Source: Tautonia marina (GTDB lineage: Bacteria > Planctomycetota > Planctomycetia > Isosphaerales > Isosphaeraceae). From it: DNA of 64,000 nt. Below, piece by piece: positions 1 through 64,000 of the stretch (its first letter is position 1; every line of letters begins with the position of its first letter). The position numbers and the translations under genes are program-made. Below the pieces are notes generated by a model. It was not told the DNA's origin. It made no database searches and was given only the letters and a program-made list of their open reading frames with translations. Where the stretch lies: positions 124,001-188,000 of the forward strand of contig NZ_WEZF01000001.1 in the NCBI RefSeq assembly GCF_009177065.1. Direction: 5' to 3'.

Positions 1-150
1 CGCAATTCGGGCGAAGGCTGTCTCCGAATTCCCGAAACAAACGGGCGGAGGAGATGGGAAACGTCTTTCAGGGTATGGAGTTACGCGTGGTTTCGTCTGC
101 CGATTTACGGCGCACCGAGCCGCGCATCCGAGGCGCACCGACGGTCGCCC

Positions 151-1353
151 TTACTGGCCCGAGGCGGTCGGGTCGCTCAGGATCGGCAGGACGCGGGTTT
201 GCAAGCCGCCGGTGACGTGGACCTCACCGCCGGCGTCGATGAAAACATCGACCTCGGAGCGAACCCCGAACTCGGGCAGATAGATCCCCGGCTCGATCGA
301 GAAACAGGTTCGAGGGAGGACCAGGCGCGTTTCGTGGGTTTCGAGGTTGTCCATGTTCGCACCGTTGCCGTGCGTTTCCTCGCCGATGCTGTGGCCGGTC
401 CGGTGGATGAACGCCTCGCCGTAGCCGGCGGCCTCGATCTCGTGGCGAGCGGCGTCATCGACCTCGAAGCCGCGCAAGGGTGTCCTGGTCTGGAAGGCGT
501 TCCGGACGCGGGCAATCGCGGCGTCTCGGGCCCGGGCGACGATCTGGAAAATGGTTTCGAACTGCTCGGGCACCTCGGTCCCGACGAAGCCGACGCGGGT
601 CAGGTCGCTGTAGACGCCCCCCGGCCGGTCGCACTTGCCCCAGAGGTCGATCAGGACGAAATCCCCCTCGCGGATCTCGGCGTCCTGACCGGCCTTCGGC
701 TCATAGTGCGGGTCGCCGCTGTGGGGCCCGACCCCGACGATCGGCGGCGAGTAGGTCGTCAGGTCGTGGCGCTCAAAGTGGTCGAGGATCAGGCGCTGGA
801 CCTCGGTCTCCCGGATCGAGCCGCCCCCGGCGGTTCGCTCGGCGATCAGGCCGAAGGCGATGTTGAAGGCCTCGGTCGTGACGCGGGTCGCCTCCTGGTG
901 CATCGCCCATTGCTCGTCGGTCCAAGACGCCTCGAACTGCTGGATCAGGTCGCCCGAGGGCTCGACCTCGACCCCGAACGAGCGGACCAGCTCGATGACC
1001 CCGGCGTCGATCCGGGCGATGTACGGGTTTGAGACCCGAGGGGCGTATTCCATCGCCACCCGCTTCGATCCGCCGAGCATCGCCTGGACCCCGGCCTCCA
1101 GCTCCTGCCAGCGCAGGTAGACGGTCGCCTCGCCCGGCAGGTGGTCGAGGGCCCCCGGCTCGATCCGATGGACGAGCTTTTTCGGCTCCCCTTGCTTGGG
1201 GATGAAGTAGAAGAAGCGCCGCGACCCGGTCGGCCGGTGGGCCAGATCGAGGACCCGCCGGGACAGCACGTTGTTCCCCCGGAAGTCGTACAGGAGCCAG
1301 CCGTCGAAGCCGAACTGGCAGAGGGAGTCCTGAATGGCGGGCAGGTCAAACAT
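151..1353 (-). CDS. M24-family metallopeptidase (Xaa-Pro aminopeptidase/creatinase fold)
   Basis: A 400-residue pita-bread-fold protein with an N-terminal creatinase-like domain (about 1-145) and a C-terminal M24 domain. All five expected dinuclear metal ligands are visible: D236 in VLIDLW, D250 in YSDLTR, H321 in HRTGHSIG, E354 in SIEPG and E367 in RSEVD. The family cleaves N-terminal Xaa-Pro bonds or hydrolyses creatine-like substrates; the ligand set supports an active peptidase, but the substrate cannot be read from sequence. There is no signal peptide, so it is probably cytoplasmic. It lies 74 nt downstream of the amidase gene on the same strand and may be co-transcribed with it. Confidence 0.9.
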   Translation of the reverse strand: MFDLPAIQDSLCQFGFDGWLLYDFRGNNVLSRRVLDLAHRPTGSRRFFYFIPKQGEPKKLVHRIEPGALDHLPGEATVYLRWQELEAGVQAMLGGSKRVAMEYAPRVSNPYIARIDAGVIELVRSFGVEVEPSGDLIQQFEASWTDEQWAMHQEATRVTTEAFNIAFGLIAERTAGGGSIRETEVQRLILDHFERHDLTTYSPPIVGVGPHSGDPHYEPKAGQDAEIREGDFVLIDLWGKCDRPGGVYSDLTRVGFVGTEVPEQFETIFQIVARARDAAIARVRNAFQTRTPLRGFEVDDAARHEIEAAGYGEAFIHRTGHSIGEETHGNGANMDNLETHETRLVLPRTCFSIEPGIYLPEFGVRSEVDVFIDAGGEVHVTGGLQTRVLPILSDPTASGQ

Positions 1354-1427
1354 CGGTCCGGCTCCTTCGGGAGATGACGCACAGTCGAAGAGGATCAGAT
1401 GATCGTGTCGGGCTCATGGCGCCTGGC

Positions 1428-2840
1428 TCAGAGGCCCGGCGGCACCCGATCGGTCCAGTGGGTGGCCCCTTGGTATGCAGCCCCGACCCGCAGCAAGGTC
1501 GCCTCGTCCCACGGTCGGCCAACGAGTTGCAGGCCGATCGGCAATCCCGAGCGTGAGAACCCGCACGGGACCGACAGGGCCGGCTGGCCGGTCAGGTTAA
1601 AGGGCAACGTATGATCAAGGTAAAGTTGAACCAGGGGTGTCATTTGTCCCCCGGCCTCGACCTCTTGCACCCCGATCGGTGTGGCGACGATCGGGCTGGT
1701 CGGCGTGGCGAGCACGTCGAACGATCGCCAGAGAGTTCGGTACTCGTCGATGACCACCCGGCGCACCCGCTGACCGTCGAGGTACTGGTTGCCGGTGAAA
1801 AAGAGGCCGGCAAGCAGGAGGTTGCGGACCTCATCGCTCAGGCCATTGTTCATGTGCCTTGCGGTCGATTCGTGGGCCGCGGCGGCCTCGGTGAAGATGA
1901 TCGCCCGGTGGGCCGCTCGGGCGAATTCGGGGGCGGGGAAGGGGACCTCGACGATCGCAGCCCCGAGCCCTCGTAGGACCTCGACCGCATCGCGGACCGA
2001 GGCGGCCACCTCCGGCTCGGCCACGTCGAAGAAGAAGCCCGTCGGCACGCCGATGCGAAGCCCTCGCAGGTCGCTGGCCCCGTCCGGCATGATCGGATCG
2101 GGGAGCGCCGGGGCGGGCAGGGTGGTCGGGTCCTTCGGGTCGGCCCCGGCCATGACGCTGAGCATCAGGGCCGCGTCATCGACCGTCCGGGTCATTGGGC
2201 CGACGGTGTCCATCGACCAGCTCAGGGGAATCCCGCCGTGTCGGCTGACCCGGCCGTACGTCACCTTCAGGCCGACCACTCCGCAGAGGGCCGACGGCTG
2301 ACGGACCGACCCTCCCGTATCGCCGCCGACGCTCGCCAGGGCCATGCCGGTGGCCAGGGCAATCGCCCCTCCTCCGGTGCTGCCGCCGGGCACGCGAGCG
2401 GGGTCCCAGGGGTTGTGGGCGTCGCCGAAGTGGGGGTTCTGGCTGGTAAACCCATAGGCATATTCGTGCATCAAGGTCTTGCCGACCAGCAGGCAACCGG
2501 CCTTGCGCAGGCGGGCGACCGATTCGGCGTCGGCCTCGGGCACGAAGTCGAGCAGGGCGTTCGAGCCGTTGGTCGTCCGCACCCCTTCGGTCCAGAAGCC
2601 GTCCTTCACGGCCAGGGGGACCCCGGCCAGGGGGAAGGATTGGCCGGCCGCAACGGCGCGATCGACGGCCTCGGCGTCGGCCATCGCCTGCTCGGCGGTC
2701 ACGGTGATGAAGGCGCGGAGGCGAGCGTTGTGGGCCTCGATCCGGTCGAGCGCGGAACGGGCCACCTCGACGGCCTTCAACTCGCCGGCGTTGACCCGAC
2801 GGGCGACCTCTCGGGCGTTGGTCTGGGTGAGGTCGATCAT
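1428..2840 (-). CDS. Amidase signature family enzyme (GatA/AtzE-like)
   Basis: A 470-residue amidase signature enzyme. The Lys-cisSer-Ser triad is present: Lys in PLAVKDGF, the cis-Ser in GGSTGGG and the nucleophile Ser in DTGGSVRQPSA; the two serines are 24 residues apart, as in GatA. The reading frame stays open far upstream to 3305, but ATG 2840 gives the canonical family N-terminus (MIDLTQTNAREV) and overlaps the stop of the upstream small gene by four bases (ATGA). That coupling suggests a heterodimer of amidase plus small subunit. No gatB lies nearby, so it may be a small-molecule amidase (AtzE type) rather than the tRNA amidotransferase; GatA itself is not excluded. Confidence 0.88.
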   Translation of the reverse strand: MIDLTQTNAREVARRVNAGELKAVEVARSALDRIEAHNARLRAFITVTAEQAMADAEAVDRAVAAGQSFPLAGVPLAVKDGFWTEGVRTTNGSNALLDFVPEADAESVARLRKAGCLLVGKTLMHEYAYGFTSQNPHFGDAHNPWDPARVPGGSTGGGAIALATGMALASVGGDTGGSVRQPSALCGVVGLKVTYGRVSRHGGIPLSWSMDTVGPMTRTVDDAALMLSVMAGADPKDPTTLPAPALPDPIMPDGASDLRGLRIGVPTGFFFDVAEPEVAASVRDAVEVLRGLGAAIVEVPFPAPEFARAAHRAIIFTEAAAAHESTARHMNNGLSDEVRNLLLAGLFFTGNQYLDGQRVRRVVIDEYRTLWRSFDVLATPTSPIVATPIGVQEVEAGGQMTPLVQLYLDHTLPFNLTGQPALSVPCGFSRSGLPIGLQLVGRPWDEATLLRVGAAYQGATHWTDRVPPGL

Positions 2841-3079
2841 CGGGGCCAGCCCTCCGGATCGAGCGCGAAGGCGACATCCGGCTCGATGCCGTCGAGGTCG
2901 AGCAGGGTCATCGGGGCAAGTTCCGCGGACAGGCCGTTGACGAGCGACCGCAGGGGCTCCATCTGGTCGTCCTCGATCTCCAGCCGCAGGACCTCGCGGG
3001 CGATCAAGCGAAAGGTGTCCGGGCCGAAGGTCTCGGGGACCTCCTGCAGTGAGGAGGGTCGGGGCGAGGGCGGGCGCAT
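2837..3079 (-). CDS. Small GatC/AtzG-like partner of the adjacent amidase
   Basis: An 80-residue protein directly upstream of and overlapping the amidase. The central helical segment (about 20-58, FRLIAREVLRLEIEDDQM and a following Leu-rich helix) and the C-terminal Asp-Pro-containing tail resemble small subunits of the GatC/AtzG type, which wrap around and stabilise amidase-signature enzymes. The similarity is weak by eye and partly inferred from position. A GGAG motif lies 8-9 nt before the ATG. A GatC role in Asn/Gln-tRNA formation is the main alternative. Confidence 0.65.
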   Translation of the reverse strand: MRPPSPRPSSLQEVPETFGPDTFRLIAREVLRLEIEDDQMEPLRSLVNGLSAELAPMTLLDLDGIEPDVAFALDPEGWPR

Positions 3080-3213
3080 GGTCGGTCGCTCCAGTCCGGT
3101 CGATCGGGCCGAGGGTTGAGCCTTCGGGCCGATTGTGCATCGGCCTCCCCTGCTTGCACAATAGGCCGGTCAATCCAGGGCTTCCTCTCCCGACTTGAAG
3201 GACCATCGCACCC

Positions 3214-3753
<540 letters not shown>

Positions 3754-3767
3754 GCGGATCGGCCAAG

Positions 3768-3792
3768 GAGGGGCGCAAACGCCCAGCCCCTC
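3768..3792 (+). terminator. Hairpin downstream of mogA
   Basis: A 7-bp inverted repeat (gaggggc 3768-3774 with gcccctc 3786-3792, loop 11 nt) begins 14 nt after the mogA stop. A smaller internal stem (gggcg/cgccc) competes with it. No clear U-tract follows, so it is a candidate terminator only. Confidence 0.45.
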
Positions 3793-3976
3793 GCTGCGGA
3801 GGCTGAGGGCAGAGCTTCATGGTGTCAGAAAAAAACCAATTATCTTGCAAACCGGGTCAGGGGTCTGTTGTGATGTTTCCTCACCTCGCTCGTGAATCAG
3901 CTTCTCTTCTGAAGTCGATTGTGATCGTTTCAGGACGAACATCTTTCCCTGACAATACCTTTCAGAAAAGGCTTGT

Positions 3977-5599
3977 ATGATGAAGCGGACGCTGCAACGC
4001 ATCCCTTGTGCGCTCCTCCTCGGTCTCGGTGCCGGATTGCTGGGGCTACCGGCTCCGGAGGCGTCGGCCCAGGATGCGAAGAAGCCGAATATCGTCATCA
4101 TCTGGGGCGACGACATCGGCCGCTCCAACGTCAGCGCCTACACGATGGGCCTGATGGGCTACCGCACGCCGAACATCGACCGCGTTGCCCGCGAGGGGAT
4201 GATCTTCACCGATTACTACGGCGAGCAGAGCTGCACGGCCGGACGCGCTTCGTTCCTGACCGGACAGCACGGCATGCGAACCGGCCTGACCAAGGTCGGC
4301 CTCCCCGGCGCGGAGCTGGGGCTGCAGGCCGAAGACCCTTCGATCGCGACCTTGCTGAAGGCGCAGGGTTATGCCACCGGCCAGTTCGGCAAGAACCACC
4401 TGGGCGACCGCAATGCGTACCTGCCCACGGTCCACGGTTTCGACGAGTTTTACGGCAACCTCTACCACCTCAACGCCGAGGAAGAGCCCGAGCATCCCGA
4501 CTACCCGAAGGACCCCGCCTTCCGGGCGAAGTACGGCCCTCGGGGGGTGCTCGACACCAAGGCGACCGATGTTGACGACCCGACGGTTGACCCTCGCTTC
4601 GGCCGCGTCGGTAAGCAGGTCATCGAGGACACTGGCCCGTTGACCAAGAAGCGGATGGAGACGATCGACGACGACATCGCCGCCCGCGCCGTGGACTTCA
4701 TCGAGCGTAAGGCCGAGGGGGACGAGCCGTTCTTCGTCTGGGTCAACTTCACGCACATGCACTTCCGGACCCACCCGAAGCCCGAGAGCGTCGGCCAGGC
4801 CGGGCGCTGGATGAGCGAGTATGCCGACGTGATGATCGACCACGACAAGAACGTCGGCCAGGTGCTCGACGCGCTGGACCGCCTGGGCCTCGCCGACGAC
4901 ACGTTCGTGATGTACAGCACCGACAACGGCCCGCACATGAACACCTGGCCCGATGCGGCCATGACCCCGTTCCGCAACGAGAAGAACTCGAACTGGGAAG
5001 GGGCCTACCGCGTGCCGGCGATGGTCCGCTGGCCGGGCAAGATCGAGGCCGGCAGCGTCTCGAATGAGATCGTCTCGCACCTCGACTGGCTGCCGACCTT
5101 CCTGGCCATGGCCGGCGACCCGGACATCAAGGAGAAGCTCCTGGAGGGCTACGCCGTCGGCGACATGACCTACAAGGTCCACCTCGACGGCTACAACCTG
5201 GTGCCCTACCTCACCGGGGCGGAGGAGGAGGGCCCTCGCGAGTCCTTCATCTATTGCAACGACGACCAGCAGGTCACCGCGCTGCGGTTCGATAACTGGA
5301 AGATGGTCTTCCTGGAGCAGCGTGCGCCGGGCACGCTCCAGATCTGGGCCGAGCCGTTCGTCAGCCTGCGGGTCCCGAAGATCTTCAACCTGCGGACCGA
5401 CCCCTACGAGCGGGCCGACATCACCTCGAACACCTACTACGACTGGCTGATCGACCGCGTCTTCCTGCTCGTCCCGGCGCAGGACTACGTGGGCAACTTC
5501 CTGAAGACCTTCATCGAGTACCCGCCCCGCCAGAAGGCGGCCAGCTTCAATCTCGACGAGGTGATGCGGAAGCTTCAGGAGGGGGGGCAGAGCAACTAG
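3977..5599 (+). CDS. Secreted arylsulfatase, CTAGR type
   Basis: A 540-residue sulfatase with a signal peptide (hydrophobic 12-31, Ala-rich cleavage site near ASAQ). The formylglycine motif is C86-T-A-G-R90, the CxAxR form, so the Cys must be converted by a formylglycine-generating enzyme, which is not in the window. Metal-binding acidic residues lie in WGDD near 43-46 and in YSTDNGPH. It should hydrolyse sulfate esters of polysaccharides in the periplasm or outside the cell. An AAAGG motif precedes ATG 3977; ATG 3980 is equally possible. The gap before it (3754-3976) is AT-richer than its surroundings and probably holds its promoter. Confidence 0.92.
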   Translation: MMKRTLQRIPCALLLGLGAGLLGLPAPEASAQDAKKPNIVIIWGDDIGRSNVSAYTMGLMGYRTPNIDRVAREGMIFTDYYGEQSCTAGRASFLTGQHGMRTGLTKVGLPGAELGLQAEDPSIATLLKAQGYATGQFGKNHLGDRNAYLPTVHGFDEFYGNLYHLNAEEEPEHPDYPKDPAFRAKYGPRGVLDTKATDVDDPTVDPRFGRVGKQVIEDTGPLTKKRMETIDDDIAARAVDFIERKAEGDEPFFVWVNFTHMHFRTHPKPESVGQAGRWMSEYADVMIDHDKNVGQVLDALDRLGLADDTFVMYSTDNGPHMNTWPDAAMTPFRNEKNSNWEGAYRVPAMVRWPGKIEAGSVSNEIVSHLDWLPTFLAMAGDPDIKEKLLEGYAVGDMTYKVHLDGYNLVPYLTGAEEEGPRESFIYCNDDQQVTALRFDNWKMVFLEQRAPGTLQIWAEPFVSLRVPKIFNLRTDPYERADITSNTYYDWLIDRVFLLVPAQDYVGNFLKTFIEYPPRQKAASFNLDEVMRKLQEGGQSN

Positions 5600-5610
5600 G
5601 ACCGCGTCAG

Positions 5611-5640
5611 GCCCCGCGTGTCGAGTAGGGCTTGCGGGGC
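5611..5640 (+). terminator. Candidate terminator after the first sulfatase
   Basis: A 7-bp perfect stem (gccccgc 5611-5617 with gcggggc 5634-5640) starts 11 nt after the sulfatase stop codon. The loop is 16 nt and there is no U-tract. Confidence 0.35.
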
Positions 5641-5746
5641 GTATTGCGGGCCTCCTGGGCGGTGAAGTGCCCATCGCCCTTCGCCTCGTCGGGGTGGCTG
5701 TCGTCATTCTGACCCCAGGGGGTGTTGCGACGGCCACCTTTCGTCT

Positions 5747-5768
5747 GCTGGGGTCGTACGACCCCAGC
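5747..5768. promoter_or_regulatory. 22-bp perfect palindrome upstream of the HAD phosphatase gene
   Basis: The half-site gctggggtcgt is followed immediately by its exact reverse complement. It lies 118 nt before the HAD gene start and 147 nt after the sulfatase stop. A gapless palindrome of this length suits an operator for a dimeric regulator better than a terminator, because it leaves no loop. No regulator gene is adjacent. Confidence 0.45.
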
Positions 5769-5885
5769 CACCCCATCCCGTATGAATTGCTGAGGTCGAA
5801 ATACGAGAGCAATCGGCCCGACATCGCGGAGCGCCCGCCCAGCTTCCGTCGGAGTGCCGATTGCCGCCTCCAGGACTCGCCAGCC

Positions 5886-6881
5886 ATGACCGCCCCTCGC
5901 CCGACCGTGTTGCTTGCGCTCGTCTTCGGTATCGGACTGGCGGCCCCGGCGCAGGCCGACGACCCGTTGCCTTCCTGGAACGATAGCCCGGCCCGAGAGG
6001 CAATCATCGCCTTTGTCGAGGCGGTGACGACCGAAGGGTCGCCCGACTTCGTCCCGCCCGGGGATCGGATCGCGGTCTTCGACAACGACGGTGCCCTCTG
6101 GTGCGAGCGCCCGGTCTACGTGCAGGCCGCCTTCATCGCCGACCGGGTCGCCGCGATGGTCGAGGATGACCCCACGCTGGCCGAGCGGCCCGGATTCAAG
6201 GCCGTCCTCGACCGCGACCTCAAGGCCCTCGCCGACCTCGGTGAGGCCGGGATCGCCGACCTTGTCGCCGCGACCCACGGTGGGATGACCCCCGAGGCGT
6301 TTGAGGCGATGGCCCGCGACTGGCTCGCCACCGCTCGGCACCCCCGCTTCGACCGACCGTACACCGAGCTGACCTACCAGCCGATGGTCGAGCTGGTCGA
6401 CTTCCTGAGAGGTCACGGCTTCTCGACCTTCATCGTCACCGGAGGAGGTGTCGAGTTCGTCCGCACCTTCGCCGAGCCTGCCTACGGGATTCCGACCCAG
6501 CAGGTCGTCGGCAGCACCATCGCCCTGCGCTTCGAGATGCAGGGGGATGAGCCGACGATCGTCCGGGAGCCCCGGATCAGCTTCATCGACGACGGGCCGG
6601 GCAAGCCCGTCGGCATCCAGTCTCACATCGGCCGCAGGCCGATCCTGGCCGTCGGCAACTCCGACGGCGATTACGAGATGCTGCGCTGGACGACCGCTGG
6701 GGCCGGCCCCCGCCTCGGCCTGATCGTCCACCACACCGACGCCGACCGCGAGTATGCCTATGATCGCGAGTCCCCCGTCGGCCGCCTCGACCGGGCCCTC
6801 GACGAGGCGCCGGATCGCGGTTGGGTCGTCATCGACATGAAGCGCGACTGGGAGTCGATCTTTCCTGGCAGCTCGCGATGA
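5886..6881 (+). CDS. Secreted HAD-superfamily phosphatase
   Basis: A 331-residue protein with a signal peptide (hydrophobic 8-18, AQA cleavage region). HAD motif I reads FDNDGALWCERP, with the nucleophilic and acid/base Asp pair in DND; the motif III/IV region includes GNSDGDYEML. It should be a periplasmic phosphohydrolase of the phosphoserine-phosphatase-like branch. The frame extends upstream to 5667, but ATG 5886 gives a clean signal peptide. It sits between sulfatase genes, so it may act on organic phosphate released during polysaccharide breakdown; that is inference. Confidence 0.85.
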   Translation: MTAPRPTVLLALVFGIGLAAPAQADDPLPSWNDSPAREAIIAFVEAVTTEGSPDFVPPGDRIAVFDNDGALWCERPVYVQAAFIADRVAAMVEDDPTLAERPGFKAVLDRDLKALADLGEAGIADLVAATHGGMTPEAFEAMARDWLATARHPRFDRPYTELTYQPMVELVDFLRGHGFSTFIVTGGGVEFVRTFAEPAYGIPTQQVVGSTIALRFEMQGDEPTIVREPRISFIDDGPGKPVGIQSHIGRRPILAVGNSDGDYEMLRWTTAGAGPRLGLIVHHTDADREYAYDRESPVGRLDRALDEAPDRGWVVIDMKRDWESIFPGSSR

Positions 6882-6955
6882 TCCTGAGGCACTCGGGACG
6901 CGACTCTGGCCGGTGAGCCCGTCGCCTGGACACTCACCTCGAACGAAAGGGTACC

Positions 6956-9313
6956 ATGCACACGCGAGTTCCATGGATCGCCTTCCCGGTGGTGGCGTTG
7001 GCGACGGCCCTTGTCATGGGGGCTGGCCTTCGAGCCCAGGACGACGCCCCACGCCCTGACGGCGGGCAGCTCCCACGGCCCGACCCGGAGTTCGGCGGCA
7101 AGATCGGCCGCACGTACGAGGATTCCACTCCTGATTACCCCGAGCCGGTCAAGGCCCCGGAAGGCAGCCCGAATGTGCTGCTGATCCTCCTCGACGACGT
7201 CGGCTTCGGGATGTGCTCGACCTTCGGCGGGCCGGTGGACACGCCGAACCTTCAGAAGCTTGCCGACAACGGGATTTCCTTCACCCGGTTCCACACGACG
7301 GCCCTGTGTAGCCCGACCCGAGCGGCGCTGCTCGCCGGGCGAAACCACCACACCGTCGGCACCGGCGTCATCATCGAGATGGGCACCGGCTACCCCGGTT
7401 ACACCGGCATCATCCCCCGGAGCACCGCGCTGGTCTCCGAGACCCTCAGCCAGAACGGATACGCCACCGCCGCGTTCGGCAAGTGGCACAACACCCCCGA
7501 GCCGGAGATCAGCCCGGCCGGGCCGTTCGACCGCTGGCCGACCGGCCTGGGGTTCGAGTACTTCTACGGCTTCAACCAGGGAGAGGCCCACCACTTCTAC
7601 CCGACGCTCTATCGCAACACCGTCCCCGTCGCCCCCCCGAAGACCCCCGAGGAAGGCTATCACCTCACCGAGGACTTAACCGACGAAGCGATCTCCTGGA
7701 CCCGGAACGTCCGCGCGGCCGACCCCGACAGGCCCTGGTTCGCCTACTTCAGCACCGGTGCTGTCCACGCTCCGCATCATGTCCCGGCCGACTGGCGGGG
7801 CAGATTCAAGGGTCAATTCGACCACGGTTGGGACAGGCAGCGCGAGCTGACGCACGCGAAGCAGCTGGAGATGAAGGTCATCCCCGAGGGGACGAAGCTC
7901 ACCCCCCGACCCGAGGAGCTCCCCGCCTGGGACGAAACCCCCGAGGATGCCCGGCGGGTCTACCTCCGCCTGATGGAAAACTATGCCGAGTTCATGGCCC
8001 ACACCGACCACGAGATCGGCCGGCTGATCGACAGCCTGGAAGCCTCCGGGGAGCTGGACAACACGCTGACCATCTTCATCGTCGGCGACAATGGGGCCAG
8101 CGCCGAGGGTGGGCTCGAAGGCACCTTCAGCGAGCTCGCCAGCCTGATGGGCGTCCAACTCGGCCTGGAGAGCACGATCAACCGGATCGACGAGATCGGC
8201 GGGCCGACGAGCGAGCCGCACGTCCCCGTCGGCTGGGCCTGGGCCATGGACGCCCCGTTCCAGTGGACGAAGCAGATCGCCAGCCACTTCGGCGGCACCC
8301 GCAACCCGATGGTCGTCCACTGGCCGGCGGGCCTCAAGGCGAAGGGCGAACTCCGCACGCAGTTTCACCATGTGATCGACGTGGTTCCGACGATCCTGGA
8401 GGCGTGCGAGATCCGCGAACCGGCCGAGGTCAACGGCATCCCCCAGAGGCCGATCGAGGGCATCAGCATGCTCTACTCCTTCGAAGACGCCGACGCCGAG
8501 GGCCGGCGACACACGCAGTACTTCGAGATGCTCGGCAACCGGGGGATTTATCACGACGGCTGGCTCGCCTGCAGCCGGTTCGGAGTCCCCTGGCAGACCG
8601 CGGGCCGGGAGGGCGACATCCTCGACACCCCCTGGGAGCTCTACCACATCGACGAGGACTTCAGCCAGGCCATCGACCTCGCCGCGGCCAACCCGGACAA
8701 GCTGAAGGAACTCCAGGCGCTGTTCCTCGATGAAGCCAGGAAATACAACGTCCTGCCGCTCGATTCCCGGCTGTCAGAGCGGATGGACCCGAAGCTTCGA
8801 GTCGGCGGTGAGCCTCCCACGAGCTGGACGTATTTCGGCAACAACGTCCGGCTCCCCGAGCCCATCGGGCCGCAGCTCTTCCCAAGAGGCCACGCCATCA
8901 CCGCGGAGCTAACCGTCCCCGAAGGCGGCGTCGAGGGCGTGGTCACCTGCGCCGGTGCGTTCTCGGCGGGCTGGTCGCTCTACGTCAAGGATGGTAAGCC
9001 GAACTTTCGCTACACCTTTTTCGACATCGCCGATGTCAACGTCCCCGGCACAGTCGATCTTCCGGAGGGTCAGGTGACCCTCAAGGCGGAGTTCACCCCG
9101 GACGGCACCCCAGAGGGTGGCGGTACGTACAGGATGTTCGTCGATGGCCAGCCGGCCGGCGAGGGGAAGGTGGAACGGTCGCTCGTTCGCCACGGCCTGG
9201 AACCGTTCGAGGTCGGTCGCGACTCGATCACCCCGATCGACCCGGCCTACAAGGACGAGGGCGACTTCCCGTTTACCGGGACAATCGACAAGGTGATGTT
9301 CGAGCTCAAGTGA
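6956..9313 (+). CDS. Secreted arylsulfatase, CSPTR type, with C-terminal accessory domain
   Basis: A 785-residue sulfatase with an N-terminal signal segment (hydrophobic 8-25). The formylglycine motif is C118-S-P-T-R122 within TTALCSPTRAALL. The metal-site DD is in LLDDVGFG, and further conserved motifs are FGKWHN and VGDNGASAEG. After about residue 610 there is an extra beta-rich region ending with VMFELK, which may be a carbohydrate-binding or jelly-roll domain. It is a clear paralogue of the next gene, with the same domain order and many shared motifs such as HFGGTRN and QYFEMLGN. The two probably form an operon (81 nt gap). Confidence 0.92.
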   Translation: MHTRVPWIAFPVVALATALVMGAGLRAQDDAPRPDGGQLPRPDPEFGGKIGRTYEDSTPDYPEPVKAPEGSPNVLLILLDDVGFGMCSTFGGPVDTPNLQKLADNGISFTRFHTTALCSPTRAALLAGRNHHTVGTGVIIEMGTGYPGYTGIIPRSTALVSETLSQNGYATAAFGKWHNTPEPEISPAGPFDRWPTGLGFEYFYGFNQGEAHHFYPTLYRNTVPVAPPKTPEEGYHLTEDLTDEAISWTRNVRAADPDRPWFAYFSTGAVHAPHHVPADWRGRFKGQFDHGWDRQRELTHAKQLEMKVIPEGTKLTPRPEELPAWDETPEDARRVYLRLMENYAEFMAHTDHEIGRLIDSLEASGELDNTLTIFIVGDNGASAEGGLEGTFSELASLMGVQLGLESTINRIDEIGGPTSEPHVPVGWAWAMDAPFQWTKQIASHFGGTRNPMVVHWPAGLKAKGELRTQFHHVIDVVPTILEACEIREPAEVNGIPQRPIEGISMLYSFEDADAEGRRHTQYFEMLGNRGIYHDGWLACSRFGVPWQTAGREGDILDTPWELYHIDEDFSQAIDLAAANPDKLKELQALFLDEARKYNVLPLDSRLSERMDPKLRVGGEPPTSWTYFGNNVRLPEPIGPQLFPRGHAITAELTVPEGGVEGVVTCAGAFSAGWSLYVKDGKPNFRYTFFDIADVNVPGTVDLPEGQVTLKAEFTPDGTPEGGGTYRMFVDGQPAGEGKVERSLVRHGLEPFEVGRDSITPIDPAYKDEGDFPFTGTIDKVMFELK

Positions 9314-9394
9314 TCCGAGGTCGTGCACGCCACGGCGATCCCCACCCATCATCGACCCCAGCAACATCGACCCCAACAACCACGAGAACGCCCC

Positions 9395-11743
9395 ATGTCC
9401 CGACTGTCGACCGCTCGCGTTCCCCTCGCGATCGCCGTCTTGCTGCTGGTCCCGGCCATCGCCCCGTCGCAGGAGGTCTTGCCCCGGCCCGAGGAGCCGT
9501 TTCGGGGGAAGATCGGCCTGACGTACAAGGACTCCGAGCCGGTCAAGCCCGAGCTGAAGGTCCCGGCAACGTTCGGTCTGCAAGAGCCGCCGAACATCCT
9601 GATTGTGCTGCTCGATGACGTGGGCTACGGCCAGATGGGCACGTTCGGGGGCGGCATTCCGACCCCGACCCTGGACCGCGTCGCGGCCAACGGGCTGCGG
9701 TATACCCGGTTCCACACGACGGCCCTCTGCTCGCCGACCCGGGCGGCGCTCTTGACCGGCCGGAATCACCATTCCGTCGGCACGGGTGTCATCGGTGAGG
9801 CCGGCACAGGGTTCCCCGGCTATAGCGGGATCATCCCGGCCAGCGCGGCGACCTTCGCGGAGGTCCTGCGCGAGTACGGCTACGCCAATGCCTGGTTCGG
9901 CAAGAACCACAACGTCCCCGACTGGGAAACCAGCCTCGTCGGCCCGTTCGACCGTTGGTCCGACGGGCTGGGTTTCGATTACTTCTACGGCTTCGTCGGT
10001 GGCGATACCGACCAGTACAGCCCGGCCCTGGTCGAGGGCAGGAAGCGGATGGAGGCCCCGGAGACGAATGAGGACGGCTCGCCGTATCACCTCACCACCG
10101 ACCTTGCCGATCACGCCATCCGGACCTTCCGGGCCTCCAAGGCCGTGGCACCGCAGCGTCCCGTGTTCCTCTACTTCGCCCCCGGCGCCACCCATGCCCC
10201 CCACCAGGCGCCAGAGGATTGGATCGAGAAGTTCAAGGGCCAGTTTGATCTGGGCTGGGATGCCTACCGCGAGCAGACGTTCGCCCGCCAGAAGGCGTTG
10301 GGCGTCGTCCCGCAGGACGCGAAGCTCACCCCCCGCCCGGACTCGCTCCCGGCCTGGGACGCGCTCCCCGAGAACGAACGCAAGGTCTACGCCCGCATGA
10401 TGGAGGTCTTCGCCGCTTTCACCGCGCACGCGGATCACGAGGTCGGCCGGATCGTCGACGCGATTGAGCAGGCCGGGGAACTGGACAACACCCTGATCCT
10501 CTACATGGCCGGCGACAACGGCTCCAGCGCCGAGGGGGGCCTGAACGGCCTGCTCAACGAGATGACCTTCTTCAACGGCATCCCCGAGCCGCTGGAGCTG
10601 AAGCTCGCCGCCCTCGACACCCTCGGCGGCGACCTGCACTACAATCACTTCCCGGCCGCCTGGGCCTGGGCGATGGACACCCCGTTCCAGTGGACGAAGC
10701 AGATCGCCAGCCACTTCGGCGGCACCCGGAACGGCCTGGCCATCTCCTGGCCGAAGGGGATCAAGGCCCGCGGCGAGATCCGAGACCAGTTCCACCACGT
10801 CATCGACATCGCGCCGACGATCCTCGAAGTGGTGGGGGTCGAATTCCCCTCGCAGTTCAACGGTGTGGCGCAGAAGCCGATCGAGGGCGTGAGCATGGCC
10901 TACACGTTCGACGACGCCGACGCCCCCGATCGTCGAACGACCCAGTATTTCGAGATGCTCGGAAACCAGGGGATCTATCACGATGGCTGGATGGCCAGCG
11001 CGATCCGGGCCATTCCCTGGCTGAGCGAGCCCGAACCGGCCGACCTGCTCGACATGCCCTGGGAGCTTTACCACGTCGACGAGGACTTCAGCCAGGCGGT
11101 GGACCTCGCCGCCGAACACCCGGAGAAGCTCGACGAGCTGGTCAAGCTCTTCTTCGCTCAGGCGGCGCGATACGACGTTCTGCCGCTCGACGATCGCAGG
11201 ACCGAACGCCTGAACGTTGCGAACCGACCGAGCCTCACGGAGGGCCGGACCTCGTTCACCTATCCGAACCTGCTCCGCCTGACCGAGGGGGCCTCTCCCG
11301 ACCTCAAGCACCGGAGCCATACGATCACGGCCCGGGTGGGGATCCCCGAGGGCGGTGCCGAGGGGATGCTCTTCACCCAGGGGGGGCGTTTCGCCGGGTA
11401 TGGACTGTTCGTCCAGGGCGGGAAGCTTGTCTATCACTACAACCTTGCCGGCGTCGAGCGTTACACGATTGCGTCCGACGAACCGATCCCGACGGGGGAC
11501 GTCACCCTCAAGGCCGTCTACGAGACCGACGCCGACCAGCCCTTCGCCGGGGCGACCGTCAGCTTGTTTGCCGACGACCGGAAGATCGGCGAGGGCCGCG
11601 TCGAGAAGTCGATCCCGAACCGCGTGACACTCGACGAGACGCTCGACATCGGCTTCGATACGGGGACGCCGGTCACCGAGGACTATGCCGTGCCCTTCCG
11701 CTTTTCCGGAAGGCTCGACGCCGTGACCATCGAACTGAATTGA
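9395..11743 (+). CDS. Secreted arylsulfatase, CSPTR type, tandem paralogue
   Basis: A 782-residue sulfatase. ATG 9395 gives a good signal peptide (hydrophobic 11-24); an upstream in-frame GTG at 9323 would add an unlikely 24-residue His/Pro/Thr-rich leader. The formylglycine motif is C112-S-P-T-R116, followed by GRNHHSVG as in the preceding paralogue. The C-terminal accessory region (about 615-782) is shared too. It presumably desulfates a related but different glycan, since duplicated planctomycete sulfatases usually differ in substrate. The short spacer before it has a small direct repeat (catcgacccca/catcgacccca). Confidence 0.92.
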   Translation: MSRLSTARVPLAIAVLLLVPAIAPSQEVLPRPEEPFRGKIGLTYKDSEPVKPELKVPATFGLQEPPNILIVLLDDVGYGQMGTFGGGIPTPTLDRVAANGLRYTRFHTTALCSPTRAALLTGRNHHSVGTGVIGEAGTGFPGYSGIIPASAATFAEVLREYGYANAWFGKNHNVPDWETSLVGPFDRWSDGLGFDYFYGFVGGDTDQYSPALVEGRKRMEAPETNEDGSPYHLTTDLADHAIRTFRASKAVAPQRPVFLYFAPGATHAPHQAPEDWIEKFKGQFDLGWDAYREQTFARQKALGVVPQDAKLTPRPDSLPAWDALPENERKVYARMMEVFAAFTAHADHEVGRIVDAIEQAGELDNTLILYMAGDNGSSAEGGLNGLLNEMTFFNGIPEPLELKLAALDTLGGDLHYNHFPAAWAWAMDTPFQWTKQIASHFGGTRNGLAISWPKGIKARGEIRDQFHHVIDIAPTILEVVGVEFPSQFNGVAQKPIEGVSMAYTFDDADAPDRRTTQYFEMLGNQGIYHDGWMASAIRAIPWLSEPEPADLLDMPWELYHVDEDFSQAVDLAAEHPEKLDELVKLFFAQAARYDVLPLDDRRTERLNVANRPSLTEGRTSFTYPNLLRLTEGASPDLKHRSHTITARVGIPEGGAEGMLFTQGGRFAGYGLFVQGGKLVYHYNLAGVERYTIASDEPIPTGDVTLKAVYETDADQPFAGATVSLFADDRKIGEGRVEKSIPNRVTLDETLDIGFDTGTPVTEDYAVPFRFSGRLDAVTIELN

Positions 11744-11763
11744 AAATGTTCGAGAAGGCCCAC

Positions 11764-11802
11764 CCGGTCGCCTCGCGGAGTGGCAACCCGCGAGGCGACC
11801 GG
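11764..11802 (+). terminator. Strong hairpin after the sulfatase pair
   Basis: A perfect 15-bp stem (11764-11778 with 11788-11802) and a 9-nt loop begin 20 nt after the sulfatase stop. No U-tract follows. It is the most stable hairpin in this part of the window and likely ends the sulfatase transcript. Confidence 0.6.
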
Positions 11803-12064
11803 ACACCGGCGGAGCCCGGTCCAACCCGAATACGGCTTCTTGTCTGCGGATGGGGCTGACTTTGACGGTCTTGCCGTTTTTCCTCAATTTTGGGGCGAGT
11901 CCTCCCGATCTTTCCTGGAGTCAATCCCTCTCGATGCCGGAACGCGGGGGCTGGGGCCATTGGCGCGGCCAGACGCGTGGGGGTGCCGCACCCAATGAGG
12001 GCCGACGGGAATCGGGCTTTGCGGTGCCGGTCTGGTCAACGCTCTTCAAGAAAAGGACTCGATC

Positions 12065-13429
12065 ATGGTCCGTTTGAGCGACCTGCGGTGCGTGGCCGTC
12101 CTCGTCCTGTTGGCCGTCTGCACGGGCCAAGCCGGGGCTCAGGGGGTGGTTTCTCCGGGGGCAGGGCCGATCAACCGCGCGATGGCCGGTGCCTCGACGG
12201 CGGCCCCTGTCGACTTCGGCGCCAGCTACTGGAACCCGGCGACGCTGAGCTTCCTGGAACGGGACGAGGTCCTGTTCGGCTCGGAGTTGATCATCCCGAG
12301 CATCCACTATTCGGGGGCCCTCCCGGCGGGATCGATCAACGGTGTCTTCCCGACGACCAGCCGTTTCGGCACCTCACGCAGCGACAGCGGGGTGGCGAGT
12401 AACATTGCGGTCGGCGGGTCGTTCCGGCTCCGCCCCGAGTCGCCGTTCACGATGGGCCTCGGGATCTTCGGTCTGGTCGGGGGGAACGTAAACTTCGCCG
12501 GGAATTACATGACCCCGCCCCTTGGCCCCCGGCAGCCCCCTGAGTACTTCGGGCTGGGGCCGATCTATGCGAATACGGCGTTGCTCGCGATCAAGCCGAT
12601 GGCGTCGTACCGGGCGAGCGACCGCCTCTCGGTCGCCCTGGCTCCCGTGATCACGACCGGCACTGTCCAGTTCAGCCCGGCCTTCTTCGCGCCTGGCCCC
12701 CCGGACCAGTTCGGTGTCGCGACGTTCCCGCCCGCCACCAATGCCCGGCCCTTCTGGGGAGCCGGCTTTGAGATCGGCCTCTTTTACGAGCTGACCCCCT
12801 CGTGGAACGTCGGCTTCTCGTACAAGAGCCCGATCTGGCAGGAGAAATGGTCGTATAACAGCTTCAATCCCGACCTGTCTCCCCGCCGGATCGGCATCCA
12901 GGCCGAGGTCCCGGCCATCTACTCGTGGGGCGTTGCCTACAAGGGGATCGATCGGCTCCTGATCGATGTCGACCTGCGCTATTTCGACTACGGTAATGCC
13001 GCGCTCTGGGGGGATTCGCTCCAGAGCGGCGGTCTGAACTGGAACAGCATCTTCGCCGTCGCGGTCGGTGGGCAGTATCAGCTTACGGAACGCCTCACGC
13101 TCCGCGGCGGCTACCTGTTCAACGAGAATCCGATCAACGAGGTCCAGACGCTGTTCAATGTCCAGGCGCCGGGGTTCCTCCAGCACTCGCTGTCCCTGGG
13201 TGCCTCCCTCCGCCTGAACGAGAACATCGTCTTCTCGGCCGGCTGGGTTCATGCGTTCCGCAACGACATTGAAGGGCCAATCGCCCAGATTCCCGGCTCC
13301 AGCGCCCGGATGGATGGCCAGGTCGACTCGATCCTCGCCGGCCTGACGATCCAGTACGGGGCGCCGAAGAACCCGGCCCGAAGCGCTGCCGGAGGGGAGG
13401 CCGGATCTCCGGTTGCCGCCTCGTACTGA
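12065..13429 (+). CDS. FadL/OmpP1/TodX-family outer-membrane transport protein
   Basis: A 454-residue protein with a signal peptide (1-25, ending GAQG) and the FadL-family N-terminal signature GPINRAMAGASTAAPVDF followed by YWNPATLS, equivalent to the plug segment with the NPA motif. The rest shows alternating beta-strands and ends with a barrel-like strand (LAGLTIQYG). The family transports hydrophobic compounds across the outer membrane. It follows the sulfatases but after a strong hairpin, so it is probably a separate transcription unit. ATG 12065 lies just after ggactcgatc; no strong Shine-Dalgarno site is visible. Confidence 0.87.
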   Translation: MVRLSDLRCVAVLVLLAVCTGQAGAQGVVSPGAGPINRAMAGASTAAPVDFGASYWNPATLSFLERDEVLFGSELIIPSIHYSGALPAGSINGVFPTTSRFGTSRSDSGVASNIAVGGSFRLRPESPFTMGLGIFGLVGGNVNFAGNYMTPPLGPRQPPEYFGLGPIYANTALLAIKPMASYRASDRLSVALAPVITTGTVQFSPAFFAPGPPDQFGVATFPPATNARPFWGAGFEIGLFYELTPSWNVGFSYKSPIWQEKWSYNSFNPDLSPRRIGIQAEVPAIYSWGVAYKGIDRLLIDVDLRYFDYGNAALWGDSLQSGGLNWNSIFAVAVGGQYQLTERLTLRGGYLFNENPINEVQTLFNVQAPGFLQHSLSLGASLRLNENIVFSAGWVHAFRNDIEGPIAQIPGSSARMDGQVDSILAGLTIQYGAPKNPARSAAGGEAGSPVAASY

Positions 13430-13434
13430 CGCGA

Positions 13435-14598
13435 TCAGCGTTCCGGCGCGGTCAGGTCGGCGAGGACGGCGATCAAATCGGCCTCGGTCGGGGCGTCGGT
13501 CAGTTCGACATGGCCGAGCGATCGGGGGAGGACATAACGGATGCGGCCGGCGCGGTTCTTCTTGTCGAGGGTCATGGCCTCGCGGAGGGCTGAGGGGTCG
13601 AGCCCCGGGGCCCTCGTCGGCAGGCCGAGATGATGCAAGAGGCGGGCGAGCCGATCGGTCAGGTGGGCGTCGATCCAGCCGAGCCGCTCGGCCAGCATCG
13701 CCTCGGCGACCATGCCGGCGGCGACGGCCTCGCCGTGCTGAAACTCCTGACCGTAACCGGCGACGGCCTCAATGGCGTGGCCGATGGTGTGGCCGAAGTT
13801 CAGGACGGCCCGCAGTCCGGTTTCCTCGCGCTCGTCCTGCGAGACGACCTCGGCCTTCAACTCGCAGCAGCGGGCGACGACCCGTCGGACGGTCTCGGGC
13901 TCCTGAAGCATCAGGGCCTCGGCATCGCGCTCGATCGCCTCGAAGAAGGGGAAGTCGAGGATGACGCCGTACTTGACCACCTCGGCCATCCCACAGCGCA
14001 GCTCTCGGGGGGGCAGGCTGATCAGTGTCTCGGTGTCGATCCAGACGCCGCTCGGCTGGTGGAAGCTGCCGACGATGTTCTTGGCCGCGGGGCGGTTGAC
14101 GGCCACCTTGCCGCCGACGGAGCTATCGACCTGCGCCAGGAGGGTCGTCGGCACCATGAGCAACGAGATTCCTCGGGCATAGGTCGCCGCGACAAACCCG
14201 GCCAGGTCCCCCACCACGCCGCCACCGATGGCCACGACCGCCGCGTGCCGGTCGGCCCGCATGGCGATGAGGCGATCGAGCAGGGCCGCCGCCTGGTCGA
14301 GCGACTTGCTCGCCTCTCCCGGGGGGATGACGGCCGTCTCGGTAGCGATCCCCTGCGCGTTCAGGGCGGCGGCGAAGGGCTCGGCGATCGGCTCGACGTT
14401 CGTATCGGTGATGACCAGGGCGACGCGGCACCCCCGGCCCGCTCGGGTCGCCTCCAGGGCGGCTCGGGCGAAGGGGCCGAACCCTTCCGGGGCGCCGGAG
14501 ACGATCCGGATGTCGTACGATCGCTCGCCCAGGGGAACGTGAACGGTTCGGGGCCTGGGTTCGGGGTCGAGCGGTGGAGGAGAGGGGGCGTCGGTCAC
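13435..14598 (-). CDS. aroB: 3-dehydroquinate synthase
   Basis: A 387-residue AroB, the second enzyme of the shikimate pathway, converting DAHP to 3-dehydroquinate with NAD and zinc. Seen motifs are the NAD-binding GGGVVGDLAGF, PTTLLAQVDSSVGGK, GMAEVVKYG with a metal-ligand Glu, and the ligand His residues in NFGHTIGH and QHGEAV. GTG 14598 gives the expected N-terminus; the frame is open to 15012 but the upstream residues look non-coding. Its stop lies 5 nt from the convergent FadL-like gene. Confidence 0.95.
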   Translation of the reverse strand: MTDAPSPPPLDPEPRPRTVHVPLGERSYDIRIVSGAPEGFGPFARAALEATRAGRGCRVALVITDTNVEPIAEPFAAALNAQGIATETAVIPPGEASKSLDQAAALLDRLIAMRADRHAAVVAIGGGVVGDLAGFVAATYARGISLLMVPTTLLAQVDSSVGGKVAVNRPAAKNIVGSFHQPSGVWIDTETLISLPPRELRCGMAEVVKYGVILDFPFFEAIERDAEALMLQEPETVRRVVARCCELKAEVVSQDEREETGLRAVLNFGHTIGHAIEAVAGYGQEFQHGEAVAAGMVAEAMLAERLGWIDAHLTDRLARLLHHLGLPTRAPGLDPSALREAMTLDKKNRAGRIRYVLPRSLGHVELTDAPTEADLIAVLADLTAPER

Positions 14599-15131
14599 GG
14601 CGGGGCCTCGAAGCGTTGCGGATCGCGGCGTTGAGTTGAACCGATCCCGCCGCCCGTCCGCCTGACTGTAGCGAGCGGCTCTCGGGGTGGTCAAGCAACT
14701 CGTCGGCGAGCGTGCACCGGCGGATTCTTGAGAATGGGGACGGAAAGGAGGTGACCTCGCGCAGGGCGGCAACGACCGTCCCTTTTCCCCGTTGCCATCA
14801 TCCCCTGACGGACCCGCCGCGCGAGCGATCGAAGCGTTTCCACCGGGGCGCGATTGGGAGGTGGACCGACCGAGGGACGCGAATCCGGGAGAAGTTTGCG
14901 GATTGGGTCGAGACTCCGGATGTCTGGGAAGGCTGGGGGGGATTGGTCGGGGAAGATTCCTCCAGGTCAGGTCCCGCTGGCGGGTGGACAATCGAGGCAC
15001 GAATGCCAACAATGTCCGGAAGCCCGCCGAACTGCGCTCCGGATGGGATCGTCGTTCCGTACAGGCGCTTTAAAGACACCAGGACCGGTCGACCGGCGGG
15101 TCGTCCCCTCTCGCTTCAGAACCTTCCGCCC
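14599..15131. other. Divergent intergenic region aroB/ispA, no gene seen
   Basis: Both flanking frames stay open into this 533-nt gap, but the translations are low-complexity and resemble no protein. A strong Shine-Dalgarno-like aaggaggtga is present at about 14746-14755 without a convincing start codon at the right distance. It probably holds the promoters of both flanking genes. Confidence 0.5.
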
Positions 15132-16049
15132 ATGAGTAGCCCGAGTACCGCCGTTGACCTCGCCGCGTTCCTGGTGGAGACCCGGCGGCGAGTGGACGAG
15201 GCATTGGATCGCTATCTGCCCGAAGACCCCGCGACCAGCGACGCCGAATGCCCCTCTCGGCTCTTGCTGGCCATGCGGCATAGCTTGCTGGGAGGCGGCA
15301 AGCGTCTGCGGCCGATCCTCGCCCTGATGGCGGCCGAGGCCGTGGGGGGCGACCCCGATCGGGCGATGCCCGTGGCCTGCGCCCTGGAGATGGTGCATAC
15401 GTATTCCTTGATCCACGACGACCTGCCCGCGATGGATGACGACGACCTCCGCCGGGGCCGACCGACCTGCCATCGCGCCTTCGACGAAGCCACCGCGATC
15501 CTCGCCGGAGACGCCCTGCAGGCGCTCGCCTTCGAGGTCATCGCCCGAGAGATCCAGCCCGGCGAGGCCGCGGCCCGCTGCTGCCTGGAACTGGCCGAAG
15601 CCTGCGGGCCTAGCGGCATGGTCGGCGGCCAGATGGCCGACCTGGACGCCGAAGGCCGCTCCGACGCCACCGCCGAGGCCCTGGAAGCCATCCACCGCCG
15701 CAAGACCGGTGCCTTGCTTCGGGCCAGCCTTCGCATGGGGGCGATCGCCGCCGGAGCCGATGACGACGAACTGGCCGCGCTCGATCGCTACGGCCGAGGG
15801 GTTGGCCTGGCCTTCCAGATCATCGACGACCTGCTCGACGTTCAGGGAGACGAGGTCAAGCTCGGCAAACGGGTCGGCAAAGACTCCGGCCTGGGCAAGT
15901 GGACCTACCCCGGCCTGCTGGGCATTGAGGGCAGCCGAAGCCGAGCCCGCCAGGTGGCCGAGGACGCCGTTGCGGCACTGGAGCCGCTGGGCGATCGCGG
16001 CACCCGACTGAGGGCTCTGGCCCTGGATTTGCTGGAAAGGGACCGTTGA
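15132..16049 (+). CDS. ispA: Short-chain polyprenyl diphosphate synthase (farnesyl diphosphate synthase type)
   Basis: A 305-residue all-alpha prenyltransferase that condenses isopentenyl and dimethylallyl diphosphates. The first Asp-rich motif is DDLPAMDDDD, with the two-residue insertion typical of bacterial farnesyl/geranyl synthases; the second is DDLLD in FQIIDDLLD. GGGKRLRP and a Lys-Thr-Gly (RKTGAL) are also in place. ATG 15132 gives a normal N-terminus, while the upstream extension of the frame is implausible. It is followed by dxs with a 2-nt gap, an isoprenoid operon that could feed carotenoid and retinal synthesis for the rhodopsin module 15 kb away. Confidence 0.92.
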   Translation: MSSPSTAVDLAAFLVETRRRVDEALDRYLPEDPATSDAECPSRLLLAMRHSLLGGGKRLRPILALMAAEAVGGDPDRAMPVACALEMVHTYSLIHDDLPAMDDDDLRRGRPTCHRAFDEATAILAGDALQALAFEVIAREIQPGEAAARCCLELAEACGPSGMVGGQMADLDAEGRSDATAEALEAIHRRKTGALLRASLRMGAIAAGADDDELAALDRYGRGVGLAFQIIDDLLDVQGDEVKLGKRVGKDSGLGKWTYPGLLGIEGSRSRARQVAEDAVAALEPLGDRGTRLRALALDLLERDR

Positions 16050-16051
16050 CG

Positions 16052-18007
16052 ATGAGCACCCCCCCGAGTCCGATCCTCCCCCGCATCCAATCGCCGGCCG
16101 ACCTGCAAGCCTTGTCGGAGTCCGACCTTGAGCGTCTGGCCTCCGAGATGCGCGAGGAGCTGATCGGTGTCGTCGGTCGCCGCTCGGCTCACTTCGCCAG
16201 CAATCTCGGCGTCGTCGAACTGTGCCTCGCCCTGCACCTGGCCTTCGACTTCACCAAAGACCGCCTCATCTGGGACACCGGCCACCAGATCTACCCCCAC
16301 AAGCTCATCACCGGGCGCGCCCATCAGATCCACTCGATCCGCACCAAGGGGGGCTTGATGGGCTACCCCAACCCGAGCGAAAGCCCCTACGACCTGTTCA
16401 TGACCGGCCACGCCGGCTGCGCTCCTTCGACCGCCCTGGGCCTGCATGCCGGAGACATCGTGACCGGCCACCCGGAACGCTACAGCGTGGCCGTGATCGG
16501 CGACGGCGCGTTCCCTTCGGGCGTGGTTTACGAGGCCCTGAACAACGCCGCCGGCCACAGCCACGGCAAGCGTTATATCGTCATCTTGAATGACAACAAG
16601 ATGTCGATTTGTCCCCGCGTCGGCGGCATTGCCTACTACCTCGATAAGGCCCGCATGGCCCCCGAGTACAACTGGGCCAACAAGGTCGTGCGCAAGGTCT
16701 TGCCGAGTATCCCGCTGGTGGGCGACCAGGCCGATCGGATGCTCCAGCAGTTCAAGGATGCGGTGAAGGCCAGCTTCCACGGCGGCATGATCTTCGAGGA
16801 ACTCGGCTTCACCTACCTCGGCCCGGTCGATGGCCACGACCTGAAGACGCTCCATTCCTACCTTGAGAAGGTCAAGGCGATGGAGGGGCCGATCCTCCTG
16901 CACGTCCTGACCGACAAGGGCCGCGGCTTCGAGCCGGCGGAGAAGGACCCCGTCTCCTTCCACGCTCCCGCCCCTTTCCAGCGCTGCGAGGAGGGGATCA
17001 TTCCCCTGAAAACCTCCTCGACCAAGGCGTACACCAACGCCGTGGCCGACGCGCTGTACAACGCCCTGGAGCGTGACCCGAAGGTCGCCGTCCTGACCGC
17101 CGCCATGTGCGAGGGGAACAAGCTCCAGAAGATCCGAGAGACCTTCCCCGATCGTTTCTTCGACACTGGCATTTGCGAGGCCCACGCCGTCACCTTCGCC
17201 GCCGGCATGGCCAAGGCCGGCGCCCGGCCGGTGGTGGACATTTACAGCACCTTCCTTCAGCGCGGTTATGACCATATCTTCCAGGAAGTCGCCCTTCAGG
17301 ACCTTCCGGTCGTCTTCTGCATGGACCGCGCCGGTCTGGTCGGCTCCGACGGGCCGACGCACCACGGATCGTATGATCTTGCCTACATGCGTCCCTTCCC
17401 GAACATGGTTGTGATGGCCCCTGGCGATGCCCGGGATGTGGCCCCGATGATCGACTGGGCCCTGGCGCACGATCACCCGGTTTCGATTCGGTATCCGAAG
17501 GCCAACCTCGAAGAAGTCGAGCGCGACCCGCAGCCGATCGAGCTGGGCCAGGCCGAGGTGCTCGAATGGGAAACCGACGGCATGTTGCTGGCCCTCGGTG
17601 CCCAGGTTCCCGACTGCCTCCGCGCCGCCGAACGGCTCCGGAGCGAGCACGGCCTGCGGATCGGCGTCATCAACGCCCGCTTTGCCAAGCCGCTCGATAC
17701 GGCGACCGTCTTCAAGGCCCTGGATGAATGCGGCTTTGTCCTCACCGTTGAGGAAGGCTGCCTGATGGGCGGTTTCGGTTCGGCCGTGCTGGAAGCCGCC
17801 AACGAGGCCGGGCGGAACACCTCGCACGTCCGCCGCCTCGGCTTGCCCGACCGCTTCGTCATGCACGCCGAGCGCGACGAGCAACTCGCCGAGGTCGGCC
17901 TCGACGTTGATGGCATCGTCCGCGCGTGCCTGGACCTTGCCCAGCATCTCGGCATCACTGGCGAGACCGACGAATCGACCGCCGCCCCCGGCCGCTCGGC
18001 CGGCTGA
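16052..18007 (+). CDS. dxs: 1-deoxy-D-xylulose-5-phosphate synthase
   Basis: A 651-residue thiamine-diphosphate enzyme that makes DXP from pyruvate and glyceraldehyde 3-phosphate, the first step of the MEP pathway. The cofactor motif runs from GDGAFPSG to LNDNKMSI. The N-terminal His is in DTGHQIYPHK and the catalytic His in KDPVSFHA. The central and C-terminal transketolase domains are complete. The active-site loop reads GHAGCAPSTALG rather than the common GHSSTSIS. ATG 16052 follows the ispA stop by 2 nt, so the pair is translationally coupled or nearly so. Confidence 0.95.
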   Translation: MSTPPSPILPRIQSPADLQALSESDLERLASEMREELIGVVGRRSAHFASNLGVVELCLALHLAFDFTKDRLIWDTGHQIYPHKLITGRAHQIHSIRTKGGLMGYPNPSESPYDLFMTGHAGCAPSTALGLHAGDIVTGHPERYSVAVIGDGAFPSGVVYEALNNAAGHSHGKRYIVILNDNKMSICPRVGGIAYYLDKARMAPEYNWANKVVRKVLPSIPLVGDQADRMLQQFKDAVKASFHGGMIFEELGFTYLGPVDGHDLKTLHSYLEKVKAMEGPILLHVLTDKGRGFEPAEKDPVSFHAPAPFQRCEEGIIPLKTSSTKAYTNAVADALYNALERDPKVAVLTAAMCEGNKLQKIRETFPDRFFDTGICEAHAVTFAAGMAKAGARPVVDIYSTFLQRGYDHIFQEVALQDLPVVFCMDRAGLVGSDGPTHHGSYDLAYMRPFPNMVVMAPGDARDVAPMIDWALAHDHPVSIRYPKANLEEVERDPQPIELGQAEVLEWETDGMLLALGAQVPDCLRAAERLRSEHGLRIGVINARFAKPLDTATVFKALDECGFVLTVEEGCLMGGFGSAVLEAANEAGRNTSHVRRLGLPDRFVMHAERDEQLAEVGLDVDGIVRACLDLAQHLGITGETDESTAAPGRSAG

Positions 18008-18142
18008 TTGATCGATCCGGCTGGAGGGTGCTCCGCTCATCCTCCGTCGTCCCAAGGCATCTTCGCCCCGCCAGCCTCAGGCCGGTAGAATGGAGTGGAA
18101 GATCCGCGCCAACACAGACCGACCACCGGGGGAACCGCGATC

Positions 18143-18856
18143 ATGGCCACCGCATCGAGTACGACTGCCAGCCATCGCCAGACCGGGGCGTCGGTCCGAC
18201 CACTCCCCCCTCTGGAGAACGGTGACCGGCTCACCCGCGCCGAGTTCGAACGTCGCTACGAGGCGATGCCCGAGCTGAAGAAGGCGGAACTGATTGAGGG
18301 AGTCGTTTACATGGGGTCTCCTGTCCGCGCGCGGAAACACGGCGGCCCGCATGCCGCGATCATTACGTGGCTCGGCTCGTTCTGGGCCGCAACGCCCGGC
18401 GTCATGGTGTTCGACAACGCCACCGTCCGGCTCGACCTCGATAACGAGCCTCAACCGGACGTGGCCCTGTTGATCGACCCCGCCCGAGGGGGCCAGGCCC
18501 GGATCTCGGACGACGATTACATCGAAGGCGCACCCGAACTGGTCATCGAGATCGCCTCCAGCAGCGTGAGCCTCGATCTGAATGCCAAGCTGAACGTTTA
18601 TCGTCGCAGCAACGTCCGGGAATACCTCACCTGGCGGGTGCTTGACGGTGCGATTGACTGGCGAGTCCTTCAGGACGACCGCTACGAGCTGATCTCGGCC
18701 GACGAGCAGGGCCGACTCCGAAGCGCGGTTTTCCCCGGCCTCTGGCTGGATCCCTCGGCGTTGCTGCGGGGAGACCTGAACGCCGTGCTTGCGGCGCTCG
18801 GAGCCGGCCTGGCCAGCCCCGAGCACGCGGCGTTTGTCGATCGCCTCCGCGGCTGA
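18143..18856 (+). CDS. Uma2-family (DUF820) PD-(D/E)XK nuclease-like protein
   Basis: A 237-residue member of the Uma2 family, which is expanded in cyanobacteria and planctomycetes. The fold core is visible as ELIEGVVY, then QPDVALLID with the catalytic-type Asp, then ELVIEIASSS with the Glu-x-Ile/Val strand. The substrate and biological role of the family are unknown. ATG 18143 gives a short polar tail before the domain. No toxin-antitoxin partner is seen beside it. Confidence 0.85.
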   Translation: MATASSTTASHRQTGASVRPLPPLENGDRLTRAEFERRYEAMPELKKAELIEGVVYMGSPVRARKHGGPHAAIITWLGSFWAATPGVMVFDNATVRLDLDNEPQPDVALLIDPARGGQARISDDDYIEGAPELVIEIASSSVSLDLNAKLNVYRRSNVREYLTWRVLDGAIDWRVLQDDRYELISADEQGRLRSAVFPGLWLDPSALLRGDLNAVLAALGAGLASPEHAAFVDRLRG

Positions 18857-18868
18857 CCGGAGTTCTTC

Positions 18869-19594
18869 TCAGCCCACCGTCTCGCCCGGTTCGGGTGCAA
18901 AGACCTCGGTCGAAAGGCCGAGGTGGTCGATTTGGGCTCGCAACTGGTCGGGGGTGCCGATCAGGGGGGGGAAGGTGCCGTAGTGGCACGGGATGACCGC
19001 CTTGACGCCGAGCAACCGGCAGGCGAACGCGGCGGCGCGGGGGTCCATGGTGAAGTGGTCGCCGATGGGAAGGATGGCGAGGTCGGGAGCATAAAGTTCC
19101 CGGATCAAGGACATATCGCCGAACAAACAGGTGTCTCCGGCGATGTAGATCTTGAACCCGTTGGAGAAGGTGGCCACATAGCCGGCCGCCTCGCCGAGGT
19201 AAACGATCGTGCCGTCCTGCTCGGTCCAGGAGGAGGAGTGGCGCGCGTCGGTCATCGTCAGGGCGATGTTCGGCGAGCCGAGGCAGATTGAGCCCCCTTT
19301 GTTCATGCCGAGTAGCTTGGCGCTGTCGATCCCTTTCGAGCCGAGCCAGCCGGTCAGGTCGTACATGCCGACGATCTTGCCCGAGCATCGCTTGGCCGCC
19401 GAGAAGACGTCGGCCAGGTGGTCGGCGTGGCCGTGGGTGATGGCGATCGCGTCGCAGCTCACGTCGTGGAACGGCTTCGGGCATTTCGGGTTGTTGGCCA
19501 GGAAGGGATCAACCAGCAGGGTCTGACCCTCGGGCGAGGTGAGCAGAAAGGTCGAGTGGCCGAGCCAGGTGATGCGGACGCCTTGGAAATCCAT
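18869..19594 (-). CDS. Metallo-beta-lactamase-fold hydrolase (UPF0173 type)
   Basis: A 241-residue metal-dependent hydrolase. Motif 1 is THGHADHLAD (HxHxDH); further ligands are the His in DARHSSS, Asp in AGDT, and His in PCHYGTF. The N-terminal ITWLGHSTFLL strand is typical of UPF0173/UlaG-like proteins. ATG 19594 starts directly at the domain. It is convergent with the Uma2 gene (12 nt between stops). The substrate is unknown. Confidence 0.9.
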   Translation of the reverse strand: MDFQGVRITWLGHSTFLLTSPEGQTLLVDPFLANNPKCPKPFHDVSCDAIAITHGHADHLADVFSAAKRCSGKIVGMYDLTGWLGSKGIDSAKLLGMNKGGSICLGSPNIALTMTDARHSSSWTEQDGTIVYLGEAAGYVATFSNGFKIYIAGDTCLFGDMSLIRELYAPDLAILPIGDHFTMDPRAAAFACRLLGVKAVIPCHYGTFPPLIGTPDQLRAQIDHLGLSTEVFAPEPGETVG

Positions 19595-20066
19595 TGCTCG
19601 ATGGTGCTCCTGGGAGTTGCCTGAGCGCGATTGAAGACACGGCCCGCCTCGCCCCCTGAGGCGCTCGGTGGTTCCGGCCCGTCCCGACCTGGTGGCTCCC
19701 TTGGGGTTGATCGGGGCAGGGCGGGGAACATGGCCTGGCGGGCTTGTGATCCCAACGGATCGGGAGGTTGAGGGGTGGTTGGTCCTGACGACTGCATTCT
19801 GACCGCAAGGGGCGATCGGGGCAACCGGATGCATCCGGCAACCGCGATGATCGGGAGCTGTCTGGAAACGAACAAAATTCCAGCCCATTTCGAGAAAGCC
19901 AACAGATTGGGACACCGTTTGCGTACCGGGAAGGGAGGAGAGTGGAGTCGGACTCCGGCCGTGACTCTCACGACCGCTCGTGAACCGTTCGTCACGCCCG
20001 GTCGGTTCCGGGACCCACGGCGGTCACGTTCTTCTTTGAGCCTTCGCACCAAGGAGCTGCAACGCG
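19595..20066. other. Divergent intergenic region, no gene seen
   Basis: This 472-nt gap separates the divergent hydrolase and lipoprotein genes. It contains an AT-richer stretch (about 19865-19910) that may carry promoter elements. I see no convincing ORF, hairpin or RNA gene. Confidence 0.4.
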
Positions 20067-20462
20067 ATGTCTACCTTCAAGACCCGACTCGCCTGGATGT
20101 CCAGCTTCGCGCTGGGTGGCGCCTTGCTCGTGACGGGTTGCGATGCTGGCCCCGGCGATGATCCCGCGATGGGCACCACGGAGCCCGCCTCGCCCGCCAT
20201 GCCCGGCGACGACACCGGCGGAATGGACCGCTCCGGCCTGATGCGCGGAATGCCCGGCGACGCCGTCGCAACCCCGGGCGGTTCTTCCACCGCCCCGGCC
20301 GACGAACCGGCCCCGGCCGACGAACCGACCACGATTGAGCCGCCCGCCGATGAGCCGGCCCCGCCCGCCGAGGAACCGGCCCCGGCCGAGGAGCCGACGG
20401 ACGAACCAGCCCCGGTCGAGCCTGAGCCGGCGGATCCGGGGGTCGAAGAGCCGAACTCCTAA
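20067..20462 (+). CDS. Acidic Pro/Glu-rich lipoprotein
   Basis: A 131-residue protein with a lipoprotein signal: basic start, hydrophobic 10-23 and lipobox LVTGC at about 21-25, so the mature N-terminus is a lipidated Cys. The rest is disordered, rich in Pro, Ala, Glu and Asp, with a degenerate repeat of the form [A/P]-[D/E]-E-P-[A/T]-P from about 75 to 125. No enzyme domain is present. It probably serves as a flexible envelope tether or spacer. A GGAG motif lies upstream in caaggagctgc. Confidence 0.75.
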   Translation: MSTFKTRLAWMSSFALGGALLVTGCDAGPGDDPAMGTTEPASPAMPGDDTGGMDRSGLMRGMPGDAVATPGGSSTAPADEPAPADEPTTIEPPADEPAPPAEEPAPAEEPTDEPAPVEPEPADPGVEEPNS

Positions 20463-20633
20463 GAGTGAGTGGATCGGTTCCGGTGCCCGGTCGGAGGGAA
20501 CCGCGGGGCGGTCCCCGGTCACGGTGGATCAAGGACGCAGGGCACCGGATCTTCTCAAGAAACTCCGAGCGCTTCCCTGGAACCCTGACGGTGTTTTCAG
20601 GCACGCACGTGGGGATTGAAGGCGATTGCGGCG

Positions 20634-21056
20634 ATGATTCACTCGGAATCGATTCAGGTTTCCACCAGAGGTCGGGGCACGGTCGAGTTGACCGACCAAA
20701 TCCAGGGGATCGTTGCCCAGTCTGGGGTCGATCAGGGGCTTTGCACGGTCTTCGTGCATCATACGAGCGCTTCGCTGATCATCTGCGAGAATGCTGACCC
20801 AAGCGTCCGCTCTGACCTGGAACGCTACACGGCCCGATTGGTGCCCGATGGCGATCCGATCTTCCGCCACACACTCGAAGGTCCGGACGACATGCCGGCG
20901 CACGTCCGGTCGATTCTGACGCAGACGTCGCTCTCGATCCCCGTTGCCCGAGGCCGCTGCGACCTTGGCACCTGGCAGGGGATCTTCCTCTGGGAGCATC
21001 GGACCCATCCGCATCGCCGTCGCGTGACGGTCAGCGTGATGGGCGAACGAGACTGA
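20634..21056 (+). CDS. YjbQ/UPF0047-family protein
   Basis: A 140-residue protein matching the YjbQ family (secondary thiamine-phosphate synthase activity reported for homologues). Conserved elements are VFVHHTSASLIICENAD, GPDDMPAHVRS, LGTWQGIFLWEHR and the final H-R-R-x-V strand, with His residues forming the presumed active site. ATG 20634 fits the family start; ATG 20616 would add six residues. It probably stands alone as a gene. Confidence 0.88.
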   Translation: MIHSESIQVSTRGRGTVELTDQIQGIVAQSGVDQGLCTVFVHHTSASLIICENADPSVRSDLERYTARLVPDGDPIFRHTLEGPDDMPAHVRSILTQTSLSIPVARGRCDLGTWQGIFLWEHRTHPHRRRVTVSVMGERD

Positions 21057-21193
21057 GCCCTTGGTGCGCGTGGTCCGGCCGGCGCCTCACGTGCCGCACC
21101 GACGCCGTCGCATCTTCGATCAGGCCTGGACCTGCGTCGGATATCCTGGATCAACGAGCAGCACAGACAGTTGGGGTGATGCGCCAACGAGCA

Positions 21194-21233
21194 CGGCCCG
21201 CGATCCCTCCTCTCGGAACAGGATCGCGGGCCG
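21194..21233. terminator. Bidirectional terminator hairpin
   Basis: A perfect 13-bp GC-rich stem (21194-21206 with 21221-21233) and a 14-nt loop lie between two convergent genes, YjbQ on the plus strand and the cysteine-repeat gene on the minus strand. It could terminate both. Confidence 0.6.
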
Positions 21234-21394
21234 TTGGAAGGGGCAGCGCGGGGTTCGAACGCGAGTTCCGCGATGCTCGTCGCCTGGCTCACTCGTCCAT
21301 CCATCTGCTCGCTCCCCGAGCGCGGGGATGAGGGATGGGAGGGAGGAGCCGTGCCCGGCTCGTGAGAATTCCGGTCGGCGTGAGATGACTCAGG

Positions 21395-22087
21395 TCACGC
21401 GGCCTTCTTCGCCCCACAGCACGCCCCGCAGGCCTTGGCCTCGTCGGCCTTGGCCTCGGCGCAGCACGCCTTGGCCTCGGCACAGCAGGTCTTCGCTTCG
21501 GCACAGCAGGTCTTCGCTTCGGCACAGCAGGTCTTCGCTTCGGCGCAGCACGCCTTCGACTCGGCGCAGCACGCCTTGGCCTCGGCGCAGCATGCCTTGG
21601 CCTCGGCACAGCATGCCTTGGCTTCAGCACAGCATGCCTTGGCTTCAGCAGCCTTCTTTGCGGTATCGCAGCAGGCCGCGCAGGCGTCGGCACAGCAGGC
21701 CTTGCAGGCTTCTTGATCCTTGCAGCAAGAGGCATCGCAGGCCTTGGCCTCGTCGGCCTTGGCTTCGGCGCAGCATGCCTTGGCTTCGGCACAGCAGGTC
21801 TTCGCTTCGGCGCAGCACGCCTTCGACTCGGCGCAGCACGCCTTGGCCTCGGCGCAGCATGCCTTGGCCTCGGCACAGCACGCCTTGGCCTCGGCGCAGC
21901 AGGCCTTGTCGTCAGTGACGGTGGTGGAGGTCAGCGTGACTTTGATCTCGGTGGCGCAACAGGCCTTCTTTGCCCCTTGGCTCAGAGCGCAGGCCGGGGA
22001 GGGGGTGTCGGCAGAGACGGGGTTTCCCGCCAGGGTGATCGCAACCAGGCAGGCACCCAGGGCGAACAGGGTCGATCGGCGCGTCAT
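21395..22087 (-). CDS. Secreted cysteine-heptad repeat protein (16 x CCAEAK[A/T])
   Basis: A 230-residue protein with a Sec signal peptide (hydrophobic 7-21, VSA-DT cleavage near 26) and about 47 Cys in the mature chain. Residues 63-111 hold seven and 152-214 hold nine copies of CCAEA(or S)KA/T. Each block ends with ADEAKAC and a CC pair, and a linker (112-151) carries more Cys (SCC, ACKACC, ACAACC). The spacing puts a Cys pair on one turn every seven residues, which would suit a helical or coiled rod lined with thiols. I infer metal (copper, zinc) binding or a disulfide-cross-linked envelope role; no known domain is recognised. ATG 22087 is preceded by gaggag at good distance. Antisense frames are open only because of the repeat. 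Confidence 0.85.
   Translation of the reverse strand: MTRRSTLFALGACLVAITLAGNPVSADTPSPACALSQGAKKACCATEIKVTLTSTTVTDDKACCAEAKACCAEAKACCAEAKACCAESKACCAEAKTCCAEAKACCAEAKADEAKACDASCCKDQEACKACCADACAACCDTAKKAAEAKACCAEAKACCAEAKACCAEAKACCAESKACCAEAKTCCAEAKTCCAEAKTCCAEAKACCAEAKADEAKACGACCGAKKAA
21446..21634 (-). repeat. 21-bp tandem repeat, nine units (C-terminal block)
   Basis: Nine consecutive 21-bp units encode CCAEAKA, CCAESKA or CCAEAKT. The three adjacent Thr-type units share one codon set (acc tgc tgt gcc gaa gcg aag), which differs from that of most Ala-type units and indicates recent tandem copying. Confidence 0.9.
21755..21901 (-). repeat. 21-bp tandem repeat, seven units (N-terminal block)
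   Basis: Seven 21-bp units in the order Ala, Ala, Ala, Ser, Thr, Ala, Ala types. The order matches the second block except that the latter has three Thr-type units instead of one, so the two blocks are products of one segmental duplication. Confidence 0.9.
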
Positions 22088-22463
22088 GAAAATCAACTCC
22101 TCAAAAACGTTAATGGAATTCGGTTGTGAGCATGGGCTGTGCGTGCTGGACGCTCTCCGACCGCAGACGGGACGCGGGCCGAGCCCTGCCGGGATCAACA
22201 CACGGATGATCGCACGGCGAACGCGGCGGTTCGTGTCGCGGCGACAACGAGTGGTGCAAGGCGCGCCCGGTCGGGTAGCGCGCAATCACCCGCGATCCGT
22301 CAGCGTTGGTTAACGGGGCCGTGGCAGTCGGTCACAACCGCAGGCCATGTCTCACTCCGACCCTCGATCCCTGTCGGAACGACAGAGCCGATCCTGGGGC
22401 GGATCGAGAACGCCTGGCAACGGCAACCGCGGCACTGGCCTCAAGAGGCGGAGGGACGCTCCG
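22088..22463. other. Intergenic region upstream of the cysteine-repeat gene, no gene seen
   Basis: This 376-nt gap contains the ribosome binding site (gaggag) and presumably the promoter of the repeat gene next to its start. I see no other ORF, RNA gene or clear hairpin. Confidence 0.4.
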
Positions 22464-22952
22464 CTAATTCCGCAACCGAGAGGTCGTGAGAATGAGGGGA
22501 ACGGAGAAGGGGGCCGGCCTCGGAAGACCGGTTGCAATCAGGAGGGATGCCGAGGGTGAGGAAGGTAGCGTGACCGTCGGCTCAAACGAAAGGCGAGTCC
22601 GCGACTGGTCTCGCGAGACGCTGGAACGAACCGACCGCTCACTCACCATCTGCGAGGCGTTCGTCACGCAACAGCAGGAGGAGGTCCGCGTCCGGCAGTG
22701 ACCGTCCGCCCCCGAGGAGTGAGGTGTGGGAGCCGCCGATCGGGTGGGAAGGGCGTTCAGAGGAGTCGTTTCGGAGAGGCAACACCGGGGCGTGGGTGGC
22801 TCCGGGGCATGGAAGGGCTCGCAATGATGCGTCGGGTGCGGCCCGGTGGGCAACGGGCAGGCGTCGACGGCAGGAAAGCCGCCAGCCATCAACCCGAGCA
22901 AAATGCCCAGGCCGATCCAGCCGCGTTCGCGTCTCCGGCAGCTTCGAAACAT
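22464..22952 (-). CDS. Putative secreted Cys/His-rich protein
   Basis: An open frame of about 162 residues from ATG 22952. It begins with a basic segment and a hydrophobic stretch (WIGLGILLGLMAGGFPAVDA) that looks like a signal peptide, followed by HPTHHCEP, RCCLSE and SSCCCVTN. The clustered Cys and His after a signal peptide resemble small metal-binding secreted proteins often found near copper functions. It is not recognised as a named family and the C-terminal half is low-complexity, so coding is only probable. An in-frame ATG at 22985 is an alternative start. It lies upstream of the cysteine-repeat gene on the same strand. Confidence 0.45.
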   Translation of the reverse strand: MFRSCRRRERGWIGLGILLGLMAGGFPAVDACPLPTGPHPTHHCEPFHAPEPPTPRCCLSETTPLNALPTRSAAPTPHSSGADGHCRTRTSSCCCVTNASQMVSERSVRSSVSRDQSRTRLSFEPTVTLPSSPSASLLIATGLPRPAPFSVPLILTTSRLRN

Positions 22953-23480
22953 GCGAGTTACCTCGGCCAGGGCAGTGTGCCCCATCGCGTGCCCCTGGCA
23001 ATACAGGATCCTATCTGTCAAGGTTGTCGGAGTCAACCGAGATCGAACTTGAGTCCCAACCAATCAATGGCCCAGTGAGAGGGGATGCCCGTGTGAGCAT
23101 TAGGGGCACGATGGTGTGTTTGAGAATTCCTGGGTGGGAGGGGAAGACGGCTCGGTGCCGGTCAGTCAGTCAGTCGGTCGGTCGGGGTTTGCACACTGAG
23201 GAGGAGGGTGAAATCAAGAGACGCCGATCCGAAATCTGCCCCGGCCCCGGCGACCGAGACGCCTCGGTGGCAGGCTTCCAGGCGATTTCGTCGAGCGAGA
23301 GGCTGCCGCCTGGATCGGGATTTGCTCAGTAGTCTGGAATCACACGTTTCTCGTTGTGGCAGCCATCCTTCGCGGCTCTTGAGCCGGTAGACCTCGACGG
23401 CGTAGGCTGAAGGGGTGGTTTTCTCGCAAAAGCTGGTTTGCGAGTCGGCCGCACGGTTCTTTGAGGTCGGGAGGGAGCAG
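22953..23480. other. Intergenic region with a tetranucleotide repeat, no gene seen
   Basis: The 528-nt gap includes six tandem GTC[A/G] units at 23161-23184 (three gtca then three gtcg). Short frames cross it, but none looks protein-like. It should contain the promoter of the oxidoreductase gene that starts at 23481. Confidence 0.45.
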
Positions 23481-24485
23481 ATGAAGGCAATTGTCCTCCG
23501 AGAATTTGGATCGATCGATCACTTCCACCTCGAAGATGTGCCCGACCCATCCCCCGGTCCCGGCCAGGTCGTGATCCGGCTCCGGGCCGCGGCGCTGAAC
23601 CACCGCGATCTCTGGATCTCGCGGAAGATGTACCCGAACGTGAGCCTTCCCGCGATCCTTGGCTCCGACGGTGCGGGGCAGGTCGCGGCGCTGGGAGAAG
23701 GGGTCGAGGGGCTCCGGATCGGGCAGGATGTGATCATCAATCCGAGCCTTGATTGGGGCTCGGATCCGCGGGCTCAGGGCGAGCGCTTCCGCATTCTCGG
23801 CATGCCCGATCACGGCACCTTTGCCGAGCTGATCGTGGTTCCTGTCGAGAATGTCTTCGCCAAGCCGGCCGGCTTGCACTTCGAGCAGGCCGCCGCGCTG
23901 CCCCTGGCCGGTCTGACCGCATACCGGGCGGTGGTGACCAAAGCGCAGGTTCAGCCCGGAGAGGTGGTGCTGGTGACGGGCATCGGAGCCGGTACGGCAA
24001 TCCATGCCCTGCTGATTGCCCGAGCCCTCGGGGCCCGCGTCTTCGTCACGTCGGGCAGTGACGCGAAACTTGACCGGGCGAAGGAACTCGGGGCCGAGGG
24101 AGGCGTCAACTATCGAGACCCGAGCTGGCCCGACAACCTTCGCAAGCTCGGCGGCACGCCCAACGTGGTCATCGACAGCGCGGGGGGAGAAATCTATGCT
24201 CATGCCATTGAGCTTCTTCGTCCCGGCGGCCGGCTTGTCAATTTCGGGGCCACGACCGGTCCGGTGCCGTCGCTCAATGTCTTCCAGGTCTTCTGGAAGC
24301 AGCTCCAGTTGCTCGGAACCACCATGGGCAGCCCGGCCGAGTTCGCCGCGTTGCTGGAACTCGTGGAAGATCGCGGGATTCAACCTGTCGTTGACCAGAC
24401 CTACTTCCTCGACGATCTGCCCGACGCGCTCCGCCGCATGGAGCACTCGGAACAGTTCGGGAAGATCGTCATTAAAATTGATTGA
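23481..24485 (+). CDS. Zinc-independent quinone-oxidoreductase-like MDR dehydrogenase
   Basis: A 334-residue medium-chain dehydrogenase/reductase. It has the MDR N-terminal GroES-like domain (LNHRDLWISR in place of the zinc-ligand CGTD) and a Rossmann domain with VTGIGAGTAIHAL and FVTSGSDAKLDRAKELGA, which suits NADPH. The four-Cys structural zinc loop is absent, so it belongs with QOR-like members acting on quinones or enones. ATG 23481 has a GGGAGG site upstream. It is convergent with the next gene across a hairpin. Confidence 0.9.
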   Translation: MKAIVLREFGSIDHFHLEDVPDPSPGPGQVVIRLRAAALNHRDLWISRKMYPNVSLPAILGSDGAGQVAALGEGVEGLRIGQDVIINPSLDWGSDPRAQGERFRILGMPDHGTFAELIVVPVENVFAKPAGLHFEQAAALPLAGLTAYRAVVTKAQVQPGEVVLVTGIGAGTAIHALLIARALGARVFVTSGSDAKLDRAKELGAEGGVNYRDPSWPDNLRKLGGTPNVVIDSAGGEIYAHAIELLRPGGRLVNFGATTGPVPSLNVFQVFWKQLQLLGTTMGSPAEFAALLELVEDRGIQPVVDQTYFLDDLPDALRRMEHSEQFGKIVIKID

Positions 24486-24518
24486 TGCCGTGATCGGTCG
24501 CCGTTGACACCACGCGAC

Positions 24519-24566
24519 CCAGGCCCGTTCCTCGAATCTGAGCGAGGTGAGGAAGGACGGGCCTGG
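24519..24566. terminator. Terminator hairpin between convergent genes
   Basis: A 10-bp perfect stem (24519-24528 with 24557-24566) is extended inward by a bulged 5-bp tcctc/gagga pairing. It lies 34 nt after the plus-strand stop and 37 nt beyond the minus-strand stop, so it can serve both. Confidence 0.65.
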
Positions 24567-24602
24567 GGCTGGCGAGTCTTCAATCCCCGTCGTCTGAGGT
24601 CG

Positions 24603-25589
24603 TCAGGCCGAAGCGCCGGTCACCGCCTTCATTTTGCGAAGCCCTTCGCGGGCGACGTCGAGCGGATCGCGGGTCCAGTACTCGCGGTTGAACAGTTCGA
24701 GCGAGAAGGTGCCGTCGAATCCGATCGCATCGAGGATTTCCCTCAGACGATCGAACGGCGCGATGCCGTCTCCCGGGAAGACGCGGTCGGCATCGCTGAT
24801 CGATTCCCGAGGAGGCTCGGCCGGGTAATCGTTCAGGTGGAACACGTGGATCGAGGCTCCATTGAGGTGCAAGAGCCCTTCGAGAGATGATCCACCTTTG
24901 TACAAATGATACACGTCGGGCAAGATGCAGGCGTCGGGCCGACCGCTCTCGACGGCGACGAACGCCACTTCGCCGAGCCGCTGAAAGGTGCGCGAGAAGC
25001 CCCAGACTTCCAGTTGCGGAACGACGCCGAACTCGGCCCCCAGTTCGAGCAGGGTGGCGTAGCGTTCGGCCAGGGTGAGCAAATCACCGTAACGCTGATC
25101 GGTCAGGCCGACAGGGGGGGCGGCCAGTCGGGTGCCGCCAATGGTGGAGAGCGTGTCCATGTCGCGTCGCGCTTCATCGAGGCCCGCGGCCCGTTCGGCC
25201 GGGTCGTCGACCGCCCAGCGGGCAAAGCCGATGGCGCTGGGCACGGCCAGCCCGACGTCGGCGATCTGCCGCCCGAGATCACGAAGCGATCCGCCCTCAT
25301 CCTTGAATCGGTTGATGTCGCGGAGCCAGGGCTCGATGGCGTCGTAGCCGGCCTCGGCGGCGATGCGCACCTGATCGACGATGCCAACCTCGGAGTTGGT
25401 CCCCCGGATCGTGCTGGTATTCAGGCAGTAGCGAGGACGTTTCGAGGCCGGCGGGTTCTCTGCCCGGAGGCTTCGAGCCACCCCCGGAACCATCGCCGCG
25501 CCGGCGATCGCTCCGAGGGTTCCCTGAATCCAATGGCGCCGCGAAAGGGGTTTCGCCCCCGAGTGTGCCGTTGCGTCGTTGCTGGTCAT
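24603..25589 (-). CDS. Tat-exported xylose-isomerase-like TIM-barrel protein
   Basis: A 328-residue sugar phosphate isomerase/epimerase-like (AP endonuclease 2 fold) protein. The N-terminus has a twin-arginine signal, LSRRHWIQGTLGAIAGAA, so it is exported folded, probably with a metal already bound. Barrel residues that may bind a divalent metal lie in VPQLEVWGF, DVYHLYKGG, HVFHLNDYP and FSLELFNREYW. It acts on an unknown carbohydrate. A GGAGAAGG site precedes ATG 25589. It lies 94 nt downstream of the GNAT gene and may be the last gene of the racemase operon. Confidence 0.88.
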   Translation of the reverse strand: MTSNDATAHSGAKPLSRRHWIQGTLGAIAGAAMVPGVARSLRAENPPASKRPRYCLNTSTIRGTNSEVGIVDQVRIAAEAGYDAIEPWLRDINRFKDEGGSLRDLGRQIADVGLAVPSAIGFARWAVDDPAERAAGLDEARRDMDTLSTIGGTRLAAPPVGLTDQRYGDLLTLAERYATLLELGAEFGVVPQLEVWGFSRTFQRLGEVAFVAVESGRPDACILPDVYHLYKGGSSLEGLLHLNGASIHVFHLNDYPAEPPRESISDADRVFPGDGIAPFDRLREILDAIGFDGTFSLELFNREYWTRDPLDVAREGLRKMKAVTGASA

Positions 25590-25683
25590 GAGTTCCGGAC
25601 CTTCTCCGTTGCGGTGCGAGTGCCAGCTCCGGGATTTTGAAACGCATTTTACCCATCCCCTCGCCGAGCCTCCAGCCCCGGGA

Positions 25684-26511
25684 TCACTCCGGTGCATCGG
25701 CCAATGAGCGATGCAGCACATACGCTTGTCGGCGTTCGTCGCCCGCTCCGATCCTGACGGTTCCGACCGCCTGGTAGCCTGCGTGGAAGGCCCCTTCGAA
25801 TGCCTCTCGAACTGCCAGTCGCCAGCGGTTCGCCCGCTCGGGAGCAGTGGCACGGAGCGCTCCCAGGTCGCTGGGAATTTCGAGCAAGACGAGAGGGGCC
25901 GTACCCTCGATCGGCCGCGCGGTGGGGCCGTCGGGATCAATCAGCAAGGGAAGCGCCCCGAAAGGGTGTTCCGGGAGCGACGGCCGGGGCGTCTGGTTCG
26001 GTTCCCAGACGGCGATCAGCCGATCGGTCGGAATTCCCGCGTTCAGGTCGTCGGTTCGAGGACCGTACATATCGACAAGGTAATGAGATGCCGTGGCCTG
26101 CAACGTTTCCAGATTGAACCGCGCATTGCCTGCCTGAAGCGGGTCGAAGGCCCAGGCCACGCAGGCCAGCCCTTCCGCCTCGGCGATCATGAACTGCGCC
26201 TGCTTCATCCGGCGGCCGAGCCCCCGCCCCTGGTACTCGGGAACGACGCCGGTCAACTGCGAATAGAGCCCGAGCTTCCCGTCGATCTTTCCCAGGAATG
26301 CAAACGACAATCCCGCGGCCGTGCCATCTTCCAGGAAGGCCCCCAGCACCAGTCCGCCGTGCAGGTTCGCCCCGACCAGGGTCGCCACCGGCACCACATA
26401 CGACTCGTCGACCAGTCCCCACGAACGGCGTTGTGCATCCTGACAGGCGATGTAGTCGGCAGGGCTTTCGGCGCGCCGGATCACGATCGGTTCAATGGTG
26501 GGGTCACTCAT
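25684..26511 (-). CDS. GNAT-family acyltransferase, probable amino-acid N-succinyltransferase
   Basis: A 275-residue GNAT protein of the COG3375-like branch. Landmarks are GGLVLGAFLEDG, SQLTGVVPEYQGRGLGRRMK (acyl-CoA pyrophosphate loop), WAFDPLQAGNARFNLETL and the tract IPTDRLIAVWEP. In other bacteria this branch is found with N-succinylamino acid racemases and supplies their N-succinyl-D-amino acids. Here it follows a racemase-family gene and an M20 hydrolase on the same strand, which supports that role; the acyl donor is inferred, not seen. ATG 26511 is the family-like start; the frame opens 13 codons earlier. Confidence 0.82.
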   Translation of the reverse strand: MSDPTIEPIVIRRAESPADYIACQDAQRRSWGLVDESYVVPVATLVGANLHGGLVLGAFLEDGTAAGLSFAFLGKIDGKLGLYSQLTGVVPEYQGRGLGRRMKQAQFMIAEAEGLACVAWAFDPLQAGNARFNLETLQATASHYLVDMYGPRTDDLNAGIPTDRLIAVWEPNQTPRPSLPEHPFGALPLLIDPDGPTARPIEGTAPLVLLEIPSDLGALRATAPERANRWRLAVREAFEGAFHAGYQAVGTVRIGAGDERRQAYVLHRSLADAPE

Positions 26512-26568
26512 CCGTCTCGTGCTCCTGAGCGCTCCGGTGAGGTGTGGCAAGGAAACCGCAAGGGGAGA

Positions 26569-27723
26569 CTATAGGGACTGAATCAAGGTTGCGATCAAGG
26601 CGGCGCGGACGGGAAGGGAATCAACCTCGATGTGCTCGTGAACGGCGTGGGCACCCGCCCCGAGAGGACCAAGTCCGTCGAGCGTGGGCAGGCCGATGGC
26701 CGAGGTAAAGTTGGCGTCGGACCCGCCGCCGGTGGAGCCTTCGGTCAGTGACAGGCCAATCGTTTGTGCGGCCGATCGTGCGCGTTCAAAGAGTGAGGCG
26801 GTGGCGTCGGTGCGTTCCATGGGAGGGCGATTGAGACCTCCGGTCAGGGTCAGGGAAGTGCCGTCGAGGGTGGGAGTGAGGCGGTGCAAGGCCCGATCAA
26901 CCCGCTCGGCCTCGGCCAGGGTCGAGACGCGCACGTCAATCTCGGCCGAGGCGAAGGCGGGAACCACGTTTACGGCCCCTCCGCCCTCGGCGCGGCCAAC
27001 GGTGAGGGTGGTCCCGATCGAGGGATCGGCAATCGCGTGAATCGCGATGATTTGATGAGCGAGTTCGAGCAGGGCGCTTCGCCCTTTTTCCGGCTCGATG
27101 CCAGAATGGGCGGGAATTCCGGTCACCTTCAGGCTGTAGCGGCCCACGCCTTTGCGAGCGGTTTTCAGGCCGCCACCCGGCAAAGGGGGTTCGGGAACCA
27201 GGGCATAGGCGGCCTGGCGAGCAGTGTCTTCAATGAGTGTCCGAGAGGTCGGGCTGCCGACTTCCTCGTCGGACGTCAGCAGAAACTCGACGGGACGCGG
27301 TGGTGTCAGATTCAGGTCGCGGAGTGTCCTCAATGCGGTCAGCAGGAGAGTCAGTCCGCCCTTCATGTCGAACGTGCCGGGACCGTGGACGCGACCGTCC
27401 TCGATCCGAAACGGCATGGTGGCCAGAGTGCCAAGAGGCCACACCGTATCGAAGTGAGCCATCACGAGGGCAGGGCGGGGGGCGTCGGGGCCGGTGTGGC
27501 CGAAGGTGAAGCGGGCGTGCAGGTGATCGCCCCCGTCCGGATTGGCGATGCGATCCACCGACGATGCTCCCGCACTGTGCAGGAAGCCGGTCAGGCGATC
27601 GGCCAGCGCATCGAGTGCGGTCTTGTCCTTGCTCGGCGATTCATGCTCGACGAGTGTTCGCAGGAGGGCGACGATCTCATCGCGCTGGGAGGTCAGGTAA
27701 GGCACGAGGTCGGTGGGTGGCAT
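26569..27723 (-). CDS. M20-family metallohydrolase, probable N-succinyl-L-amino acid desuccinylase
   Basis: A 384-residue M20 (carboxypeptidase G2/ArgE/DapE) enzyme. Zinc-site residues are H90 in MAHFDTV, D119 in GTFDMKGG, the catalytic E153 and ligand E154 in TSDEEVGS, E178 in PEPP, and the final His in HAVHEH. The dimerisation domain insert is present. It would release free amino acid from an N-acyl derivative. Position between the racemase-family and GNAT genes suggests N-succinyl-L-amino acids as substrate; glutamate carboxypeptidase-type activity is the alternative. Confidence 0.88.
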   Translation of the reverse strand: MPPTDLVPYLTSQRDEIVALLRTLVEHESPSKDKTALDALADRLTGFLHSAGASSVDRIANPDGGDHLHARFTFGHTGPDAPRPALVMAHFDTVWPLGTLATMPFRIEDGRVHGPGTFDMKGGLTLLLTALRTLRDLNLTPPRPVEFLLTSDEEVGSPTSRTLIEDTARQAAYALVPEPPLPGGGLKTARKGVGRYSLKVTGIPAHSGIEPEKGRSALLELAHQIIAIHAIADPSIGTTLTVGRAEGGGAVNVVPAFASAEIDVRVSTLAEAERVDRALHRLTPTLDGTSLTLTGGLNRPPMERTDATASLFERARSAAQTIGLSLTEGSTGGGSDANFTSAIGLPTLDGLGPLGAGAHAVHEHIEVDSLPVRAALIATLIQSL

Positions 27724-27794
27724 GGTGTACGGTCCCGAGATGGGGTGCCTGCAATCGTCCTGCGAGTGTGGTGCGGGCCGAAACCGGGCGGGGC

Positions 27795-28919
27795 TTACAA
27801 CGCGACCTCGTCGGCATCGAGCGTCACCTCGCGCCGCGTGTTGCCGATGATGAATTCCTCGACGGGTTCGTGACCGAGTCCGGGGCCGTTGGGTACGGGC
27901 ACCTCGCCGTCGAAGGCAAGGACGGGGGGATCAACAATGTCCTGAAGGTAGTACTTGTCGGAGCCGGACACATCTCCCGGAAAGACAAACCCGGGCAAAC
28001 TCGACAGCGCGACATTGGCGGCGCGGCCGATGCCGAACTCGTGCATCCCCCCGCACCAGACGGGAACCCCTCGGGTGAAGCAATAATCGTGAATGCGACG
28101 GGCCTCCATCAGGCCGCCGACCCGGCTCACCTTGATGTTGATGACCCGGCAGGCGTCGAGTTCCAGCGCCTTGCGAGCATCATCAACCGAGTGAATCGAC
28201 TCGTCGAGGCAAACGGGCGTGCGCAGAGCGGCCTGAAGTCGCGCGTGGTCGATGATGTCGTCGTGAGCCAGGGGTTGCTCGATGAGCAGGAGATCGAATT
28301 CATCGAGCCGTCGCAGCATGTCGATGTCGTTGAGCGTGTACGCGGAGTTGGCATCGACCTGAAGTAAGATTCCCGGATAGACGCGGCGCACTTCTCGGAC
28401 AACATTGACATCGCGCCCAGGACCGATTTTCAGCTTGATCCGTTTGTAACCGGCCGAGAGGTGCCGTTCGATCGTATCGAGCAGGGCCGTCAGGTCATCC
28501 TCGATCCCCAGGCTGACCCCCGACGAAATCTTCGGACGCACACCGCCGATGAACCGAGCCAGGGAGATCCCCTGCGATCGGGCGAGCAGATCGCAACAGG
28601 CCATTTCCAAACCGGCCTTGGCGAAGTTGTTCCCCTTCACCAGGCGGTACAGTGCGGTGAGATCGTCGATCGTCTCCCAGTCCTTGCCCAGCACGAGCGG
28701 CCCGAGAAAGTCGCGCAGCAGGTGCCAGCACGTCTCGGTGGTTTCGGGGCAGTAGTACGGATCGGACGGGCTGGCACACTCTCCCCAGCCGACGAGTCCA
28801 TCCTCCGACTCCACGCGCACCAGAAGATGCGCAAGGTGATCCTTCACATGCGAACTGGTCCGGAACGGCCGGACCAGCGGAAGGCGGACAAGCTTCAGGT
28901 CGATGCGGCGGAGCTGCAT
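27795..28919 (-). CDS. OSBS/N-succinylamino acid racemase family enzyme (enolase superfamily)
   Basis: A 374-residue muconate-lactonising-subgroup enolase-superfamily enzyme. The catalytic KxK pair is K162/K164 (IKLKIG), metal ligands are D189, E214 and D239, and the second catalytic base is K263 in INIKVSRVGG, all in the o-succinylbenzoate synthase pattern. The family includes dehydrating OSBS (menaquinone synthesis) and NSAR, which interconverts N-succinyl-D- and L-amino acids. The genomic partners (M20 hydrolase, GNAT) favour NSAR; absence of other men genes agrees. ATG 28919 begins at the family N-terminus; ATG 28955 is an alternative. Confidence 0.88.
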   Translation of the reverse strand: MQLRRIDLKLVRLPLVRPFRTSSHVKDHLAHLLVRVESEDGLVGWGECASPSDPYYCPETTETCWHLLRDFLGPLVLGKDWETIDDLTALYRLVKGNNFAKAGLEMACCDLLARSQGISLARFIGGVRPKISSGVSLGIEDDLTALLDTIERHLSAGYKRIKLKIGPGRDVNVVREVRRVYPGILLQVDANSAYTLNDIDMLRRLDEFDLLLIEQPLAHDDIIDHARLQAALRTPVCLDESIHSVDDARKALELDACRVINIKVSRVGGLMEARRIHDYCFTRGVPVWCGGMHEFGIGRAANVALSSLPGFVFPGDVSGSDKYYLQDIVDPPVLAFDGEVPVPNGPGLGHEPVEEFIIGNTRREVTLDADEVAL

Positions 28920-29019
28920 GGTCGGTGCTGGCTCGGGAGAACTGCATGCGGCCATTCCGGCGGATCGAAGGCCAGCAGCAGGGTCCTGGAAGGGGTGGGG
29001 TTCACACGATCAACGCGCG

Positions 29020-29328
29020 TTAATCGTCCTCAAGATCGGTGTCGGTTTCGGTGGAGAGGGAGGAGGGGTCGTCGAAGGGAGCGGTCAGGGCTTCCCCGTC
29101 GTCGGAGGTTCCCGTCAGCAGGGCGACCCGACGCTCGGCCGCCTGGAGCGTGGTGCGGCACTGTGCAAGCAGGCGGACCCCGCGTTCATAACGTGCCAAC
29201 GAGGCGTCGAGATCAAGCGTTCCTCGTTCGAGATCGGAGACAATCCCCTCGATCTGCCCAAGGGCGGCCTCGAACGAGGGGGTATCCTTCTCGGGAGTGT
29301 CTGGGGAGGGCTGCGGGGCGTCGGGCAT
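29020..29328 (-). CDS. xseB: Exodeoxyribonuclease VII small subunit
   Basis: A 102-residue XseB with the family core SFEAALGQIEGIVSDLERG followed by LDASLARYERGVRLLAQC at about 18-60. The C-terminal 35 residues are an acidic tail rich in Asp, Glu, Ser and Thr beyond the normal family length. It pairs with XseA to degrade single-stranded DNA into oligonucleotides. ATG 29328 lies 4 nt after the xseA stop; upstream in-frame codons run through xseA and are not coding in this frame. Confidence 0.9.
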   Translation of the reverse strand: MPDAPQPSPDTPEKDTPSFEAALGQIEGIVSDLERGTLDLDASLARYERGVRLLAQCRTTLQAAERRVALLTGTSDDGEALTAPFDDPSSLSTETDTDLEDD

Positions 29329-29332
29329 CAGA

Positions 29333-30721
29333 TCAACTCCGTTCGGGATCGGTGCGGAAGGGGCCGGAGCCTCCGGGGGCGAGGCGCTTGCGGGGGCGAT
29401 CGGTCGGCACGGGGGCCACGGCTCCGGGGGCGGGGCGTCGGTCGCGCCGGGCCGGCCGTTTGGAGTCGGTGGGAGCGACCTCCTGATCGTCCGGAGGGCC
29501 TTCCCCGTGGCTCGGACCAACCTCAACCCGGCTGAGAATCGACCCCGAAGCCAGTCGCGTCCGAATCAAGGTGCCTGGCTTCGCGTCGTCGGAAGATCGT
29601 ACCACGCGAGCGTCCTCGACCCGCTGCGTCAGGCTGTAACCGCGTGACAGGACCGCAAGCGGGCTCAGGGCGTCGAGCTGCCCGGCCAGGGCCGCCAGGC
29701 GATCGCGTCGGCGGTCGAGCAATCGCGACATGGCCCGATCGGCCCGATCGGCCAGCGATTCAAGCCGCGAGCGCGCGTCGCTCGCCCGGAGCGACAGGGC
29801 GCGGGCCATCCGGCCGGAGAGGGTGTCGAGCCGGTTCAGCACATCCCGAAGGTCGGGTACGGCCAGCTCGGCCGCGCCGCTGGGGGTCGGGCCGCGAAGG
29901 TCGGCCACGAGGTCCGTAATCGTCAGGTCCGTCTCGTGTCCGACTCCGGAAACAACCGGAACACGAGACGCAACGATTGCACGCGCCACCACTTCTTCAT
30001 TGAAAGCCCAGAGGTCCTCCAGGCTGCCACCTCCGCGACCGACGAGGATCAGATCGACCTGGTCGAGCCGGTTGGCCAGTGCGATGGCGGCAGCAACTTC
30101 CTCGGCCGCCCCCTGGCCCTGCACCTTGGCCGGGGCGATGAGGATCTCGGCCGACGGCCAGCGCCTCCCGGTGACGGTCAGGATGTCTCGCACCGCCGCG
30201 CCGGTCGGGCTGGAGACGACAACGATCCGTTTCGGGAACCTCGGCAAGGGACGCTTGCGAGCCGGGTCGAACAGCCCTTCCAGGCGAAGGCGATCGCAGA
30301 GCTGCCGGAAGGCCAGTTCGAGCGGCCCGATTCCCTCCGGCTCGATGGTCCGCACCTGAATCTGATAGGAACCGTGGGGCGGATACAGATCAACGCTGCC
30401 CCAGGCTCGTACCGCCAGCCCGTTTTCCAGGTCGAACGGAACCCGAGCGGCCTGACTGCGCCAGAGAACGGCTCGAATTCGGGCTCCCTCGTCCTTGATG
30501 TCGAAGTAGACATGGCCCGACTTCGGGCGAGAGAGGTTCGAGATTTCGCCGCAGACCGCCACTTCGGCAAACGCCGATTCGAGCACCTCACGAATCAAGG
30601 CGGTCAACTCGGTGACACTCAGCACCGGTGGCCCGCTGGGCAGACCGACCACCCCGGCCGACACCTTTGCATCGAGGTCGTGAGGATCGGGCACGGAATC
30701 GAACAGCGACGGACCGGGCAT
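29333..30721 (-). CDS. xseA: Exodeoxyribonuclease VII large subunit
   Basis: A 462-residue XseA. It has an N-terminal OB fold (VTELTALIREVLES, then VCGEISNLSRPKSGHVYFDIKD), a catalytic domain with VVSSPTGAAVRDI, ILVGRGGGSLEDLWAFN and SGVGHETDLTI, and a C-terminal helical arm that ends with the family strand LSRGYSLTQR. The extra basic and Pro-rich tail after about 415 is longer than usual. It forms one transcription unit with xseB. Confidence 0.93.
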   Translation of the reverse strand: MPGPSLFDSVPDPHDLDAKVSAGVVGLPSGPPVLSVTELTALIREVLESAFAEVAVCGEISNLSRPKSGHVYFDIKDEGARIRAVLWRSQAARVPFDLENGLAVRAWGSVDLYPPHGSYQIQVRTIEPEGIGPLELAFRQLCDRLRLEGLFDPARKRPLPRFPKRIVVVSSPTGAAVRDILTVTGRRWPSAEILIAPAKVQGQGAAEEVAAAIALANRLDQVDLILVGRGGGSLEDLWAFNEEVVARAIVASRVPVVSGVGHETDLTITDLVADLRGPTPSGAAELAVPDLRDVLNRLDTLSGRMARALSLRASDARSRLESLADRADRAMSRLLDRRRDRLAALAGQLDALSPLAVLSRGYSLTQRVEDARVVRSSDDAKPGTLIRTRLASGSILSRVEVGPSHGEGPPDDQEVAPTDSKRPARRDRRPAPGAVAPVPTDRPRKRLAPGGSGPFRTDPERS

Positions 30722-30979
30722 GGCAACGACGATCCCAGACGGGCGGGGCGTTCGAGCCGGCCAGGGCCGGCCCGCTCACTCGACGATCAACGGTGCAATC
30801 AGTGTAGCGATTCACCGCGATCCGTCCCAGATCGGTTGATTGGTCCTCCAAGATGGCCTTTGCAGACGAATACGCGTGACGCACGCTGAACGACGATCGG
30901 AACCAAGAGGGGCAACGAGCCCATGACCAGCGCGTGGGAACCCTCCCGTGAGACACGGCCCGGACTGCCTCGGAGACCA

Positions 30980-30998
30980 GGGGGTGCCGGCCACCCCC
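30980..30998 (-). terminator. Hairpin downstream of the rhodopsin gene
   Basis: A 7-bp stem (gggggtg 30980-30986 with caccccc 30992-30998) with a 5-nt loop lies 28 nt beyond the rhodopsin stop in its direction of transcription. The rest of this 304-nt gap up to xseA contains no gene that I can see. Confidence 0.45.
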
Positions 30999-31025
30999 CG
31001 GTTCCGCTCCCGGTTTGCCCGATCG

Positions 31026-31814
31026 TCAGGCCGCGTACTCGGAGTGTGCCGAGAGCGCCTCGCCGGTTTCCAGTTCCGATTTCGTCGCGGCAATCGAGTA
31101 GATGTACAGGCCAAACGCTGCCTTGGCCAGCACGTCGGCAATCGAGTAGCCCACCTGCAAGGCCACCTCTGCGTTCGCTCCCGAGAGGCCGATCATCGGG
31201 GCAAGGTAGGCGATCGGGTAGAACGACCAGGTGATCACAATCAAATACCGAGCAAAGCTGATTCGACCCCGAACATCCTCGGGTTGGCGTGCCAGCGAGG
31301 TCGACAGCTCGGTAAGCAACACAAACAAGATATACAAGAATGGGAGCATGCTCAGGCCCCAGAAGAGCCATCGCGTTCCGTTGTCGCTCGAAATCTCACC
31401 CGGATAACCAAGGATGATCATCAGGACCGCCGCCCCGCCCAGTCGCCAGGAGAGGGATCGAGCAATCGGAGCCGCCAGGGCCATGACGGCGATCAACTCG
31501 ATCACCAGAAGCGGAACGGTCAAGATCCAGTCGGCATAGCGGTAGTAATCGTTGAACGGAGTTGCGGTTTCCTGGAAAACCACCCCCGATTCCGTCTCGG
31601 TCAGGGCGTAGGCATCGTGCCAGCTGTCGTAAATCCGGACGTAGTGGTAGCACGCCAGGGCGACCACCACCCCCGAGACCAGAACGGCCAGCCGGTACTT
31701 CGGGTGAATCTGAAAGCTGGTAAAGAAGAAGAACAGAGCCGCCGCGCCCATCGCGGCGATCGTAAAGGAGAACATGTTCGAGACCAGCTCGAACTGTGAA
31801 AGGGAAAGTTCCAC
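31026..31814 (-). CDS. Xanthorhodopsin-family light-driven proton pump
   Basis: A 262-residue seven-helix microbial rhodopsin. Helix C reads YRYADWILTVPLLVIEL, giving the proton-pump triad D95 (acceptor), T99 and E106 (donor); L103 at the tuning position predicts green absorption. H57 (CYHYVR) matches the conserved His that pairs with the acceptor in this group. K231 in SIADVLAKAAFG binds retinal and D227 is its counterion partner. The N-terminus and the LGYPGE loop closely resemble Salinibacter xanthorhodopsin, but W152 occupies the position of its Gly156, so a ketocarotenoid antenna is not expected by that rule. GTG 31814 follows a GGAGGAG site by 7 nt. It diverges from blh-crtY. Confidence 0.95.
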   Translation of the reverse strand: MELSLSQFELVSNMFSFTIAAMGAAALFFFFTSFQIHPKYRLAVLVSGVVVALACYHYVRIYDSWHDAYALTETESGVVFQETATPFNDYYRYADWILTVPLLVIELIAVMALAAPIARSLSWRLGGAAVLMIILGYPGEISSDNGTRWLFWGLSMLPFLYILFVLLTELSTSLARQPEDVRGRISFARYLIVITWSFYPIAYLAPMIGLSGANAEVALQVGYSIADVLAKAAFGLYIYSIAATKSELETGEALSAHSEYAA

Positions 31815-32256
31815 GGCGTCGCTCCTCCGGGTGCGGGAAGGTGCGACCCATCACGACCTCGGCGAAAAAGCGCGGATCGAGATCGGACTGTCCGGAAATG
31901 AGGACAGTTTCATGCGTTGCCGAGATGTCGCGGGTCGCCACGGAAGGCTGCCGGCGGAGGATGATGGGCGGAACACACCCGGGGCGAGACGTTCGCCCGA
32001 GGTGGTCGCCGGGCAGACACACTTCCTACACGTTGCCATAGGCGACCGAAAACGGTCGTCAAGACAAAATCGCTGGGAAATCCTCTCCACGAACGATGTG
32101 CGGCACGTCACGGGTGAGACTCGGGAACATGTTTCTGCGTCCCTTCTGTTGAAAAGGCTCGACGAGGACTGCAGGGCGCCTACAACGGAGCCGGAGATTC
32201 GTTCATTCCCGCTCAATGATCCGATTCTCCACGGGGCGACCCAACCTGAGAGTCAC
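31815..32256. promoter_or_regulatory. Divergent control region of the rhodopsin and blh-crtY genes
   Basis: This 442-nt region must hold promoters in both directions. It contains a compact inverted repeat, cgaccg at 32043-32048 and cggtcg at 32053-32058 with an aaaa loop, which could be an operator half-site pair or a small hairpin. No gene is seen and no unmistakable -35/-10 pair could be assigned. Confidence 0.5.
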
Positions 32257-33327
32257 ATGTCATACGCATGCTCATCCATGAGCATTCTGGCGTCATTTCC
32301 TGGCGTGCTGGCCTGTGCCGCAGTGCTGGGCCTGGGCGTGATCGCCCCTGAATTCACCGAACGGCCGGAGGTGCAGTGGGCACCCTGGGCTCTGGGCCTG
32401 CTTGGCTTCGGAATTCCTCATGGTGCGCTCGATCACCAGATTCCTTACGGAAGAACTCAAGCTCGTAGCGGTATTGGGTTCCTCGTTGGCTATCTCGGCG
32501 CGATGGCCGCTGTCCTCTTGCTCTGGTGGATCATGCCCTTGGCCGCCCTGATCGGGTTCCTGATCGTGGCGGCGTTTCACTTTGGCCAGGGAGATCTCTA
32601 CTGGAGTCGAGTCTCCCGGAACGAACTCCACGACGAAGCGACCGATCCGTGCGATCGCTTCGGGGCGTGGCTGGCCTGGCATTCCGCCTTGCTGCTTCTG
32701 GTGCGGGGCCTAGTGCCGGTTGCCTTGCCGGTGCTCGTGTTTGATGAGATGTTCGCCGAGGCCGCCAACGCCTTGACCGGTCGCCTCTTTGGCGACTCGG
32801 GCCAGTGGGCGATTTCGGAATTGCATCGACGGGTGGGATTGATGGTGGTGGGAGTCGTGGTCGTCTTGCATCTGGCAACGCTGGTCTTGGAAACGTTGCG
32901 GCATCCCAATCGCACAAGGATCACGCTGAGCGAAGCCGCCGGCTCGGCCCTGCTGGTTTGCCTGTTCTCGGTCGTTCCTCCGGTCCTGGCAATGGGTGTT
33001 TATTTCAATGGATGGCATGCGATTCGGCATGTGGTCCGCTTGCTGCCGATTGCCGAGCCGACTCGGGCGGCGGCCCGCTCCGGGCACTGGCTCACTGCGC
33101 TGGCTCAGTTCCATCGGGCCACCTTGCCGACCACGGTGATCGCTCTGGCGATGATGGGTTTGCTCTGGTGGTTCGTGCGGGCCAGAACCGGAGCCGTGGC
33201 CGACTTCGGCCTGGCGGCCCTGGCGATGATCAGCGCATTGACGCTTCCTCATGTCCTCGTCGTGCTGGGAATGGACCGCATGCAAGCCGTCTGGGGCCGT
33301 TCGAGGGCAGGGGAGGTGCAACTGTGA
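32257..33327 (+). CDS. blh: Brp/Blh-family beta-carotene 15,15'-dioxygenase
   Basis: A 356-residue multi-helix membrane protein that cleaves beta-carotene to two retinals. The four conserved His motifs of the family are H55 in FGIPHGALDH, H108 in AAFHFGQGD, H254/H258 in NGWHAIRHV, and H332 in LPHVLVV; they hold the catalytic iron. ATG 32257 is chosen because a GAGAG lies upstream and the first membrane helix follows; ATG 32278 is an alternative. Its stop overlaps the crtY GTG start (GTGA). It supplies the chromophore for the divergent rhodopsin. Confidence 0.93.
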   Translation: MSYACSSMSILASFPGVLACAAVLGLGVIAPEFTERPEVQWAPWALGLLGFGIPHGALDHQIPYGRTQARSGIGFLVGYLGAMAAVLLLWWIMPLAALIGFLIVAAFHFGQGDLYWSRVSRNELHDEATDPCDRFGAWLAWHSALLLLVRGLVPVALPVLVFDEMFAEAANALTGRLFGDSGQWAISELHRRVGLMVVGVVVVLHLATLVLETLRHPNRTRITLSEAAGSALLVCLFSVVPPVLAMGVYFNGWHAIRHVVRLLPIAEPTRAAARSGHWLTALAQFHRATLPTTVIALAMMGLLWWFVRARTGAVADFGLAALAMISALTLPHVLVVLGMDRMQAVWGRSRAGEVQL

Positions 33328-34592
33328 TTAGCCTGTCCAGGATTCCCCAGACGTCAGTTGCCGATTCAACCGACCAGTTCTTCTTGCCCCGATGCCACCC
33401 TCGTAGGCCATCGAACATAACGTACGATCATGTTGTGCTCGGATCAGGCTGTGCCGGCCTGAGCCTGGCCTGGCACCTGCGATCGCTCGGCGATCGCGGC
33501 TCGATGGCCCTTGTCGATCGCCGAGCGGGGTACGCAAACGATCGGACCTGGTGCTACTGGGACGTGGAGCCGACCCCTTTCGACGACCTGGCCACTCACG
33601 CCTGGTCTCGCTGGGCGGTCGTGGATGAGCGGGGGACCTGGCGCGAGTCGCACTCGACGCGCTACCGCTATCGCCGCCTGCGCTCCATCGATGTCTACCG
33701 GCGTATCTTTCATCACCTGGCCGATGACGACGACGTCGAAATCTGGTTCGGAACGCCGATCCGGTCAACGACCCTCGACGCGGAAGCGGTTTCGATCGAG
33801 ACGGGTCGGGGAACGCTTCGTGGTCGCCGAGCCTTCGACAGTGCTCGACCTCCTGCTGCACTGGCCCTAGCGGCTCCCAAAGGGGAGGCGGTCATGGTCC
33901 AGCACTTTCTCGGCCAGACGATTCGGGCGGAGCACGCGGTCTTTGATCCAGCTTGTCCAATTCTTATGGATTTTCGCGTTGATCAGTCTCATGGCCCTCA
34001 CTTTGTCTACGTGCTTCCGCTGACCGACCGGGATGCACTGGTCGAAAACACCTATCTGTTTCCCTCCCCGGTTTCGGCGGCTCGGCACCGGAAGGAACTT
34101 GCGTCGTACCTCAATCGGTGCTTCGACGTTGATCGGTACGAGGTGATTGAAGAAGAATCCGGGCATATCCCCATGACAACCCACCGCCCGGTCGATGCGT
34201 CAGGAGGCCGCATCGTCCCCATCGGCCTGGCCGGGGCGGCGGCACGGCCCTCCAGTGGTTACGCCTTTGTTCGAATTCAAAGGCAGTGTCGGCGGATCGC
34301 GGAACAGATCGTGAGCCGTGCGGCCACCGATGCGCGGCTCGATCCGCCGATCGCGCCTCGGAAATACGCGTTTTTCGATGTGGTCTTTTTGCGAGCGCTC
34401 CGTGATCGCCCCTCCCAGGCTCCCCAACTGTTCGCTCGAATGTTCGACCGGGTCGACGCCGACGCCTTGGTCCGGTTCCTGAGCGACCAAAGCTCCCTGG
34501 CCGACGATCTCCGGCTCATCGCCGCCTTGCCGAAACTCCCCTTTCTCCGGGCTGCCCTCCGATCCTCCCGAACCTGGCTCCCAATGGCTTGA
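33324..34592 (+). CDS. crtY: Lycopene beta-cyclase (CrtY type)
   Basis: A 422-residue flavoprotein cyclase that turns lycopene into beta-carotene, the substrate of Blh. Motifs are the dinucleotide-binding DHVVLGSGCAGLSLAW, DRTWCYWD, QHFLGQTIRAEHAVFDP, HFVYVLPL, EESGHIPMT and GAAARPSSGYAF, all typical of CrtY/CrtL-type cyclases. GTG 33324 overlaps the blh stop by four bases. A roughly 30-residue extension precedes the Rossmann strand. No other carotenoid gene (crtB, crtI) is in the window, so lycopene synthesis is encoded elsewhere. Confidence 0.93.
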   Translation: MISLSRIPQTSVADSTDQFFLPRCHPRRPSNITYDHVVLGSGCAGLSLAWHLRSLGDRGSMALVDRRAGYANDRTWCYWDVEPTPFDDLATHAWSRWAVVDERGTWRESHSTRYRYRRLRSIDVYRRIFHHLADDDDVEIWFGTPIRSTTLDAEAVSIETGRGTLRGRRAFDSARPPAALALAAPKGEAVMVQHFLGQTIRAEHAVFDPACPILMDFRVDQSHGPHFVYVLPLTDRDALVENTYLFPSPVSAARHRKELASYLNRCFDVDRYEVIEEESGHIPMTTHRPVDASGGRIVPIGLAGAAARPSSGYAFVRIQRQCRRIAEQIVSRAATDARLDPPIAPRKYAFFDVVFLRALRDRPSQAPQLFARMFDRVDADALVRFLSDQSSLADDLRLIAALPKLPFLRAALRSSRTWLPMA

Positions 34593-34800
34593 GCAGGGCA
34601 ACCGCCAAGGGAGCCCAGCCTCTCCCATCGCCACCCGGCGGGAACCCGGAGGGACGATCGCCTCAAGCCGGTGACGGACCCTTGTCGATGGAGGAGGATA
34701 CGGTCATGATCTTGAGTTCGTTCCCTCAACCAAGTTCACCGTGTTCGGATAGAATCACGGGTTGGAGGTTTCCTGTGGTGGACAGGAACAGGGACTGGTG

Positions 34801-36579
34801 ATGGTCACGGATGGCCGCAAGAAGGCAAGCCCTGCGGTCCAATCGAAGGTAATGACCACGCGATCGGACGGTTCGATGCCGACACAGCGCCTTTCGGGTC
34901 GATCCGCCTTGATCGTCGCCGTCTTCGGCCTGTCGATCCTGCTGGTCAACCTGGGTCGACCCTGGACCCTGACCTTTCATGAAGTGAACTTTGCCGGCCC
35001 CGCTCGGGAGTTCCTGCACTCGGGCGATTGGCTGGTGCCTCGGATCATGGGAATGCCCCTCTGGGACAAGCCCCCGTTAATGCACTGGTCGATTGCCGCC
35101 TCGCTCCTTGTCTTCGACACCGAGGCCGAATGGGCCGCCCGGCTGCCGGCGATCCTCTCCGCCGTCCTGACCAGCCTGGCCATTGCCTGGCTCGCGGCGC
35201 GTTGGTACGGCGATCGCGTGGGCCTGGTGGCCGGTCTGATCCAGTCCAGTTCGGTCTATGCGTTTATGCAAGGGCGCCTGGCCGAAGCCGACATGCTGCT
35301 CTGCGCGCTTGTGACGATGGCGATGGCCAGCTTCGCCGCGGGGGTGATTCATCGTCCGGACGCTCGACCGCCGATCGGCTGGCGGCTGGCCTATTTCGGA
35401 GCGGCGGGGCTGGCGTTTTTGGTCAAGGGGCCGATTGGCCTGGTGCTGATTGCCGTCGGCAGCGGCCTGTTTGCAATCGTTGAGCGCAAGTGGGTCGCCT
35501 GGCGATTGCTGCTTGACCCGATCGGCTGGATGCTGATGGTCGCTCTGGTGGTCGCGTGGCCTGCGGCGGCCATGCTCCGCGAGCCGGGCCTGCTCGACGT
35601 CTGGTGGCGACACAACGTCGAGCGTTTCAGCGGCGATCTGAGCGGTGGCGGCAAGGACCCCGTTTTCTACCTCTACACTGCCGCCTGGCTCGCCTTGCCC
35701 TGGACTCCCCTGGCCGTCTTCGGCGCCCTTACGAACGCGAAGACCGCACGCGAGCAGAACCAGGACAACGCGCAAGGGCGGTTCCTCCGCTGCTGGATCT
35801 TCGGCATGATGCTCGTGCTCTCCCTTTCGGCCTGGAAGCACAAGCACTACATCATTCCGGCCTTGCCTCCGCTGTCGATCTGGGCCGCGCTCGGCCTGGT
35901 TCGTCTCATGACCGGAGAGGTTGCCGACCGGCTCCAAGGCTGGCCGCTTCTGCGAACGACCCGCGTCACCATGCCGCTGCTGGCCCTGGTCGGCATCGTG
36001 GGCGGGATCATCCTCGCCTGGACGAACGCATCAGGATTGGCCCTGGCAGCTGCGGCGATCGCCTCGCTGATCGGACTCGGCCTGACGATGGCTGAGCGGT
36101 TCTGGCGAGCCGGTCGGCCCCGAGCAACCCTTGCCGCCCTGTTTGCGATGGTCTGGGGGGCGTTCGTCCTGGTCCAGTCGCTCGCAATGCCCGAGGTGGA
36201 CGATTACCGAGGGCAGTCCGAGATGGCCAAGCGGTTCGCTGCCAAGGTGCCGCCCGGCGCGGATCTGTCCGTCGTCGGAATTCCCGATCCCCAGATCACC
36301 TACTACCTGCCGATTCCGGTTCGTCGGCACGATGAGGTCGCCTCCCTCGCCGATCGGCTCGACCCCGACGCCCTCGAAAACCGGGTCTACGTCGTGGGGC
36401 CGCAATGGATTCTCAACGATCTGGAGCGTCTGGGCCGGGTCCGCCTCCTCGATCGCGCCGCAACGGTTCATCCACGAAAAGGCGAGGCCGATCGGATGCT
36501 TGCCCTCGAACTCCAGCCAGACCGCACCCGGCTTGCCTCGAAGACCCGTCCCAAGTCATCCGCCGGCCAGACCCCGTAA
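34801..36579 (+). CDS. GT39-type membrane glycosyltransferase (ArnT/PMT-like)
   Basis: A 592-residue integral membrane protein with about 11-12 hydrophobic helices. The first loop has the family's acidic residue and Pro-rich motif (TLTFHEVNFAGPAREFL, MGMPLWDKPPLMHW), and the luminal-type motif KHKHYIIPALPPLS is also typical of ArnT-like enzymes that use undecaprenyl-phosphate sugars. The C-terminal soluble part (about 480-592) is small. The start may be 34801 or 34852. It lies at one edge of the acyl-modification locus and probably glycosylates lipid or surface polymer; the acceptor is unknown. Confidence 0.87.
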   Translation: MVTDGRKKASPAVQSKVMTTRSDGSMPTQRLSGRSALIVAVFGLSILLVNLGRPWTLTFHEVNFAGPAREFLHSGDWLVPRIMGMPLWDKPPLMHWSIAASLLVFDTEAEWAARLPAILSAVLTSLAIAWLAARWYGDRVGLVAGLIQSSSVYAFMQGRLAEADMLLCALVTMAMASFAAGVIHRPDARPPIGWRLAYFGAAGLAFLVKGPIGLVLIAVGSGLFAIVERKWVAWRLLLDPIGWMLMVALVVAWPAAAMLREPGLLDVWWRHNVERFSGDLSGGGKDPVFYLYTAAWLALPWTPLAVFGALTNAKTAREQNQDNAQGRFLRCWIFGMMLVLSLSAWKHKHYIIPALPPLSIWAALGLVRLMTGEVADRLQGWPLLRTTRVTMPLLALVGIVGGIILAWTNASGLALAAAAIASLIGLGLTMAERFWRAGRPRATLAALFAMVWGAFVLVQSLAMPEVDDYRGQSEMAKRFAAKVPPGADLSVVGIPDPQITYYLPIPVRRHDEVASLADRLDPDALENRVYVVGPQWILNDLERLGRVRLLDRAATVHPRKGEADRMLALELQPDRTRLASKTRPKSSAGQTP

Positions 36580-36589
36580 CCCCTCCCCA

Positions 36590-37606
36590 TCACCCGGTCG
36601 CGGCTTCGGGGTTCGGGATTCGCGGAACTTGCGAACGATCCCAAGATGGCCGAGGGGCGACCCGGTCGAGGCGATCGGTGGGCCAGAGAAGATGCGAGAT
36701 CGCCTCGGCCGGTGCGGCGGCGATGGCGGCGTCGAGGCGGGCCAGGTAGCGATCCACCGCGTCCTGCTGACCGCCCGGAGCAAGGAACCGGGGGGGATCG
36801 ATCGTCAGCCCGAATCGACCCCCGCGCCGGTGTTCGCAGAAGATCGGCAGAACGGGCGATCCGGTCACGACCGCCAGATCGGCCCAGGCCGACTCCACCC
36901 GAACCGGTCGCCCAAGCAATCGTCCCGGACGAGCACAGCGGGAGTCCCAGGCCACATCGCCGTGAATCAAGACCGCCAGCCCTTCGAGCAGGGCCGATCG
37001 CGCCCGAAGCACCCGCAAGACCCCTTCCCCCGCCGGCATCGACCGTCGCAGGAAAAACGCCGATTGCGGGTGACGGGCCTCTCCGTCGGGGTCGTCGGGT
37101 GTGCCGGCGCGGTTGAACCAGCGTGTCAGCTCCTCCGAGACATGCCGAGGCCGTTGCAGCATCATCCGCAAGGGCACTCGACGTCGGATGAGCCAGTGCA
37201 TGGCGGCCAGGTAGCCGCCGAAGTGCGCTCCGAGCAGGATCAGACCCTTGCCGCGACCGATCGCCGCGTCGAGATGCTCGGCGCCGGTCACGTCGAACCG
37301 GCTCAGGGCGGCCTCGTCCGACAGCCCCGAAAGGAGGCAATCCCGCGCCGAGAACCGCGCGAGATTGCCCGCCAGGGCGTTTCGAGCCGTGTCGAGATCC
37401 CAGTCCGCTTCAAGCCCCTCGCGGGCGTCGGCCAGTCGAGCGGTGATCTTCCTGGCCCGCCTTGGCGAGAGGGCAACGAGACGGCCAAGGGCTTCCAGCA
37501 CGGAATCCGACCGCTCGGGACCAAGCCGTTGCAGCGCCGGGATCAAGGCCCGGTAATACCAGGGCTTCCAGCTCGTCAGATGACCGGGGATCAGCCGCAC
37601 GGACAC
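36590..37606 (-). CDS. Lysophospholipid acyltransferase-like protein (LpxL/HtrB family)
   Basis: A 338-residue protein of the LpxL/HtrB acyltransferase superfamily. The fold is visible in GKGLILLGAHFGGYLAAMHWL, where the catalytic His is H128, and in the later LIHGDVAWDS and ADLAVVTGSPVLPIFCEH. In most members H is followed four residues later by Asp or Glu (HX4D/E); here that position is L133, so the catalytic dyad is incomplete or remodelled. It is the last gene of the minus-strand acyl locus, 57 nt after the adenylation gene. It may acylate a surface lipid or act as a carrier-to-acceptor transferase. Confidence 0.78.
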   Translation of the reverse strand: MSVRLIPGHLTSWKPWYYRALIPALQRLGPERSDSVLEALGRLVALSPRRARKITARLADAREGLEADWDLDTARNALAGNLARFSARDCLLSGLSDEAALSRFDVTGAEHLDAAIGRGKGLILLGAHFGGYLAAMHWLIRRRVPLRMMLQRPRHVSEELTRWFNRAGTPDDPDGEARHPQSAFFLRRSMPAGEGVLRVLRARSALLEGLAVLIHGDVAWDSRCARPGRLLGRPVRVESAWADLAVVTGSPVLPIFCEHRRGGRFGLTIDPPRFLAPGGQQDAVDRYLARLDAAIAAAPAEAISHLLWPTDRLDRVAPRPSWDRSQVPRIPNPEAATG

Positions 37607-37663
37607 CTCGGGACGTTCCGGAATCCAATGGGTGATGCACGCCTTCCGTCTTCCTTGCCGTGG

Positions 37664-39382
37664 TCAGGCCGCCTCGGAGGAAACCTCGCCGGACACGAGC
37701 GTGATCAGCCGAGGGTAATCAATCTTGTCGGTCGAGGTGGATGGCAGCACGGGCAGAAACCGAATGGCGTCGGGAATCATATAAGTTGGCAAGTGTGCAG
37801 TACAATGACGCTTCACGGCGATGATCGAGGCTTTTTGGCCGGGTTTCATGGCCACGAAGGCCGTGATCGTCAGGCCGGCGTCGCCCGGCACGGCCACCAC
37901 CGCGGCTCGGGAGATGCCGTCGAGCCGATCGAGCGCGGCCTCGATCTCTCCCAACTCGATCCGGTAGCCTCGCTTCTTCACCATCCGGTCTCGACGCCCA
38001 TGATAGGCGAAGCAACCCCCGCCGATGTCGGCGACCAGATCCCCGGTCCGATACCAGAGTGTGCCGTCGGGAGCTTCGATGAAGGCCGATTCCGTCAGGT
38101 CGTCTCGCCCGAAGTATCCGCGCATCACGCCCGGCCCGGCAATGAGCAGTTCTCCTTCGTCCCCCTCGGGCACGTCGTCCCCTTGCTCATCGACCACTCG
38201 GGCCTGAAGCGGCGGGCAGACCGGGCCGATCGGGAAGGCTTCAGTCCGGTCGTCGGCGATCGAGGCCGGAATTCGGTACGCCGTGCAGACGTTCGTCTCC
38301 GTCGGCCCGTACAGGTTCCAGAGCGTTGCCGACGGCCAGAGCTTGCGCAGCCGCTTCAACTGAGTGATCGGGAACACCTCTCCCGCAAAAAGCACGAGCG
38401 AGGGAACAGGGAACCCCGGCCGATCGAGGCGGCCGAACTCGGCCATCAGACCGAGAATCGACGGCGCAGAGTACCAGACGTCAATCTGCCGCTCGGCCAG
38501 GAAATCACCGAGCCGAACCGGATCTTTCCCCAGCCCTTCGCTCACGAGAACGAGCGTCCCGCCCGCCCGGCACGAGGCATAAAGGTCAAAGACCGACAGA
38601 TCAAAATGAAACGGAGCATGCGAGGCAAACCGTCGCCCCGGCTCCTGGCCGAACTCCGATACGCACCAGTCGAGGAAACTCAAGGCATTCTGATGCGTTA
38701 GGGTCACTCCCTTGGGCGTTCCGGTCGATCCCGAGGTGTACAGGATGTACGCCACATCGCCATCGAACCGGGGGGAGGGATCGGGCGTCGGGGCCTCGTC
38801 AGCCATCACCTCGTCCCAGGTCGCGCAATCGTCGTCGGTCGTTTCTCCCACGACGATCAACTTGGGCAGGGGACCGGGGCCAGCCCAGGCGCTGCGGAGC
38901 GACTCGACCAGTGAAGCATGAATCACAATCGTCTTGACGAAGGCGTCGGCCAGAATCCCCGCTCCTCGGGCGACCGGAGCGGTGGCATCGACCGGCACAT
39001 AGGCGGCACCGGCGCGAAGGATGCCGTGAATGGCCGCGACCGCCTCCAGCGATTTCGGCAGCATCAGCCCGACACGGTCCCCTCGGCCTACGCCATAGCG
39101 CGCCAGTCGGGCGTCGAGCCGATCGGCCGCGTGGTCAAGCTGGGCATAGGTCAGCGTCTGACCCGCTTCGGTTTCGACCGCGACCCGGTCGGGCCATCGG
39201 TTCGCGGCGCGATCGAGCAACTGGGCCAGGTGGATCGTCTCCCGAGGAGCCAGGACCGGCCGGTGCGCCGGATGCCCGGCATCGACCCGGCGATCGGGGT
39301 GGAAGCGAATCGACGATCCGGCCGGCGCGGAGGTCGAGCGATCGCTGGAAGTCCACGGTTGAGCGATACGGTGAGGTTGCAT
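37664..39382 (-). CDS. Stand-alone amino-acid adenylation enzyme (DltA/NRPS A-domain-like)
   Basis: A 572-residue ANL-superfamily adenylation protein. Core motifs are A3 YTSGSTGTPKG (215-225), A4 HFDLSVFD with D261, A5 LYGPTETN (357-364), A7 YRTGDL, and A10 ending in STDKIDYP with the catalytic Lys. The Asp in A4 normally holds the alpha-amino group, so an amino acid substrate is likely. No carrier (PCP/ACP) domain follows. ATG 39382 has AAGGGA 9 nt upstream; a second ATG at 39406 is possible. It lies downstream of the MBOAT-SGNH-SGNH genes, like DltA in D-alanylation operons. Confidence 0.87.
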   Translation of the reverse strand: MQPHRIAQPWTSSDRSTSAPAGSSIRFHPDRRVDAGHPAHRPVLAPRETIHLAQLLDRAANRWPDRVAVETEAGQTLTYAQLDHAADRLDARLARYGVGRGDRVGLMLPKSLEAVAAIHGILRAGAAYVPVDATAPVARGAGILADAFVKTIVIHASLVESLRSAWAGPGPLPKLIVVGETTDDDCATWDEVMADEAPTPDPSPRFDGDVAYILYTSGSTGTPKGVTLTHQNALSFLDWCVSEFGQEPGRRFASHAPFHFDLSVFDLYASCRAGGTLVLVSEGLGKDPVRLGDFLAERQIDVWYSAPSILGLMAEFGRLDRPGFPVPSLVLFAGEVFPITQLKRLRKLWPSATLWNLYGPTETNVCTAYRIPASIADDRTEAFPIGPVCPPLQARVVDEQGDDVPEGDEGELLIAGPGVMRGYFGRDDLTESAFIEAPDGTLWYRTGDLVADIGGGCFAYHGRRDRMVKKRGYRIELGEIEAALDRLDGISRAAVVAVPGDAGLTITAFVAMKPGQKASIIAVKRHCTAHLPTYMIPDAIRFLPVLPSTSTDKIDYPRLITLVSGEVSSEAA

Positions 39383-39509
39383 GGTCGTCAGTCCCTTGAC
39401 GGTCATCGCAGGAAGGGTCACGAGTGGGAGATGTGAGCGAGTGGCGGTCAAGCCGATCGTTGCATGCCGATCATCCCGATCGGCAAGGGCCCAGGCACCG
39501 CGATTTCGG

Positions 39510-40745
39510 TCAGTTCTCGTCGAGATTGGCGAGCGGAGGCTCTGAGAGCAAACGTCCCCCGCCTTCGGCCTCGAGCAAGAGCTTCGAAAGCTCGCGATCC
39601 GCCACGAGGGCGCGGGCCAGTTCGAGGAAGATCAAGCGATGGCCTTCGGCGTTCGGGTGGTCGTCCCACGGAGCAAGCGCGAGCGAGGACGGGTCCTCGT
39701 CGTCAAACGCTCCGGTCAGGTCGAGCTGCCGAATGCCATGACGGCGGGCCATTTCGTGGTGCCGGTTCACCCCTTCGTCCCGGTCGCCGGGAAGGTCCGA
39801 CAGACCGGCCCGAGGAATGATGAGGTAGACCAGGGGCACCCGCCGAGCACGACACTCGGAGGCAAGGGTGCCGACCGCGCCGTCACAGAGGGTCCAGAGG
39901 TGCGGCGCCAGTTTCGCCTTCAAGCGGCTGCGCCGCCTGAGCCGGCCCTCGGGGTCGAGGGCCAAATCGTCCTCGGTCAGGGCGGCCACGTCAAGAATCG
40001 CCCTGACGAAATCGTACGTCGGGTCGGCCCGATAGCGCAGGAGATCGCAGAGGTGAATCTCCGAGAGCCTCGGGTCGAGCATCGTGCCCGAGTAGAGCAC
40101 CAGATCCGGATCGAAATCGGCCGCGAAGGTGCGGAATCGTTCCAGCCGTTGGGCCGGTCCATGCGCGGCCATGGCGAAATTGAGAACCTCGAACTTGCGA
40201 TCCAACCCAATCTTCACCGCGCGAGCGTTGAGCCATTCTTCCAGCCAGTTTTCGTAGGTCCCCGCCACATCGACGCCCCAGCCCATATCGATCGATGAGC
40301 CCAGCAGGACGATTCGGAATGTTCCGGGAGGCTTGCTGACCTGATAGCCTTCCAGATCCCGCAATCCATGCTCATTCGTGGTGAACACATGGTCGAAAAC
40401 CGGCTTGCGGATATTCGGATAGAGCTGGAACTGAATGAACGAGTCGGGAATGTAGTGGGTGGCTCCCATGTCGTGAAAGCTGACCCATCGACCGGGCTTG
40501 CCCAGCAGGCGCAAGGCGACCTCGTCCGTGGCCCGGTCTTCGGGATCACCACGGTTGATCAGCCCTTCGTAATAGCCGCCCGCGTTGGCTTCGCGGTCGG
40601 CCCGATTGGCCTCGGCCGATCGCAAGCTCTGCATGGCGGTGCGCGCTCGACCCACCGGCCAGTCGATCAGGCCCAGGGTGAGCAGGGCAGCCGAGACAAG
40701 CAGGGCCGACAGCAAGGGGGCTCGAACGGCGAGGTTCCGGGTCAT
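39510..40745 (-). CDS. SGNH-hydrolase-like membrane-anchored protein, GSS variant
   Basis: A 411-residue protein with an N-terminal hydrophobic anchor (about 8-27), so the main domain faces the periplasm. The nucleophile block reads LLGSSIDMGWGV: the usual Asp of GDS is Ser150 and the nucleophile would be Ser151. The His block is DDHPNAEGH. It belongs with SGNH partners of MBOAT acyltransferases (AlgJ/AlgX, DltD-like). Its ATG overlaps the stop of the upstream SGNH gene (ATGA). It is paralogous in layout to that neighbour but quite divergent. Confidence 0.82.
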   Translation of the reverse strand: MTRNLAVRAPLLSALLVSAALLTLGLIDWPVGRARTAMQSLRSAEANRADREANAGGYYEGLINRGDPEDRATDEVALRLLGKPGRWVSFHDMGATHYIPDSFIQFQLYPNIRKPVFDHVFTTNEHGLRDLEGYQVSKPPGTFRIVLLGSSIDMGWGVDVAGTYENWLEEWLNARAVKIGLDRKFEVLNFAMAAHGPAQRLERFRTFAADFDPDLVLYSGTMLDPRLSEIHLCDLLRYRADPTYDFVRAILDVAALTEDDLALDPEGRLRRRSRLKAKLAPHLWTLCDGAVGTLASECRARRVPLVYLIIPRAGLSDLPGDRDEGVNRHHEMARRHGIRQLDLTGAFDDEDPSSLALAPWDDHPNAEGHRLIFLELARALVADRELSKLLLEAEGGGRLLSEPPLANLDEN

Positions 40746-41902
40746 CGGTGAACGGCTCCCCCGGCCGATCCGGGCCGGCTCGGTTGGGTCCAGGGGACAC
40801 CCGGCCGGTCGGCCAGGGCCTCCTCCAGGTGTCGGGCGAGGATGGCGTGCCCTTCGGCGTTCGGGTGGTAGTCGTCCGGCCCGATGGCCAGGAGGTTCGG
40901 GTCGAGGCCGTCGAAGGCGTCGGACAGGTCGATCACCGGATCAAATCCCGACGCGATCGCCAGGTCCACCAGTGACCGACGTTCCGACTCGCTCAGCGAT
41001 CGACCCACCCGGGGCAGCAAGATCCAGGCGACCGGAACCCCTCGGCCGCGGCAATCCGCGGCCAGCGTCTGATACACGTCGGAGAGAATCCGAAATCGCT
41101 CGGATTCCAGGCCGTTCTTGATCTGCCTGGCGCTCGCTCCTGGTTTTAGCCCGGCAGAGTTGATGGCGTCTTGATAAATCGGGATGTCCCAGCCGAACCC
41201 CGCGGTCATCAACCGTCGGAGCCGCCGCTCGTCCCAGTCAAGGTCGGCGGCGGTCGCTTGCACGATCACCAGGTCGGGCGCGAGCAGCCAGCCGAGGCGC
41301 TCCAGATGCTCGCGCCGTTGGCCCGGCGAGTAGCCGGGAACGCAGAGGTTCAGGATCTCAATCCGAGGGCCGCCGACCACGGTCGATCGAGCGTTCAGGG
41401 CCTGTTCCAGCCTCGGCTCGAACCCTTCGCCATCATGCACGCCCCAGCCGACGCCGATGGAATCGCCGATCAGAACCGCTCGAACGGTCCCCTCCGGCTT
41501 CTCGGCGTCGTACTCCTGGTCGCGTAGGCCAAGGGCATTGGTCGTCCAGTGGGCCTGTTGAAAGATGGTCGTGAACGACGGCGTCAGGACGCACTCACGC
41601 ATATCCTCAACCGGTTGCGCCAGGTCCGTCGCCTTGAACGGCGGTGGTTTGGCCGGAGCGGACGCAAGCGACTGACCGTCGAGCCGTCGTCCCGTATCGA
41701 GCAGGTGCTCATAGTAGCCGGCCTCCATGCGGTCGAGGTCGACCGAATTCTTCCCGGCAAGCAAGAACGAATCGGTCACGCCGGGGCGGAACGAATCGGG
41801 GGCCAATCCCCAGCAGAGCAGGGCCGCTGCCAGCGCGAACTGGCGACGAAGGGAACGAGTCCCCGTCGAGATTGCACCGGCAGGGCGAGGAGTTGCGCTC
41901 AC
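40742..41902 (-). CDS. SGNH-hydrolase-like membrane-anchored protein, GDS type
   Basis: A 386-residue protein with a hydrophobic segment near 20-40 and a periplasmic SGNH domain. The nucleophile block is VLIGDSIGVGWGV, block III includes PGYSPGQRREHL, and the His block is DDYHPNAEGH. All catalytic elements are present, unlike in its neighbour. GTG 41902 overlaps the MBOAT stop (GTGA), so translation is coupled. Such a protein would transfer the acyl or aminoacyl group delivered by the MBOAT onto an external polymer. Confidence 0.85.
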   Translation of the reverse strand: MSATPRPAGAISTGTRSLRRQFALAAALLCWGLAPDSFRPGVTDSFLLAGKNSVDLDRMEAGYYEHLLDTGRRLDGQSLASAPAKPPPFKATDLAQPVEDMRECVLTPSFTTIFQQAHWTTNALGLRDQEYDAEKPEGTVRAVLIGDSIGVGWGVHDGEGFEPRLEQALNARSTVVGGPRIEILNLCVPGYSPGQRREHLERLGWLLAPDLVIVQATAADLDWDERRLRRLMTAGFGWDIPIYQDAINSAGLKPGASARQIKNGLESERFRILSDVYQTLAADCRGRGVPVAWILLPRVGRSLSESERRSLVDLAIASGFDPVIDLSDAFDGLDPNLLAIGPDDYHPNAEGHAILARHLEEALADRPGVPWTQPSRPGSAGGAVHR

Positions 41903-43293
41903 GATCCCAACCCCCGGCGCAGCATGGCCAACCAGGCGTCGAGGCTCGGGCTGGTCCAGAGCGACCAGAGCAAGGAGATGGTGACGAACGTCGCCGCCAC
42001 CTTCGCCGAGCGGACCAGGCCGTCTTGCACGCGGGACGAGGTCGAAGGTGCTGTCACCACCTTGCGGCGAACCCGCGAGCGCCGGGCGTCGAGCTGCACG
42101 TTGATCAGCACAAAGACGCCCAGGATGCTCCAGAACAGGGCATCCGGCACGCTGAAGTGCCACGATCCGCTCAGCCAGAACGACTGGTACGCATGCAAGA
42201 ACCACGTGGCGACGAACACCACGGTCGTTGCCGCCGCCAGCGCCTGCCATTGCGGCCGGCGCTTCAGGCGGAACGCCACCGGATTGAAGAAGACGCGGAC
42301 CATGAAGTCTTTCCAGTAGATGTTGATCCGTCGCCAGTAGTCGGTGAAGCTCGTCGCCAGCAAGTAATGATGATGCGTCTCGGGCAGCTTGAACCCGAAC
42401 AGGTGCAGCATGCCGCACGCAATGTGAAACTGCCCCGATACGTGCAGGTAAAGCAGATAATTGCACGAGAGGAACCGTGCCAGGCTACCGGGTCCAGCCA
42501 CCTGATCGGGGCTGATCAACAACTCGTGGTAGACGAGACGATAGAGCAGCAAATGAACGAATCCCCGCAGCATCATCTTCAGGCCGTCACGCTGAACCGC
42601 GTGAATCTCTCCCGAGAAATACCCGCGCTGCATCGTCCGGTAGTCAACGACCGGAAAATGCAGGAAGCAGTAATTCGGCAGCAGGAAGAAATAGCTCAGC
42701 ACATCGCTCGTGGGCTCGGCCTTCTGCGCATGCTTCAACTCATATAGGAAAATGATCAGCCGAAACATGAACATAGTGCCGAGAATCGGCAGGACCGGCG
42801 ACGGCAAGCTCGACTCGATCACCCCCGCCTGAATCAGACCCAGGCCAATCCCCACGCCCAGCACGCCGGCCACCTTGGCCAGCCAGGGCAGGGGAGTCAG
42901 GCAGAGGCCGATCAGACCCAGAGCAATCGGCAGGACCACCACCGCCGTCGAGACACCGAAGACCCACACCAGGCCCACGATCGAGGCGCCGATGAAGAAG
43001 GGTTTCTTCCACCGAAACGGCAAGAGGTAGTGAACCGGAAGGGCCGCGGCCGCAATCGCCAGCAAGAGGTGAAAGCCTCGCCCCTCAAGGTTGTACACAT
43101 GGGCAAGCCCCACCAGCAGCCCAAGCTGAAGCATCACCGGCAGAAAGTGCCGAAGGCTTCGGCGGCAGGTCTCCGGCTCGCCGGGAAAGAGTCCGGGCGT
43201 TCGGGGAAGGGGTTGGGTCTCGGTGCGCTCGCGAACGAACCGACGATGAGGCGCGCGAGGTGGCGCGACAATCCTGGTCATGGCGAGCCGCAT
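41899..43293 (-). CDS. MBOAT-family O-acyltransferase (DltB/AlgI-like)
   Basis: A 464-residue polytopic membrane protein. Family landmarks are FTDYWRRINIYWKDFMVRVFF near 316-336, matching the SPSDFWRRWHISL region of AlgI/DltB, and the catalytic His, H367, in TWFLHAYQSFWLSGSW. MBOATs pass acyl groups across the membrane from a cytoplasmic donor. ATG 43293 is chosen because AAGGGGG lies upstream and the frame before it is not protein-like. It is the first gene of the MBOAT-SGNH-SGNH-adenylation-LPLAT run. Confidence 0.88.
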   Translation of the reverse strand: MRLAMTRIVAPPRAPHRRFVRERTETQPLPRTPGLFPGEPETCRRSLRHFLPVMLQLGLLVGLAHVYNLEGRGFHLLLAIAAAALPVHYLLPFRWKKPFFIGASIVGLVWVFGVSTAVVVLPIALGLIGLCLTPLPWLAKVAGVLGVGIGLGLIQAGVIESSLPSPVLPILGTMFMFRLIIFLYELKHAQKAEPTSDVLSYFFLLPNYCFLHFPVVDYRTMQRGYFSGEIHAVQRDGLKMMLRGFVHLLLYRLVYHELLISPDQVAGPGSLARFLSCNYLLYLHVSGQFHIACGMLHLFGFKLPETHHHYLLATSFTDYWRRINIYWKDFMVRVFFNPVAFRLKRRPQWQALAAATTVVFVATWFLHAYQSFWLSGSWHFSVPDALFWSILGVFVLINVQLDARRSRVRRKVVTAPSTSSRVQDGLVRSAKVAATFVTISLLWSLWTSPSLDAWLAMLRRGLGS

Positions 43294-43968
43294 GGGGCCA
43301 TCCCCCTTCCATGGCGGACGAATGATTCGGCTTCGGGTGCGTCGGGATCGGCCGGAATGGGCGATCATCACAGACGCTCGACGCAACGGGTCGATGCTCG
43401 AAAAAACGGCGAGCGGTGTGTCGGGCCGCGATCCCCGTTTGCAAAAAGACCTTGAAAGACGTGGACAGGTGCCGTGATGCAAGGGGGCCGGGCCATCCCT
43501 GTGCCCGTTGGTGCCCCCTTGCCATCGCATCCGTGCGTCCTTCCGACACCCTTCGACGAACCGCGGTACACCGAGAACATCGACGTGCGCGGCCCAGGGC
43601 GTCGTCAACCTGATCGGTCGCGTCCTGCCTCGTCGAAAAAGCGGCGAGACGCGGATCAGGTTGATTGGGGCTGGGATATACCCGAAGTTCCGCGACCCTG
43701 TCAACACGGGCCGCGCGACTTGTCTTCCCGGTTTTTTTTCTTCAATCGGCGCAATGCGAGACAGGCAAAGCGAGTGGAGCGCTTCACTGACACTCGAATT
43801 GCCGACCCCTCGTGCTCCCCTCCTTTTTGCCGAAGCGGTTCGCCTTGTCCGAGGCGATGGCTTGGGCTATTGTGCCTCAATCATCACAGAGAAACCGGCA
43901 CGCTTCGCGCCTTGTCGGCGGGCGGCAGGTTGAGCAGCGTCTGCGACGGCCAGGGAGGGCGAGTCACG
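43294..43968. other. Divergent promoter region of the acyl locus and second GT39 gene, no gene seen
   Basis: The 675-nt gap has AT-richer patches, including a run of eight T near 43731-43740. Open frames cross it, but their translations are low-complexity. It likely holds promoters for the MBOAT operon on the minus strand and the GT39 gene on the plus strand. Confidence 0.45.
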
Positions 43969-45792
43969 ATGCCGCTTCGTCGTTTATCGCGTGGAATCCG
44001 TTCACGAGGCCCGGAACTGGTGCTGGCCTTCGCCTCGTTGGTGACCTTTTTGGGGTTGCTCGGCGCCGTCGATCTCTGGGGAAAACGTGAACAACGGGCC
44101 GCGGCCGAGGCGCTCGACACCGTCGAGCACGGCCACTGGTTGATCGCTGAGATTCAAAGCCGTCCCCGGCTCGAAAAGCCTCCCCTACCTCGCTGGGTCA
44201 GCGGTAGCCTGATGCTCGTGAGTGGCCGGAGCGACGAGATGATGGTCCGGCTCCCCTCGGCCCTGTCGGCCGTCGGGGTGACCTTGCTCGTCTACGGGCT
44301 GGGCCGTCGGATGGGCGGCCGATCGGTCGGCCTTGCCGCAGGGCTAGCGTATTGCACCACCTTCTATGTGATCAGCGAGCATCGCCAGGCCGGCAACGAC
44401 GGACCGCTTGCCTTTTTCACCACGCTCGCCCTCTATGCTGCCTGGCGACGCCTGCACGGCGATCGGGAGGGGGCCGAACTGGCCTCTCCGGCCGATGAGC
44501 CGGGGTCGTCCCGATGGACTCTGGCCATGTACGCGGCGCTCGGGCTCGGGTTTCTCACCAAGGGGCCGGTCATTCTGGTCCTGGTCGGCCTGACCGTCTT
44601 GCCCTATCTGATGCTGGCCCGCCGCTTCGGGCCGGGCATGCGATTGCTGGCCGACTGGCGAGGGATCCTGTTGATGCTGGGCCTCTGCCTCGCCTGGCCC
44701 GTGCCGGTCGTCCTGGCTCGGTTCGATGCCCTCAGCGTCTGGTGGCTGGAGATTGGGCAGAAGGTCGGTTCGGCCGGTGTGATGCACCACAGCCGTCGGA
44801 CCCCCTTGGTGGCCGAGTGGTTCTGGATGGCGATGCCCTGGACCCCTCTGGCCCTGGTGGCGCTCGCCCTCCCCTTCACGGCCCGCGGTCGATCGGCCCG
44901 ACCAACCATCTGGTTCGCCTGGCTCTGGGCCTTTGCCAACCTGCTGATGTTCAGCACCTGGTCGGTGGCCAAGCCGAATTACTACGTTCCTTGCCTGCCC
45001 GCCGTGGCCCTGCTGGCCGGTTCGGAATGGGTGCGATTGGCCCGAGCGGCCCGGACCGGAGCCGTTGCCCCCAGGCTCATGGTGCAGTCGACCTGGGTGG
45101 TTTTGTTCGTGATCGCCTGCGCCGCCCCGGTGGTCATCTCGCAGCGAGCCCCCGACCTGCTCGTTCCGGCGGTCGGCCTGGCGGTGGTGGTCAGCCTCGG
45201 AGTCTTCGGCTCGGCCTGGTCCTGGCGTCGAGGGGCCGAAGGAATGGCCCTGGCCCCAATCGCCGGGGCGGTCTCGTGCAGTGTCCTCATTATCTATGGA
45301 GCCATTGCCCGGCCGGTCGTCTCGAATCAGAGTCATCGTCCGCTGGCCGCAACCATCAACCGGATCGTTCCCGACGACGCGTCGACCGTCATGTTCTTTC
45401 ACGAGCTGGATGAGGGGCTCTGGTTCTACCTCCGCAATCGGAACCTCGCCCCGGTTCCCGGAAGCCAGCCTGAAACCAACGACGCGCACGATCTGCTCAT
45501 GGAAGCCCGACGCGGTGATCTGATCCAGGACCCCCAGCTTCGCATTCAGCGCGATCTCGACACGTTGCTCAGCTGGATTGCCGACCCCGGCCGATCGACC
45601 AGCTACATGCTCATCCGCGACCGTGTCTACGATCACTTCTCCCCCGCCTTGCAGGGTAAGGTCACCGAGCTTTACCGCGAACCCGAACTCCATCGGAACG
45701 AGCTGATCTTACTCCGGGTCGATCCGGTCAATGAGCTTGCCTCGGCCGAAACCGGCGACGGCCGACGGGGATCACCTGCGCCCCGCCGTTGA
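43969..45792 (+). CDS. GT39-type membrane glycosyltransferase (second copy)
   Basis: A 607-residue membrane protein of the ArnT/PMT-like family, about 11-12 helices. The first periplasmic loop carries KREQRAAAEALDTVEHGHWL and RPRLEKPPLPRW, the counterpart of WDKPPLMHW in the first copy, and KPNYYVPCLPAVALLAG corresponds to its HKHYIIPALPPLS. ATG 43969 follows GGGAGGG by 8 nt. The C-terminal soluble region is longer than in the first copy. The two copies bracket the acyl locus in the same orientation. Confidence 0.87.
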   Translation: MPLRRLSRGIRSRGPELVLAFASLVTFLGLLGAVDLWGKREQRAAAEALDTVEHGHWLIAEIQSRPRLEKPPLPRWVSGSLMLVSGRSDEMMVRLPSALSAVGVTLLVYGLGRRMGGRSVGLAAGLAYCTTFYVISEHRQAGNDGPLAFFTTLALYAAWRRLHGDREGAELASPADEPGSSRWTLAMYAALGLGFLTKGPVILVLVGLTVLPYLMLARRFGPGMRLLADWRGILLMLGLCLAWPVPVVLARFDALSVWWLEIGQKVGSAGVMHHSRRTPLVAEWFWMAMPWTPLALVALALPFTARGRSARPTIWFAWLWAFANLLMFSTWSVAKPNYYVPCLPAVALLAGSEWVRLARAARTGAVAPRLMVQSTWVVLFVIACAAPVVISQRAPDLLVPAVGLAVVVSLGVFGSAWSWRRGAEGMALAPIAGAVSCSVLIIYGAIARPVVSNQSHRPLAATINRIVPDDASTVMFFHELDEGLWFYLRNRNLAPVPGSQPETNDAHDLLMEARRGDLIQDPQLRIQRDLDTLLSWIADPGRSTSYMLIRDRVYDHFSPALQGKVTELYREPELHRNELILLRVDPVNELASAETGDGRRGSPAPRR

Positions 45793-46408
45793 TCTCTCCT
45801 GCTCCCACGCCTCCAGACCCGACCAGACCAATCCGCTCTACCCTCGGCCCTTTGATCTCACAAGACGCTCGCCATCGCGAGTGACAGTGAGGTCGGGGCC
45901 GATCGTTTGCGCGGCCCCCTCGCCACGGTTCCCGATCCGCGGACGAAATCCACGGACGAATCTGGCCTCTCCTGGCTGGGAGAAGATCAACGGATCGGCG
46001 AAAGACGACCGGTCGCGACAGCGAAGCCGTTCCGGTCCAAGCGGTCGTTTCGGTTGGTTGGGCGTCACAGTTTGCCTAGGCGGAAGCGGCTTTCGGACCG
46101 CGACGACCGGCATCTCCGTTCGCCCTAAACCCTTATCAGAAAAGGGCGAAGGACCTCAAGGGACTGCCCGGGGATGACGATACAACGGGTGGCTCGCCAA
46201 GGGATCGCCGCGGCGAGGACTCGGGAGCATCGAGACCCCAGGGGGTGACCTTCATCACGGTCGGGCCGGTCGGCCCCAGACGCCGGGAACGTCTGCCGGA
46301 GTGAGGTCCCAGTCCATCTCGAACCGAATTGCAACGCGATCGTGCCGACCGACCGATCGGCATTGTTCGATTGCGTGCAGACTGAATTCTTGAGGAGATT
46401 GTTCTCCC
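45793..46408. other. Intergenic region with a small hairpin, no gene seen
   Basis: The 616-nt gap between the GT39 gene and the secreted protein gene contains a 6-bp inverted repeat (cgccct 46121-46126 with agggcg 46143-46148) that may end the upstream transcript. I see no coding region. The last part presumably holds the promoter of the next gene. Confidence 0.4.
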
Positions 46409-47017
46409 ATGTCGAAGATTTTGACCTTGAGCGTCTGCCTGGCCCTCGCTCTCGCCTCCACGAGTGGCGTCGCACTGGCTGGCGGCCACGGCGGCCTGAT
46501 GCCTTCTCCGCAGGTCGTGGCTGCTCCTCAGCACGTTGCCCCCAGCGGACAGGGTGTTCTGCCCACCGCCCAGGGCTATGTCGATCACTGCGCTCCGGCC
46601 CCCAAGCACTGCGGGCTGAAGCTCCCTCACCTCAGCATGCCGAAAATCTGCCTGCCCAAGATTTCTCTCCCGAAGATCCCGCCCAAGTGCTACGAGTACG
46701 AGTGGGTTCTGAAGAAGAAGCGCGTTGGTGGCGGCCTGCTCGGCATGCTCCACCACGACAAGGGCTGCGCGACCGACGTGGTTGACTACGGTCATCACGA
46801 TGTCTATGCGACCGGCCAGGGCTATGTCACCCCGACCGCCCAGTACACCGGCGCCGTCTACGGCACCGGCCAGGCCTATGGCTCCGGCCAGGCTGTTCCT
46901 GCCGCTCCTGGCGTCATGGAACCCGCTCCGGTCGAAACCGACGAAGCCCCCGAGGCCCCGGTTGTCCCCAGCGCCTACGGCCGTCTCGGCTCCTCGCTGT
47001 TCGGCACCACCCGCTAA
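46409..47017 (+). CDS. Small secreted Gly/Tyr/Gln-rich protein
   Basis: A 202-residue protein with a clear signal peptide (hydrophobic 6-22, VALA cleavage). The mature part has imperfect repeats: GQGVLPTAQGYV and GQGYVTPTAQY, then GTGQAYGSGQAV; a Lys/Pro tract LPKISLPKIPPK; and Cys/His residues in the middle (DHCAPAPKHC, YGHHDVY). No enzyme domain is recognised. Ribosome site TTGAGGAG precedes the ATG. A strong hairpin follows. It looks like a well-expressed surface or matrix protein; the function is unknown. Confidence 0.8.
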   Translation: MSKILTLSVCLALALASTSGVALAGGHGGLMPSPQVVAAPQHVAPSGQGVLPTAQGYVDHCAPAPKHCGLKLPHLSMPKICLPKISLPKIPPKCYEYEWVLKKKRVGGGLLGMLHHDKGCATDVVDYGHHDVYATGQGYVTPTAQYTGAVYGTGQAYGSGQAVPAAPGVMEPAPVETDEAPEAPVVPSAYGRLGSSLFGTTR

Positions 47018-47122
47018 TCGCGTGGCGCCTGCTTTCGGGCGATCGCATCGAGATGCTCTGGAACCAGTGCCTCTCGCTGTGTGATCGAGCATGACGCGAC
47101 CCACTCTTGATTCCGCACCTAC

Positions 47123-47153
47123 GGGGCGGCCTTCCTGACCGGGAGGCCGCCCC
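47123..47153 (+). terminator. Terminator hairpin after the secreted protein gene
   Basis: A perfect 10-bp stem (ggggcggcct 47123-47132 with aggccgcccc 47144-47153) and an 11-nt loop, 105 nt after the stop codon. No U-tract is present. Confidence 0.55.
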
Positions 47154-47382
47154 GCCCGCATTTGCCCCCAGGCTGCTCCCGCGATTGACAAGACCCGGGG
47201 TTTGTCGGATAACTCGCTCCGCTCGGACCAGATCGTGCTCGGTCGGCGCTTGCCGGTCACCGTCAGCGCGATCGACACCGAGGCATCGCGATGGTCGCAT
47301 CCGATCGGAGGGTTCGGCTCCGAATCGGTTCGATTCGAGCCGCGCACGCCGCGGATCGGGCAAACAGGGGGGCGGGGCGATT

Positions 47383-48927
47383 ATGCGGAGCGAAGATCGC
47401 GAGCCGGGCGGGGCCAGGTCTGCTCCGGGGTCCGGAAGGGGTCGGCTAGGGGAGCGGCTCCAGACGCTCTCGGGCTGGCTCCGCGATCGACAGCAGGCAC
47501 CTCGCCGCGTGGCCGCGCTGGCAATTGCTGTGGCGATCATCGCCCTGGTGTCCTCCTCGCTGATCCCTCCCCGGGCCGAGCAAACCGAGTGGCTCGATCA
47601 GGGCCGGGCGTTCCCTCCCGATCAGGCCGAGGCCCTGCTCAACGAGCTGGCCCTCAAGGGAATCGACGCTCAAGCCGACGACCGGGGCCGCGTCTCCGTT
47701 CCCCCCACCCGTCTCGCCGAGGCGCTCAAGGTGCTCGACCAGCTCGGGCTCGATCGCCGCTCCATCGTTCAGGAACTGGAAGACCCGGCCCGGCCCCCGC
47801 TGATGGCCGATGCCACCGAGCGGACCGAGATCTATCTCCGCGCCGAGGCCCGCAAGATTGAGCGCGCCCTGCAGGAGATTCCCGGCATCCAGTCGGCTGT
47901 CGTGGTCTTGATGCCCAAACCCGGCCGTCCCTTCGCCCGACCCGAAACCGCCCGCGCCGGAGTCCACCTCCGGGCCGACCGCGGCCAGTCCCTCTCCCCC
48001 ACGACCGTCGATCGCGTGCTGAACGTCATCGCCACCTTCACGCAACTGAAGGCCGACGATGTCACCATCATCGACGCCCACGGAGACGCCCTGCTCAAGG
48101 CCGGCGATCCCACCTTCGCCCGAGGCATGAGGGCCGAAGCCCTGGCCCGAAGCTGGGAAGCGGCCATCGCCGAGCAACTCTCCCCCGTCATCGACGGCGC
48201 CCTGGTCGAGGTCCGTCTCGATGCCCCGATCGACGCCGATCCTCCCGTTCCGGTCGTCCCCACGCGCGACGCCGACGCCCCGACCTTCGAACCAACCCCT
48301 TCCCCCCCGCCCGTAGCCGTCGAGGTCGTTCCGAACGGCCCGATGTCCCTCGATCCGGAACCCGAATCGACGGCCCCCGCGTCTCCTCCGCTGCTCGCCG
48401 AGCCGCCCCCGAGCCGGGCGAACGTGCTGATCAAGGTGCCCGCCTCGTACTACCTGGCGCGGCACGATGCCTTTCTCAACGCCCGCGAGCCGAAGCAAGA
48501 CGTCCTCGATCGCTTCGTGGCCTTCACCGAAGATTATGTTCGCACGATCGTGGCGCACGTCATTCCCGAAGCATCGCTCGGGCGTGTGCAAATCCTCATG
48601 CAACCGTTGCCCAATGAACCCGACAAGCCGCGCTCCATTCCTCGCGACACGAGCCAGGAGGCGGCCCTCTGGTGGGTACCTGCGGCCGTGCTGGCGGGGG
48701 TGGCGGGGCTCGCCCTGATTGCCGCGACCAGCGGCTGGCTTTCCGCTCGTCGTCCGGCCTTGCGGGCCTCGTCGGCCATGGCCGGAACCTCCCGACCGCA
48801 TCTGCCCCCGATGCAAGACGACGACGCCCCCGGCCCGGCCGATCGTGTCCGCGAACTGGTCCGGAGTGATCCCTCGGCGGCCGCCGCCGTTCTCCGACGA
48901 TGGGTTGAACAGGGAGCCGACGCATGA
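47383..48927 (+). CDS. fliF: Flagellar MS-ring protein
   Basis: A 514-residue FliF. It has a first membrane helix near 42-60, ring-building motifs in the N-terminal half (YLRAEARKIERALQEIPGIQSAVVVLMP), a Pro-rich spacer at about 275-345, a second helix (WWVPAAVLAGVAGLALIAA) and a C-terminal FliG-binding tail, VRELVRSDPSAAAAVLRRW. The usual third ring/beta-collar region is largely replaced by the Pro-rich spacer. ATG 47383 follows a G-rich stretch; the frame upstream is unlikely to code. Its stop overlaps the fliG start (ATGA). Confidence 0.88.
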   Translation: MRSEDREPGGARSAPGSGRGRLGERLQTLSGWLRDRQQAPRRVAALAIAVAIIALVSSSLIPPRAEQTEWLDQGRAFPPDQAEALLNELALKGIDAQADDRGRVSVPPTRLAEALKVLDQLGLDRRSIVQELEDPARPPLMADATERTEIYLRAEARKIERALQEIPGIQSAVVVLMPKPGRPFARPETARAGVHLRADRGQSLSPTTVDRVLNVIATFTQLKADDVTIIDAHGDALLKAGDPTFARGMRAEALARSWEAAIAEQLSPVIDGALVEVRLDAPIDADPPVPVVPTRDADAPTFEPTPSPPPVAVEVVPNGPMSLDPEPESTAPASPPLLAEPPPSRANVLIKVPASYYLARHDAFLNAREPKQDVLDRFVAFTEDYVRTIVAHVIPEASLGRVQILMQPLPNEPDKPRSIPRDTSQEAALWWVPAAVLAGVAGLALIAATSGWLSARRPALRASSAMAGTSRPHLPPMQDDDAPGPADRVRELVRSDPSAAAAVLRRWVEQGADA

Positions 48928-49490
48928 GCACGTCCGCGTTTGACGGGCCTGAACACCTCTCGCCGACCGATCGCCCCGGCGGCGATCCGATCCCCCCCAT
49001 TCGCAAGGCGGCGATCCTCGTCGTCAGCCTGGAACAACCGCTCGCCTCGAAGCTCCTCGCCGAACTCGACCGCGCGACCGTCGAGGCCGTCACCCTGGAA
49101 ATTGCCCGGCTCGATCGCATCGACCCGGTCGAACAGCGCCGGGTCCTCGACGAGTTCTTCGACCTCGGCCTGCGGCGCCTCTGGTTCGCCTTCGACGACG
49201 TGGTCAAACTCAGCGACCGCGACCTTCGCACCGCCTACCACGACGAAGACGCGACCGTCTGGGCCCTGGCCCTTGCCGGCGCCGCTCGACCCGTCCGGCA
49301 AAAGGTCCTTGAGGCCCTGCCGCCCGAGTCGGCTGCCGCCCTGCACCAGACCATGGAAGCCCTCGGCCCGTTCCGGCTCGACGACGCCGAGTCGGCCCAG
49401 GCCGAACTGGCCGAGCACCTCCGCCGCCTTCACGACCGCGGACAACTGACCCTTCCCGAACCCGCCGGCCGGGAGGCCATCTTCGTCTAG
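48924..49490 (+). CDS. fliG: Short FliG-like rotor protein lacking the middle domain
   Basis: Only 188 residues against about 330 in normal FliG. Residues 25-80 match the N-terminal FliF-binding domain (IRKAAILVVSLEQPLASKLL) and 95-180 match the C-terminal domain (LSDRDLRTAYHDED, GPFRLDDAESAQAEL). The middle domain with the FliM-binding EHPQ motif is absent. By eye alignment with E. coli FliG, torque residues K264, R281, D288 and D289 correspond to A118, E135, Q142 and T143, while R297 is kept as R151. There is no frameshift, and the gene overlaps fliF. It may assemble on FliF without a normal C-ring or stator contact. Confidence 0.85.
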   Translation: MSTSAFDGPEHLSPTDRPGGDPIPPIRKAAILVVSLEQPLASKLLAELDRATVEAVTLEIARLDRIDPVEQRRVLDEFFDLGLRRLWFAFDDVVKLSDRDLRTAYHDEDATVWALALAGAARPVRQKVLEALPPESAAALHQTMEALGPFRLDDAESAQAELAEHLRRLHDRGQLTLPEPAGREAIFV

Positions 49491-49530
49491 CACGCTGTTC
49501 GCTCACTTCTCTCGTCCCCGGCACGTACCC

Positions 49531-49581
49531 CTCTCCCCCGCTCGCGGGGGAGAGGGTGGCCGCAGGCCGGGTGAGGGGGCC
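49531..49581. repeat. REP-like intergenic repeat, copy 1
   Basis: A perfect 10-bp hairpin (49531-49540 with 49545-49554, 4-nt loop) is followed by a 24-nt core (49558-49581) that is found again, base for base, at 61679-61702. The core itself folds (ggcc gca ggcc). It lies in the 251-nt gap between fliG and fliO. Confidence 0.75.
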
Positions 49582-49741
49582 GATGCGAAAACCCTCCGCG
49601 TTTGCGATCCGAACGATCCGCCCTCGCCCAATCGCCGGTTGCCGCAGGTCGGGAGTGGGGGCACGGCGACCTTCGACACGGTGGATTCCCAGACGGAACG
49701 GCACATGAGAACGCCAAGAGGCTATCAATCGTGAGTGTTCG

Positions 49742-50164
49742 ATGCGTATTGCTCGGTTGAGTCGATTGCTCCTCCTGGTTCTGGTCCTCGGCCCGACGCT
49801 CCCGGCTCAAGATGCCGCGGCCGATCCTCCCGAACCCCCCGCCGAGGCATTACGGGGTCGGGTCGGCCTGGGCGACCCGGCAACGTTCAGCCTCGCGTTG
49901 ACGGCCGTGCTGGCCATCGTTGGCGTCGGGATTGTCCTCGGGACCCGAAGAACCTCGGGAGGGGCAGGGGGCCTCTTGCGCGTTGTCGGCCGGGCTCACC
50001 TCACGGGTCGGCACTCGGTCTACTTGCTTCGAGCCGGCGATCGGACCCTGATCGTCGGGGTCGGCCCTCAGGGAGCCCCGTCCTTGCTCGGAGAGCTTGA
50101 CCCCTCCGCCTCGCCTCCCGAACCCCTTCGAGCCGACGGCCCTGCACGGGAGGACAACGCATGA
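49742..50164 (+). CDS. fliO: FliO-family flagellar export protein
   Basis: A 140-residue protein with a signal-like first segment (5-20), one membrane helix (LALTAVLAIVGVGIVLG, about 50-67) and a cytoplasmic FliO domain with LRVVGRAHLTGRHSVYLLRAGDRTLIVGVG. FliO assists assembly of the FliP-FliR core. The match is to the general FliO pattern plus position directly before fliP, with which it overlaps by ATGA. Confidence 0.83.
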   Translation: MRIARLSRLLLLVLVLGPTLPAQDAAADPPEPPAEALRGRVGLGDPATFSLALTAVLAIVGVGIVLGTRRTSGGAGGLLRVVGRAHLTGRHSVYLLRAGDRTLIVGVGPQGAPSLLGELDPSASPPEPLRADGPAREDNA

Positions 50165-51126
50165 AACGATCACGACGCGTTCGATTGCGTTTCGGAATGA
50201 TACTCTTGCTCCTGGTCGGAGCCTCGTTCCCCGCGACCGGGCAGGATACGCCCTCGCTCGACCCAACCCCGGAAACTCCTCCCGCGAGGATTGATCTCGG
50301 CATCGATCCGGCCACCTACTTCGAGGTCGGTTCGATCGACGCCGAGGTCCAGCCCGCCGCTGCGGTCGAGACCCCCGCCTCACCGTCGGGCGACGCAACG
50401 GCCGACACTCCCCCCACCGCTCGGGCCGAGGTCGAGCGCGTCGCCCGCACGGTCGGGCTCTTTGCCGCCGTTTCGCTTGCGCCGGTGGCGGTCTTGATGG
50501 CCACGGCGTTTGTTCGAATCAACATCGTCTTGCTGTTGCTCCGCCAGGCGATCGGCAGTCCTCAGGTGCCGGGCAATCAGGTCCTCACGGTCCTCTCGCT
50601 CCTGCTGACGGCGATGGTGATGGCCCCCGCGGCTGAACTCGTCTATCGCGACGCGATTCGCCCCTACGCCGATGGCGAGCTGCCGGTCGAGGAGGCGTGG
50701 CAGGTCGGCTCCGGACCCATCAAGGCCTTCATGCTCGATCAGATCCACCGAACCGGCCACGCTCACTATCTCGATGCCCTTTCGGTCCATGCCCAGGCCG
50801 CCGATGATTCGCCTACCGTGGCTTCGGAGACCGAGGAAAACGCCTCGCCCGCCGCCTCCCCTCCGCTACGGGTCGTGGCCCCGGCGTTCCTCATCAGCGA
50901 GCTGACGACGGCTCTCTGGATCGGGTTCCTCATTTACTTGCCCTTCCTGGTGGTGGATCTCGTGGTGTCGGCCGTCCTGGCGGCGACCGGCCTGATCATG
51001 CTCCCCCCGACGCAGGTGGCCTTGCCCCTGAAACTGGCGCTGTTCGTCCTGGTCGATGGCTGGTGGCTCGTGGCCGATGGCCTCTTGCGGACCTTCGCCC
51101 TGGGGTCGTCCGGCGCCGTCGGGTGA
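50161..51126 (+). CDS. fliP: Flagellar export gate protein FliP
   Basis: A 321-residue FliP. After a signal peptide (1-28) and an acidic/Pro spacer of about 70 residues comes the conserved membrane domain: FVRINIVLLLLRQAIGSPQVPGNQ, a large periplasmic loop, then LRVVAPAFLISELTTALWIGF and LPPTQVALPLKLALFVLVDGWWLV. FliP forms the export pore with FliQ and FliR. The spacer makes it longer than the usual 245 residues. It overlaps fliO. Confidence 0.93.
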   Translation: MKRSRRVRLRFGMILLLLVGASFPATGQDTPSLDPTPETPPARIDLGIDPATYFEVGSIDAEVQPAAAVETPASPSGDATADTPPTARAEVERVARTVGLFAAVSLAPVAVLMATAFVRINIVLLLLRQAIGSPQVPGNQVLTVLSLLLTAMVMAPAAELVYRDAIRPYADGELPVEEAWQVGSGPIKAFMLDQIHRTGHAHYLDALSVHAQAADDSPTVASETEENASPAASPPLRVVAPAFLISELTTALWIGFLIYLPFLVVDLVVSAVLAATGLIMLPPTQVALPLKLALFVLVDGWWLVADGLLRTFALGSSGAVG

Positions 51127-51171
51127 TCCGGCCCGCGTCCGTTCCTGGCATCAAGGAGGAGGAATTCCGTC

Positions 51172-51438
51172 ATGGACGATTCGGTTTTGCTTGGGGTCAC
51201 CCGCGAAGCGGTCCGCGTGGCCGTCTTGCTCGCCGCCGGACCGCTCGGGGTGGCCCTGCTCATCGGCATCCTGGCCGCGCTCGGTCAGGCCATGACCCAG
51301 ATGAACGAGCCGACTGTCGGCCTGGTTGCTCGGCTCGGCGGGGTGGCCGTCGTCTCGGTTCTCCTGCTGCCCTGGCTCCTGGCCCGCTGGCTCGACTTCG
51401 CCGCGCTGGCCTTCGGGGGCTTTCCGGATCTGCTCTGA
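51172..51438 (+). CDS. fliQ: Flagellar export gate protein FliQ
   Basis: An 88-residue protein with two membrane helices, at about 15-38 and 50-70, and the FliQ signature GILAALGQAMTQMNEPTVGLVAR. Length is normal. A strong AAGGAGG site lies upstream. It is part of the fliOPQR run. Confidence 0.92.
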   Translation: MDDSVLLGVTREAVRVAVLLAAGPLGVALLIGILAALGQAMTQMNEPTVGLVARLGGVAVVSVLLLPWLLARWLDFAALAFGGFPDLL

Positions 51439-51510
51439 CCCGATCGCCCCTCGCTGTCGTGGCCGTTCCGAGGGATTTCCCTGCTCGTCCGTTGATCGTT
51501 TGAGACTCGC

Positions 51511-52296
51511 ATGCCCGACCTCTTGCACGAAATGATCGGCGCCCCCTCGTCGTTCGTGCTGGTCCTGGCCCGATCGGCCGGCCTGGTCTGGGGGCTCGCC
51601 TGGCTGGCAGGGGCGTCTGGAGCCGGCCTCCGCACCAAGCTGGCCGCGGCTGTGGTGATCGCCTCGGCCGTCGTGCCGATTGTCGGCCCTCGAATCGCCC
51701 CGCCCGACGATTCGCTCGCCCTGGGCGGATCGGTGCTCATCGAGGTGGCCCTCGGTGCCGCCCTTGGGGTCGGGGCCGGCCTGATCGTCGCCGCGGCCCG
51801 CTTGGCCGGCGAGGTCATCGGCGCCCAGGCCGGGCTCTCGGCCGCCTCCTCCCTGACTCCCGGCTCGGGCGAGGGGATGGAAACTCCCCTGGCGACCCTC
51901 TTTGGCCTGATCGCCCTGGCCGCCTTCGCCGCGATCGACGGGCCGATCCGCTTGACGATCGCCCTGGCCGACAGCTACGGCCTCGGGCTGGCCCCCGAGG
52001 GCGTGGCGGCCTCACTGGCCGGCGGGATCTCGACCGACGTCGTTCGCTCCGTCTTCCAGACGATCGGCCAGGCGCTCGGGCTGGCCCTCTGGCTGGCGGC
52101 TCCGGTGGCTCTGTCGTTGCTCGTGGCTCAAATCGCCGTCGGGGTGCTCGTTCGAGGCGCTCCCGCCCTGTCGAGCTTCACCACCTGGCTTTCGGTTCGC
52201 GCCACCCTCGGCCTGATTCTCCTAATGATCGGCCTGGCCTCTGTCGTCTCCGGCCTGGCCTCGGCCTGGCTCACTCTCCTTCCCGGTGGCTTCTGA
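51511..52296 (+). CDS. fliR: Flagellar export gate protein FliR
   Basis: A 261-residue polytopic protein of normal FliR length. Landmarks are ARSAGLVWGLAWLAG in the first helix, GAALGVGAGLIVAAARLAGEVIGAQAGLS in the middle and the PALSSFTTWLSVRATLGL segment before the last helices. FliR completes the FliPQR pore. Confidence 0.92.
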   Translation: MPDLLHEMIGAPSSFVLVLARSAGLVWGLAWLAGASGAGLRTKLAAAVVIASAVVPIVGPRIAPPDDSLALGGSVLIEVALGAALGVGAGLIVAAARLAGEVIGAQAGLSAASSLTPGSGEGMETPLATLFGLIALAAFAAIDGPIRLTIALADSYGLGLAPEGVAASLAGGISTDVVRSVFQTIGQALGLALWLAAPVALSLLVAQIAVGVLVRGAPALSSFTTWLSVRATLGLILLMIGLASVVSGLASAWLTLLPGGF

Positions 52297-52356
52297 GGCA
52301 ATCGCGCCTCGGCCGTTGATCCGCCCTGGGTTCCTGGTTCGATCGAGGTTCCCGCC

Positions 52357-53145
52357 ATGTCCGACGATCGCAATCTTGAGCCCTCTCCTCGCCGGCTCCG
52401 AGAGGCCCGAGAGCGCGGCATGGTCCCCCACAGCCCCGAGCTGACCGCGAGTGTCGGCATCCTGGCGGCCGTGGCGGTCCTGGGAGCCTCCGGACCCCCG
52501 TTGATGGACGGGATTCTCAGCCTGATGCAAGCATCGTTGGCCGGCGATGCCCCCGGACTGGCCGATCCCCGCCTGTTTGCCCATCATGTCCGATCGGCGA
52601 TCAGTGCGGTGGCGGTTCCGATGCTGGCGGTGCTCGTCGCTCCGGCCCTGGCGTCGCTACTGGCGCATCAACTCCAGCTCGGCGGGCTGTTTGTCCCGTC
52701 GCTCGCCGTGCCCGATCCGGCTCGCCTCCGCCCCGGAGCGCGGGGTGGCTCCCCCGTCGATCGCCTCGGCCGGGCCCTGGGAACCGTGCTTCGGGCGACG
52801 GCCCTCGTCGTGCTGACCTGGTGGGTCATCCGATCGCTGCTGAGCCGGTTCGATCCCCTGGCCGCCTCTTCAGATCGCTCGGCGATGCTCCGCTCCCTGG
52901 CGGTTGCCGTCCATCAGGCGCTCTTGCAGTTCGGCCTGGCGATGCTCGTCATCGGCCTGATTCACTACGCCATCCAGTTCCGTCGGCTCCACGCCCAGCT
53001 TCGCATGACTCCCGAGGAACGCCGCGAGGAGCAACGCGAGCACGACGGCGATCCCTCCCTCCGCTCCCGACGCCGAGCCGCCCGCGACCGCCACCTCGGC
53101 CCGCCCGAGGCTTCCTCCCCCACCTCGGCCGCCGATCCCATCTGA
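52357..53145 (+). CDS. flhB: FlhB-like export switch protein lacking the autocleavage domain
   Basis: A 262-residue FlhB against about 350-380 in the family. The start (EPSPRRLREARERGMVPHS), four membrane segments, and the cytoplasmic linker (RMTPEERREEQREHDGDP) are typical. The chain then ends after a short basic tail, so the NPTH autocleavage motif and the whole FlhB-C domain that switches export from rod/hook to filament substrates are missing. The next 150 nt contain no NPTH in any frame that I can find. Confidence 0.88.
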   Translation: MSDDRNLEPSPRRLREARERGMVPHSPELTASVGILAAVAVLGASGPPLMDGILSLMQASLAGDAPGLADPRLFAHHVRSAISAVAVPMLAVLVAPALASLLAHQLQLGGLFVPSLAVPDPARLRPGARGGSPVDRLGRALGTVLRATALVVLTWWVIRSLLSRFDPLAASSDRSAMLRSLAVAVHQALLQFGLAMLVIGLIHYAIQFRRLHAQLRMTPEERREEQREHDGDPSLRSRRRAARDRHLGPPEASSPTSAADPI

Positions 53146-53300
53146 TCCAACCCGATTTCCGGCCCTTTCTCCCTGCACGTGGGGAGAGGGTTGGGGGGGC
53201 CTTGCCTTCGGAGCCGACCGATCACGCGCCCTCACACGAGCGGGTGGTAAGGTAGACTCAACCGTGGAGAGACGAATCAAGACCCCGAGGTGCTCGGCGG

Positions 53301-53945
53301 ATGGAAACAGGGTGTCGGGATCTGCGGGGGTTTGCGGGAGCGACCCGGTTTCGGACCGTGCTGGCCGACCCGCCCTGGCAGTTTCAGAACCGGACGGGAA
53401 AGGTCGCGCCCGAGCATCGGCGGCTGACTCGGTATGAGACGATGACCCTCGACGCCATCGCCGCCTTGCCCGTCGATCAGGTGGTCGAAGAACCGGCACA
53501 TCTCTATTTGTGGGTTCCCAATGCGCTCTTGCCCGACGGCTTGATGGTCTTGCAGGCGTGGGGGTTTCGCTACAAGGCGAACCTCGTCTGGCACAAGGTC
53601 CGCAAGGACGGCGGGAGCGACGGCCGCGGGGTCGGGTTTTATTTTCGCAACGTCACCGAGCTGCTTCTGTTCGGCGTACGAGGGCCGAACGCCCGGACCC
53701 GAGAGGCCGGACGCAGGCAGGTCAACCTGTTCGCCTCGCGCAAGCAGGAACACAGCCGCAAACCCGACGAACAGTATGCGATTATCGAGTCCTGTTCCAG
53801 CGGCCCGTATCTGGAATTGTTTGCCCGAGGCACCCGTCCGGGTTGGTCGAGCTGGGGCTTGCAGGCGGCTGAGGGCTACGAGCCGACCTGGCCGACCTAC
53901 GCCGATCATTCCGGATCGAGGAAACACGTGACGGACCCGAGTTGA
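53301..53945 (+). CDS. MT-A70-family DNA/RNA adenine methyltransferase
   Basis: A 214-residue methyltransferase. The catalytic DPPW motif is at 23-26 (VLADPPWQF), followed by YLWVPNALLPDGLMVLQAWGF, a helix-strand pair, and RKPDEQYAIIE, the beta-class MT-A70 pattern. It would methylate adenine N6 in DNA or RNA. No restriction endonuclease lies beside it, so it is an orphan enzyme here. It follows flhB by 155 nt but is not obviously part of that operon. Confidence 0.88.
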   Translation: METGCRDLRGFAGATRFRTVLADPPWQFQNRTGKVAPEHRRLTRYETMTLDAIAALPVDQVVEEPAHLYLWVPNALLPDGLMVLQAWGFRYKANLVWHKVRKDGGSDGRGVGFYFRNVTELLLFGVRGPNARTREAGRRQVNLFASRKQEHSRKPDEQYAIIESCSSGPYLELFARGTRPGWSSWGLQAAEGYEPTWPTYADHSGSRKHVTDPS

Positions 53946-54214
53946 CCGGCGATGGGAATCGGGGAGTTGGCCTCGCGAGGGATGTTGGCGCGTGTCGAGA
54001 TGATTTCGCCTTGATCTTGAACGAAGCGAATGGGGTGATCTGAGGGAGGGACCGACACGCATCGACCCCTGCTTGACGCGGGGAACTTCGACCTTCGTAA
54101 TGGGGATGAGCCGGTGTGTCTGGAGCATCCGCCGAACACGGCCCCCACCGGCCGATCCGGGGCGTTGGAGCACGATTCGATGCTCCGAGCCAACCCAAGC
54201 AACGGAGCAGAAGC

Positions 54215-54682
54215 ATGTTGGCACGAGGTTTCCTGACGGTGATTCTCCTGGCGAGCCCAGCTGTGGCGCTTGGCCAGAATGATGACCAAGCCCTGGCCGT
54301 GGCCCGGGACGTTCTGGACCGCGGTGCCAAGCTGTTCGACATGCGAGACGCCGCGGCGATGGCAGACACGTATCTTGAGCAGAGTCAGGTCATCCTCATC
54401 AAACAATCGTCTGAGTCGGCCGATTTCGAGATCGAGACCACCAGCGGACGGCGAGAGATCGAGAAAGGGTATGCCGAGCTTTTCAAGGATCGTGATCCCT
54501 CCCATCGCTCACGCAACACGGTGGAACTGGCGCGGTGGTTGACCCCGGATCTGCTGTTGATTCAGGGGCGCTTCGCCCTGAACGTGGAACAGGGCGACTT
54601 CTTGAAGTTTGTCCAGGTCCGGGCTCGCGTGGGAGATCAGTGGAAAGTGGTAACCATGCAGCTCATGCCGCTGCCCCAGTAG
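54215..54682 (+). CDS. Secreted NTF2/SnoaL-like protein
   Basis: A 155-residue protein with a signal peptide (hydrophobic 5-18, ALGQ cleavage). The mature part has the helix-strand pattern of NTF2-like folds (a long N-terminal helix with DVLDRGAKLFDMRDAAAMADTY and a final strand QWKVVTMQLMPL). Some members bind small ligands or are enzymes; no catalytic residues can be assigned here. ATG 54215 gives the signal peptide; the upstream frame is not protein-like. Confidence 0.75.
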   Translation: MLARGFLTVILLASPAVALGQNDDQALAVARDVLDRGAKLFDMRDAAAMADTYLEQSQVILIKQSSESADFEIETTSGRREIEKGYAELFKDRDPSHRSRNTVELARWLTPDLLLIQGRFALNVEQGDFLKFVQVRARVGDQWKVVTMQLMPLPQ

Positions 54683-54761
54683 GTTTCGGCCCCTCGCCCG
54701 ATGTGAGGAGCCGGTGGCGTCGATGGGGTGAGGATCGAGGGCGTTCGATTTTTTTTTGGAG

Positions 54762-54791
54762 TTGACGATCGCGACCGGCCACCCGTACGAT
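54762..54791 (+). promoter_or_regulatory. Sigma70-type promoter for the leuA leader
   Basis: A -35 box TTGACG (54762-54767) and a -10 box TACGAT (54786-54791) are separated by 18 nt. Transcription would start near 54798, about 60 nt before the leader peptide. The boxes are the best match to the consensus that I see in the window. Confidence 0.55.
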
Positions 54792-54860
54792 CCATTGCAG
54801 TGCTGGTGCTGCGCAAAGTGATCGGCTTCGCTCTGACCATCATTCTCAAACGGAACACGC

Positions 54861-54947
54861 ATGCCCATGTCTCCCGCCATCCTACTGCTGGGCCTTCGAC
54901 TGAGCCTGGCACTCGACCTGTTGCTTACAGGCCGGGTGGGGGACTAG
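54861..54947 (+). CDS. Leucine-rich leader peptide of leuA
   Basis: A 28-codon ORF (ATG 54861, second ATG 54867, stop TAG 54945-54947) encoding a peptide with ten Leu, including LLL, alternating LRLSLALD, and another LLL. Such a run of Leu codons is a sensor of charged leucyl-tRNA. Ribosomes would stall at these codons when leucine is low. It sits between a promoter and a terminator-like hairpin upstream of leuA. Confidence 0.8.
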   Translation: MPMSPAILLLGLRLSLALDLLLTGRVGD

Positions 54948-55033
54948 GGAGCGTCGTCGGCACGAGTCGCACAGGACACGAGACTCGACGGAGCCCCGAG
55001 ACCCACCCGGCCGGTGGATCTCGGGGCTTTTTT
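54932..55033 (+). promoter_or_regulatory. Transcription attenuator of leuA with alternative pairing
   Basis: The terminator form is a 10-bp stem, agccccgaga 54992-55001 with tctcggggct 55019-55028, topped by ccacc/ggtgg and followed by a T-run to 55033. An alternative pairing exists: ccgggtggg at 54932-54940, in the last leader codons, is perfectly complementary to cccacccgg at 55002-55010, inside the terminator. A ribosome stalled on the Leu codons would leave 54932-54940 free to form the anti-terminator; one that reaches the stop would cover it. This is a classical attenuation layout, inferred from sequence only. Confidence 0.75.
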
Positions 55034-55141
55034 GCGTTCCGCAACTGCCTTTTGGTTCGGTTCGATCGACCCCGCCGGCCTTGCTTTGGATCGTTTCCAA
55101 TCCAATACCTTCGAGCACGACGAGAGAGGATAGGCCCCCCT

Positions 55142-56716
55142 ATGGCCGACGACGCACGAATCCGGATCTTCGACACCACGCTCCGCGACGGCGAGCAATC
55201 TCCCGGCGCGAGTATGACCCACGCCGAGAAGCTCGAACTGGCCCGGGCGCTGGCCGACCTCGGGGTCGATATCATCGAGGCCGGGTTCCCGATCGCCTCG
55301 GTCGGCGACTTCGAAGCCGTGCGGGCCATCGCCACCGAGGTCGCCGGGCCGACCATCTGTGCCCTTGCCCGCTGCAACGACCGCGACATCGACCGCGCCT
55401 GGGAGGCGATCCAGTACGCCCAGAAAGGACGCATCCACGTCTTCCTCGCCACGTCGGCCATCCACCGTGAGCACAAGCTGCGGATGACCCCCGAGCAGAT
55501 CATCGAACGCGCCGTCGCCGGGGTCAGGCGTGCCGCCGGCTACTGCCCCGATGTCGAGTTCAGCCCCGAAGACGCCGCGAGAACCGAGATCGACTTCCTC
55601 TGCGCCGTGGTCGAGGCTGCCATCGACGCCGGGGCAACCACCGTCAACATTCCCGATACCGTCGGCTACGCCACCCCGGTCCAGTTCGCCCGCGTGATCC
55701 GAACCCTCAAGGAACGCGTGCCGAACATCGAGAAAGCCATCATCAGCGTTCACTGTCATGACGACCTGGGAATGGCCGTCGCCAACAGCCTCGCCGGGGT
55801 CGAGGCCGGGGCCAGGCAGGTCGAATGCACCATCAACGGTATCGGCGAGCGTGCCGGCAACGCCGCGCTCGAAGAAATCGTCATGGCCCTGCGCACCCGC
55901 AAGGATTTCTACGGCGTCGATACCGGTGTGAAGACCGAGCGTCTCTTCCCGACCAGCCGATTGCTCACCACCATCACCGGCCTCGCCGTACAGCGCAACA
56001 AGGCAATCGTCGGCCGCAATGCCTTCGCTCACGAATCCGGCATCCATCAAGACGGCATGCTGAAAGAGCGCTCGACGTATGAAATCATGAAGCCCGAGGA
56101 AGTCGGTGTGCCCAAAACCGACCTCGTTCTGGGCAAGCACTCCGGCCGCCACGCCTTGAAGGACCGTGCAATCGAACTCGGCTTCCATCTGACCGAGGAG
56201 CAGCTCAACGCCGTCTTCGAAGACTTCAAGGCTCTGGCGGACAAGAAGAAAGAAGTCTACGACGAAGACCTCGCCGTCCTCATCGAGAAGCAGATCGGCG
56301 ACGACGTGCCCAAGGCCTGGGAACTGATCAGCGTACAGACGACCACCGGCACGAACACGCTGCCCACCGCCACCGTCTGCATCCGCAACCCCGCTGGCGA
56401 AATCGTCCAGGACGCCGCCATCGGCGCCGGGCCGGTCGATGCCATCTTCAAGGCCGTTGAGCGTGTGACCGGCGTCCGTGCCTCGCTGCACGACTTCGCC
56501 ATCCGCAGCGTCTCGCGCGGCAAGGACGCCCAGGGCGAGGTCACGCTCGAACTCGCCGTCGAAAGCGACGCCCACGACTTCCGCGGCCGGGCCGCCTCGA
56601 CCGACATCATCGAAGCCAGCGCCCTCGCTTATATCAACGCCGTCAACGCCATCGCCTCCCGCCGCCAGCGCGGTCGCGTCCGCGAGGTCGCCGGCCGCCC
56701 CGGTGCGGGGGCATGA
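55142..56716 (+). CDS. leuA: 2-isopropylmalate synthase
   Basis: A 524-residue LeuA, the committed step of leucine synthesis (acetyl-CoA plus 2-oxoisovalerate). The TIM barrel begins FDTTLRDGEQSPGASM with metal ligand Asp and Arg; the other metal motif is HCHDDLGMAVANS, then INGIGERAGNAALEE. The C-terminal regulatory domain (about 390-510) has TVCIRNPAGEIVQDAAIGAGPVDAIFKAV and confers leucine feedback. ATG 55142 fits the family start. It is downstream of a Leu leader peptide and attenuator. Confidence 0.95.
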   Translation: MADDARIRIFDTTLRDGEQSPGASMTHAEKLELARALADLGVDIIEAGFPIASVGDFEAVRAIATEVAGPTICALARCNDRDIDRAWEAIQYAQKGRIHVFLATSAIHREHKLRMTPEQIIERAVAGVRRAAGYCPDVEFSPEDAARTEIDFLCAVVEAAIDAGATTVNIPDTVGYATPVQFARVIRTLKERVPNIEKAIISVHCHDDLGMAVANSLAGVEAGARQVECTINGIGERAGNAALEEIVMALRTRKDFYGVDTGVKTERLFPTSRLLTTITGLAVQRNKAIVGRNAFAHESGIHQDGMLKERSTYEIMKPEEVGVPKTDLVLGKHSGRHALKDRAIELGFHLTEEQLNAVFEDFKALADKKKEVYDEDLAVLIEKQIGDDVPKAWELISVQTTTGTNTLPTATVCIRNPAGEIVQDAAIGAGPVDAIFKAVERVTGVRASLHDFAIRSVSRGKDAQGEVTLELAVESDAHDFRGRAASTDIIEASALAYINAVNAIASRRQRGRVREVAGRPGAGA

Positions 56717-56822
56717 CGCGAGAAATCGCGCCGTGATCGCAACGAAGCTCAGGCTGGGTACGATCAATGTCGCTCGAGCCCAGCCCCTTTTGGAATCAGC
56801 ACGAAGCGATCGAGGACTCCTC

Positions 56823-57941
56823 ATGAGATGCGACCGTGTTGCCGTTGCGATGCTCCTTGCGATTTCGGGACAGGTCTGGGCCGTCCCCATCGAGGACCCG
56901 CCGATCGTCCCTGACGTCGCCTTTCTCGGCCAGGCAACCCTGCCCGGAAACGCCACCGTCGAGGGAACACGCGTCGGGGGGCTTTCGGGACTTGTGTTCG
57001 ACGAGGCGACCGGAACCTATCTGGCCATCTCCGACGATAAAGGCGGCCCCGGAATGCCGGCGCCGCGGGTCTATCGGCTCTCCGCCACGCTCGAAGACGG
57101 GAAGCTTAACCAGGGCGGAGTCCGCCTGGAATCGGTCCTGGAACTGACCCGAGCCGATGGATCGCGCGTGCCGGAAGGATCGGTCGATGCGGAAGGCATC
57201 GCGCTCGGACCAAATGGAGATCTTTTCATCAGTGCCGAGGGAATGCCGAACGCCTCCCCTCCGGTGCCGCCGTCGGTCGATCGGTTCGACGGAACCTCCG
57301 GCCGGTATCGCCGAAGCATGGAGGTGCCCGAGGCGTATCTGCCGGCCTTGCAACCGCGCCGAGGGGTGCGGAGCAACCTCGCCTTCGAGTCGTTAACGAC
57401 CACGCCGGGAGGCCGCTTCCTCGACACGGCCACCGAGAACGCCCTGCATCAGGATGGACCGGCGGCAAGCGTCGAGCGTGGCTCCCCTTGCCGGATTGTG
57501 CGGTTCGACACGGATTCAGGAATGCCCGTTGCCGAATTCGTGTATCACGCCGATGCCATCGTCGGCAAGACCGGCGCGAACGTCGCGGGACTCGTGGAAT
57601 TGCTCGCGATCGACGGCACGCGATGGCTCGCCCTCGAACGCTCCTTCTCCACGGGCTCCGGCTTCACGGTCCGTCTTTACGAGGCATCCCTTACCGGAGC
57701 GACAAACGTCCTCGGGGTCGCGTCCCTCACCGAGCGAGACGACGTGGTGCCCGTCCGCAAGCAACTGCTGCTCGACCTCGGCACGATTGAGGGCTTCCTT
57801 CCGACGAATCTGGAGGGGATGGCGTTCGGGCCGGATCTGGAAGACGGCAGACGGCTCGTGATCCTCATGGCCGATAATCAATTGATGACCTTCTTCCCAT
57901 CTCAATTCGTTGCACTCGGGGTAACCATTCCCCCAAGATAA
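56823..57941 (+). CDS. Secreted esterase-like/phytase-like family protein
   Basis: A 372-residue protein with a signal peptide (hydrophobic 7-19, VWA cleavage). Motifs of the phytase-like beta-propeller family are visible: GGLSGLVFDEATGTYLAISDDKG, DAEGIALGPNGDLFISAEG, NLAFESLTTTPGG, and near the end NLEGMAFGPDLEDGRRLVILMADN. The family includes proteins annotated as esterase-like; its substrate here is unknown. ATG 56823 is chosen for the signal peptide. It follows leuA by 106 nt. Confidence 0.85.
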   Translation: MRCDRVAVAMLLAISGQVWAVPIEDPPIVPDVAFLGQATLPGNATVEGTRVGGLSGLVFDEATGTYLAISDDKGGPGMPAPRVYRLSATLEDGKLNQGGVRLESVLELTRADGSRVPEGSVDAEGIALGPNGDLFISAEGMPNASPPVPPSVDRFDGTSGRYRRSMEVPEAYLPALQPRRGVRSNLAFESLTTTPGGRFLDTATENALHQDGPAASVERGSPCRIVRFDTDSGMPVAEFVYHADAIVGKTGANVAGLVELLAIDGTRWLALERSFSTGSGFTVRLYEASLTGATNVLGVASLTERDDVVPVRKQLLLDLGTIEGFLPTNLEGMAFGPDLEDGRRLVILMADNQLMTFFPSQFVALGVTIPPR

Positions 57942-57960
57942 TCCGGCCACGTACCAAAAC

Positions 57961-58005
57961 AGGCCCCGCGAGGGGCTCTGGGTGGAGCACCATCTCGCGG
58001 GGCCT
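57961..58005. terminator. Bidirectional terminator hairpin
   Basis: A perfect 12-bp stem (aggccccgcgag 57961-57972 with ctcgcggggcct 57994-58005) and a 21-nt loop lie between the convergent phytase-like gene and fliA. Confidence 0.65.
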
Positions 58006-58113
58006 GCGGGAAGGATCAGGATGAGAACGGGACCGATGGGGGCCGCCGAGGTTCGGAGGTCGCATCGGCCGGGAAATTTAAAGATTCAGACCGGAACCAA
58101 GGGGGATGAAGGG

Positions 58114-58890
58114 TCAGGTGCCAAACTCGGGTCGGCGGCCGTTCAGTTGCGACTGAAGCCGCTGAATGATCGAGGAATGCATCTGAGAGACCCGCGACTC
58201 GGACAGGTCGAGCGTCGCGCCGATCTCCTTCATCGTCAGTTCTTCATAATAATAGAGAATAATAATCAGGCGTTCATTCCGGTTCAGCCCCTTGGTGACC
58301 ATGCGCATCAGGTCTTTGCGCTGAAGTCGTCCGGTGGGGTCTTCACCCTTCTTATCTTCGAGAATGTCGATTTCTCGAACGTCTTTATAGCTGTCGGTTT
58401 CGTACCACTTCTTGTTCAGCGAGATAAGGCCGACGGCGTTGGCGTCCATGGCCATTTTTTCGTATTCGGCCATGCTCAGGCCGAGTTTTTCGGCAAGCTC
58501 GCGATCGGTGGGGGGGCGGCCGTGCTCAGCTTCGAGCGCCTTGCGAGCCTCCTCCATCTTGGTCGCCTTGGCTCGAACGAGCCGAGGAACCCAGTCCATC
58601 GTGCGCAGCTCGTCGAGCATCGCGCCGCGGATGCGGGGGACACAGTAGGTTTCAAACTTGACGCCTCGGTTCAGGTCGAAGGCGTCGATGGCGTCCATCA
58701 GGCCGAACACGCCGGCGGAGATGAGGTCGTCCAGATCGACCCCCTCGGGCAGGCGCTGCCAGATACGCTCGGCGTTGTACTTGACCAGCGGCAGATAGCG
58801 CTCAACGAGCCGGTTCCGCAGGTCGGTGGTCGGGTGTTCCTTGAATTGTCGCCAGAGTTCAGCGACATCCACGTCCACCTTGGCTGTCAT
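58114..58890 (-). CDS. fliA: Flagellar sigma factor FliA/WhiG type
   Basis: A 258-residue sigma-28-family factor. Region 2 has NAERIWQRLPEGVDLDDLISAGVFGLMDAID, region 3 has HGRPPTDRELAEKLGLSM, and region 4 has LNRNERLIIILYYYEELTMKEIG with a C-terminal SESRVSQMHSSIIQRL helix-turn-helix. It directs RNA polymerase to late flagellar promoters. GGAGGT lies 5 nt before ATG 58890. It is the last gene of the flhA-flhF-flhG cluster. Confidence 0.93.
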   Translation of the reverse strand: MTAKVDVDVAELWRQFKEHPTTDLRNRLVERYLPLVKYNAERIWQRLPEGVDLDDLISAGVFGLMDAIDAFDLNRGVKFETYCVPRIRGAMLDELRTMDWVPRLVRAKATKMEEARKALEAEHGRPPTDRELAEKLGLSMAEYEKMAMDANAVGLISLNKKWYETDSYKDVREIDILEDKKGEDPTGRLQRKDLMRMVTKGLNRNERLIIILYYYEELTMKEIGATLDLSESRVSQMHSSIIQRLQSQLNGRRPEFGT

Positions 58891-59113
58891 CCTTGACCTC
58901 CGTCGGGGGTCTGCGGAGAGGCCCGGGCGCCGTCCTGGCCGCCGGGGTCAGCCCGCCAATTCCACCCCGCCACTGCGGGGCATCGGGGCGGGAGAAGCGT
59001 TCGAATCGAACCGTGAGGGGACCCGCGGGCCAGACCTGTTCACGAAGTTCGACGGGCCAGTCGGGTGCAACCCCCTTCCGTATCCGTCTCACCTCGCGAA
59101 CCATCCTCCGCAA
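58859..59113 (-). CDS. Small hypothetical protein between flhG and fliA
   Basis: An 84-codon frame from TTG 59113, with a GGAGGAG site 9 nt upstream and an ATG at 59104 as alternative. It overlaps the first codons of fliA by 32 nt in another frame. The first 50 residues look protein-like (LREQVWPAGPLTVRFERFSR), while the end is basic and low-complexity. No family is recognised. Support is the ribosome binding site, the same-strand location in the flagellar cluster, and coverage of an otherwise empty gap; the remaining gap (59114-59305) has no gene. Confidence 0.4.
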   Translation of the reverse strand: MRRMVREVRRIRKGVAPDWPVELREQVWPAGPLTVRFERFSRPDAPQWRGGIGGLTPAARTAPGPLRRPPTEVKDDSQGGRGCR

Positions 59114-59305
59114 GTCACTTCACTCCTCCGACTCAATCCGAACGATCCGCTCTCACGCTCTTTATCGGACAACCGGTCGAACCGGCTTGAACCTCTCACT
59201 CAATTCTTTTTTTGGCAAGATCGCTTCCGCGAAAATCCGACGGCAAGGCCCCGAGTCTGATCACCCTTCGGCAATCCTCCTCCAGGCCCGACGCCGGGGT
59301 TCGGC

Positions 59306-60364
59306 TTAGCGAACCGCCATTTTGGGCGTCTTGCGGCCCGTCAGGGCCGACAGCAACCCGGAACGTTGGGGGGCCAGACCGAGGGCCTCGTCGGCCTCGG
59401 CGGCCAGGGCGCGAGCCAGCCGCTTGACGCAGCGAGAGGCTTCGCAGCCGGGGGCATCGAGCAAAAACGGGCGTCGACGGCGCACAGCCGTCGGAACTTT
59501 CGGGTCGAACCGGACAAACCCGGGGCCGATCGGCCGCACGGCCGCCCCCAGGAACGACCGGCAGGCCGAGGCAAGGCGGTCAAGCGCTTCGATCGCCTCG
59601 GCGCTCGATCGGGCCTGGCCGATCACCGATCGGATCGGCGGGCCGCCACCGGGGCGGCGTCGCAACCGGGCGACGACCGCCTGGGCATCGGCCAGCGCCG
59701 TCGGTTCGGGAGAGGCGACCACCACCACCTGATCGACCGCGTCGGCCAGCACCGAGCCGCTTGGGCCAAGGCCCGAGCCGCCGTCGATCAGAATGAAGTC
59801 GGCCTCGGTCTCTCGGGAAATGTCGGGCAGTTCGGCCGCCAGCCGTTCCCGGGCGTGGTCCACGGCCTCGTCACCGGCCCGAGCGGCATGCACGCCCGAG
59901 AGGAACCGGATCGACTCCGGGCCATCAACGATCGTCCCCGCCAGCGGCCGGTCGTCGGCCATCGCGTCTCCCAGGTCGCGGTCGAGGGCCAGCCCGCACA
60001 GCAGATCGAGGTTCGCCAGCCCCGCGTCGGCGTCGATCAGCACGACCCGGCGGCCCATCCCCCCCAGCGCGACCGCAAGGTTCAACGTCAGGTTCGAGGT
60101 GCCGACCCCGCCCTTGCCGCTGGTAATCAGCAGTGTTCGCGCCTTGTGCGGCGGCGCGGGCAGCGCCGCCTGATCGGCGCGGAGGCCGGGAGGGGTCGAT
60201 CGATTCTTGAACAGCGAGCGAAGACCATCAGCTTGATCCGACATGAGCGATCCCTCGGACTGCGGGTTGAGATCAGGGTGAGTCGTGCTTCCGATCGGGC
60301 GGGAACTCGGATTCGGGAAGCCGGACGGAACAGGGAGTGAAGGCGGCGTGTGAGGTTGCGTCAT
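59306..60364 (-). CDS. flhG: FlhG/FleN-like MinD-family ATPase with altered P-loop
   Basis: A 352-residue SIMIBI ATPase that normally sets flagellar number with FlhF. The deviant Walker A region is TSGKGGVGTSNLTLNLA: the signature Lys is present, but the invariant P-loop Lys (GKT/S) is replaced by Thr. Switch motifs VLIDADAGLANLDLL and FILIDGGSGLG are kept. ATG 60364 overlaps the flhF stop (ATGA), so I keep this long start although ATG 60244 would remove a Pro-rich 40-residue N-terminal tail, where FlhG homologues carry an activation helix. Confidence 0.87.
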   Translation of the reverse strand: MTQPHTPPSLPVPSGFPNPSSRPIGSTTHPDLNPQSEGSLMSDQADGLRSLFKNRSTPPGLRADQAALPAPPHKARTLLITSGKGGVGTSNLTLNLAVALGGMGRRVVLIDADAGLANLDLLCGLALDRDLGDAMADDRPLAGTIVDGPESIRFLSGVHAARAGDEAVDHARERLAAELPDISRETEADFILIDGGSGLGPSGSVLADAVDQVVVVASPEPTALADAQAVVARLRRRPGGGPPIRSVIGQARSSAEAIEALDRLASACRSFLGAAVRPIGPGFVRFDPKVPTAVRRRRPFLLDAPGCEASRCVKRLARALAAEADEALGLAPQRSGLLSALTGRKTPKMAVR

Positions 60365-61533
60365 CCGATCACGACCTCCTGCCCCAGAATCAGGGCGGCG
60401 AGGCGGTCGCGGTCGGCGGCCTCGATGTCGTCGGGCACCCCCTGGCCGATGGTCAGGTAGCTGACGGGTCGGCCGGCTCGGGAAACGACACCAAGGAGCG
60501 CTCCGAGGCGGTCGGCCTCGTCGAGCTTGGTGAGGATCAGGCGGTCGAAGCCGAGCGGTGCGAACCGCTCGACCACGGCGTGGAGGCTCTTTTCGCCTGA
60601 GACGGCCGAAAGGACAAGGTGGATTTCGTCAGGACGGGCCATTGCGAGAAAATCGGCCAGTTCCCGGATCTTCACCTCGTCGCGCGGCGAGCGTCCAGCC
60701 GTGTCGATCAAGGCCAGATCCACCGGCCCAAGGTCTGAAAGGGCGCCGAGAATCCGGTCGGGCGCGTCGGCCACGGCCAGCGGCAGGTCGATGATCTCGG
60801 CGTACGTCCGCAGTTGCTCCACCGCCGCGATCCGGTACGTATCCACGGTCACCAGACCGACCCGCAACCCGAGCGCCAGCTTGGCGTTGGCCGCCAGCTT
60901 GGCCACGGTCGTCGTTTTGCCAACTCCGGTCGGGCCGACCAGCGCCACCACTCGCCGGGCCCCCGGCAGACCGGCAATCGGCGGAGCGATCGAAAGACTC
61001 TGAGCGACCGCAATGCGGAGCGCCTTGGCCAGGGCTTCCGGCTGGTGCGCCTCGTCCGGCTCAACCGCGTCGGCCACCACGCGAACCAGCCGCCGGGCCA
61101 TCGGCTCGGGCACGTCCAGGTCGAGCAGATGGGCGTACGTCGTGGCCAGCCAGGCGGGCACGTCCATTAACAGGTGTTCAATGCTTCCGGAGCGGCTCAG
61201 CTCCTCCACCGTTTCGTGCAATTGGCCCAGCCGATCGTCGAGCGCCGATCGGATCGGGGGCGGCGGATCGACCTCCCGCACGCCGACCGAAGCCAGGCGG
61301 GGCCGAGCCGTTGCGTCCTCTCGAGTCGGAGCGATCCGCGGCCGACCGTTCCGATCCTCGGGCGGAGCGGCCGTCACCTCGATCAGCTCCCGTTCCCCCA
61401 GGCCGAGCAACCGTCGGCGTCTCACCTCTCGCGTCCCCAGGATCACCGCCGAACCGCCCAGGTCGCGGCGGACCCTCGACAGGGCCTCCTTCAGCGTACC
61501 GGCGCGATAGGTTCGAGGGCTGGTCGGAGACAT
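60361..61533 (-). CDS. flhF: Flagellar SRP-like GTPase FlhF
   Basis: A 390-residue FlhF with an N-terminal basic B domain (TYRAGTLKEALSRVRRDLGGSAVILGTREVRRRR), a helical N domain and a C-terminal NG GTPase domain: P-loop VGPTGVGKTTTVAKLA, DTYRIAAVEQLRTYA, DTAGRSPRD, and TKLDEADRLG for guanine recognition. It recruits flagellar components to the pole. It lies downstream of flhA with a 214-nt gap that holds a REP-like repeat. Confidence 0.94.
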   Translation of the reverse strand: MSPTSPRTYRAGTLKEALSRVRRDLGGSAVILGTREVRRRRLLGLGERELIEVTAAPPEDRNGRPRIAPTREDATARPRLASVGVREVDPPPPIRSALDDRLGQLHETVEELSRSGSIEHLLMDVPAWLATTYAHLLDLDVPEPMARRLVRVVADAVEPDEAHQPEALAKALRIAVAQSLSIAPPIAGLPGARRVVALVGPTGVGKTTTVAKLAANAKLALGLRVGLVTVDTYRIAAVEQLRTYAEIIDLPLAVADAPDRILGALSDLGPVDLALIDTAGRSPRDEVKIRELADFLAMARPDEIHLVLSAVSGEKSLHAVVERFAPLGFDRLILTKLDEADRLGALLGVVSRAGRPVSYLTIGQGVPDDIEAADRDRLAALILGQEVVIG

Positions 61534-61650
61534 TTGAGGGACCGGATTGGGGATTGAAGGTGTGTTCGATTGAAAAATCGAAGCAAAACGAAGGTCATTC
61601 GAACGACGGCGAGATCCCGAAACGCGATTCGTTATGGGCTGGCATGGTCT

Positions 61651-61702
61651 CCCTCACCCCGGCTCGCGGGGGAGCCGGGGCCGCAGGCCGGGTGAGGGGG
61701 CC
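61651..61702. repeat. REP-like intergenic repeat, copy 2
   Basis: It contains the same 24-nt core (61679-61702) as the copy near 49558. The upstream arm differs: here ccctcaccc (61651-61659) pairs with gggtgaggg (61690-61698), and an inner ccggctc/gagccgg adds to the fold. It is located between flhA and flhF. Confidence 0.75.
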
Positions 61703-61747
61703 AATCTGCAATCGAATCGCGATCAGTTTCTGAAAACGGCTCGAAAC

Positions 61748-64000
61748 TCACGGCCGATGACCTCCCGACCACTGATCCGGGGTCTCTTCCGACGACGCAG
61801 AGCCCGACCCGACCGACGACCCTCGCGGAGCGATCGCCGCGTGCGGGCCTCGCAGAATCGGGCTGGAGCTGGCCGTGTGCGTCAGAACCGATTCGGGAAG
61901 CACCGCCGATCGTTCGAGCCCGTCCGACTGTTCGACGACCGTGCCGATGATCTCGATCGGCGTGTCTCGGGGCACCTCGCGGCGGCTGAGCACCACCAGC
62001 CGGGGCAGGTCGGCTCGGGTCAGATCCTTGAGCACCGGGCGAGACTCGGCCGAGCAGAGGATCACCGGCGGCACTCCGCCGGCCACGGCCGCGGCCACCC
62101 CATCGGCCACCGCCCGCACCACTCCTCGGGCGGCATCGTCGCCCAGGGCCTCGGCGGGCCGGTCGTTCTCCCGGGCGGCGTGAGACAGCCGAGCATCGAG
62201 TGCCGAATCCACCGTCACCACTCGCAAGCGGCCGTCGAGGCCAAGATACTGCTGCGTGATCCGTCGCCCCAATGCGCGGCGGACGCACTCGGTCAACTCG
62301 TCGATGTCTCGGGTTCGGCCGGCGTGTTCGGCCAGGGCTTCGAGAATCGTTTCCAGGTCGCGCACACTCACCCGTTCTCGCAAGAGATTTTGCAAGACAC
62401 GCTGCACCTCTCCGGCGCGGAGCATGCCCGGCACAACTTCGATCACCAGCGCGGGCGACGTCTCCCGGGCGCGGTCGAGCAGTCGGCCAACCTGTTCGTG
62501 GGTCATCAGCTCATCGGCGTGTCGGGTCACGATCTCGCCGAAGTGCTCGGCAATCGAGGCCGAAGGTTCGATGATCCGGCATCCGGAGCGTTCGGCGGCG
62601 TCTCGGCCGTCGCTATGAATCCAGACGGCCGGGCGCCCGGTGGCGGGGTCGATCCCGTCTCGGCCGTGAACCTGGGGGCCGGTCAAGCCAGCGGGAGGCA
62701 CGGCAAGCAATCGCCCGACGAAGGCCGATCCTTGCCCCACCACAACCCCTCGAATCTTGATCCGATAATCGTTTGGCGTCAGGCCCATCTCGTCCCGGAT
62801 GCGGACCTGCGGAACGATCAGGCCGAGTTCCCGGGCCACGCGATGCCGCACATGCCGGATACGGTCGAGCAGGTCGCCCCCTCGGGTCGGATCGGCCAGG
62901 GCGATCAGGCGGAACCCGATCTCCAGCTCCAGCGGATCGACATGAAGGAGGTCCTCCATCCGTTCCCCCTGGCCTTCGACCACCGTGGCGGCCCCTTCGC
63001 TCCCCCTCGCCGGCATCGGCTCGGATCGGGGCAAGGGTTCGGCCGGTCGGGATTCGGAGAAGGACGATCGGGACGGACTCGGACTCGGGGCCGCGTCTTC
63101 GGTCGGGTGATCGTCCTCAATTCGGGATCGAGACACCACGAACGCACCGCCCCCCAGAGCGGCGGCGATCGTCAGCAGCGGCACCATCGGCAGCTCGGTG
63201 AAGGCCAGCAAGGCGAGCGATCCGGCCGAGATGGTCAGCACCTCCGGCCGTCCCAGCAACTGACCGACCACGTCCTGACCCAGATCCGTTTCGCCCGACG
63301 ACCGGGTCACGATCAACCCCGCGGCCAGGGCCGTCAGGAAGGCCGGAATCTGCGCGACCAGACCGTCGCCGATGGTCAATTTCGTGAAAACGTCCACCGC
63401 ATCCAGCGGCGCCATCCCCGATCGGGCCACGCCGATCACCAGGCCGCCCAGGATGTTGATGACCGTGATCACCAGCGCCGCGACGGCGTCTCCGCGAACG
63501 AACTTGCCCGCACCGTCCATGCTGGCGAAGAAGTCGGCCTGACGCTGCACTTCCACCCGGCGGTGGGCGGCCTCTGAGGCGTCGATCACCCCGGCGTGCA
63601 AGTCGGCGTCAATTGCCATCTGCTTGCCGGGCATCCCGTCGAGCATGAACCGCGCGGCCACCTCGCCAATCCGCCCGGCCCCTTTCGTAATCACGAGGAA
63701 CTGGATGGCGACGAGGATCAGGAAAATCACCGCGCCGACAATCACCTCGTCTCCGGCGACGAATCGCCCGAACGCCCGAATCACCCCGCCGGCGGCGTCG
63801 AGCCCATGCTCGCCCCCTCGGGTCAGAATCAACCGGGTCGTCGCCACGTTCAGCACAAGCCGAGACAGGGCGGTCGTCAGCAGGATCGTCGGAAAGGCGC
63901 TGAATTCGAGCGGCGACCGCACCGACAGCGTCGTCAGCAAGACCAGCACCGCCAGCGCGATATTCCCGGCCAGCAGCAGGTCGAGCACTCCCGGCGGCAA
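61748..64000 (-). CDS. flhA: Flagellar export protein FlhA (5' end cut by window)
   Basis: At least 750 residues; the gene runs off the right edge, so the N-terminus is missing. The FHIPEP signature is intact: RIGEVAARFMLDGMPGKQMAIDADL. Seven or eight membrane segments are visible in the retained N-terminal part, then a linker rich in Ser/Pro/Arg and a cytoplasmic domain with HADELMTHEQVGRLLDRA and VLQNLLRERVSVRDLETILEALAEHA. FlhA forms the export gate that docks chaperone-substrate complexes. It heads the flhA-flhF-flhG-fliA cluster seen here. Confidence 0.93.
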   Translation of the reverse strand: MPPGVLDLLLAGNIALAVLVLLTTLSVRSPLEFSAFPTILLTTALSRLVLNVATTRLILTRGGEHGLDAAGGVIRAFGRFVAGDEVIVGAVIFLILVAIQFLVITKGAGRIGEVAARFMLDGMPGKQMAIDADLHAGVIDASEAAHRRVEVQRQADFFASMDGAGKFVRGDAVAALVITVINILGGLVIGVARSGMAPLDAVDVFTKLTIGDGLVAQIPAFLTALAAGLIVTRSSGETDLGQDVVGQLLGRPEVLTISAGSLALLAFTELPMVPLLTIAAALGGGAFVVSRSRIEDDHPTEDAAPSPSPSRSSFSESRPAEPLPRSEPMPARGSEGAATVVEGQGERMEDLLHVDPLELEIGFRLIALADPTRGGDLLDRIRHVRHRVARELGLIVPQVRIRDEMGLTPNDYRIKIRGVVVGQGSAFVGRLLAVPPAGLTGPQVHGRDGIDPATGRPAVWIHSDGRDAAERSGCRIIEPSASIAEHFGEIVTRHADELMTHEQVGRLLDRARETSPALVIEVVPGMLRAGEVQRVLQNLLRERVSVRDLETILEALAEHAGRTRDIDELTECVRRALGRRITQQYLGLDGRLRVVTVDSALDARLSHAARENDRPAEALGDDAARGVVRAVADGVAAAVAGGVPPVILCSAESRPVLKDLTRADLPRLVVLSRREVPRDTPIEIIGTVVEQSDGLERSAVLPESVLTHTASSSPILRGPHAAIAPRGSSVGSGSASSEETPDQWSGGHRP

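Follow-up and report, generated by a model that had tools for sequence, protein, structure and literature searches.

A cysteine-pair heptad protein and its secreted partner in Tautonia marina: a two-gene planctomycete cassette with a possible role in metal buffering

The window, by which we mean the whole stretch of 64,000 nucleotides of Tautonia marina DNA that was analyzed, encodes an exported protein of which almost one quarter is cysteine, and the question raised by this locus is what such a protein does. The gene and its surroundings contain the following features.

21395 to 22087, minus strand: gene 1, an open reading frame for a secreted CC-heptad protein of 230 aa, with its ATG at 22087.
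22010 to 22087, minus strand: signal peptide of gene 1, residues 1–26 (MTRRSTLFALGACLVAITLAGNPVSA), read from the sequence and kept in the syntenic orthologues.
21758 to 21907, minus strand: heptad array 1, residues 61–110, seven units of K[AT]CCAE[AS].
21629 to 21742, minus strand: central core, residues 116–153, ACDASCCKDQEACKACCADACAACCDTAKKAAEAKACC, the most conserved part of gene 1.
21449 to 21640, minus strand: heptad array 2, residues 150–213, nine units, a near copy of array 1.
22158 to 22180, minus strand: non-coding block GGCCCGCGTCCCGTCTGCGGTCG located 5' of gene 1 and kept in four species of the genus.
22464 to 22952, minus strand: gene 2, a small secreted partner of 162 aa, on the same strand and 5' of gene 1.

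The gene 1 product begins with MTRRSTLFALGACLVAITLAGNPVSADTPSPACALSQGAKKACCATEIKVTLTSTTVTDDKACCAEAKACCAEAK..., and reading of the sequence places the signal peptide boundary between ...PVSA and D. The protein contains 48 Cys, of which 47 follow residue 27, and the mature form of ~203 residues is made up largely of these 47 Cys together with 68 Ala, 29 Lys, and 21 Glu. The earlier note had described a secreted protein of about 200 mature residues with about 47 Cys and 16 CC heptads, and both the composition and the signal peptide, which is conserved in the syntenic orthologues, bear this out. There are 21 CC pairs, 16 of them within exact K[AT]CCAE[AS] heptads (seven at residues 63–105 and nine at 152–208), with the remaining pairs in the N-terminal part, the central core, and the C-terminus. 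The CC pair claimed for every seventh position is found within the two arrays but not between them, where a heptad-free core of ~38 residues follows the pattern C-x3-CC-x5-C-x2-CC-x3-C-x2-CC. The protein has no Tyr, Trp, or His and a single Phe, which lies within the signal peptide, and there is one copy of gene 1 in its genome. The statement that no described domain has this pattern was upheld, as no Pfam family, NCBIfam family, or PDB entry covers gene 1 or gene 2, and a Pfam search with gene 1 stayed empty at a cutoff of E = 10.

Tandem Repeats Finder (TRF) detects a single 21-bp array in the gene 1 DNA (positions 21447–21908, 22.3 copies, 75% matches), indicating that the heptads arose by DNA repeat expansion. 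This array, the near identity of its two halves, and the existence of two congeners without heptads would also be compatible with a weakly constrained protein expanded by slippage, in which the heptads as such are without function. We regard this explanation as very unlikely, because the 16 heptad units differ at pS = 0.55 but only at pN = 0.038, Cys is never lost, the core is strongly constrained, and different repeat units in four species hold the Cys number at 44–48. The second Cys codon of the 16 units is TGC in nine and TGT in seven, always encoding Cys. Comparison with the sister species G003 resulted in dN/dS values of 0.125/0.51 over the 75 N-terminal codons and of 0.039/0.54 within the core. 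The low pN, the codon switches that keep Cys, and the values against G003 together identify gene 1 as a real protein whose reading frame is constrained at the protein level, and a junk frame is ruled out by the same pS and pN values and the retention of Cys throughout.

When the window genome (G000) was compared with three relatives (G001, G002, and G003), the gene 2–gene 1 pair was found beside a YjbQ gene in all four. Protein searches recovered a clear gene 1 orthologue in G003 only, and the syntenic orthologues of G001 and G002 were located between the YjbQ gene and a quinone oxidoreductase gene. The G002 orthologue (288 aa, 44 Cys) is built of CDASCCEEEEACKACC cores (CDASCC...CC) and has no heptad array, and the G001 orthologue (260 aa, 44 Cys) is built of an eight-residue Gly-rich unit, CxxCCGDG, also without the heptad. 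G003 contains two copies of the core and the window gene one. What is conserved across the genus is the number of Cys (44–48 in the four species), the signal peptide, and the location, and the heptad itself is variable; the CC heptads expanded in a lineage-specific way in G000 and G003, with a different build in each. Matches in G055, G006, and G004 were dismissed as chance hits on Ala/Glu-rich or out-of-frame sequence. The GGCCCGCGTCCCGTCTGCGGTCG block was considered as the mark of a regulon and rejected, as a search of the G000 genome found one close copy and no second one at fewer than 3 mismatches.

These orthologues bear directly on the rod-like helix with a stripe of thiols that had been proposed as the essential feature of the protein. 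Two of them keep 44 Cys without any heptad, which removes the helix as a requirement. AlphaFold2 predicts long helices for the gene 1 protein at a pLDDT of only 45 and reaches a pLDDT of 50 for the G002 orthologue, values too poor for either model to be used. In other planctomycetes, the CC-x5 gaps often hold helix breakers, as in CCYPGSPCC, CCNPPSECC, and CCFAGSPCC, and with Pro and Gly between the CC pairs (YPGSP, NPPSE, FAGSP), a continuous helix cannot be the common principle. The principle shared by the wider class is the regular spacing of Cys pairs.

The upstream partner, gene 2, had not been mentioned in the earlier note. It is separated from gene 1 by 379 bp and has a signal peptide with a terminal Cys, a CC pair, a C...SCCC segment, and the C-terminal tail VPLILTTSRLRN. 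In the four species of the genus, the signal peptide ends in an invariant Cys, the CC pair, the single Cys, and the CCC run are kept, and the tail reads PL[IY]LxTxRLRN. An Rfam scan of the window gave sub-threshold matches only; one of these, to P26 (28.4 bits against a gathering threshold of 36), covers positions 22859–22927 on the minus strand at the start of gene 2 and is probably a chance match in GC-rich sequence. At 20067–20462 on the plus strand, the window encodes a predicted lipoprotein with a Pro/Glu/Ala-rich repeat tail (ADEPAPAEEP) and no family match.

Protein and core searches had suggested that gene 1 is an orphan of its genus, a view overturned by searching for the heptad at the DNA level. 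A DNA pattern of four successive CC heptads was present in 122 of 398 Planctomycetia genomes, partly in simple repeats, and its reversed control in clearly fewer. A second probe, the DNA pattern for CxxCCxxxCxxCC, was dropped as too frequent in TGTTG-type repeats, with a reversed control that was also busy. Reading of 39 chosen CC-heptad loci resolved two main groups, for neither of which a Pfam or NCBIfam match was found. Class A proteins are ~100–190 aa long and have a signal peptide and CC-x5 spacing all along, as in CCAKGQKCCAENAACCAAVQDCCKAGAACCDEVKACC; class B (PEP-type) proteins are longer and combine CCAPEPT or CCEPEPS units with GLF/RLK modules. Of 18 class A-type loci, 16 encode, 47–155 bp upstream and on the same strand, a small secreted Cys protein whose C-terminus is CVWRC or a related form; of the two loci without this partner, one is a fragment and the other lies at a contig end. 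A partner gene upstream is absent from all 19 class B loci. The class B proteins (L230–L236 and L240–L252, e.g. L251:7278–7793 and L234:6718–7404) are widespread, have Pro-rich CC heptads and GLF..RLK..C modules and match no family. A secreted repeat protein of yet another make, with 50 Cys (CCTPGxxxACCPKDAKDDCCKGKDCC), is encoded at L357:7080–8042 in the Isosphaeraceae genus G065.

The earlier note had suggested a profile search of planctomycete genomes, and CC-heptad secreted proteins indeed recur across Planctomycetia. Profiles of the two cassette genes run over 320 genomes gave matches in 81 and 77 genomes and 39 adjacent pairs, 26 of which (in 25 genomes) lie outside the profile seeds. 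In all 39 pairs the partner comes first on the same strand, with no other arrangement seen and a spacing of mostly 73–160 bp. Several more partner genes precede Cys-rich proteins that are too divergent for the CC profile. Over the whole genome collection, tblastn gave no confirmed match, and the CC pattern met mostly simple-repeat frames among the matches listed, from which no distribution was drawn.

The window pair resembles this cassette in gene order and strand, in the secretion of both products, in its CC heptads, and in a common tail; its 379-bp gap exceeds the 73–160 bp of most other pairs. Gene 1 matches the class A profile with E = 7.6e-8 and 44.9 bits; however, shuffles in which Cys was fixed and the other residues randomized reached a mean of 30.5 and a maximum of 40.6 bits. 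Because these shuffles come near the observed score, the match reflects mostly the CC spacing, and the sequences hint weakly at homology beyond it. For gene 2, the partner-family profile gave a best E of about 1, an hhalign probability of 3%, and no genus match, and since the profile fails to recover it, the tie to the partner family rests on the tail and the gene order. The pattern PLx[ILV]x4[WLF]R[CN], selected after inspection of the sequences, is found at the C-terminus of the partner in each of the four genus species and in 9 of the 16 seeds. It occurs in 32 of 12,613 frames, each of them a partner gene copy, with no unrelated frame among them. The window pair and the wider cassette are likely to share common descent, for which sequence alone falls short of proof.

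The evidence for a link to metals comes from genomic neighbors. In three genomes from three families (L226, L320, and L319, the last cut by a contig end), partner, CC protein, and a P1B ATPase follow one another on one strand, the ATPase carrying HMBD and YHS domains as identified by Pfam in L226 and by motif and sequence likeness in L320 and L319. These three cassettes look closely related and may represent one transferred unit. Partner genes without a CC protein directly precede CusB-type membrane fusion proteins of the HlyD_D23 family, one of which also has HMBD, and in the one case tested an RND pump comes next after the adaptor. Testing of 48 neighbors yielded nine HlyD_D23 proteins, a P-type ATPase, and an outer-membrane efflux protein. 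The metal-domain motif CPMHP occurs at 9 of 37 loci of partners without a CC protein, compared with 0 of 18 PEP-type loci, and at only 3 of 52 CC cassette loci. A secreted YHS-like protein adjoins the cassette in L256 and L257. Most other CC cassettes have unrelated neighbors, and a motif scan of the 64-kb window revealed no metal-transport motif near the window copy. In L345, L346, L371, and L388, the partner-family protein lies directly 5' of CusB-type adaptors and RND pumps. The partner-family protein is thus likely an unrecognized component of planctomycete metal efflux operons. Directly 3' of solo partners, proteins of ~300 aa with no Pfam match are encoded at L352:5983–6840, L359:2843–3769, L391:5534–6460, and L368:4449–5369, and the one in L352 resembles a His-bearing lipoprotein (GHKPTAHGGIVVPIG).

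Three functions had been offered for the gene 1 product, a metal sponge, a redox buffer, and an envelope polymer, and it is the genomic company of the wider cassette that favors the first. We consider it somewhat more probable than an even chance that genes 1 and 2 encode a secreted metal-thiolate buffer and its partner, the buffered metal probably being Cu(I) or another soft metal of this type. Metal binding by the gene 1 product is what we infer from the genomic neighbors of the wider cassette; the choice of metal, the periplasmic site, and the role of gene 2 are presumptive. The gene 1 product would be exported as a metal-thiolate sponge and the gene 2 product as its small exported partner. 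Once the signal peptide had been cleaved, thiolate clusters formed by the Cys pairs would take up several soft metal ions in the periplasm or envelope and so buffer the metal to a level that efflux pumps could handle. Candidate metals would be Cu(I) and possibly Ag(I), Zn(II), or Cd(II), and our guess of a Cu(I)/Ag(I)-type metal is favored by the YHS/HMBD P1B ATPases and CusB proteins among the neighbors of the cassette and partner genes. The number of CC units in an array would set the metal capacity, which could explain why arrays expand and contract by unequal exchange with Cys held at 44–48 in the genus. Against such a sponge, vicinal thiols would tend to form disulfides in an oxidizing periplasm.

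Vicinal CC pairs would also suit a protein that serves as a thiol-disulfide buffer or a store of reductant in the periplasm and maintains envelope enzymes in their reduced state. A DsbD-like gene before the cassette in L228, an MsrB-like gene after it in L258, and thioredoxin-like domains in two cassette neighbors are in line with this function. However, WCxxC-type motifs are found at 5 of 18 PEP-type loci compared with 6 of 52 cassette loci, and a match to an oxidoreductase family is absent, making a redox role quite improbable in our estimate. A structural role, in which inter-chain disulfides between CC pairs cross-link an envelope protein that owes its length to the repeats, has a precedent in planctomycete cell walls, which contain Cys-rich proteins with YTV domains (PMC8567305). 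The high Cys content and export signal are compatible with it, and the PEP-type CC-heptad group (CCAPEPT, CCEPEPS), which is without metal neighbors, looks structural. Gene 1, however, has neither a YTV motif nor any Tyr, the mature proteins of roughly 50–200 aa are small for a wall, and the fixed pairing is with a partner family elsewhere tied to metal efflux pumps. We therefore consider the structural role unlikely.

The exported metal-thiolate buffer may be part of a broader arrangement, proposed here tentatively, in which a planctomycete metal module couples a common partner with a CVWRC-type tail to one of two components, a CC-repeat sponge or an efflux pump. The sponge would then represent a new metal-thiolate architecture, with its capacity tuned by the number of CC heptads. 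If true, this would be a counterpart of metallothionein that acts outside the cytoplasm, has a partner of its own, and is spread across much of a phylum but missed by the family libraries now in use. Two groups of unnamed planctomycete genes would gain a function, a tunable metal-binding repeat would become available, and the reason why planctomycetes export so many Cys-rich proteins would become a testable question.

Literature searches yielded no description of the cassette or of the CC-heptad protein, which can be compared with four known or related systems. Like the metallothioneins (SmtA, MymT, and the eukaryotic proteins), the gene 1 product is very rich in Cys, which are spaced as CC and CxxCC, and has almost no aromatic residues. 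In contrast to these cytosolic proteins, it is exported and longer, with regular CC-x5 repeats and a secreted partner gene, and it matches no metallothionein family model in Pfam or NCBIfam. Csp1, an exported protein, is believed to retain Cu(I) in the periplasm (PMC7558416). The gene 1 product resembles the four-helix bundles Csp1 and Csp3 (DUF326) in being Cys-rich and, in models of low confidence, possibly helical, whereas its CC pairs stand in tandem heptads, it has no canonical Tat motif, and it gave neither a Pfam match to DUF326/Csp up to E = 10 nor a PDB match. The class A profile retrieved only spider and bug toxin knots from the PDB (E 0.2–0.6), taken as chance Cys matches. The YTV-domain wall proteins are likewise Cys-rich, exported, and restricted to planctomycetes (PMC8567305), and the gene 1 protein differs from them in the missing YTV motif and Tyr. 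The PEP-type proteins share the CC pair at every seventh position, the signal peptide, and the high Cys content; unlike gene 1, they are Pro-rich between the pairs, carry extra modules (GLF..K), and lack the partner gene at all 19 loci. The gene 1 product thus lies outside the metallothionein, Csp, and YTV families tested, its action would be likened to that of a metallothionein if our reading is right, and the new part is the two-gene arrangement.

Follow-up and report, generated by a model that had tools for sequence, protein, structure and literature searches.

The enterobacterial leu operon attenuator (Rfam RF00512, Leu_leader) is an established system in which a Leu-rich leader with rare Leu codons, a terminator, an antiterminator and a protector pairing precede leuA. 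In Actinobacteria, the LEU element likewise places a leader ORF with a run of Leu codons 5′ of leuA, but it forms a pseudoknot whose base stem joins the Leu run to the leuA Shine–Dalgarno sequence, and the look-alike leuA leader of Streptomyces departed from classical attenuator behaviour (PMC1262725). Most descriptions of amino-acid attenuation come from Proteobacteria and Actinobacteria, with a few from Firmicutes (PMC2965389, PMC1262725), and published leader-gene statistics that include planctomycetes report no attenuator there (PMC4833913, PMC2965389, PMC1262725, PMC2864571). The preliminary description of the locus reported here knew of no planctomycete example, and we likewise found none in the open literature, to which the search was confined (the survey of Lopatovskaya et al. 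2010 may list planctomycetes).

We analysed a window of 64 000 nt (contig 1, positions 124001–188000, of the 7.07 Mb genome G000, most likely of the family Isosphaeraceae), in which the region upstream of leuA carries the enterobacterial features named above, the protector pairing as a candidate. It differs from that system in showing no detectable sequence or structure match to Leu_leader, in that the next ORF 3′ of leuA is unrelated to leucine synthesis, and in that the antiterminator strand of relatives spans the leader stop codon (motif GGTCTTAGGG). Gammaproteobacterial leuA leaders, e.g. in Dyella, are also alike, the same scan finding a Leu-rich ORF followed by a GC-rich terminator, whereas their leader and hairpin sequences differ from those in the window. 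Where the LEU element has its pseudoknot, the window shows a terminator with a U tail, 108 nt 5′ of leuA. An Rfam scan of the window returned no family at gathering score, with the T-box and Leu_leader models unmatched, and no plausible leader family emerged at a permissive threshold; the permissive matches (mir-7180 and others) were dismissed as chance matches to a perfect hairpin. We conclude, with a probability of roughly 90 %, that the leuA leader attenuates transcription through a translating ribosome and thereby senses charged tRNA-Leu. The switch is of the classical type and is conserved class-wide in bacteria for which we found no earlier report.

Layout of the leader region

All features described here lie on the forward strand, and their order upstream of leuA was read directly from the window, as the preliminary description had given it. 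A sigma-70-like promoter at 54762–54791 (−35 TTGACG at 54762–54767, an 18 nt spacer, −10 TACGAT at 54786–54791) was the sole match of a promoter scan in which 0.2 were expected. It is followed by a leader peptide ORF of 28 codons, ten of them Leu (54861–54947; MPMSPAILLLGLRLSLALDLLLTGRVGD), with a second in-frame start at 54867 and its stop codon at 54945–54947. Leader Leu codons 8–10, 12, 14, 16, 18 and 20–22 make up the control region (54882–54926), and the antiterminator strand (region 2, 54930–54940) lies within the last leader codons. Region 3 (54992–55012) comprises the terminator's 5′ arm together with its loop, and the 3′ arm and U-run form region 4 (55013–55033, with six U at 55028–55033). 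The terminator stem pairs 54992–55007 with 55013–55028 at 15 of 16 positions around a 5 nt loop (55008–55012), with a folding energy of −29 to −31 kcal/mol; a consensus terminator scan did not list the hairpin at 54992–55028 and gave a different site instead. Downstream, leuA (55142–56716) encodes a 2-isopropylmalate synthase of 524 aa, with TIGR00973 and NF002086 above cut-off. Further upstream, the ORF at 53301–53945 (+) matched MT-A70 (PF05063, E 2.8e-29) and is adenine methyltransferase-like.

The alternative pairing proposed earlier is indeed perfect, but it comprises 11 bp (54930–54940 with 55002–55012) and not the 9 nt first given; a repeat search recovered the same complementarity as a 93 % match between 54927–54940 and 55002–55015. 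A further pairing had been overlooked, in which a protector strand (region 1, 54869–54878) pairs with 54936–54945. This helix is present in the minimum-energy fold and reached a probability of about 0.90 in folding before region 3 emerges, and it gives the window the classical three-hairpin layout of 1:2, 2:3 and 3:4. The leader-to-terminator segment as a whole folded with a z-score of −3.44, and none of 200 shuffles was equally stable.

Conservation of the leader and its pairings

Of 59 relatives, 57 had a leuA-type match; the stretches upstream of 55 close matches were examined with an identical ORF and hairpin search applied to every set. Leader+terminator scores above the threshold of 1.5 were obtained for 45 of the 55 class leuA loci, compared with 1 of 330 dinucleotide shuffles, and no leaders were found upstream of ilvB, hisG and trpE in the same genomes (0/66 above 1.5). 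Beyond the class, 8 of 40 leuA loci in the phylum exceeded this score. Scanning 80 titled-record loci located the leader in Roseiconus nitratireducens and Stieleria tagensis, in bins named Rubripirellula, Fuerstiella, Gemmataceae, Pirellulales and Phycisphaerales, and in some Gammaproteobacteria (Dyella, Steroidobacteraceae), where leuA attenuators are expected; it was rare elsewhere. Three loci from one Isosphaeraceae genus (L028, L032 and L033; genus g6) had no leader, which looks like a loss and would provide natural deletions for comparing leuA control. An apparent leader without leuA in one further genome (G017) was rejected, as the contig ends at that point.

Relatives have conserved the Leu codons and the distance at which these stand from region 2. 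A −35/−10 promoter scoring 9/12 or better was found 5′ of the leader in 41 of 51 loci and was kept in three congeners of the window's genome. Region 2 extends through the stop codon in relatives (GGTCTTAGGGTTCG), and many leaders end in the conserved motif GGTCTTAGGG(TTCG), which contains the stop codon and mimics the 3′ arm of the terminator; in the window's genus the motif has drifted to GGGGGACTAGGGAGC. A covariance model built for Isosphaeraceae gave a single strong match in the window's genome. It fell at leuA (E 7e-21), and the next best elsewhere in that genome had E 1.7e-4. The same model had no match at leuA of other families, and families were therefore compared by anatomy.

Where both a leader and a hairpin had been called, pairing of the terminator 5′ arm with the leader's end and the bases just after it was stronger than in shuffled sequence (Fisher p about 2e-25, a value that overstates the strength because related loci were counted separately and are not independent). 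Cognate partners of the 2:3 helix were also favoured over swapped ones (permutation z −7.1 for 38 loci), both within Isosphaeraceae (z −4.65) and among the other families (z −3.1). In an alignment of 20 Isosphaeraceae sequences, 95 % of terminator, 85 % of antiterminator and 90 % of protector pairs were kept, all far above slid versions; compensatory changes were few, given how similar these sequences are. Only four pairs of the 2:3 helix changed on both sides within this family, no excess over shuffles, and as the helix is too conserved there, the case for covariation rests on the between-family comparison and the swap test. Leader codons and both pairings, whose absence from related leuA loci the preliminary description had named beforehand as grounds for giving up a leucine attenuator, are conserved across the class, and the comparison strongly supports its reading.

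Evidence for the protector helix across relatives was weaker. Its mean z was −0.49 over 38 loci, and the pairs kept in the Isosphaeraceae alignment showed no covariation. RNAalifold found no strong consensus for the pre-terminator leader of this family, so the 1:2 helix was counted from hand-defined pairs. In Isosphaeraceae leaders (columns 17–30 of alignment A1, e.g. L027), the Leu-Arg-Leu codons CCTTCGACTT are conserved at the nucleotide level; CCTTCGACTT pairs with the region 2 sequence GTCTTAGGG with an internal loop between, and may be the protector strand of this family.

Ribosome position and the proposed switch

The effect of ribosome position was modelled by removing RNA up to the 3′ edge of a ribosome at a given codon, with an assumed footprint of 12 nt beyond the first base of the A-site codon and with region 4 not yet made. 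In the window, the probability of 2:3 pairing was 0.77–0.83 for stalls at Leu8, Leu12 and Leu18, 0.00 at Leu22 and 0.10 at the stop codon, in keeping with the earlier proposal that only a fully translating ribosome would mask the antiterminator strand. Across 44 loci, region 3 paired with the sequence around the stop codon at a mean of 0.69 when the ribosome was stalled at the middle Leu codon, against 0.06 when it had reached the stop; the antiterminator strand formed at a Leu stall and was mostly masked at the stop in all 44, although the outcome at the stop is in part inherent to the geometry. Shuffled spacers gave 0.34 for the middle-Leu stall, and the real sequence was higher at every one of the 44 loci. 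Rarer synonyms made up 47 % of leader Leu codons compared with 11 % in leuA genes (p 3e-21). The excess is chiefly of CTT and may be partly due to the conserved RNA strand CCTTCGACTT. Within the limits of the model, the sensing step is therefore probably a stall of the ribosome at Leu codons.

We envisage that RNA polymerase starts near 54798, a position inferred from the −10 element, and makes the leader with a ribosome trailing. With ample leucyl-tRNA, the ribosome would reach the stop codon and cover region 2, so that regions 3 and 4 pair and RNA polymerase stops at the U-run near 55033. A shortage of leucyl-tRNA would halt the ribosome within the Leu codons that begin at codon 8, where it masks region 1 but not region 2, and region 2 could then pair with region 3; the terminator would then not form and leuA would be transcribed. 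If the leader were not translated at all, regions 1 and 2 would pair and the terminator would be favoured, but 2:3 pairing still reached 0.80 in a model without a ribosome when region 3 was out and region 4 was not, leaving the untranslated state uncertain.

Instead of working via transcription termination, the leader peptide and hairpin might affect the translation of leuA or the stability of its mRNA, or the peptide might act in trans. There is precedent for this in the Streptomyces leuA leader, whose mutants are at odds with classical attenuation (PMC1262725), and one subgroup of Gemmataceae has its hairpin, with a weak U tract, about 20–50 nt from leuA and its region 2 20–44 nt before the stop. 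However, the window hairpin has a tract of six U and stands 108 nt 5′ of leuA, and the pairings of regions 2 and 3 are kept where a terminator switch requires them, which makes this alternative improbable. We consider it very improbable that the hairpin simply terminates transcription of the preceding gene and that the short ORF is a chance occurrence: this gene shares the strand of leuA and ends at 54682, 310 nt 5′ of the hairpin, yet the promoter sits between it and the leader, and leader and terminator occur together at 45/55 leuA loci compared with 0/66 control upstream regions. Similarly slight is the probability that leuA is under the control of a ligand-binding riboswitch, such as a T-box, and that the ORF is incidental. 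T-boxes are common regulators of such genes in Firmicutes, but the Rfam scans identified no such family at gathering score and no plausible leader family at the permissive threshold, and conservation has fallen on the Leu codons and their placement relative to region 2. Attenuation by transcription termination remains our preferred reading.

Possible extent of attenuation in Planctomycetota

The family of genome G047, in which the Gemmataceae-titled L242 falls at up to 86 % LeuA identity, contributed 30 loci. With a slightly looser U-tract rule, 22 of the 30 had a leader+hairpin score above 1.5, many of them with strong U tracts. Loci whose LeuA is nearest that of L242 mostly had a different or weak form, in which the hairpin's U tract was poor and region 2 stood some way 5′ of the stop, whereas other Gemmataceae genera retain the full leader form. 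Among these nearest loci (L319, L320, L323, L325, L326, L333 and L340), the leuA leader was weakened, rearranged or undetected, and in several of them the antiterminator strand lay about 20–44 nt before the stop.

Attenuation depends on the coupling of transcription to translation, and planctomycetes, Gemmata above all, have been the main subject of claims for a spatial separation of the two processes. Class-wide leuA leaders from Isosphaeraceae to Gemmataceae, together with a leader at DAHP synthase described below, could mean that ribosome-mediated attenuation is old and general in Planctomycetota, a tentative view to which we give slightly less than even odds. As attenuators need a ribosome close behind RNA polymerase, such switches would show coupled transcription–translation in cells for which spatial separation has been claimed, and a conserved Gemmataceae leuA attenuator would offer a simple genetic test of that claim. 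Amino-acid attenuation would also be extended to another class, with a compact and conserved model.

Weaker matches of the covariance model led to a second system, at DAHP synthase. One of the two DAHP synthase genes has an upstream terminator, and before this stands a short ORF with many Phe, Tyr and Trp codons. In the window's genome (G000:C8:78013–78056, locus L137) the ORF encodes MDQPVATFGRASYSFTFGYWWWARSFTEWTAAGRRAMLGL and has a TTG start. Judged from sequence, it looks like a putative attenuator reading Phe, Tyr and Trp together. The leader was also found at L138–L141, L163, L174–L176, L218–L223, L226–L229, L234 and L236, which represent several families of the class.
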